A DNA stretch of 25,210 nt from a virus. Positions 1-25,210 of the stretch are shown one piece after another. The translations under genes were made by a program, and so were the position numbers. The notes under the pieces are model-generated. The model was not told where the DNA came from and ran no database searches. It worked only from the letters and a program-made list of their open reading frames with translations. Within the stretch, counting starts at the first letter, position 1; every line of letters begins with the position of its first letter. The stretch is taken from IMG/VR virus record IMGVR_UViG_3300021197_000265, positions 1 through 25,210 of that record. The stretch is one strand, 5' to 3'.

Positions 1-13
1 TTAGCGGGGGCAG

Positions 14-28
14 CTATATATTATATAG
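14..28. repeat. Perfect AT-rich palindrome
   Basis: CTATATA at 14-20 and TATATAG at 22-28 are exact reverse complements around a single T. It could be an operator-like site or a weak stem; function unknown. Confidence 0.6.
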
Positions 29-101
29 TACCCTCAAAACCTGTTGCATATTTACAACACCCCCCCCCTGTTCTCCACAGCTCGTAAGTAACTACCCCCA
101 T

Positions 102-137
102 AAAAAATTTTTTCTTCTTTTTTCTTCTTTTTTCTTC
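102..137. repeat. A6T6 block with three tandem TTTTTTCTTC repeats
   Basis: A6 (102-107) runs into T6, and TTTTTTCTTC is then repeated exactly three times (108-117, 118-127, 128-137). The T-tracts therefore recur every 10 bp, one helical turn, which is the classic arrangement for intrinsically curved DNA. The curvature is inferred from sequence only. Confidence 0.75.
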
Positions 138-150
138 CTCTCATTTAGGG

Positions 151-246
151 GTGGCACTGTGCCGTAGTAAATAAGATTAAATGATATATTCTTTCTGATA
201 TATTAGGGTGGCACTGTGCCGTAGGGGAGGGTGGCAGTGTGCCGTA
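151..246. repeat. Three copies of a 16-bp repeat with internal dyad
   Basis: GTGGCACTGTGCCGTA occurs at 151-166 and 208-223, and with one change (C to G) at 231-246. The core GGCAC-T-GTGCC is a perfect inverted repeat in the first two copies and is damaged in the third. Start-to-start spacing is 57 and then 23 bp. Repeated dyads beside terL suggest protein-binding sites, for example for a terminase small subunit or a regulator; this is inference. Confidence 0.7.
182..204. repeat. 9-bp AT-rich direct repeat
   Basis: TGATATATT occurs at 182-190 and 196-204, 14 bp apart, between the first two 16-bp repeats. The AT-rich element could contain a -10-like box, but no convincing -35 partner was found. 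Confidence 0.4.
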
Positions 247-306
247 CCCCCCATGTCAGATTGTCACCCCTTGCAGACCGCTCCGCCCTGTGTCATATTT
301 GCAACA

Positions 307-341
307 GAGGAGACAACAAAATCGGTTGAGCGTTTCTCCTC
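307..341 (+). promoter_or_regulatory. Leader hairpin that would mask a GAGGAGA sequence
   Basis: GAGGAGA at 307-313 is exactly complementary to TCTCCTC at 335-341 across a 21-nt loop. The purine-rich arm looks like a ribosome binding site, but no start codon follows it. It belongs to a short stretch also found before the 4928 gene. A regulatory role is inferred. Confidence 0.35.
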
Positions 342-356
342 CTTGACGCTCCCGAC

Positions 357-394
357 GGTGGGGCGGGCTTCTTTCCCTTTCGGCTCGCCCCATC
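357..394 (+). promoter_or_regulatory. GC-rich stem-loop just before the terL ribosome binding site
   Basis: GGGGCGGGC (360-368) pairs with GCTCGCCCC (383-391) with one G-U wobble, and can be extended to about 12 pairs using 357-359 and 392-394. The loop is 14 nt. No U-tract follows, so it is not a standard intrinsic terminator. It ends 5 nt before AAGGAG (400-405) of terL, so it could be an RNA processing or stability element, or could affect translation. Confidence 0.5.
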
Positions 395-411
395 ATAACA
401 AGGAGAGAGAG

Positions 412-1812
412 ATGGAAAAAGAAAACATGTCTGTTGAGGAGCTATTGCTTGCCATTGCTCTCGACCCAGTATTATTCGTTGAGTCTATCTTGCAGGCCAG
501 TCCAGAGGAGTGGCAGCGTAATGCTTTGTATGCGGTTCGGGATAATGACCGCGTAGCCATCCGCTCTGGTCACGGTATCGGTAAGACTGCATTTCTTTCT
601 TGGTTGATTCTCTGGTGGGTATTGACACGCTCCCCCAGTCGGATAGCATGTACTGCCAACACTGCTAGTCAGTTGTCAGACATTTTATGGGCAGAGGTCG
701 CAAAGTGGCATCGTCGTATGCCAGAGGGCCTGAAAGAACTAATTGAAGTGAAGTCTGACAAAGTTGAGCTTACAGGGCAGGACAGTTTTGCTGTCGCCCG
801 AACTGCACGTCGTGAAACTCCAGAGGCGCTGCAAGGTTTCCACTCACCTAATATGCTGTTCTTGATTGATGAGGCATCTGGTGTCGATGACATCATCTTT
901 GAGGTTGGCGAGGGTGCTATGTCCACTGAGGGTGCAAAGACTGTGATGACGGGCAACCCGACTCGCACGTCTGGCTACTTCTATGAAGCCTTCAATAAAA
1001 TGAGAGATAGGTTCTTTACAATGAAGGTCGCATCATCTGATAGTACTCAGGTGAGTAAAACCTTCATGGAGGATATGAAACTCAAGTATGGCGAAGACAG
1101 CAACATCTACCGAGTTCGTGTTCTTGGAGAGTGGCCTGAAGCCGACGACGACGTGGTTGTACCACTGCATCTCTTGCAGGCAGCATCCACGCGAGAGCAG
1201 CAACCAGCAGAAACCACCCCCGTTGTATGGGGTCTTGACGTGGCACGTTTCGGTACGGACAAAACAGCTCTATGCAAACGCAAGGGTAATGTTGTAACAG
1301 AGCCTATCAAAACTTGGCGCAACAAAGACCTCATGGAGGTCTGTGGGATTATACTCAATGAATACGAAACGACTCGATGGGGCGACCGTCCTGCTGAAAT
1401 ACTGGTTGATAGTATCGGTCTTGGTGCTGGCGTTGTTGACCGTCTCATGGAACTTGACCTTCCTGTGCGCGGTATCAACGTCGCGGAGTCACCTGCAATG
1501 GGCGACAGATATGGGCGTTTACGAGATGAGTTGTGGTTTCTCGCAAAAGAATGGTTCGAGTCGCGGGACTGCACCATTCCGCCGCAAGAGGAGCTAATAG
1601 ACGATTTGTCTAAGCCGCGCTTTAAGTTTACCTCTAACGGTAAGCTGAAGGTTGAGAGCAAGGACGAGATGAAACGTCGTGGCCTCAACTCACCTGACCT
1701 TGCCGACTCCTTCTGCCTGACCTTTGCTGGTCGTGCCAGCATTGGTAAAGACGGCTCGCGCCACAAATGGAACAGGTCAATAAATTATGAGAAAGCGAAC
1801 TGGGTCGTCTGA
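412..1812 (+). CDS. terL: Terminase large subunit
   Basis: This is the DNA-packaging motor: an ATPase that pumps DNA through the portal, with a nuclease that cuts the concatemer. The 466-residue length is normal for the family. The N-terminal ATPase has a Walker A SGHGIGKT at residues 52-59 and a Walker B with catalytic acid, LFLIDE, ending near 154. The C-terminal RNase H-like nuclease shows the expected acidic residues in GLDVARFGTDKT (D276), VDSIGLGAG (D333) and NSPDLADS (D429 or D432). The start at 412 is chosen because AAGGAG lies 6 nt upstream. A longer reading from about 208 would run through the leader repeats and has no ribosome binding site. The stop overlaps the next start by one base. 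No terS is visible nearby. Confidence 0.95.
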   Translation: MEKENMSVEELLLAIALDPVLFVESILQASPEEWQRNALYAVRDNDRVAIRSGHGIGKTAFLSWLILWWVLTRSPSRIACTANTASQLSDILWAEVAKWHRRMPEGLKELIEVKSDKVELTGQDSFAVARTARRETPEALQGFHSPNMLFLIDEASGVDDIIFEVGEGAMSTEGAKTVMTGNPTRTSGYFYEAFNKMRDRFFTMKVASSDSTQVSKTFMEDMKLKYGEDSNIYRVRVLGEWPEADDDVVVPLHLLQAASTREQQPAETTPVVWGLDVARFGTDKTALCKRKGNVVTEPIKTWRNKDLMEVCGIILNEYETTRWGDRPAEILVDSIGLGAGVVDRLMELDLPVRGINVAESPAMGDRYGRLRDELWFLAKEWFESRDCTIPPQEELIDDLSKPRFKFTSNGKLKVESKDEMKRRGLNSPDLADSFCLTFAGRASIGKDGSRHKWNRSINYEKANWVV

Positions 1813-2033
1813 TGGCTTATATTGAGTTTGAAGAAGACACAGATGACTTTGACATCTTGGTTGCCACCCTTGATGGCCTGAATGGTCTCGGCACTGACTG
1901 GGACGACCTGTTGAACTTGACCTTGCTTGCATCTGCGTATTGTGGTCAAATGGCGGAGATTTCGCCTGACGAATACATGGAGATTATTTCGTCCATCCGC
2001 GTTACGGAAGATGGCATTTACGGAGAGGCTTGA
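1812..2033 (+). CDS. Small acidic protein of unknown function
   Basis: This 73-residue protein is strongly acidic, with Asp/Glu runs at residues 5-14 and 28-32 and few basic residues. It contains no motif I recognise. Its start overlaps the terL stop (TGATG), and its own stop overlaps the next start in the same way, so it is translationally coupled in the packaging operon. It is the only acidic member of a run of otherwise very basic small proteins up to the portal gene. A terminase or portal accessory role is possible from position only. Confidence 0.75.
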   Translation: MAYIEFEEDTDDFDILVATLDGLNGLGTDWDDLLNLTLLASAYCGQMAEISPDEYMEIISSIRVTEDGIYGEA

Positions 2034-2152
2034 TGGCTAAGAAGGTTGTAACTACGTTTGAGGTGCGAACACCAGTGCGTCGCCGTCATAAAAAACGTGG
2101 GCTGCACATTCGTAAGAAGCTCGGCCCGAAAAGCAATATGAGGATTCGCTAA
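2033..2152 (+). CDS. 39-residue very basic protein
   Basis: The reading frame begins at ATG 2033, overlaps the previous stop by one base and ends in TAA, whose last base is the A of the next ATG. The product is highly Arg/Lys-rich, with an RRRHKKRG cluster near residue 16 and a second basic cluster around 27-33. It has no membrane segment. The exact head-to-tail overlaps on both sides are the main support for its being real. Nucleic-acid or portal/capsid binding is plausible from charge alone; function unknown. Confidence 0.65.
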   Translation: MAKKVVTTFEVRTPVRRRHKKRGLHIRKKLGPKSNMRIR

Positions 2153-2427
2153 TGGCTATCGTCTATCGTGGTGAGCGTTTTGCTGGTTACAACAAACCGA
2201 AGCGTACCCCCAAGCATGCGAAGAAGAGCCACGCGGTTCTAGCAAAAGAAGGTGACAAGATTCGCCTCATTCGTTTTGGTCAGCAAGGTGTGCGTGGTGC
2301 TGGCAAAAATCCAAAGACTGCAAAAGACAAGGCGCGTAAGCGTTCTTATTATGCGCGTCACAACGCACAAGGTAAGCCGACAAGTAAGTTGTCTGCAAAA
2401 TACTGGTCACATAAAGTTAAGTGGTAG
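2152..2427 (+). CDS. Conserved basic phage protein, unknown function
   Basis: This 91-residue protein has Lys/Arg over its whole length. The C-terminal half carries a pattern I recognise from many phages: a basic segment, then SYYARHN, then a final KYWSHKVKW. The frame starts on the last base of the preceding stop codon. I know no established function for the family; it usually lies close to terL, portal or head genes. A role in head assembly or DNA packaging would be inference from location. A shorter overlapping frame at 2252 is rejected as a shadow. Confidence 0.8.
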   Translation: MAIVYRGERFAGYNKPKRTPKHAKKSHAVLAKEGDKIRLIRFGQQGVRGAGKNPKTAKDKARKRSYYARHNAQGKPTSKLSAKYWSHKVKW

Positions 2428-2436
2428 GAGTTAGAT

Positions 2437-2559
2437 ATGCCAAGCGTAGCAGGAAAAAAGTTCCCTTATACTAAGAAGGGCAAAACAGCAGCGAAATCTT
2501 ACGCAAGTAAGATGGGCAAAAAGGTAGTCAAGAAAAAAGCTACTAAGAAGAAAAAATAA
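2437..2559 (+). CDS. 40-residue lysine-rich protein
   Basis: This tiny protein begins MPSVAGKKFPYTKKGKTAAK and ends in an almost pure lysine tail (residues 28-40). The GKKFPYTKKGK start resembles other tiny phage proteins I have seen near portal genes, by memory only. GGAG lies about 7 nt before the ATG, counting the previous stop region. The last base of TAA is the first base of the next ATG. Function unknown. The charge suggests binding to DNA, RNA or an acidic partner such as the scaffold. Confidence 0.7.
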   Translation: MPSVAGKKFPYTKKGKTAAKSYASKMGKKVVKKKATKKKK

Positions 2560-2687
2560 TGTATGTTACTGTTTACACACGCAACCGTGCTGCCGAGAAA
2601 GCAGCGGCACTGGAGGCGGAGAAAGCAGCTAAGAAGGCTGCACCTAAGAAACGTGGTCGCCCACGCAAACAGAGGACAGAGAAATGA
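2559..2687 (+). CDS. 42-residue basic protein with AT-hook-like motif
   Basis: The start overlaps the preceding stop (TAATG), and the stop overlaps the next start (ATGA). The middle is an Ala/Glu/Lys helix-like stretch (residues 11-29). The end carries KKRGRPRKQ at 30-38, which matches the AT-hook core (basic-GRP-basic) used by minor-groove DNA-binding proteins. Seeing the motif is direct; DNA binding is inferred. The small size and tight coupling to neighbours support a real gene. Confidence 0.65.
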   Translation: MYVTVYTRNRAAEKAAALEAEKAAKKAAPKKRGRPRKQRTEK

Positions 2688-2845
2688 TTTGCCCACACTG
2701 CGGATACCCCAATCCGAATGGTTATAAAGAATCTTGTAAGTCTTGCCGCAAGCCGCTGATGGTTGCTCCCGTGGTAGAGAAAAAACCTAAAGTAGATAAA
2801 GTAGCTAAACCAGCTAAAAAGGCTAAGGCAACTAAGAAAGCATAG
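2684..2845 (+). CDS. Zinc-ribbon microprotein with histone-like lysine tail
   Basis: The 53-residue product has CPHC (residues 3-6) and CKSC (18-21), a four-cysteine arrangement typical of a small zinc ribbon. The rest, from about residue 34, is a Lys/Ala/Pro/Val tail resembling the C-terminal tail of histone H1. The gene overlaps its upstream neighbour by 4 nt and ends 2 nt before the portal start. Zinc binding and nucleic-acid interaction are inferred from these features; I do not know a named family. Confidence 0.7.
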   Translation: MICPHCGYPNPNGYKESCKSCRKPLMVAPVVEKKPKVDKVAKPAKKAKATKKA

Positions 2846-2847
2846 TT

Positions 2848-4872
2848 ATGGCTAAGATGGACGAAATTGAGTTTCAGGGCATTGTTCGCAATGAGATTGA
2901 ACAAGCGCTAGGTCACTACGATACGGAGTACTCGCAAGACCGTATCGACGCGATGGACTACTACTTGGGTGAGCCGTTTGGCAATGAGCAGCCAGACCGC
3001 TCTCAAGTTGTTAGCACTGAAGTATCTGACACTATCGAACACATCATGCCGTCCTTGATGCGTATTTTTACGCAGTCTGATGACTATGTGCGTTTTGTCC
3101 CGCATGGGCCAGAAGATGTTGCCATTGCCGAACAGGCCAGCGATTACTGCAACTGGGTTATCAACAATGATAACCGTGGTTTTGAAATCATGCACAACTG
3201 GTTTAAGGACGCGCTTATTCTAAAGAGCGGTATCGTTAAGTTCTACTGGGATGAAATCATCGAAGTTGAGACAGAAGAATATGAAGGTCTCAACGAAGAT
3301 GAGCTTACCATGTTGATTGCAGACCCAGAGGTTGAGGTTGTTTCCCGCGATGAACGCACCATTGGTGAGGACATGGAAGGCCCAGAGGGCATCATCATTC
3401 CCGCTCCTATTATTTACGATGTAAAAATTAAACGCACAAAAAACAGTGGCAATGTTCGCATTGAGAATGTGCCACCAGAAGAGTTCCTTATTGGCAACCG
3501 TGCCAAGTCCCTTGATGACGCAAACTTTGTAGCTCACCGCTCAACCATGACGGTTAGCGACCTTGTGTCTATGGGGTATGAGCGTGATGAGGTAGAGCAA
3601 TATGCGGGATATACTGACCTTGATATTTCTGAAGAACGCACGTCGCGTTTTGAAGACCTTGAGACAAGTGCCGTTAGCGACAGCAATGACCCAACTATGC
3701 GGAATGTTCTCGTTACGGAATGTTATATTCGTTCTGACTATGATGGTGACGGGGTGGCTGAGTTCCGTCGCGTTCTTACAGTAGGTAATGGCTATCACAT
3801 TCTTGAAAACGAAGAATTTGACCACATTCCATTTGCTATGCTATCGCCAATTCTAATGCCGCACCGTGCGATTGGTCGCTCGGTTGCAGAGCTTGTGATG
3901 GATGTGCAGCTTATCAAATCCACCCTGATGCGTCAGTTGCTCGACAACATCTACAACACTAACAATGCTCGTGTCGTTGCTGTTGAAGGCCAAGTAAACC
4001 TCGATGACTTGTTGACGAACCGCCCCGGCGGCATCGTGCGTACTCGTACCGCTGGGGCGGTTCAGCCCCTGCAAGTTCCTGAAGTTTCTTCTTCTGTCTT
4101 CCCTGCACTGAACTATATGGACAGCATTAAAGAGCAGCGCACAGGAATTTCACGTCAGTCTATGGGTCTTGATGCAGACGCATTGCAGTCAACTACTGCT
4201 ACTGCTGTTGCTGCTATGCAGGCTGCTTCGCAAGGCAAGATTGAGATGATTGCTCGTGTGTTTGCTGAGACAGGTGTACGCGCATTGTTCCGTGGCATCT
4301 TGCACTTGGTTACGAAGTATCAAAACAAAGAGAAGATTATTCGTCTCCGCAATCAATTCGTACCGATGAACCCGCGTGAGTGGGAAAGCTCTTATGATGT
4401 GCAAATCAATGTAGGGCTTGGCACTGCACAGCGTGACCAGCAGATTGCCTTCCTTTCTCAGATTGCACAAAAGCAAGAGCAGGTGCTTATGCAGATGGGT
4501 GCAAACAACCCAATGGTCAGCATGTCTCAATATCGGAACACGCTTGCCAAGATTGCTGAACTGTCTGGCTTCAAAGATGCAACTCAGTTTTTTGCACCGT
4601 CTGAGCAGATTGAGGCTGCATTGGCACAACAAGCACAAGCCGCTGCACAGCAAGGCCCACAACAAGACCCCGCCATTGCACTTGAGATGCAAAAAATGCA
4701 AGCCAAGATGCAAATGGAGCAACAGAAAATGCAGATGGAGTTTGACCTCAAGAGAGAGAACATGGCTGCGGAGCTTGAGCTACGCCGTCAGGAGCTTGAG
4801 TTTGAGCGTCAGTTGCGACTTGAGCAAATTCGCTCTGGGCTTGATGCGTCAACAAACCTTCCTCGCGTATAG
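2848..4872 (+). CDS. Portal protein
   Basis: This is the dodecameric ring at the capsid vertex through which DNA enters and leaves. The 674-residue length and the N-terminal pattern (VVSTEVSDTIEHIMPSLMRIF near residues 54-74, then an acidic variable insert, then the segment with ENVPPEEFLI) are typical of P22/SU10-like podovirus portals. The C-terminus from about residue 595 is Gln/Met/Glu-rich and predicted coiled coil (MQKMQAKMQMEQQKMQM), matching the long helical barrel of P22-like portals. It lies between terL and the scaffold/coat genes, as expected. ATG 2848 is used; ATG 2857 is an alternative and neither has a strong ribosome binding site. Confidence 0.92.
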   Translation: MAKMDEIEFQGIVRNEIEQALGHYDTEYSQDRIDAMDYYLGEPFGNEQPDRSQVVSTEVSDTIEHIMPSLMRIFTQSDDYVRFVPHGPEDVAIAEQASDYCNWVINNDNRGFEIMHNWFKDALILKSGIVKFYWDEIIEVETEEYEGLNEDELTMLIADPEVEVVSRDERTIGEDMEGPEGIIIPAPIIYDVKIKRTKNSGNVRIENVPPEEFLIGNRAKSLDDANFVAHRSTMTVSDLVSMGYERDEVEQYAGYTDLDISEERTSRFEDLETSAVSDSNDPTMRNVLVTECYIRSDYDGDGVAEFRRVLTVGNGYHILENEEFDHIPFAMLSPILMPHRAIGRSVAELVMDVQLIKSTLMRQLLDNIYNTNNARVVAVEGQVNLDDLLTNRPGGIVRTRTAGAVQPLQVPEVSSSVFPALNYMDSIKEQRTGISRQSMGLDADALQSTTATAVAAMQAASQGKIEMIARVFAETGVRALFRGILHLVTKYQNKEKIIRLRNQFVPMNPREWESSYDVQINVGLGTAQRDQQIAFLSQIAQKQEQVLMQMGANNPMVSMSQYRNTLAKIAELSGFKDATQFFAPSEQIEAALAQQAQAAAQQGPQQDPAIALEMQKMQAKMQMEQQKMQMEFDLKRENMAAELELRRQELEFERQLRLEQIRSGLDASTNLPRV

Positions 4873-4898
4873 GGTCTTGCGCGCAAAGCATTGTGTTG

Positions 4899-4922
4899 CT
4901 ATTTTGCAACAGTAGAGGAGAC
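4899..4922 (+). promoter_or_regulatory. Repeated TTTGCAACAG...AGGAGAC element before the 4928 gene
   Basis: ATTTTGCAACAGTAGAGGAGAC at 4901-4922 matches ATATTTGCAACAGAGGAGAC at 295-314 apart from a 2-nt insertion and a few edge bases. The GTAGAGGAGA part recurs at 5188-5197 before the scaffold gene. AGAGGAG serves as ribosome binding site here; the TTTGCAACAG half is not explained by that and could be a promoter or RNA processing element. Role inferred. Confidence 0.4.
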
Positions 4923-4927
4923 TGCTG

Positions 4928-5179
4928 ATGGATGAAGGGAAGCGAAGGGAAGAACAAAACAGGGGTGAACGCGCCAAAGCATTGATGCGCGACCCTTTGA
5001 TTGTAGAGGCGTTTGATGTACTTGAGGAAAAGTACATGAGCGCACTGAAAGATTCCTCGTCATCGCAAGATGAACGAGAAACGCTCTTTCAAATGTACCA
5101 AGCACTAATGGTGGTGCGAGGCCATTTGTCAGAAGTCATCGAGACAGGTGACTTAGCGAAACTGGAGTTAAACTCCTAA
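4928..5179 (+). CDS. Small helical protein between portal and scaffold
   Basis: The 83-residue, mostly helical protein reads as DPLIVEAFDVLEEKYMSAL (residues 22-40), then a Ser/Asp linker, then a second helix ending in VVRGHLSEVIETGDL. Proteins of this size and pattern are common between portal and scaffold in podovirus-like phages, but I know no assigned function. AGAGGAG lies 7 nt before the start. A head-assembly role is likely from position. Confidence 0.75.
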   Translation: MDEGKRREEQNRGERAKALMRDPLIVEAFDVLEEKYMSALKDSSSSQDERETLFQMYQALMVVRGHLSEVIETGDLAKLELNS

Positions 5180-5202
5180 AGAATCCGTAGAGGAGATTAA
5201 AA

Positions 5203-6255
5203 ATGAGTGACGAACCTAGTACCCTGTTAGGAGCTGGTGAATCTCTAAACAAAGGTCAAGCTGTTGACCTTCTCTTGAATACCAACGCCCCTGAAGAGGC
5301 AAGCGAAGATACTCAAGAGCCTGTAGCTGAAGTTGAAGAGGTTGTTGAAACCGATGAAATGGAAGCGACATCTGAAGATGAATTTGAGGCAGAGGACGCA
5401 GAAGAGCTATCCGAAGCTGATGAGGAATATGAGGATGATGACGAAGAGTATGATGTTGACGAGTCAGAGGTCGAAGAGGTCTTAGACGAAGAGTCATACT
5501 ACACTGTGAAGGTTGATGGTGAAGAGAAGAGCGTCAGCGCAGACGAACTTGTCAAATCTTATCAGTTGGAGCAGGCTGCACAAAAGCGTATGCAGGAAGC
5601 CGCAGAGGTTCGCAAAACCTCAGAGGCAGAAGCACAGGCTTTATCGCAGCAGCGTGAGCAATACGCTCAGGCTTTGCAATCGTTGCAAGCACAGTTGGAT
5701 ACTGCTGGTGAGCAACCCCAAGAATATTGGGATACTCTCTACAGCGAAGACCCGATGGAGTATATGCGTCAACGTGAGGCCCAGCGTGACCGTAAGGAAG
5801 CGATGGAAAAAGTAAAAGCCGAACAGACGCGCATACAAGAAGAGCAGCAACATGAGGCAATGCAGCAACGTCAAACCCTTTTGGCGGAGCAACAGGAAAA
5901 ACTCCTAGAAGCTCTACCAGAATGGAAAGACCCTGAAGTTGCACAAAAACAGAAACAAGAGATTGTCAGCTATGCTCAACGCACGTTGGGTTTTAGCGAG
6001 CAAGAGGTTTCTAACATTGCAGATGCTCGTGGTGTCCTTGCTATTCGCAAGGCTTATCTTTACGACCAGCTTATGGCTCAAAAGCCAGTAGCTCAAAAGA
6101 AAGTAAAGAAAGCTCCTAAGGTAACCAAGTCAGGCAAACCAACGACCAAAGCTCAGAGTAATGCAAAGCGTAATAAACAGGCACTTGAACGCCTAAACAA
6201 AACTGGCAGCAAAGATGCTGCTGTAGATTTATTACTTGAGAGAATGAGGTCTTAA
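5203..6255 (+). CDS. Scaffolding protein (putative)
   Basis: This 350-residue protein would template procapsid assembly and then leave. Residues 30-97 are extraordinarily acidic. Residues 99-137 form the module YYTVKVDGEEKSVSADELVK followed by a basic helix, familiar from many phage scaffolds. The region from about 125 to 240 is Gln/Glu-rich coiled coil. The C-terminus from about 295 turns basic (Lys/Arg), the usual coat-binding part. The sequence AVDLLL occurs at both ends (20-25 and 340-345), each after LNK. It sits directly before the major capsid gene (2 nt gap), and GTAGAGGAGA precedes the start. No protease motif is visible. Confidence 0.85.
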   Translation: MSDEPSTLLGAGESLNKGQAVDLLLNTNAPEEASEDTQEPVAEVEEVVETDEMEATSEDEFEAEDAEELSEADEEYEDDDEEYDVDESEVEEVLDEESYYTVKVDGEEKSVSADELVKSYQLEQAAQKRMQEAAEVRKTSEAEAQALSQQREQYAQALQSLQAQLDTAGEQPQEYWDTLYSEDPMEYMRQREAQRDRKEAMEKVKAEQTRIQEEQQHEAMQQRQTLLAEQQEKLLEALPEWKDPEVAQKQKQEIVSYAQRTLGFSEQEVSNIADARGVLAIRKAYLYDQLMAQKPVAQKKVKKAPKVTKSGKPTTKAQSNAKRNKQALERLNKTGSKDAAVDLLLERMRS

Positions 6256-6256
6256 A

Positions 6257-7195
6257 ATGGCTACTTTTACTACTACCAACGCTGTTGGTGAGCGGGAAGA
6301 TTTAAGCGACGTAATCACGCGAATTGACCCTGAAGAAACACCCATTTTTTCTGCTCTGAAAAAAGAGACAGGAAATGGCGTATTTGTCGAATGGCAAGTG
6401 CAAGAACTGGCTGCTGCTTCAGCAACCAACTACCAGAACGAAGGTGCTGACGCTACTTATGATACGCCGACTGCCACCACTCGCTTGGGCAACTACATGC
6501 AAATCTCGCAAAAAGATGCACAAGTTTCTGGTACGCTGGACGCTGTTGACAAAGCAGGCCGCGACAAGGAAACCGCCTATCAGAAAGTTCTGAAAGGTCT
6601 TGAGCTGCGTCGTGACATCGAGAAGTATCTGCACTCAGATACAGCCCGTAGTGGTTCTGACCCGCGTAAAGCTGGTACTTTGTCAAGCTGGATTACCAAC
6701 GTAGATGATGCCTCTGGCACTTCTGCTGCTACTGGTGACGGCACGGATGTTCCTGATATGTCAGGCACGAACCGCGCTTTGACTCTGGCTCAAATCGACA
6801 CTGCAATGCAAGCTGCTTACACCGATGGTGGTCAGCCTAACATGCTGGTTGTTTCTCCTGCTAAGAAAGCCGCCTTCAGCGACTTAAACAGCGGTTCAGT
6901 TGCAACCAACCAAATCAACTATACTGCTCCTCGTGAAGCAGCTATCGTTGGGTCGGTTTCGCTGTATCTGTCCGATTTCGGTCAGCTCGACGTTGTAATC
7001 GACCGCTTTGCTTCAGATGACCGCGTGTACCTGCTGGACAGTGACTACGCTTCAATCTGCACATTGCCAAACCGTAACTTCGCCGTACAAGAAATGGCGA
7101 AAACGGGTGACTCTGAGAAGTTCCAAATCCTTACGGAATGGACACTCAAAGTTTCAGCACCAAAAGCGCATGGCGCTGTTTACGACCTGTCGTAA
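6257..7195 (+). CDS. Major capsid protein, SU10 type (DUF5309)
   Basis: This is the shell-forming coat protein. The 312-residue length and the opening with NAVGEREDLSDVITRIDPEE, followed by ETPIFSALKK, fit the SU10-like major capsid family (formerly DUF5309), a variant of the HK97 fold. Further family-like segments are LVVSPAKKAAF near 197-207 and a C-terminal strand-rich part with DRVYLLDSDY (about 254-263). It follows the scaffold by 2 nt and is followed by a strong stem-loop, a common arrangement for a highly expressed coat gene. Arginine codons are nearly all CGN, unlike the cupin gene downstream. Confidence 0.93.
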   Translation: MATFTTTNAVGEREDLSDVITRIDPEETPIFSALKKETGNGVFVEWQVQELAAASATNYQNEGADATYDTPTATTRLGNYMQISQKDAQVSGTLDAVDKAGRDKETAYQKVLKGLELRRDIEKYLHSDTARSGSDPRKAGTLSSWITNVDDASGTSAATGDGTDVPDMSGTNRALTLAQIDTAMQAAYTDGGQPNMLVVSPAKKAAFSDLNSGSVATNQINYTAPREAAIVGSVSLYLSDFGQLDVVIDRFASDDRVYLLDSDYASICTLPNRNFAVQEMAKTGDSEKFQILTEWTLKVSAPKAHGAVYDLS

Positions 7196-7202
7196 GTGTT
7201 GA

Positions 7203-7224
7203 GGGGGTAGCTTTGGCTACCCCC
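7203..7224 (+). terminator. Strong stem-loop after the major capsid gene
   Basis: GGGGGTAGC (7203-7211) pairs perfectly with GCTACCCCC (7216-7224) around the loop TTTG. The following GTTCACTTTA contains only short T runs, so termination may be partial. It sits 8 nt after the capsid stop and 20 nt before the next start. Partial termination or mRNA 3'-end protection of the capsid message is the likely role. Confidence 0.7.
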
Positions 7225-7244
7225 GTTCACTTTAGGGGAGAAAG

Positions 7245-7571
7245 ATGAAGAAGAAACTTGTACAAAAAGATGCGGTCACGGGGAAAGAAACGTGGGCGCA
7301 TTTTGACGAAAGCGGAAAGATTATTTTTGAAAGCAGTCAAGATGTTAGCTCCTTGCTTTCTCGCAACGCAGCAGAGCGTAATGAGTACCGCTCAAACTCG
7401 CTGATTGGCAACACACAGCGTCACCAACAGAAGGTTGCGGAAATACCCACAGCGTTGTATCATCAGCTAATCCAAGAGCTAGGCCAGCCAAAGGATAACC
7501 CTACTGGTTGGAAAAAGTGGCTTAACGAATACGATAATCGGTTTTTTAGAACCAGTGGCGGTACAGTATAA
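7245..7571 (+). CDS. Conserved protein downstream of capsid gene, unknown function
   Basis: The 108-residue soluble protein ends in GWKKWLNEYDNRFFRTSGGTV. That C-terminal WLN-x-D/YDNRFFRT pattern is one I recognise in short proteins next to capsid genes in other podovirus-like phages. The N-terminus, with residues such as FDESGKIIFESSQDVSSLL, looks like beta strands followed by a helix. GGGGAG precedes the start by 5 nt. Its stop codon overlaps the adaptor start by one base. A head-completion role is likely from position only. Confidence 0.75.
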   Translation: MKKKLVQKDAVTGKETWAHFDESGKIIFESSQDVSSLLSRNAAERNEYRSNSLIGNTQRHQQKVAEIPTALYHQLIQELGQPKDNPTGWKKWLNEYDNRFFRTSGGTV

Positions 7572-8200
7572 TGGCAATCACAAATTACTCCGAGCTAAAG
7601 ACATCTATCGCCAACTTCTTGGCTCGTGATGATTTGACCGCGCAGATACCTGATTTTATCTCTATTGCTGAGTCTCGTATGTCTCGTGAGATGAACGCTC
7701 GTAGCCAAGAAAAAAGGGCGACAGCCACACTCACAGGCGGTGACGCATATGTATCTTTGCCAACTGACTTACGCTCTATTCGCCTTGTAAAGCTAAACAC
7801 CTCTCCAAAAGAGGTTCTTGAGTATTACACACCAGCAAAACTTGATGAGCTTTATGCAAGCAACGCGCAAGGCAAGCCTCGCGCTTATACAATTATTGGT
7901 GGCGAGATTAAGTTTGCCCCTGAACCTGATTCTGCTTACACGGCAGAGATTGTATATATGGAAGGCATACCAGACCTTTCAGACAGCAACACAACGAATG
8001 AAATTTTAACTCGTCACCCAGACGCATATCTCTATGGCGCTTTAGCCTCTGCTAGTGTATATCTAATGGATGACCAAAAAACGACTGTATATGAGCAGTT
8101 GTTTACACGGGCTATTGACGAAGTTAAGCGCGAAGAAGAGCGCAGTAAACAAGCTGGTTCTGCTCTTCAAATGAAATCTGACTATGGAGAACTAACATGA
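7571..8200 (+). CDS. Head-tail adaptor protein (SU10-like)
   Basis: This ring protein docks under the portal and links it to the tail nozzle. The 209-residue length, the helical N-terminus (SIANFLARDDLTAQIPDFIS, residues 12-31), the segment with VSLPTDLRSIRLVKL and the C-terminal helical part with HPDAYLYGALASASVYLMDD are typical of SU10/T7-gp11-like adaptors. It starts on the last base of the preceding stop and overlaps the following gene by 4 nt (ATGA). Location after the capsid gene agrees. Confidence 0.85.
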   Translation: MAITNYSELKTSIANFLARDDLTAQIPDFISIAESRMSREMNARSQEKRATATLTGGDAYVSLPTDLRSIRLVKLNTSPKEVLEYYTPAKLDELYASNAQGKPRAYTIIGGEIKFAPEPDSAYTAEIVYMEGIPDLSDSNTTNEILTRHPDAYLYGALASASVYLMDDQKTTVYEQLFTRAIDEVKREEERSKQAGSALQMKSDYGELT

Positions 8201-8586
8201 GCGCAATGAGTGATTATCTGGAAGATGCCTTCCTTGACCATTTTCTAGGCACGACTAGCACAACTGCTCCGTCTGCTGTTTATATTGGGCTGCACACCGC
8301 TGACCCGACCGATGCTGGTACTGGCGCTGAAGTAAGCGGTAACGGCTACGCACGTCAATCGATGGCATTTGCTGCATCTTCATCAGGCACAGCATCCAAC
8401 AGTGCTGCTGTTGAGTTCCCTGCTGCATCTGGTGGTAACTGGGGTACGATTACGCATATTGGTATTTATGATGCGTCCAGTGCTGGAAACCTGCTGTTTC
8501 ATGCGGCTTTGACAGCCTCCAAGACAATCAATGATGGTGACATCTTTAAGGTAGCAGCTTCAGGCGTTGACATCACGGCGGCCTAG
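8197..8586 (+). CDS. Small tail-associated structural protein (putative)
   Basis: The 129-residue protein has the pattern MSDYLEDAFLDHFL, then VYIGLHTADPTDAGTGAEVS, then GYARQSMAF, a Ser/Ala-rich part, and WGTITHIGIYDASSAGNLLF. This is a widespread phage family of beta-sandwich proteins, often annotated as tail or fibre-associated, with no firmly defined role that I can name. It overlaps the adaptor stop by 4 nt and lies between adaptor and nozzle, supporting a virion role. Confidence 0.75.
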   Translation: MSAMSDYLEDAFLDHFLGTTSTTAPSAVYIGLHTADPTDAGTGAEVSGNGYARQSMAFAASSSGTASNSAAVEFPAASGGNWGTITHIGIYDASSAGNLLFHAALTASKTINDGDIFKVAASGVDITAA

Positions 8587-8588
8587 TC

Positions 8589-9473
8589 ATGGCTGACATC
8601 GTAGGGCCAACACTTGAGCAGCTTGATAACTGGGGTCACTTAGAAGAAATACCCAATCAGCCGCTTGATGCTGCGTTTTGGAATACGCTTGCTCTGCGCG
8701 AGGGTGAGTCAACCCCGTCTGCATCTGCCTCTGTATCTGCTGATGGATTCGGTATTTTCGATGGCGCAGCCGCAGCATCTACAGCATCTACTGTAACCTC
8801 TGAAGGCATACGCATACAGCTTGGCGCGAGTAACATAAATGTTACTAGCACTGTTGCCGCTGATGGTATTCGCATCCAGTTTGGCGCATCGGCGTTTGCT
8901 GGCCCAGCTACAATGTCGGCAGAGGGTGTGCGTATTGTTGTTGGCGCTGCCCAGCCATCTGCATCGGCTACAGCAACGGCAGAAGCCATTAGAGTTGTCA
9001 TTGGTGCATCGTCACTGTCTGCAAGTGTCTCCGTATCTGCCGAAGCCTTTACGGTTAAATTGGGTTCTGCCTCCTTATCTACATCCTCAACAATTACATC
9101 CTCTGGGATTAGGATTCAGATTGGTGAAAGCTCTATAAGCTCATCATCTTCTGTTTCTTCTGAGGCTATTAGGATTCAATTCGGAGAATCCAGTATTGAG
9201 GCGTTTGCGACCATTCTAGATGTCACTGCTAACTTTGAGGTTTTTGCAACATCCGCTCCGCAAACCTCTGTTACAATAGCTTTAGACGTAGAAAAACTAG
9301 GCGAATTGTGGGGTGTTATTGCAGACGAAGGTGAGGTATGGTCTGAGGTAGCAGAACAGAACGAAACATGGGCAGAGGTGTCTGCTGAAGGAGAAAGCTG
9401 GACACTTGTTTCTGCTGGCTCTGAAACTTGGACGACTATATCTGCTGGAAACGAAAGTTGGTTTGAACAATGA
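8589..9473 (+). CDS. Tail-region protein with exact 20- and 10-residue repeats
   Basis: I do not recognise a characterised family. The 294-residue protein has a 40-residue head with two Trp, then eight repeats of exactly 20 residues (51-210) with consensus A/S-E-G-I-R-I-Q-x-G-A followed by ten Ser/Thr/Ala-rich residues. A linker (211-237) follows, then six units of exactly 10 residues with Trp at 241, 251, 261, 271, 281 and 291 (E-x-W-x-x-V/I-S-A-x-x). Strict period and alternating small/hydrophobic residues suggest a beta-solenoid or a fibrous trimer. It lies between adaptor and nozzle and overlaps the nozzle start by 4 nt, so it is probably a virion protein. Confidence 0.8.
   Translation: MADIVGPTLEQLDNWGHLEEIPNQPLDAAFWNTLALREGESTPSASASVSADGFGIFDGAAAASTASTVTSEGIRIQLGASNINVTSTVAADGIRIQFGASAFAGPATMSAEGVRIVVGAAQPSASATATAEAIRVVIGASSLSASVSVSAEAFTVKLGSASLSTSSTITSSGIRIQIGESSISSSSSVSSEAIRIQFGESSIEAFATILDVTANFEVFATSAPQTSVTIALDVEKLGELWGVIADEGEVWSEVAEQNETWAEVSAEGESWTLVSAGSETWTTISAGNESWFEQ
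8739..9218 (+). repeat. Eight 60-bp coding repeats
   Basis: These encode residues 51-210 of the repeat protein. Period is 60 bp with no insertions or deletions, but the DNA copies have diverged well beyond the protein pattern, so the protein structure is what is conserved. Confidence 0.75.
9303..9470 (+). repeat. Six 30-bp coding repeats with an invariant Trp
   Basis: These encode residues 239-294 of the repeat protein. TGG recurs every 30 bp six times. Copies read GELW, GEVW, NETW, GESW, SETW and NESW, each followed by about six residues such as AEVSAE. Confidence 0.75.
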
Positions 9474-10948
9474 TTAAGCTAGGACAATTTTTACCTGACC
9501 AACCACCGTATCAAAATGCGGGAGCGACAGTCGCTACCAATGTAGTGCCAGCGGCTAACGGTTATAGCAACCTACCTAATGTGCTTCCATTTTCTGGGGC
9601 TTCTAATAAATTTATTCGCGGCATGTTTGCAGCAAAAGATGACTCTGCGTCATCTGCTATTTATGTTGGAGATGAAAACTCTCTTTATAAATTTGACGCT
9701 ACCGATTCTGGATTAGATGATATTTCCAAAACATCTGACGCATCTTACACAACTAGTGATGGCTATTCTTGGCGCTTTGTTCAGTTTGGAGAAGCCGTTA
9801 TTGCAACCAACTACAGTGACCCAATACAAACAATAACCGCTGCTGGTGGTGGGCGCTTTGCTGACTTAGCTGGAACTCCACCCAAAGCAAAGTTCATTGC
9901 GGTTGTGCGCGACTTTGTAATGTGTGGATATACCAATGACACTACAGATGGTGAGAAACCATATCGTATTCGATGGTCTGGTATTGGTGATTATGATAGC
10001 TGGGCTGTGAGTGCAAATACACAAGCTGACTTTCAGGACATATCTGACATGGGTGCAGTGACTGGACTTGTTGGCGGCGAGTATGCAACTATTCTAATGG
10101 AGAAGGGTATTGTACGGGCGCAGTATGTTGGCTCTCCACTTGTCTTTGAATTTGATAAAGTTCAATTACAACGTGGCTGTAAGATTTCTGGTTCGGTTGC
10201 CTCTGTTGGTCGCAATGTATTTTATCTTTCTGATGATGGCTTTTATGTATTTGATGGTCAGTCTTCTAAGCCGATTGGCGCAGAGAAGATAAACAGATAT
10301 TTTTTGAAGAGGTTTCAGTCAAACAACTCTGCTCGAATGAGCGCCGTCGTTGACCCCTCCCGTCAAATTGTTGTCTGGTCTTATCCTAGCGTTGACTCTG
10401 GGGATGGCTCACCTGATGAGTTGATTATTTATAACTATGCAACGGATAGCTGGAGTACTGCTAATATTGGTTTGGACGCTATGGCTTCCTTATTCACTGC
10501 TGGTTATACTCTTGAAGGTCTTGCTACTATTTCTAGTAATCTGGACAGTCTCCCTAGCTCACTTGATTCAGCGGTTTACAAAGGCGGAGAGTTTTTCTTT
10601 GCTGGTGCAAAGGACAAAAAGATTCAAACATTCACTGGTGAAAACCTTGATGCTATTGTGGAAACTGGCGAGTTTGATTTGCAGGCGGGGCGTAGTTCCC
10701 TTGTTAATAACATTATTCCGTATGTCGAAAATAGTAGCGGCTCAACTGCTACGATTACTGCACAGGTTGCTTCTCGTGACTCTAACAATGCTGAGGTTAG
10801 CTTTGGTGCGGCTTCGACGTTAAACAGTGATAACTTCTGTCCAGTACGCTCATCTGGTCGCTTTCATCGTGTGCGATTGAACTTGAGCGGCAACTGGACA
10901 AATGTGCAGGGTGTTGATGTTGATGGTCAGATTAGAGGTCGCCGCTAA
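9470..10948 (+). CDS. Tail nozzle / stabilisation protein
   Basis: This is the distal part of the short tail tube, equivalent to P22 gp10 or T7 gp12. The 492-residue protein begins with GQFLPDQPPYQNAGATVATN, a start typical of the family, followed by repeated beta-rich segments consistent with a beta-propeller platform (for example GGEYATILMEKGIVRAQYVG and VFYLSDDGFYVFDGQ). It overlaps its upstream neighbour by 4 nt and the following gene by 1 nt. The assignment rests on the opening, the length, and the position after the adaptor. Confidence 0.82.
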   Translation: MIKLGQFLPDQPPYQNAGATVATNVVPAANGYSNLPNVLPFSGASNKFIRGMFAAKDDSASSAIYVGDENSLYKFDATDSGLDDISKTSDASYTTSDGYSWRFVQFGEAVIATNYSDPIQTITAAGGGRFADLAGTPPKAKFIAVVRDFVMCGYTNDTTDGEKPYRIRWSGIGDYDSWAVSANTQADFQDISDMGAVTGLVGGEYATILMEKGIVRAQYVGSPLVFEFDKVQLQRGCKISGSVASVGRNVFYLSDDGFYVFDGQSSKPIGAEKINRYFLKRFQSNNSARMSAVVDPSRQIVVWSYPSVDSGDGSPDELIIYNYATDSWSTANIGLDAMASLFTAGYTLEGLATISSNLDSLPSSLDSAVYKGGEFFFAGAKDKKIQTFTGENLDAIVETGEFDLQAGRSSLVNNIIPYVENSSGSTATITAQVASRDSNNAEVSFGAASTLNSDNFCPVRSSGRFHRVRLNLSGNWTNVQGVDVDGQIRGRR

Positions 10949-11253
10949 TGGCTAATCAGTTCCGCAATCTTCCCAAAGAGGGTGGTTCACCGCGTCAGAT
11001 TTCTGAGGTGGTGAACAACATTATGGAAGGCAAGATTAACAGTACTGGCACGTTTACGACGATAAACGGTACTACCTCAACAACTGTAATTGACCGTCGT
11101 GCAAGCGTTAATAGTGTAATATTGTTTACGGGTTTGGACTCTCACTACTATGATGTTGACCCATATATAAGCTCTCGCTTGAATGGTAGCTTTGTTGTTG
11201 GTCACAAGAACCACGGACACAACAGCAATCTTGCCTATGTTATTATTGGTTAA
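10948..11253 (+). CDS. Small beta-rich tail protein, unknown function
   Basis: The 101-residue protein has a short helical start with GGSPRQISEVVNNIMEGKIN, then a strand-rich body containing TGTFTTINGTTSTTVIDRRAS, and ends with GHKNHGHNSNLAYVIIG. I know similar proteins placed right after nozzle genes in marine podovirus-like phages, without assigned function. The C-terminal beta sandwich and location suggest a tail-tip or fibre accessory. It starts on the last base of the nozzle stop. Confidence 0.7.
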   Translation: MANQFRNLPKEGGSPRQISEVVNNIMEGKINSTGTFTTINGTTSTTVIDRRASVNSVILFTGLDSHYYDVDPYISSRLNGSFVVGHKNHGHNSNLAYVIIG

Positions 11254-11264
11254 AGGAGATAGCC

Positions 11265-11852
11265 ATGACAGAGATGACAGCAAAAGATTATGCCAAGATA
11301 GGTTTTGATGAGTTTTTGCAATCCTCGGACAAGAAGTTTCCTTTTGAGTTTGAGGATGTTTGGTTATTTCTTGAGCAAAAGAGGGCCAAAGAAAATTGGC
11401 AAAAAAAAATAACTACTTTCGAGGGTGAATTAAAAGAAACCGAAGAGGTTTTGGGAGAGAACATGATGAACGTTGTTATGCCTGTGGAGCATAGGTTTAC
11501 AGAAAAACAATACATAAGGGAGTTTAGAGCGCCTGCTGGTCATACTGTTGTAAGTAAGATACACAACACTAACCATCCTATATTTCTTCTTGAGGGAGAG
11601 GTTACAATAATAGAGGAATCGGGCAGAAAAAGAGTTAAAGCTCCCTACTACTCAATAACTGAGGTTGGCACAAAGAGGGTGGTTCTTGTTCATGAAGACT
11701 GTTTTTTTGTAACGGTTCATCCATCCGATAAAACAAACATATTTGATGTAGAAGAAGAAGTTATAGCAAAATCTTTTAAAGATGTTAATATAGAGCCGAA
11801 AAACTCATCTTCTATTGATGGGTTTATAGAGCAAGTTAGGAATATAACATGA
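11265..11852 (+). CDS. Cupin-fold protein, likely recently acquired
   Basis: The 195-residue protein has a helical N-terminus (1-65) and a cupin-like barrel (about 82-158): IREFRAPAGHTVVSKIHNTN, HPIFLLEGEVTII, then APYYSITEVGTKRVVLVHED and FFVTVHPSDKT. Possible metal ligands are H100, H104, E110 or E112, and H143. Cupin proteins of this type occur in marine phage tail regions; their function there is not established. A good AAAGGAGAT precedes the start. Its codon use stands out: all eight Arg codons are AGA or AGG and many Ile codons are ATA, whereas the capsid gene uses CGN. This points to acquisition from a source of different composition. It overlaps the next gene by 4 nt. Confidence 0.8.
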   Translation: MTEMTAKDYAKIGFDEFLQSSDKKFPFEFEDVWLFLEQKRAKENWQKKITTFEGELKETEEVLGENMMNVVMPVEHRFTEKQYIREFRAPAGHTVVSKIHNTNHPIFLLEGEVTIIEESGRKRVKAPYYSITEVGTKRVVLVHEDCFFVTVHPSDKTNIFDVEEEVIAKSFKDVNIEPKNSSSIDGFIEQVRNIT

Positions 11853-12835
11853 GTTGGGGAGCTATAGGTGCAGCAACTATAGGTGTAGTGGGTTCTCAAA
11901 TGGGTGGTGGCGGTGCTAGTCAAGCAGGCACATCTACAACGCAAACTGCCCCGCCAACTTACATAGCTGGCGAATACGAAGCGCTTGCAAATCAAATTCA
12001 AGACATTAGGCAGAGGGGTCTTCTTGAGGACATCCAAACTCTTTCTCCTTATGAACGCAGTCTTGTAGAAAGAGGCATGACTCGCGCTGCTGCTGATGAC
12101 CCATTTCAGGCTGCGGGTGAGCAAGCTGTATCTGGTCTTCTTGGCGGCGGCGGGCTTCTGGGTGAGGCCGCTCAAATGTATCGAGGCACAACTGGCTCGA
12201 CAATGGATTCCCCTGAGTTTCTTGCAGCAAGTCAACGTGCGGTTGAGCGGGCGATGCGTCCTGTGACCTCTCAGTTTGCTGCTGGTGGTCGCTTGGGCAG
12301 TAGGGCATTTGCCGACGCATTAGCTGACGCAAGTTTTGGGGCTATGTCTCCACTCGCCTTGCAGGCTCGACAGCAGGATATATCGACAGACCTGTCTAGG
12401 GCTTCTGGTCTTGGCAGTCTTGCAGGTCAACGCACAGTTGATGTTGGCGCTGGCCTTACAGGTGCTTCTGCTGTTGGAGCTATGCCGTTTGAGAATATTC
12501 AGCGCGGTCTTGGTCTTGGTGGCTTGCTGTCTGGTGAAGAGTACGCCCTTCGACAAGCTCCTGTAACGGCAACACAGAGGCTCTCTGATATTGTTCGAGG
12601 CTCTACCGTTGGTGGTAATGTAACTCAACCTTTGTATGCGCCTTCATCAGGTAGCTTGGCTGGCGGCGCTTTAATGGCGGCAGCCCCTCAGCTTGGTCAG
12701 GCATTTGGGAATTATATGGACAACAGGTCTGCCACACCCCAAGCGTCATATAATACAGGCATTGATTTAGGCGGGTCTTCTGCGTTCTCAGTACCTGCGC
12801 CAGACTTTAGTGATTTATATTTTGGTGGAAATTAA
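11849..12835 (+). CDS. Internal virion / ejection protein (putative)
   Basis: The 328-residue protein opens with a hydrophobic Gly/Ala stretch (residues 4-27) and continues as an Ala/Gly-rich helical protein with segments such as RAVERAMRPVTSQFAAGGRL near 130-150. Proteins with this composition, placed after the nozzle and before fibres in podoviruses, are usually ejected with the DNA to form a channel through the cell envelope. No catalytic motif is visible. It is the first of three adjacent genes of this kind. Confidence 0.65.
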   Translation: MSWGAIGAATIGVVGSQMGGGGASQAGTSTTQTAPPTYIAGEYEALANQIQDIRQRGLLEDIQTLSPYERSLVERGMTRAAADDPFQAAGEQAVSGLLGGGGLLGEAAQMYRGTTGSTMDSPEFLAASQRAVERAMRPVTSQFAAGGRLGSRAFADALADASFGAMSPLALQARQQDISTDLSRASGLGSLAGQRTVDVGAGLTGASAVGAMPFENIQRGLGLGGLLSGEEYALRQAPVTATQRLSDIVRGSTVGGNVTQPLYAPSSGSLAGGALMAAAPQLGQAFGNYMDNRSATPQASYNTGIDLGGSSAFSVPAPDFSDLYFGGN

Positions 12836-12836
12836 A

Positions 12837-14003
12837 ATGGCTATTGACCCTAGAATGTTGCGGAACTTAAATCTGCCTTCTCTTGAGAACCTTCAGGCTC
12901 GAATGAATCCGCTTGAGCAAAGCGTTACCCCGCAGGGTTTACTCCCTTCTAATCAAGGAGTCGGCTCTGGACTTCTTGGTGGGGTTCAAAGGTTCGCTGG
13001 TCGTGTTGGTGAAGCTGTAGCGCCTGTTATTCCTCAAGCTGCTAGAAATATTGCTGATATGGCTCGGTTTACCGCTATGCAAAGGGCTAGTATGCCATCT
13101 TTGGTGACGGCTCAAGACTTAGATAAATTACGCCCTATTGACCCTGTTGCCATTGCCGCTCAGTTGCCGACTCTTCGCGCCGCTGAGGAAGAGGCTATGC
13201 AAAAGCCTATGCTTGATGCTCTAAAAGCTCAAGCTGATTTGGCTAGGGCAAGTGGTTCAGGGAGAGTCGGAACTAGATACAAGTACCCCTCTCTTTATGT
13301 AAATAAAGATAATCCAGACGATTTCATTCGCACACTGACAGACACTCAGACTCAGCAGGTTGTTGACCAAGCGACATTTAATCCAATCGACACATCAGTT
13401 TATGTCCCGTCAAGTTTAGGTGTTATGGGCAAGGGGATTGCTTCTCGCGCAGACCTAAGAAAAGAATATGCAGAGCTAAACAAAACTGCTGGACAGTTTA
13501 AGAATGTTCAAAAGTTTTTCGATAAACTCCCAGACCTTGAAAAAGGTTTTGCTGGCAAAATGCAAACTTGGTCAGGTAATATTAAAACATTTTTTGGCGC
13601 AGAGTTAGGTCCTCAAGAAGCTGCAAGGCGACTGGCTCAGGGCGAGCAACAGGGTCTTCTGGGTATGTTTAGGGAGCAGGTTGTCGGTGGCGGTGTTATG
13701 ACAGAACAAGATGCTCGTCGCGTTATGGAGCGTCTTGGCAATTCTTTGGGTGATTGGACAACAGACCCAAGCATTGTTGCCCGCGCTGTTCAGTCAGTGA
13801 TGGAGGAGAAATATCAAACCTATGTTGGTGATTCTCAGTTTTATGGTTCTTCCCGCTCCGACTTTAGGGATGCGCCTGCACATGAAGCAGTTTCTATGCC
13901 TACATTTGAATTGCCCCAGTCTTTTGTTGATGCGGGTCTTAGTGAGGATGATTGGGCCGAGACTCCATATGAGGAGCGCCTAACTTGGCGCGGATTAAAT
14001 TAG
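12837..14003 (+). CDS. Internal virion / ejection protein (putative)
   Basis: This 388-residue protein is probably the second ejection protein. It has an Ala/Gln-rich helical N-terminal half and a central segment, GFAGKMQTWSGNIKTFFGAE, around residue 240. The latter part of it resembles a region I have seen in phage structural proteins annotated only as hypothetical. The start at 12837 is preferred over an in-frame ATG at 12810, because the earlier one lies inside the preceding gene and GGTGGA sits upstream of 12837. No lysozyme motif is visible. Confidence 0.65.
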   Translation: MAIDPRMLRNLNLPSLENLQARMNPLEQSVTPQGLLPSNQGVGSGLLGGVQRFAGRVGEAVAPVIPQAARNIADMARFTAMQRASMPSLVTAQDLDKLRPIDPVAIAAQLPTLRAAEEEAMQKPMLDALKAQADLARASGSGRVGTRYKYPSLYVNKDNPDDFIRTLTDTQTQQVVDQATFNPIDTSVYVPSSLGVMGKGIASRADLRKEYAELNKTAGQFKNVQKFFDKLPDLEKGFAGKMQTWSGNIKTFFGAELGPQEAARRLAQGEQQGLLGMFREQVVGGGVMTEQDARRVMERLGNSLGDWTTDPSIVARAVQSVMEEKYQTYVGDSQFYGSSRSDFRDAPAHEAVSMPTFELPQSFVDAGLSEDDWAETPYEERLTWRGLN

Positions 14004-14011
14004 GTTTTGTT

Positions 14012-15550
14012 ATGTCATCTATAGAAGAGCTTAAAAAGAAAGCACTGGAGCGCAGAAAAAAGAAGACGCAAGCAGATGATTCATCATCTACTGCTTCAGA
14101 TGTGGCGCGAGCTGGTTTTCAAGGATTAACCTTTGGATTTGGAGATGAGCTTGTTGCTTTGGCTAAGTCTCTTGGCGACAAAACATATGAAGAGGCTCTT
14201 GCTGAAGAGCGTCAGGCTTTAGAGGGATTTAGAGAAGAGTCACCCCAATACGCTTATCCAATCGAGATAGCAGCTTCTATTCCCACATCACTTTTAGGCG
14301 TTGGTCTTTTAGGGCGTGGAGCGCAAGCCGCAGGAAGGTTTATTCCCTCTGCCCTTAAATCAGCCCCAGTAGGCGCTGCTGCAACTGGCGCAGTAGAGGG
14401 GGCGCTGTATGGCGCTGGCGCTGCGGAAGATGGGGGGCGTTTGGCTGGCGCGGGAATCGGTGGCGCTGCTGGCGGCGTTCTGGGTGGGGCAGTTGGCGCG
14501 GCGCTTCCGAGGGTCTCTAAGCAGGCACGTCAGCTTATTAAAGAAGGTGTTCCCCTTACGGCTGGGCAAGCAATGGGTGGTGCTGTTCGCGCCGTAGAAG
14601 AAGGACTTGGTGCTGTTCCGATTGTGAAGGAGTTTGTTAAAGAGGCTAAAGATAGGGCAACATCTGGCTTTACTTCTGCAACAATGAATCGTGCATTGAA
14701 ACCTATTGGTGAAAAGCTTCCTAAAGACTTTGGTGGGACAAAAGCTTTTGACGAAGCAATGGAAATAATTTCTGACAGATATAAGGAGGTTATCCCGTCT
14801 CTTACTGTTGGTTCTGCGGAACAAATGACAACCGCTGTTCAGAAGGGGATAAGAGATGCTGTTGAGAATCAGCCAACTCTTTACGGTAAGGACTTAAAAG
14901 AATTTAATGACCTTGTTGATAATATTTTTTCTAAAATGCCTAAAAAAGGTAGTGTGGATGGTAAGGTTCTCAAAGAAATTGAGTCTCGTTTAGGCTCTGC
15001 TGCTAGAACAAAAATTAAAACTGGTCGTCCTGACACGGCCTTTGCTCTTAATGATGTTAAGGCGGCATTTCGTCAAGAGCTTGCGCGGCAAGATGAGACT
15101 GGCTCCGAGGCTCTTTTTGCTGTAAATGAGGCGTATAAAAATATCCTGCCTGTTGAGAAAGCTGTAAACAAGGCGTTGGCTGAAGGTGGTAAGTTTACCC
15201 CTAAACAGTTAATGCAATCCATGCGTCAACAAGCGCCGCGCCAAGCGGCTCGTGGTAAAATGACAGACCAAGATTTTGCTCAAGCAGCTCAAGAAATTAT
15301 TGGAAGAAGTTCTCGTGAGGGGGCTTTAGTTGCTCCGTTAACGGGTCTTGCTGTTGGACAACAGGCATTGTCTGGTAATATTGGGCCAATGACGCAGTTA
15401 CTAGGAACAGCCGCATTAGCAGCGCCTATGTACTCTCGCGCTGGAGTTCCGATTACTCGCGGTTTATTGTCTGGAGTGGGTGGTGCTGCAAGGTCAGTAG
15501 TGCCAGCAACGGGCGGGTTAATATCTGGTGGCCTTTTAGGACAGGAATAA
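14012..15550 (+). CDS. Glycine-rich membrane-active ejection protein (putative)
   Basis: The 512-residue protein has a basic start (KKKALERRKKK, 8-18), then the GFGDEL motif at 42-47. Hydrophobic Gly/Ala segments follow at about 84-105, 118-136 and 142-165 and could insert into membranes. The rest is helical (KEFVKEAKDRATSGF, then a long helical domain), and the C-terminus is again Gly/Ala-rich and hydrophobic (about 440-512). This architecture is typical of large phage internal proteins that cross the inner membrane at infection. ATG 14012 is chosen over 13985, which lies inside the preceding gene. Confidence 0.65.
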   Translation: MSSIEELKKKALERRKKKTQADDSSSTASDVARAGFQGLTFGFGDELVALAKSLGDKTYEEALAEERQALEGFREESPQYAYPIEIAASIPTSLLGVGLLGRGAQAAGRFIPSALKSAPVGAAATGAVEGALYGAGAAEDGGRLAGAGIGGAAGGVLGGAVGAALPRVSKQARQLIKEGVPLTAGQAMGGAVRAVEEGLGAVPIVKEFVKEAKDRATSGFTSATMNRALKPIGEKLPKDFGGTKAFDEAMEIISDRYKEVIPSLTVGSAEQMTTAVQKGIRDAVENQPTLYGKDLKEFNDLVDNIFSKMPKKGSVDGKVLKEIESRLGSAARTKIKTGRPDTAFALNDVKAAFRQELARQDETGSEALFAVNEAYKNILPVEKAVNKALAEGGKFTPKQLMQSMRQQAPRQAARGKMTDQDFAQAAQEIIGRSSREGALVAPLTGLAVGQQALSGNIGPMTQLLGTAALAAPMYSRAGVPITRGLLSGVGGAARSVVPATGGLISGGLLGQE

Positions 15551-15553
15551 ATC

Positions 15554-16201
15554 ATGGCTAAGAATAGTATTAGAGATTACGCAAACGCTGCCGCATCTAA
15601 CACGGATGTGCAGAGTCAAAACATTGACGAGGGCTGTAGTCCCGCTGGGATTAACAACGCCATCCGCGAGGTTATGGCTGACTTGGCTGATGTCAACGAT
15701 GGCACTATCTCTCTTGTGTCTCCTAACTTTGACGCGGCTACAATTAACAGCGTGGCGATTGACGCTTTCCCGTCTGGCACAAAGATGTTGTTCCAACAGA
15801 CTGCTGCACCGACTGGTTGGACAAAAGACACCACGCATAATGACAAGGCTCTGCGTGTTGTAACTGGCTCTGTAAGCAGCGGCGGCACAAACTCATTTAG
15901 CACCTCTTTTGCCAGCTACACACCCGCTGGTTCTGTTTCTGTTACGGTTGCTGAACACACTCTAACGCTATCTCAAATCCCATCTCACTCACATGATATT
16001 GAGGTTGCAGGCACGGCTACAAGCAACACAAGAACAAGAATTGCTTACACAAATAGAAGCGAAACAAGTTTTATTGGAACTGAAAATGCTGGTGGCGGTG
16101 GCCCACACGGACACCCAAACTCAACTGGCTCATTTACGGGTACTGCGTCAACACAGTTTGATGTGCAGTATGTTGACCTTATCATTGCCACGAAGAGCTA
16201 A
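15554..16201 (+). CDS. Tail fibre protein with collar-like tip
   Basis: The 215-residue protein has an N-terminal module (NTDVQSQNIDEGCSPAGINN, then AIREVMADLADVNDGTISL, residues 16-54) shared with the 16506 fibre, likely the virion attachment part. From about 74 a tail-collar-like domain begins (GTKMLFQQTAAPTGWTK), followed by LTLSQIPSHSHD near 137-148 and a Gly/His-rich end (GGGGPHGHPN), as in phage fibre tips that bind metal ions through histidines. It is probably a short receptor-binding fibre. Confidence 0.8.
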   Translation: MAKNSIRDYANAAASNTDVQSQNIDEGCSPAGINNAIREVMADLADVNDGTISLVSPNFDAATINSVAIDAFPSGTKMLFQQTAAPTGWTKDTTHNDKALRVVTGSVSSGGTNSFSTSFASYTPAGSVSVTVAEHTLTLSQIPSHSHDIEVAGTATSNTRTRIAYTNRSETSFIGTENAGGGGPHGHPNSTGSFTGTASTQFDVQYVDLIIATKS

Positions 16202-16204
16202 GTT

Positions 16205-16504
16205 ATGAAGTTGGAGGTCAAGCACAACTGCCCACTGAACAACTTTGAGCCTTGCAAGCAAATGGACTGCGCTTGGTTTATCGAGATTCGTGGGACGCAC
16301 CCGCAGACAGGAGAGGAGATGTCTGAGTGGGGTTGCTCTATGGCTATGCTGCCTGTGTTGTTGATTGAGAATGGTAGGCAGACCAATCAGGCTGGCGCAG
16401 CCATTGAGAGTTTTCGTAATGAGATGGTAAGGGCTAACGAAATAAATAATGAAATTATGACTGCTGCTGTTGAGGGGCGTAACCCAAAGTTGATTGAGGG
16501 CTGA
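16205..16504 (+). CDS. Four-cysteine protein between the fibre genes
   Basis: The 99-residue protein has cysteines at 9, 17, 22 and 44 in the frame [17 protein letters not shown] and [13 protein letters not shown], followed by a helical C-terminus with [18 protein letters not shown] recognise this pattern from other marine phage genomes but know of no function. The cysteine spacing could bind zinc or an iron-sulphur cluster, or form disulphides. It sits between two fibre genes sharing an N-terminal module, so fibre assembly or modification is possible. Confidence 0.75.
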
Positions 16505-16505
16505 T

Positions 16506-17618
16506 ATGACTAAATCAAACATCACTGAATACGATAATACAGCGGCAAACAATACTGATGTTGAGGATGTGCCTCTGGGTGAAAATCAGATGTATCCGTC
16601 TAACGTAAACAATGCGTTCCGTGAGATTATGGCAGACCTTGCTGACATCAATGACGGAACTGTCGCCCTAACCAGCCCCGCCGCTGGTTCTATAAACATT
16701 ACTGGAAATGTTACTGTCGGCGGCACTGTTGACGGGCGTGACGTTGCCGCTGATGGGTCTAAACTAGACGGCGTTGAGGCTTCTGCTGATGTAACTGATG
16801 CAAATAACGTCGGCGCTGCATTGACGGCATTTTCTACTGGGACTGACGCTATCAGCACAGACCTTGTTCCATATTACGATGTGAGTTCTGGGGCGTGGGA
16901 AAAGTCAACAATATCAAATCTTTCTCTTGTTGGCCCTACTGGTCCTGCTGGTCCTACTGGGCCGACTGGTTCTACTGGTCCTGATGGTCCTACTGGTCCT
17001 GCTGGGCCTACTGGTCCTGCTGGGGCGGACGGGGATGATGGTGCTGCTGGGCCTACTGGCCCGACTGGCCCTACAGGCTCAACAGGTCCGACAGGTCCTA
17101 CTGGTCCGACAGGTCCGACAGGCCCTGCTGGTGAGTTGTCTGGCAATGTCGAGATGACTGGCACGTTGGATATGAACAACTACGACATTAACGGGGTTGA
17201 CCAGATTTTTCATCACGGCGACACAAACACTTATATGCAATTTCACGCATCTGACCAGTGGCGTGTTGTTACGGGTGGCACTGAACGCCTTGAGGTAAAC
17301 AACAGCCGAATTACGGGTTCAGGTATCGCAATGGCTTACGGGCGATATAACGGCGCTAACAACACCATTGCATTTGATAAGGACATAAGTTCCCTTACAG
17401 ATATTGGCACTGGTCGCCACAACATAAACTTCTCTGTCAGCATTACCAGCACTTATACTTGCTCTGTGGGCGGCGGTGATTCGAGCAATGATGCAGGTCG
17501 AATGACAAACCCGTTTGATGGTGGCAATTTTAGCTCATCATATGTGCGGATTAGAACTTCAACAGGCAGCAGTAGTAAGACAAACGTCGAATATATGAGC
17601 CTGTCGGTTTTTAGGTAA
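16506..17618 (+). CDS. Collagen-like tail fibre
   Basis: The 370-residue protein has the same N-terminal module as the 15554 fibre ([20 protein letters not shown], 30-49), then a phage-fibre spacer containing [19 protein letters not shown] (83-101). An uninterrupted collagen-like stretch of 22 Gly-X-Y triplets follows (143-208), mostly GPT and GPA with one GAD-GDD-GAA interruption of proline. A C-terminal beta domain (about 215-370) is probably the receptor-binding or trimerising head. Collagen-like triplets form trimeric triple helices and are known in phage fibres. ATG 16506 with GAGGG upstream is chosen over an in-frame TTG at 16494. Confidence 0.88.
16932..17129 (+). repeat. Collagen-like Gly-X-Y coding repeat
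   Basis: There are 22 consecutive 9-bp units encoding Gly-X-Y, mostly GGT/GGC-CCT-ACT. Proline is in the X position and Thr or Ala in the Y position. Such low-complexity DNA is prone to copy-number change. Confidence 0.9.
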
Positions 17619-17622
17619 GAAA

Positions 17623-18021
17623 ATGACTGATTATCGAATAATATATGATGACCCTGACGAGCCAAATGAGCCTGTGAAAATCGTCACGCCCGCGCCTAAT
17701 TGGATGAAAGAGGCAATGGCTGGTAATTTGCCAATCATAAGCATAATGATGGAACTTAAAGATGAAGAAGTTTATGCCGTGGAGAATGGCATACATATGG
17801 ACGACTTCAAACACACTCCTGAAAAGGTAGAGGCTCAATTTACTGGCAAGAGAACAGGACCATTGACCGAAGAAGAAGCGATTGAGTATCTTTGCTTAAA
17901 GGATTTACCGAGAAAGTGCTGGGGCGAAAATCACAACAGACCAATGTTTAAGATAATTAAGCATAGTGATATACCCACAGATAGAACCTTTCGTGACGCG
18001 TGGGAGATGAATAATGTCTAA
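17623..18021 (+). CDS. Small protein after the fibre, possible fibre chaperone
   Basis: The 132-residue protein has an acidic N-terminus (DDPDEPNEP), a middle with AQFTGKRTGPLTEEEAIEYL, and a C-terminus SDIPTDRTFRDAWEM. The last segment resembles a motif, D-x-PTDRTFR-x-AWE, that I associate with small proteins encoded next to phage fibres, which by position may be assembly chaperones. It overlaps the next gene by 8 nt, and that gene carries a related sequence. No membrane segment is present. Confidence 0.65.
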   Translation: MTDYRIIYDDPDEPNEPVKIVTPAPNWMKEAMAGNLPIISIMMELKDEEVYAVENGIHMDDFKHTPEKVEAQFTGKRTGPLTEEEAIEYLCLKDLPRKCWGENHNRPMFKIIKHSDIPTDRTFRDAWEMNNV

Positions 18022-18367
18022 TTTTGTGAAGCTGGGTGGCACAGAATATGCCCTAGACGACTACACCGTGCCTGCCGATAAGGCTCTACGGGAAGCGTGG
18101 GAAGTAACGTCCGAAACTGCAATCACCGTCAATATGCCAGCGGCGCGAGATATTTGGAGAGAGAAAATTCGTGAAGCGCGTGTGGCGGAGTTTGAGAAAC
18201 TTGATACTCAATTCATGAAGGCTCTTGAGACATCTACCAGCACGACAGAAATTGTTGCCCAAAAACAAGTGTTGCGTGATGCGCCTAATCACCCTGATAT
18301 TGAAGCTGCCACAACGCCAGATGAATTGAAGGCAGTTCAGCCAATACCAAATGTGACTGTTGAATAA
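18014..18367 (+). CDS. Related small protein, possible fibre chaperone
   Basis: The 117-residue protein repeats the motif of its upstream neighbour as YTVPADKALREAWEV (residues 18-32). It then adds a helical part (NMPAARDIWREKIREARVAE) and an ending in QKQVLRDAPNHPDIEAATTP, DELKAV. In other phages I recall both parts in one protein, so this gene looks like the complete form and the preceding one a variant without the second half. It is tightly packed: 8-nt overlap upstream and 1-nt overlap with the oxygenase gene. Confidence 0.65.
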   Translation: MSNFVKLGGTEYALDDYTVPADKALREAWEVTSETAITVNMPAARDIWREKIREARVAEFEKLDTQFMKALETSTSTTEIVAQKQVLRDAPNHPDIEAATTPDELKAVQPIPNVTVE

Positions 18368-18915
18368 TGCGTCAATCTTGGCAGTTTTGGCAAAAAGGGG
18401 TGAGTCAAGAATTTATAGACTTGGTGCAGGAGCAGGCCGACAAAGTTAAATGGGCAAGGGCCACAACATTCAGTCAAAATGACAGGGAGAGCCTGTCAAG
18501 CACACGCCGAAGCAATGTGAAATGGCTAACTGGGCAGGAAAACATACACAACCTTTTGTGTAATTATGTTTTATCCTCAAACGAACAACTCAATGTGCAG
18601 GTGTCGAACAAGTGTGAAATTCAGTTCACACAATATAACAGCGAAGATAAGGGGTTTTACGGATGTCATCACGATATAAATTGGGAAAACCCTGAACCGC
18701 ATGACCGAAAGATAAGCATCAGCATATTGCTGTCAGACCCATCAGAATTTGACGGCGGGGAGTTGCGGTTTCACGAAGTGACAAACGATGGCATCGAATG
18801 GCAAAAAGGGTCAGTTTTATGCTTTCCGTCGTTTTTGCAGCACTCCGTATCACCCGTCACGCGAGGCACACGCAAGTCACTGGTCGCTTGGTTTTCTGGT
18901 CCTCGTTGGCGATAA
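18367..18915 (+). CDS. 2-oxoglutarate/Fe(II)-dependent oxygenase, prolyl-hydroxylase-like
   Basis: The 182-residue enzyme would use 2-oxoglutarate, oxygen and Fe(II) to hydroxylate a substrate. The double-stranded beta-helix signature is present: GCHHDIN supplies the HxD pair (H101, D103), GGELRF (130-135) follows, then LQHSVSPVTRGTRKSLVAW supplies the distal H159 and R169, ten residues later, to bind 2-oxoglutarate. This matches the prolyl 4-hydroxylase/PiuC-like branch, which also occurs in cyanophages. The substrate is not shown by the sequence. Being in one operon with a collagen-like fibre two genes upstream makes fibre proline a candidate; repair of DNA or a host target are alternatives. 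Confidence 0.85.
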   Translation: MRQSWQFWQKGVSQEFIDLVQEQADKVKWARATTFSQNDRESLSSTRRSNVKWLTGQENIHNLLCNYVLSSNEQLNVQVSNKCEIQFTQYNSEDKGFYGCHHDINWENPEPHDRKISISILLSDPSEFDGGELRFHEVTNDGIEWQKGSVLCFPSFLQHSVSPVTRGTRKSLVAWFSGPRWR

Positions 18916-18975
18916 TCTCTAGAAATCACCCACAGCCAGTGTTAATATACTAAAAGTCTTATAAGGAGACATGTT

Positions 18976-19125
18976 ATGGAAACTCTTATCACTTGGATTA
19001 CAGCTATCGTAGCAGCCGCATCGGTGATTGCTAACGTAACCCCCTCTATGCGCGACAATGAGATTCTCGCCAAGATTGATGACTTCATTCAGAAGCTCGC
19101 TCTTAATCTTCGCAAGGAGAAATAA
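18976..19125 (+). CDS. Small membrane protein, holin-like
   Basis: The 49-residue protein begins with a membrane segment (LITWITAIVAAASVIANVTP, 4-23), followed by a charged amphipathic helix ending in LRKEK. This is the layout of several very small phage holin or anti-holin candidates. AAGGAG lies at 18963-18968, 7 nt before the ATG. It is the first gene after a 60-nt gap, so it may open the lysis segment. The next gene follows after 1 nt. Confidence 0.7.
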   Translation: METLITWITAIVAAASVIANVTPSMRDNEILAKIDDFIQKLALNLRKEK

Positions 19126-19126
19126 T

Positions 19127-19300
19127 ATGTCTCGCGTCACCGTTCACGAGGTCAAGGCACAGATTGACACGCATGAAGCTGTATGCGCTGAACGGTGGTT
19201 GGAGACTATCAACCGCGTCAAGCGACTTGAGATTATTATAATGACGAGTGCAGGGGCAATAATCACATTGCTCCTGTCTCTGCTTTCCCAAAAGATTTAA
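19127..19300 (+). CDS. Small tail-anchored membrane protein, XhlA/holin-like
   Basis: The 57-residue protein has a soluble helical N-terminus (1-35) and a C-terminal membrane segment (about 36-54, IIIMTSAGAIITLLLSLLS). This order resembles XhlA-type proteins that work with holins. AAGGAG is within the end of the previous gene, 9 nt before ATG 19127. A longer frame from 19058 is rejected, since it would overlap the previous gene without a ribosome binding site. The helix contains THEAVCAERWLETINRVKRL. Confidence 0.7.
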   Translation: MSRVTVHEVKAQIDTHEAVCAERWLETINRVKRLEIIIMTSAGAIITLLLSLLSQKI

Positions 19301-19306
19301 GATGAG

Positions 19307-19936
19307 ATGTTTCGTGTCCTGCTAGTTTCTTTGCTGTGCCTAACCGCAGCACACGCCCAGAATGAGCAGACTGGCGACTTGAACACGAGCAACATCAACA
19401 GCACTGTCAGCAGTAACAACCCCTCGGAATCTACCACAAACAATTACAATGGCGCTGGTGCTGCATCTAATGTAACGCCACCGCCTACCGCTGTATCCCC
19501 TAGCGCACCGTCTGGTGGCTCTGAAAGCTGCCTGATAGGGCGTGGAATGGGTGTGCAGGTCAACGTGCTTGGCTTGTCTATGGGCGGTTATAAGCAGGAT
19601 GCAGAGTGTAACAGGCGCAGAGACGCAAAAGCCTTGAAAGAGCAGGGCATGTCTATTGCATCTGTGGCTAGGCTGTGTCAATCTCTGGAGACTTGGAAGG
19701 CGATGTTTGCCAGTGCAACACCCTGCCCAATATCAGTGAATGGCAAGCTCGTTGTGGGTCGAGCGGCTACACTTCTTATGAAGCGCGACCCCCTCACTTT
19801 CATACCTGATTATGAAGACCGTAAATCATACTATGACAAAATCCTACGAATTGGTGAAAGCGATGATGAAGAAGATAGCAATTCTAACCTCAGCATTTCT
19901 GAGCGTTTCCGCAGCACAAGCAGAGACGACGATTGA
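19307..19936 (+). CDS. Exported protein with Asn/Ser/Thr-rich linker
   Basis: A signal peptide is clear (MFRVLLVSLLCLTAAHAQ, probable cut after AHA). A low-complexity Asn/Ser/Thr stretch follows (about 20-55), then a Pro/Ser-rich hinge (PPPTAVSPSAPS), then a domain with four cysteines (SCLIGRGMGV, DAECNRRRD, ARLCQSLETW, TPCPISVNG) that could form disulphides in the periplasm. The C-terminus is acidic and Ser-rich. I recall a similar layout in marine and cyanophage genomes, always of unknown function. Its last 74 nt overlap the next gene, which also encodes an exported protein. Confidence 0.75.
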   Translation: MFRVLLVSLLCLTAAHAQNEQTGDLNTSNINSTVSSNNPSESTTNNYNGAGAASNVTPPPTAVSPSAPSGGSESCLIGRGMGVQVNVLGLSMGGYKQDAECNRRRDAKALKEQGMSIASVARLCQSLETWKAMFASATPCPISVNGKLVVGRAATLLMKRDPLTFIPDYEDRKSYYDKILRIGESDDEEDSNSNLSISERFRSTSRDDD

Positions 19937-20660
19937 TAACCTAGTCAATGCCAGCCGCACGATTGCAGCCAAGCTGGAGCAAGGGCGTTATGCAGTCTAT
20001 GGCGCAGAACACTACGCCTCAGTTGGCGGTATCATCGACTATAACGCAGTGGATGACGAGCAATACATCATCAATGAGGGCGACATAACTGCCTACAATG
20101 AAGCTCTTGCAGGAGTGCAGAGCGCTTTGTATTTCACCACTAAGATGGCTCTGGAAGAGAAATATGAAGAGTCAATGGTCAAGGTATCTGAGGCCGTAGA
20201 TAACTTTATTGTGGCTTCGGTGCAACTGAGCGTTGTCGAGGAGGTCGCTGAGAAAGCTGAAGTCGCTCAAGAGACAAACGCAGTAGAAGACCAGATTGCT
20301 GTGCAGGAGTTTGTGGAGACAAACGATGTAACCCTGAATCAAGAAACTGTCGTTGAATACAATCAGTCGATTGAAGACATTGCAGTCAATGCGCGTGACG
20401 CTGGTGCTTTCTTGGCCGCCAGTAAGAACGAGCAGTTGACCAGTCTGTCAGATGAACACGCGCAAGACTATGGCAACTCTATGGCAGAGGCATCTATCTC
20501 ATATTCTGCTACCAATGACATTCTGAGTGTGCAGTGGGCTACCAATACGGGTCACATCGAGTTCCACGATTTCTTGTGGGGTGACTATGTGACTGCCTCT
20601 GAGGTGCTGGGTCAGGGTGAAGCTATCTACAGCGACCAGCAAGCGTATATGTACCAATGA
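19863..20660 (+). CDS. Exported acidic helical protein
   Basis: The start at 19863 is chosen because it gives a perfect signal peptide (MMKKIAILTSAFLSVSAAQA, cut before ETT) with GGTGAAAG upstream. Longer in-frame starts at 19812 and 19833 would place about ten to seventeen residues before it. The mature part (about 245 residues) is acidic and helical, with two loosely similar halves, each including a YNEAL- or YNQSI-type helix (about 75 and 165). Function unknown. A periplasmic role is inferred from the signal peptide. The stop overlaps the next start by 4 nt. Confidence 0.75.
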   Translation: MMKKIAILTSAFLSVSAAQAETTIDNLVNASRTIAAKLEQGRYAVYGAEHYASVGGIIDYNAVDDEQYIINEGDITAYNEALAGVQSALYFTTKMALEEKYEESMVKVSEAVDNFIVASVQLSVVEEVAEKAEVAQETNAVEDQIAVQEFVETNDVTLNQETVVEYNQSIEDIAVNARDAGAFLAASKNEQLTSLSDEHAQDYGNSMAEASISYSATNDILSVQWATNTGHIEFHDFLWGDYVTASEVLGQGEAIYSDQQAYMYQ

Positions 20661-21064
20661 GCCTAGAAGATACTGAACTTACAATCGGCGGCACTAAGCT
20701 GCGCGGCGTATGGATAGCCATTGTGCTGTCTATCGCCACGACTATGGCTGGTGGCATCTGGGCAGTGGCAGAGTTCTACGGACGCATCGAAGCCGTGGAG
20801 TCGGCTGTCTCTGGCAATGGTGACACAGCAGAGAAGCTGACAGTGCTTGGCACGAATCTCGAAACCATAATGGAGAACCAGAAGCAGTTGCTAGACCTGC
20901 GTGACCGCATCGCAGAGGTAGAGAAGACGACTGTGGAGAATGACTTACTTGTTAAACAGTTTGACGAGAAGGTTAAATCAATCGATAGTAGATTTGGAAA
21001 GATAAACAGGGAGATAGATGACTTGTGGCGCGGGTTAGACGCAGCGAGTAATCCATTAAAATAG
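20657..21064 (+). CDS. Membrane-anchored coiled-coil protein
   Basis: The 135-residue protein has a short N-terminus, one membrane segment (about 18-38: VWIAIVLSIATTMAGGIWAV) and a long helix with heptad-like pattern (about 44-125), including LDLRDRIAEVEKTT. This architecture fits an inner-membrane spanin-like or other lysis accessory protein, but no lipoprotein partner with a lipobox is visible, so that is only a possibility. Its location between exported proteins and the holin supports a host-exit role. Confidence 0.7.
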   Translation: MSLEDTELTIGGTKLRGVWIAIVLSIATTMAGGIWAVAEFYGRIEAVESAVSGNGDTAEKLTVLGTNLETIMENQKQLLDLRDRIAEVEKTTVENDLLVKQFDEKVKSIDSRFGKINREIDDLWRGLDAASNPLK

Positions 21065-21065
21065 T

Positions 21066-21488
21066 ATGGCCTTTTCGACTGTGCGTAATGCAGTCCAGAT
21101 TGGAAGAATCGGTGAGCTACTGGCTCAGGCGGTCTTTGAGGAGAATGGCTACAAGACAGCTCGTGTAAACCACGAGGGCTTTGACTTAATTATCTTTGAC
21201 GATGAGGGTGAGAACTACCGCGTCGAAGTCAAGGCGTGTTCCACTAGGGACAGGCACAACCACCGATACCAGTTTATGACCAGTCGCGGTAGCAAGACCA
21301 AGCGCATGATGACGACATCAGACGCAGACATCATCTGCTATGTTGCTTTAGATATTCGCCGCTGTGTGATAAGATGCACAAGTACAATTTCAAGGAAGAG
21401 GACAACCGTAAAGACATTAGAGTTTGAGCGGCAAGAGTCTTCAATGATAAACGAAGCCTTGTGCAAGGTTAGGAAAAGACGATGTTAA
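21066..21488 (+). CDS. PD-(D/E)XK nuclease-like protein
   Basis: The 140-residue protein contains GRIGELLAQAVFEENGY (E17), GFDLIIFDDEGE (D40) and YRVEVKAC (E54-V55-K56), the conserved acidic residues and ExK of the PD-(D/E)XK fold in the right order and spacing. A basic segment follows (RGSKTKR), then strands with several cysteines near the C-terminus. It could degrade or nick DNA or resolve branched intermediates; the substrate is not shown. Finding it within the membrane/lysis segment is unusual. It overlaps the holin-like gene by 7 nt. Confidence 0.75.
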   Translation: MAFSTVRNAVQIGRIGELLAQAVFEENGYKTARVNHEGFDLIIFDDEGENYRVEVKACSTRDRHNHRYQFMTSRGSKTKRMMTTSDADIICYVALDIRRCVIRCTSTISRKRTTVKTLEFERQESSMINEALCKVRKRRC

Positions 21489-21874
21489 AGATGTTATTGG
21501 GGCCAGTCGCAAATATTGCTGGCAACTGGGTTGACGGCAAGGTAGAAGAAACCAAAGCGAAAGCGGCAGTCAAGGTAGAGAAGGCAAAGGCGGATGCTGA
21601 AGTTCAGAAGCGAGTTGCTACAGGCGAAATCGACTGGGAAGCCAACATGGCTGACGCTACTAAGGACTCGTGGAAAGATGAGTTTGCTCTCGTGGTGCTG
21701 CTCCTCCCGTCTATATTAGTCTTTATTCCTTCCTTGACAGAGCATGTTAAAGCTGGCTTTGAGGTGCTGAACACCCTGCCAGATTGGTATCAATATCTTC
21801 TCTTTATCGCGGTATCTAGCAGCTTCGGCATCAAGGGTGCTGACAAGCTGATGAACTTACGCGGAAAAAAGTAA
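21482..21874 (+). CDS. Holin-like membrane protein
   Basis: The 130-residue protein has an Ala/Lys-rich amphipathic helix (22-47), then DSWKDEFALVVLLLPSILVF with a first membrane segment (about 68-86), LPDWYQYLLFIAVSSSFGIK with a second (about 101-119), and a basic tail. This arrangement is familiar from a common phage holin family that precedes endolysins of the M15 type. It would form inner-membrane holes at the end of infection. The gene directly upstream of the peptidase supports this. Confidence 0.8.
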   Translation: MLKMLLGPVANIAGNWVDGKVEETKAKAAVKVEKAKADAEVQKRVATGEIDWEANMADATKDSWKDEFALVVLLLPSILVFIPSLTEHVKAGFEVLNTLPDWYQYLLFIAVSSSFGIKGADKLMNLRGKK

Positions 21875-21891
21875 CAACTCCTGTAAAGCAG

Positions 21892-22362
21892 ATGCCGTCC
21901 GATATGCGCCTTTCACCGCACTTCACCTTGCAGGAGATGACAAAGAGCCAGACGGCGCTGCGTTTAAGCATTGACAACACGCCCAATGCAGAGCAGGTCA
22001 AGTCACTCAAAGAGCTATGCGAGAACGTGCTAGAGCCTTGTCGAAAGCATTTCAAACGCGCCTTCGTGCCGTCATCTGGCTTCCGTAGCAAGGCGCTGTG
22101 CAAGGCCATCGGTAGCTCTGCCAAGAGCCAACACGCCAAAGGTGAGGCTGCTGACTTCGAGATTCGCACCGTTGCCAACATCGACTTGGCTAAGTGGATT
22201 CGGGACAATCTGGAGTTTGACCAGCTTATCCTAGAGTTCTATGATGGTATCGACCCGAACAGTGGTTGGGTGCATGTCAGCTATCGTGCTGACGGCAATA
22301 ATCGCAAGCAATGCTTGAGCTATGATGGGAAACGCTATGTATCGGGATTGGATGAAGCGTAA
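21892..22362 (+). CDS. M15-type peptidase, probable endolysin
   Basis: This is probably the cell-wall-cutting enzyme released through the holin. The 156-residue protein shows the M15A/VanY-like zinc peptidase pattern: SSGFRSKALCKAI (61-73), SQHAKGEAADFEI supplying zinc ligands H81 and D88, FDQLILEF with a probable catalytic E115, and WVHVSY with the third ligand H128. There is no signal peptide, which fits holin-dependent release. ATG 21892 or 21904 may be used; neither has a strong ribosome binding site, so coupling to the holin gene 17 nt upstream is possible. Confidence 0.87.
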   Translation: MPSDMRLSPHFTLQEMTKSQTALRLSIDNTPNAEQVKSLKELCENVLEPCRKHFKRAFVPSSGFRSKALCKAIGSSAKSQHAKGEAADFEIRTVANIDLAKWIRDNLEFDQLILEFYDGIDPNSGWVHVSYRADGNNRKQCLSYDGKRYVSGLDEA

Positions 22363-22456
22363 TTTTTGGCGTAGTAAGTTCATGTTTAAGTTCACTCAAA
22401 GGCTTTCAAGGTTTCAGGATTGGCTTTGGAGAAAGATGAATGGCAGAGAAGAGTAA
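22337..22456 (+). CDS. 39-residue basic amphipathic protein
   Basis: The frame from ATG 22337 reads MYRDWMKRNFWRSKFMFKFT and ends in DWLWRKMNGREE. It is rich in Trp, Phe, Arg and Lys, a composition typical of membrane-surface amphipathic helices. It bridges the otherwise empty 77 nt between the peptidase and the next gene, overlapping both. GGGA lies 6 nt upstream; an in-frame ATG at 22322 would add five residues. It may be chance, but the Trp/basic pattern is unusual for a random frame. Confidence 0.45.
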   Translation: MYRDWMKRNFWRSKFMFKFTQRLSRFQDWLWRKMNGREE

Positions 22457-22856
22457 ATATACCAAGCCTAAACTGCGTGAGCGGATTAAAAACCGCATCA
22501 TGGCTGGCAGTAAGGGCGGCAAGGCAGGTCAGTGGTCTGCTCGTAAGGCTCAGATGCTTGCTGCTGCCTACAAGAAAGCAGGCGGTGGCTATCGCGGTGG
22601 CAAGGGTAAGAAACAAAAGAGCCTCTCCAAATGGACAAAAGAAGAATGGGGAACGAAGTCTGGCAAGCCATCTACGCAAGGTAAGAAGGCTACTGGTGAG
22701 CGTTATCTGCCCAAGAGGACACGAGAGAAGCTATCTGCTGCGGAGTATCTAGCGACATCTGCCAAGAAGCGGCGCGATACTAAGGCAGGCAAACAGTTCT
22801 CTAAACAGCCCAAGAAGATTGCAAAGAAAACGGCTCGCCTGCGTAAGAAGTCCTAA
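22440..22856 (+). CDS. Basic DUF5872-type protein
   Basis: The 138-residue protein opens with YTKPKLRERIKNRIMAGSKG, GKAGQWSARKAQMLAAAYKK and AGGGY (residues 7-54), which matches the small DUF5872 domain as I remember it. The rest is a Lys/Arg-rich tail to the very end (LRKKS). This family is found in phages and large viruses with no proven function. The high positive charge suggests binding to nucleic acid. It is the last rightward gene, and its stop codon interlocks with that of the leftward unit. A GGAGAAAG-type ribosome binding site lies upstream. Confidence 0.78.
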   Translation: MAEKSKYTKPKLRERIKNRIMAGSKGGKAGQWSARKAQMLAAAYKKAGGGYRGGKGKKQKSLSKWTKEEWGTKSGKPSTQGKKATGERYLPKRTREKLSAAEYLATSAKKRRDTKAGKQFSKQPKKIAKKTARLRKKS

Positions 22857-23095
22857 CGCCAAGCCTCTGGGTCGGGGCGGATAATCTTAGTAGGTTTATC
22901 TTCATCTTGTGCATCGTCTAGCGACTGCGCCACCTGATAAAGAAGAGAACTGGTATCATCCAGCAGGGCTTTAATCCTATCGTTCTGCATGGCAGCAAAG
23001 CCGCTCATGGTTTCCGATACCCTCTTTATCTCTTCCGCTTCTCTTAGTGCAGTCTCAGTGTGCTGCTCAACAATCTTAATCAAGTCCATCTTCAT
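22853..23095 (-). CDS. Small helical protein, unknown function
   Basis: This 80-residue leftward gene encodes an acidic, mostly helical protein that ends in the motif IIRPDPEAWR. No known domain is recognised. GAGGAG lies 1-2 nt before ATG 23095; an in-frame ATG at 23089 has better spacing and may be the true start. It overlaps its upstream neighbour by 20 nt and its stop (TAG) shares 22853-22855 with the end of the rightward gene. It is the last gene of the leftward unit. Confidence 0.7.
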   Translation of the reverse strand: MKMDLIKIVEQHTETALREAEEIKRVSETMSGFAAMQNDRIKALLDDTSSLLYQVAQSLDDAQDEDKPTKIIRPDPEAWR

Positions 23096-23297
23096 TCTCC
23101 TCTAGTTTGAAAAATCCTCTCTGTGCTACCAGCTTGGTAGCGTCCCTTGCCATGTTCAGCAAAGCCCTGTCAGACATAGAGATGACTGTGTAATAGTTAT
23201 CTTTGTCCTTCACGACTAGCTCTGCTGCCCAATCCTTATCTGCTGACGCTCTCAGATATGCCAGTGTCACTGGCTCATATTCAATCTCATCACTCAT
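23076..23297 (-). CDS. Small acidic protein, unknown function
   Basis: The 73-residue protein contains EYEPVTLAYLRASADKDWAA, then a strand-like part with DNYYTVISMSDRALLNMARD and an acidic tail. No family recognised. It overlaps the genes on both sides (8 nt upstream, 20 nt downstream), so it belongs to a compact leftward operon of small phage proteins following the DnaA-like gene. Confidence 0.7.
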   Translation of the reverse strand: MSDEIEYEPVTLAYLRASADKDWAAELVVKDKDNYYTVISMSDRALLNMARDATKLVAQRGFFKLEENEDGLD

Positions 23298-23520
23298 CCC
23301 AGCCTTGCTCCTCTAATCTGTCTAGCCTCTCTATGATGGCCTCTTTAATCTCGTGTAGCTCATCATGCGCTGCCTCTGCGTCGTAGCCCTCAATGCGCCA
23401 CTCACCAAGCTCACAGTATCGTCCTGTGTTCTCCTCAATGTCCTCTATGCGTCCACGCACTTCCTTGAGGCGTTCTGTAAGCTCCTTAATCTCTGTCTCT
23501 CTATCTGTTATAACATCCAT
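23290..23520 (-). CDS. Small coiled-coil protein, unknown function
   Basis: The 76-residue protein is a charged helical hairpin: a first heptad-like helix (RETEIKELTERLKEVRGRIE, 7-26), a turn with GRYCELGEWRIEGYD, and a second helix (HDELHEIKEAIIERLDRLEE). Dimer or oligomer formation is likely. No known family is recognised. Its start overlaps the upstream stop by one base. Confidence 0.7.
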   Translation of the reverse strand: MDVITDRETEIKELTERLKEVRGRIEDIEENTGRYCELGEWRIEGYDAEAAHDELHEIKEAIIERLDRLEEQGWDE

Positions 23521-23735
23521 TATAATCTATCCTCTTCTGCATCAAGTAACTCCCTCAATGCCTTCCTTGCCTCACGCCTTCTCAGGTCAAGCCACCCTCT
23601 GCTGTCATTCGGGATACACGCTATTGAAGACAACTTGGTCTCCGCGAAGATAGCCCTTTCGCGCCACTCTTCTTTCGACAGCGGCCTCAAGCTCTCCTCT
23701 TTCGACGTGCCGCCCAATGGTCTGCGTGATTTCAT
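23520..23735 (-). CDS. Small basic protein overlapping the DnaA-like gene
   Basis: The 71-residue protein has a charged N-terminus, the segment LSKEEWRERAIFAETKLSSI (19-38), and an Arg/Glu-rich helix (LRRREARKALRELLDAEED). Its first 131 nt lie inside the 3' end of the DnaA-like gene in another frame. Its stop overlaps the next start by one base, supporting that it is translated; the long overlap is the main doubt. GAGGC precedes ATG 23735. Confidence 0.55.
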   Translation of the reverse strand: MKSRRPLGGTSKEESLRPLSKEEWRERAIFAETKLSSIACIPNDSRGWLDLRRREARKALRELLDAEEDRL

Positions 23736-24111
23736 TTTTCAGTGCCTCTACTTTCCGTCGTCTTTTTTTTTCATAAAACCGTGCAAGACGATATGCCTTC
23801 TCCAGCTTGTGAGCAAACTCTTTATCAGACCTCTTCAACTCAGCCGCCCTGCGGTGTCCATGAATGATTGTGGTGTGGTCACGCCCACCAAGAAACCTAC
23901 CAATGATAGGAGTGCTGTTGCCCGTCATGTAATAGGCGAGATACATGAAGGCATGGCGTGGCTCTACAACCCACTTGGGGCGTGTCTTTGACAGCAATGT
24001 AGAGCGTTTGATTCCCCAGACACGGCAGACTGCATCTGCACAGGTTGACATAGTAAACTCATCGGCATCTTGCTTATCTTCTGTGACCTCAAGTTTAATA
24101 TCTAGCTTCAT
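23605..24111 (-). CDS. DnaA domain-IV-like DNA-binding protein without ATPase
   Basis: Residues 24-92 match the DNA-binding domain IV of the bacterial replication initiator DnaA: VCRVWGIKRSTLLSKTRPKW, PRHAFMYLAYYMTGNSTPII, then GRFLGGRDHTTIIHGHRR, which carries the DnaA signature GGRDHTT at 75-81. There is no Walker A or AAA+ domain: at 168 residues the protein is about a third of a DnaA. The rest is a basic helical tail (KKRRRK near 115-120). It probably binds DNA at DnaA-box-like sites, either to steer host initiation or to act in phage replication. AAGGAAAA precedes ATG 24111, and the start overlaps the upstream stop by 4 nt. Confidence 0.83.
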   Translation of the reverse strand: MKLDIKLEVTEDKQDADEFTMSTCADAVCRVWGIKRSTLLSKTRPKWVVEPRHAFMYLAYYMTGNSTPIIGRFLGGRDHTTIIHGHRRAAELKRSDKEFAHKLEKAYRLARFYEKKRRRKVEALKNEITQTIGRHVERGELEAAVERRVARKGYLRGDQVVFNSVYPE

Positions 24112-24446
24112 TTGTTTTCCTTTTCATATGCTTCTGTTTCCATCGCCACGCCGAGCGCATAGTGTGCCAGCTTGTATAGCTGACGCGATGACATCTTGCG
24201 TTGGAATACTTCGCCGTCCACATAGACACGCATTGCGCCTGTCATAGGTATGGCAATCATTTCATTTGGTTCAAACGTGGCATCTGCTGCACACGTCATT
24301 AGCTCTGCTTTTGTAATCAATCCTCTTCCCCCACAGGCTGGACAGGGCTTCTCCATGAAGCTACTGCCTTCCCCGTCTGATGATACATTGATGAGCAGAA
24401 CACCCTGCCCATTGCATTGACCGCATTTGTAGGCTGTTCCGCTCAT
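24108..24446 (-). CDS. DnaJ-type zinc-finger protein
   Basis: The 112-residue protein has CGQCNGQG (cysteines 8, 11) and CPACGGRG (35, 38), the CxxCxGxG repeats of the DnaJ central zinc domain, giving one zinc site. There is no J-domain. The C-terminal half (50-112) is mixed and ends in a helical segment (SSRQLYKLAHYALGVAME). Such short proteins are common in phage replication regions; their substrates are unknown. AAGGAG lies 8 nt before the start. It overlaps the DnaA-like start by 4 nt, suggesting joint expression. Confidence 0.78.
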   Translation of the reverse strand: MSGTAYKCGQCNGQGVLLINVSSDGEGSSFMEKPCPACGGRGLITKAELMTCAADATFEPNEMIAIPMTGAMRVYVDGEVFQRKMSSRQLYKLAHYALGVAMETEAYEKENK

Positions 24447-24458
24447 CTTATTATCTCC

Positions 24459-24722
24459 TTAAAAAGGTACGCTGTCTGAGGCTTGAGTGCCAGCAGGTGC
24501 GGATGCTTCAGGCGTGAACTTGTCTGACACCTTACCCTTGAGGGCTGGTGCTTTCGGGTTCTCGCTGTTGCCGTCCCAAAGCGCAATGTCAACTTGCTCA
24601 CCTTGCTTGATGTCGCGGTGTGCGTAGAAGCTACCTTTGAGGCGTGGGTGTGAGCCACCAGCTTCATACTTTTCATTGCTCCAGAGAGCGGCTGTTCCTG
24701 TGTTATCGTAACTCTGACTCAT
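24459..24722 (-). CDS. Small protein with SSB-like C-terminal tail
   Basis: The 87-residue protein starts with the pattern DNTGTAALWSNEKYEAGGSH, continues with beta-strand-like segments (GSFYAHRDIKQGEQVDIALW), and ends in a Pro/Ala/Ser-rich linker plus SDSVPF. The final residues resemble the VPF/IPF tips of single-strand DNA-binding proteins that recruit partners, though it is less acidic than usual. It lies 5 nt after the ERF-type gene. An SSB-like or ERF-partner role is inferred from tail and position; the NTG-x-ALWSN start also resembles other small phage/bacterial proteins of unknown function. Confidence 0.7.
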   Translation of the reverse strand: MSQSYDNTGTAALWSNEKYEAGGSHPRLKGSFYAHRDIKQGEQVDIALWDGNSENPKAPALKGKVSDKFTPEASAPAGTQASDSVPF

Positions 24723-24727
24723 ATCAA

Positions 24728-25210
24728 TTATCCTTTCGTGAGTTCTGTTTTACGTTTGCTAAAGAGAGCAAGCACTTCATTGCGCTTGGCCTCGTCCATT
24801 GCCTCGATTTCCCCCTTCAATCCATCGTAGAGGGCTGTCAATCCACCGAGATGAGGCACTGCGCTTACACGCTCCTCGATGGTTGAATTGGTTGTCCCCC
24901 GCTCACCTTTTGAGGGAGTTACGGGAGCAGGGGACGCAGCAGGCTTCTGTGCTTTGGGAGGACTAGCCTGCTTTGTGGATTTCGCTGCGGCAGCATTGCC
25001 GTCATCATCAAAGTCACCAGATGCCATGCCCAGCACTGCGCCGTATGCGTAGCGACGAGCATAGGTGATTGCGCTGCCCATAGACTGCGCGTCTTGCTTG
25101 GTGGCAAAGATAGGTTGGTTAGATGCAAGATGCTCACCGCTCTCGTGCATCAAGATAGTTGTCAGCACAAACTGTCCGTCCATCAGGTTCGGTGCTTGAG
25201 AGATAGACAG
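24728..25210 (-). CDS. ERF-type single-strand annealing protein (5' end cut off)
   Basis: This recombinase family anneals complementary single strands. The visible 160 residues run off the right edge of the window; the frame stays open to base 25210, so the gene continues upstream and an apparent start at 25183 is internal. The ERF hallmark is present: LTTILMHESGEHLAS, then QDAQSMGSAITYARRYAYGA and a GDFDDDGNA acidic end. After it come a Pro/Ala/Lys-rich linker and a C-terminal helical part. It heads the visible leftward operon, followed by the SSB-tail and DnaJ/DnaA-like genes. Confidence 0.88.
   Translation of the reverse strand: MSISQAPNLMDGQFVLTTILMHESGEHLASNQPIFATKQDAQSMGSAITYARRYAYGAVLGMASGDFDDDGNAAAAKSTKQASPPKAQKPAASPAPVTPSKGERGTTNSTIEERVSAVPHLGGLTALYDGLKGEIEAMDEAKRNEVLALFSKRKTELTKG

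What the first reader, a model, noticed from the sequence alone, without database searches (positions are those of the whole stretch)
16506..18915. Collagen-like fibre encoded together with a prolyl-hydroxylase-like oxygenase
Seen: 22 Gly-Pro-Thr/Ala-type triplets in the fibre gene and, two genes downstream in the same tightly overlapped operon, an oxygenase with H101-x-D103, H159 and R169. Known: collagen prolines are hydroxylated by 2-oxoglutarate prolyl 4-hydroxylases, and collagen-like repeats exist in phage fibres. Inference: the phage may modify its own fibre to stabilise the triple helix or change receptor binding. The prolines sit in the X position, whereas animal prolyl 4-hydroxylase prefers Y, so the specificity would be different.
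Basis: partly seen in the sequence, partly recalled or inferred. Interest (0 to 1): 0.62.

Follow-up and report, generated by a model that had tools for sequence, protein, structure and literature searches.

The report
Phage collagen fibre with matching hydroxylase
A marine phage builds part of a tail fibre from a collagen-like repeat and carries, three genes further on, an enzyme with the fold of prolyl hydroxylases that in related phages is essentially always found behind a collagen fibre, so phages probably modify their own collagen as animals and giant viruses do.

Summary
The fibre gene (16506-17618) holds 23 consecutive Gly-X-Y triplets, 17 with Pro at X and none at Y. The oxygenase (OX, 18367-18915) has an intact H101-x-D103/H159/R169 site. 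Its AlphaFold model best matches prolyl hydroxylases: Pseudomonas P4H, viral collagen prolyl hydroxylase vCPH, PHD2 (Z about 17).

In a scan made with OX alone, 51 of 51 viral loci with at least 3 kb upstream have a collagen fibre on the same strand. Among fibres sharing this fibre's N-terminal region, 14 of 15 collagen fibres but 0 of 18 others have OX.

Relatives add a second match. Fibres whose collagen has Lys at Y (GAKGQKGE) carry, besides OX, a 580-aa protein with collagen-galactosyltransferase-like, PLOD-glycosyltransferase and lysyl-hydroxylase-like domains (41 of 41, against 0 of 16 without such Lys). Enzyme content follows substrate composition.

Collagen does not require OX: about 8 of 76 GPT-collagen viral loci have it. 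One Pro-free fibre keeps OX, and a bacterial subclade of OX has no adjacent collagen. Hydroxylation itself, and Pro as target, are inferred. No phage-encoded collagen-modifying system turned up in the papers searched.

The parts
16205..16504 (+). 99-aa conserved gene directly upstream of the fibre; unknown function, also present in relatives without collagen and without OX
   Evidence: L008, L009, L010, L022, L024
16506..17618 (+). Tail fibre-like protein, 370 aa: N-terminal region shared with many phage fibres, collagen segment, C-terminal domain
16932..17138 (+). Collagen-like segment: 23 consecutive Gly-X-Y triplets, 17 with Pro at X, 0 Pro at Y, 0 Lys at Y (putative substrate)
   Evidence: PF01391 E 5.2e-9; triplet count
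17623..18021 (+). 132-aa fibre-cassette gene; kept in relatives that lack collagen and OX, so not collagen-specific
   Evidence: L010, L088-L091
18014..18367 (+). 117-aa gene, phrog_20196, weak similarity to Phage_tail_APC (below cut-off); also kept in relatives without collagen and OX
18367..18915 (+). 2OG-Fe(II) oxygenase (OX), 182 aa, intact H101-x-D103/H159/R169; proposed collagen (X-position prolyl) hydroxylase

Best explanation
OX is a phage-encoded Fe(II)/2-oxoglutarate protein hydroxylase that modifies the collagen segment of the fibre encoded just upstream, most probably by hydroxylating proline at the X position of Gly-Pro-Thr/Ala triplets on nascent or unassembled chains in the infected cell. 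The hydroxyl groups would stabilise the collagen triple helix of the fibre shaft, or alter its surface. In relatives whose collagen also has Lys at Y, a second, three-domain enzyme (GT25-like, PLOD-type glycosyltransferase, lysyl-hydroxylase-like) would hydroxylate and glycosylate those lysines. Shown: the repeat, the intact active site, the prolyl-hydroxylase-like predicted fold, and the linkage of enzyme type to collagen type. Inferred: the reaction, Pro as the target, the X position, and the effect on the fibre.
For: (1) Linkage, scan by OX only: collagen upstream on the same strand in 51/51 loci with >=3 kb upstream (65/66 with >=2 kb); all loci pooled 109/109, 48/48 after removing near-duplicates. 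(2) Head-matched control: OX behind 14/15 collagen fibres and 0/18 non-collagen fibres, p=1.8e-8, not corrected for relatedness. In the window's own group, L009 (head 91% identical, no collagen) and L010/L087 (same two intervening genes, 6 triplets) lack OX. (3) The two intervening cassette genes persist without collagen, so OX is not just fibre-cassette baggage. (4) Substrate matching: Lys-at-Y collagen has the PLOD-like enzyme in 41/41, no Lys in 0/16; pooled 99/99 against 1/26, the one being a truncated fibre that starts QKGQKGQKGE. (5) Pro-poor Lys-rich fibres without OX: CRP-6 (6/97 triplets with Pro at X; no separate OX in its 44,927-base genome) and L380 (Pro-free). (6) Tree: all collagen-linked OX fall in one clade (100/99) that reaches from the window's podovirus-like group to Kyanoviridae; outgroup cyanophage/pelagiphage OX sit in genomes with no detected collagen. 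(7) AlphaFold2 model pLDDT 89.6; best PDB matches P. putida P4H (Z 17.4), PBCV-1 collagen prolyl hydroxylase (17.2), PHD2 (17.0).
Against: No biochemical evidence. Collagen is common without OX: about 8 of 76 GPT-collagen viral loci have an OX relative. L338 has a Pro-free collagen fibre yet keeps OX, though its contig is short and its nearest OX relative (L150) serves a Pro-rich fibre. L140 has OX with no collagen in 2.7 kb upstream. A bacterial OX subclade (SAR116 and other alphaproteobacteria, Myxococcota) has no adjacent collagen. Same fold does not prove same substrate: PiuC-type hydroxylases and lysyl hydroxylase LH3 also match well.
Confidence: 0.68

Rival explanations
1. OX acts on the collagen segment but not on proline: it hydroxylates another residue such as Thr, Ser, Asp or Ala at Y, or non-collagen residues of the same fibre.
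For: Linkage is to collagen as a whole; Thr is the commonest Y residue (2579 of 4811 triplets); L338 has a Pro-free collagen and still has OX.
Against: Nearest folds are prolyl hydroxylases. Two Pro-poor or Pro-free fibres (CRP-6, L380), whose collagens still contain Thr, Ser or Ala, lack OX.
Confidence: 0.14
2. OX is a hydroxylase for a host or other phage protein (as P. putida P4H modifies EF-Tu) and travels with fibre cassettes for reasons unrelated to collagen.
For: Best structural match is P. putida P4H bound to EF-Tu (4iw3); close bacterial homologues on SAR116 chromosomes have no collagen within 6 kb and none was detected elsewhere in those assemblies; cyanophages carry many 2OG oxygenases without collagen.
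Against: 0/18 head-matched fibres without collagen have OX against 14/15 with it; neighbouring cassette genes do not follow collagen; linkage holds across a deep clade in unlike phage types.
Confidence: 0.13
3. Hitchhiking only: collagen and OX were joined once in a mobile cassette, and OX is now functionless or optional.
For: One clade, so a single joining event is possible; collagens often do without OX.
Against: Catalytic residues invariant in 51 sequences down to about 27% identity; linkage kept while distance and intervening genes vary (207-3701 bp); enzyme set changes with collagen composition.
Confidence: 0.05

Closest known systems
Mimivirus collagen modification (L230 lysyl hydroxylase/glucosyltransferase, R699 glucosyltransferase, R655)
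   Same: A virus encodes collagens and its own 2OG hydroxylase and collagen glycosyltransferases; the PLOD-like protein of relatives has the same domain kinds (PF25342 E 8.9e-43; human LH3 1.8e-31; R699 6e-26; viral-type LH entry 6ax6 1.9e-6; COLGALT1 about 2e-4; PMC9546862, PMC5802723).
   Different: Here in tailed bacteriophages, linked to tail fibres; the window phage itself has only OX and a Lys-free collagen; in relatives the galactosyl-like, glucosyl-like and hydroxylase-like domains lie in one 580-aa chain.
PBCV-1 viral collagen prolyl hydroxylase vCPH (PDB 5c5t)
   Same: Viral, small, single DSBH domain; VIA Z 17.2, rmsd 2.8 over 163 residues.
   Different: From a chlorella virus; about 18% identity. 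Whether PBCV-1 has a collagen gene beside it was not examined here.
Bacillus anthracis prolyl 4-hydroxylase with collagen-like peptides
   Same: Bacterial prolyl hydroxylase acting on Gly-X-Y peptides; hydroxylates both X and Y prolines (PMC8968730 citing Schnicker and Dey 2016).
   Different: Cellular, and Y is favoured there; here no Pro at Y exists.
PKHD-type hydroxylases (PiuC, YbiX)
   Same: Closest curated sequence models and PDB sequences (NF003974 54.8 bits; 3dkq 2.3e-11).
   Different: Far below the family cut-offs (143-399 bits).
Phage collagen tail proteins such as EPclA of E. coli O157:H7 prophages
   Same: Collagen triple helix in a phage tail protein, Pro preferred at X (PMC3368898).
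   Different: Reported as having no prolyl hydroxylation; those authors state that viruses and bacteria lack the enzymes.

Membership tests
2OG-Fe(II) oxygenase superfamily (PF13640) | HxD...H iron site and a basic 2OG-binding residue on a double-stranded beta-helix | tested here: met
   PF13640 60.3 bits over cut-off 27; H101, D103, H159, R169 invariant in 51; model fold matches
Collagen-like repeat (PF01391) | Uninterrupted Gly-X-Y repeat above the curated cut-off | tested here: met
   36.2 bits against 27.2, 23 triplets
Collagen prolyl 4-hydroxylase (animal C-P4H type) | Catalytic domain fold of prolyl hydroxylases | tested here: met
   vCPH Z 17.2, algal P4H Z 16.6, PHD2 Z 17.0
Collagen prolyl 4-hydroxylase (animal C-P4H type) | Lys, not Arg, as the 2OG C5-carboxylate binder (own knowledge) | tested here: not met
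   R169 invariant in 51; Arg as in mimivirus lysyl hydroxylase R887 (PMC5802723)
Collagen prolyl 4-hydroxylase (animal C-P4H type) | Peptide-binding and dimerisation domains and an alpha2beta2 tetramer with PDI | tested here: not met
   182 aa, one domain, no room for further domains; architecture from PMC9676403. Partner proteins not testable here
Collagen prolyl 4-hydroxylase (animal C-P4H type) | Hydroxylates Pro at Y of Gly-X-Pro | tested here: not met
   No Pro at Y in the window collagen; activity itself not testable here
PKHD-type hydroxylase YbiX/PiuC (NCBIfam PRK05467) | Score above the equivalog cut-off | tested here: not met
   54.8 bits against 143 at best
Prolyl hydroxylase by activity | Hydroxylates prolyl residues | not testable with these tools
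   Needs mass spectrometry or an enzyme assay
PLOD-like collagen lysine-modifying enzyme (relatives only, not in the window) | PLOD GT domain, GT25 domain, 2OG hydroxylase domain with HxD...H | tested here: met
   PF25342 146.7 bits (cut-off 27), PF01755 31.2 (cut-off 24), PF13640 26.4 (just under 27); H505, D507, H554 invariant in 8, with Lys564 where LH3/L230 have Arg

The most novel reading that the evidence does not exclude
Tailed phages carry complete collagen-maturation cassettes: an X-position prolyl hydroxylase for GPT-type collagen fibres and, where the collagen has Lys at Y, a fused lysyl hydroxylase/galactosyl-/glucosyltransferase. The enzyme set is matched to the sequence of the fibre, giving hydroxyproline- and possibly glycosyl-hydroxylysine-bearing tail fibres in bacteria.
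Probability: 0.6. Interest if true: 0.85.

Novelty: new variant of a known kind. Interest (0 to 1): 0.75.

Why it matters
Published work holds that phage collagens are unmodified and that viruses and bacteria lack the required enzymes (PMC3368898), with giant viruses as the exception (PMC8968730). If right, collagen hydroxylation, and in relatives hydroxylysine glycosylation, operates in bacteriophage tail fibres in the sea. It gives a substrate for one clade of the many unexplained 2OG oxygenases in marine phages (phrog_61 is filed only under 'moron, auxiliary metabolic gene and host takeover'). It points to small enzymes for hydroxylated recombinant collagen in bacteria. It also makes the question testable with cultured phages (S-CAM9, S-PRM1, S-8S55, CRP-6).

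Tried and rejected
Rejected: that the two intervening genes belong to the collagen system (they persist without collagen).

Rejected: that L158 and L148 were OX loci without collagen. My first filter demanded Pro; both have Lys-rich collagen.

Rejected: filing OX as a C-P4H or as PiuC/YbiX (see membership tests).

Not conclusive: OX as strictly Pro-linked, because of L338.

A near-identity search of the phage collection gave nothing useful. Modelling the 580-aa PLOD-like protein from 8 sequences gave a poor model (pLDDT 64), so it was not searched. Papers on vCPH (PMC4613865) and on mimivirus L230 (PMC3243560) are not held. Searches for literature on X-position hydroxyproline found nothing direct. 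Searches for phage-encoded collagen hydroxylases found none; the library holds open-licence papers only, so this is no proof of absence.

Full report
What is there. The window is a 25,210-base virus record with an SU10-type portal (PF23899 E 2e-228), terminase, scaffold and major head genes, followed by a tail-fibre cassette. The fibre gene 16506-17618 encodes 370 aa. Residues 143-211 (16932-17138) are 23 uninterrupted Gly-X-Y triplets; 17 have Pro at X, none has Pro or Lys at Y. Pfam Collagen is matched at 36.2 bits (cut-off 27.2). After two small genes (17623-18021 and 18014-18367) comes the 182-aa oxygenase OX at 18367-18915, PF13640 at 60.3 bits, with H101-x-D103, H159 and R169. These four residues are invariant in 51 homologues.

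Structure. AlphaFold2 with 51 homologues gave pLDDT 89.6. Foldseek and VIA-align put prolyl hydroxylases first: P. putida P4H (4iw3, Z 17.4), the chlorella-virus collagen prolyl hydroxylase vCPH (5c5t, Z 17.2), human PHD2 (Z 17.0) and algal P4H (Z 16.6); PiuC-type enzymes and LH3 follow at Z 14-16. These Z values lie close together, so fold alone does not settle the substrate. By sequence the nearest curated models are PKHD-type hydroxylases, far below cut-off.

Co-occurrence, tested without using the fibre. A scan of viral contigs with the oxygenase alignment alone returned 80 loci. Of those with at least 3 kb upstream, 51 of 51 have a collagen ORF on the same strand within 5 kb (65 of 66 with at least 2 kb; exception L140), median distance 782 bp, range 207-3701. 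Pooling all loci gives 109/109, and 48/48 after collapsing near-duplicates; the pooled sets are partly ascertained through fibre, GPT-repeat or PLOD queries and are quoted as secondary. The alignment used for the scan was itself seeded from fibre-linked loci, but the scan selected on oxygenase sequence only.

Head-matched control. Using only the collagen-free N-terminal 144 residues of the fibre, 80 loci were fetched. With at least 2 kb downstream, OX follows 14 of 15 collagen fibres and 0 of 18 non-collagen fibres (Fisher p 1.8e-8; no correction for relatedness). In the window's own group this is direct: L009 shares the fibre head at 91% identity but has neither collagen nor OX, and L010/L087 keeps both intervening genes, has only six triplets, and has another fibre-like gene where OX would be. 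The 132-aa and 117-aa genes occur in relatives without collagen (L088-L091), so they serve as an internal control for cassette hitchhiking.

Reverse direction. A GPT-repeat DNA pattern found 79 viral loci, about 76 with a collagen ORF; about 8 carry an OX relative. So OX implies collagen, but collagen does not imply OX. This is expected of a modifier that improves, but is not needed for, a triple helix: EPclA forms a stable helix unmodified (PMC3368898).

A second enzyme that follows the substrate. Behind OX in many relatives lies a protein of about 580 aa. It matches Pfam PLOD GT (E 8.9e-43), GT25 (2.4e-7) and a 2OG oxygenase domain, and by sequence human LH3 (1.8e-31), mimivirus R699 (6e-26), a solved collagen lysyl hydroxylase (6ax6, 1.9e-6) and COLGALT1 (about 2e-4). 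These are the three activities of collagen hydroxylysine glycosylation. It appears when, and only when, the fibre's collagen has Lys at Y (GAKGQKGE): 41/41 against 0/16 in the OX-only scan, 99/99 against 1/26 pooled, the one exception being a truncated fibre that begins QKGQKGQKGE. It occurs in cultured phages: Roseobacter phage CRP-6 and Synechococcus phages S-CAM9, S-PRM1 and S-8S55, whose fibres have 22-26 Lys at Y. A scan with this protein gave 490 confirmed viral stretches. This is strong independent evidence that these fibre cassettes encode collagen-modifying enzymes, although the window phage itself has only OX and a Lys-free collagen.

Which residue does OX modify? Lys is excluded as a collagen target in the window because its collagen has none. 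Pro at X is favoured: the fold; the near absence of Pro at Y in linked collagens (42 against 2094 at X in 4811 triplets); and Pro-poor or Pro-free Lys-type fibres without OX (CRP-6, 6 of 97 triplets, no separate OX in its genome; L380, none). Against: L338 has a Pro-free collagen and keeps OX; its OX is close to that of L150, whose fibre is Pro-rich, so a recent fibre exchange is possible. From my own knowledge, not verified in the library, 4-hydroxyproline at X followed by Thr at Y can stabilise a triple helix. B. anthracis P4H acts on Pro at both X and Y (PMC8968730).

Phylogeny. In a 61-row tree the collagen-linked OX rows lie in one clade (100/99) together with a single bacterial subclade (SAR116 and other alphaproteobacteria, Myxococcota) without adjacent collagen; an Erythrobacter locus has collagen directly upstream of OX. 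The outgroup, oxygenases of S-RSM4, Syn30, P-SSM7, HTVC023P, AG-345-E15, S-H38, S-SM1 and S-SCSM1, comes from records with no detected collagen. The wider oxygenase family therefore has other substrates, and collagen linkage marks one clade.

Conclusion. Phage self-modification of a collagen fibre is the best reading. Repeat, active site, fold and linkage are shown; the reaction, the target residue and the benefit are inferred. The kind of system is known from giant viruses; its presence in bacteriophages, split by substrate composition, was not found in the papers searched.

Noticed in passing
L018:10035-11777, L013:4844-6586, L026:3350-5092 and about 490 viral stretches: Phage protein of about 580 aa fusing GT25-like, PLOD glycosyltransferase and lysyl-hydroxylase-like domains, present with Lys-at-Y collagen fibres; its hydroxylase domain has Lys564 where LH3/L230 have Arg.
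   Followed up: yes
L300-L318 (SAR116, other alphaproteobacteria, Myxococcota): Chromosomal bacterial homologues of OX at about 40% identity with no collagen nearby; only the two Myxococcota assemblies of this subclade show collagen elsewhere in the genome. Substrate unknown.
   Followed up: partly
L304:2-2179: Erythrobacter contig with a 517-aa collagen-like ORF (100 triplets) directly upstream of an OX homologue; possibly a prophage or a bacterial collagen-hydroxylase pair.
   Followed up: no
L390:10710-11875, L393:10728-11908: Cyanophage fibre cassettes carry a further annotated 2OG oxygenase just before the OX homologue, not detected by the OX profile.
   Followed up: no
L172:5924-7176: PLOD-like gene split into two ORFs, either a frameshift or an assembly error.
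   Followed up: no
L006:2015-3316 compared with window 16932-17138: Collagen length varies widely between close relatives (23-25 against 54 triplets), with GPI and GPV triplets in the long form, suggesting repeat expansion.
   Followed up: partly
window 21066-21488 and 21892-22362: A weak Mrr/NO VEIN-type nuclease-like ORF (below cut-off) and a Peptidase M15 (likely endolysin) downstream of the fibre cassette.
   Followed up: no
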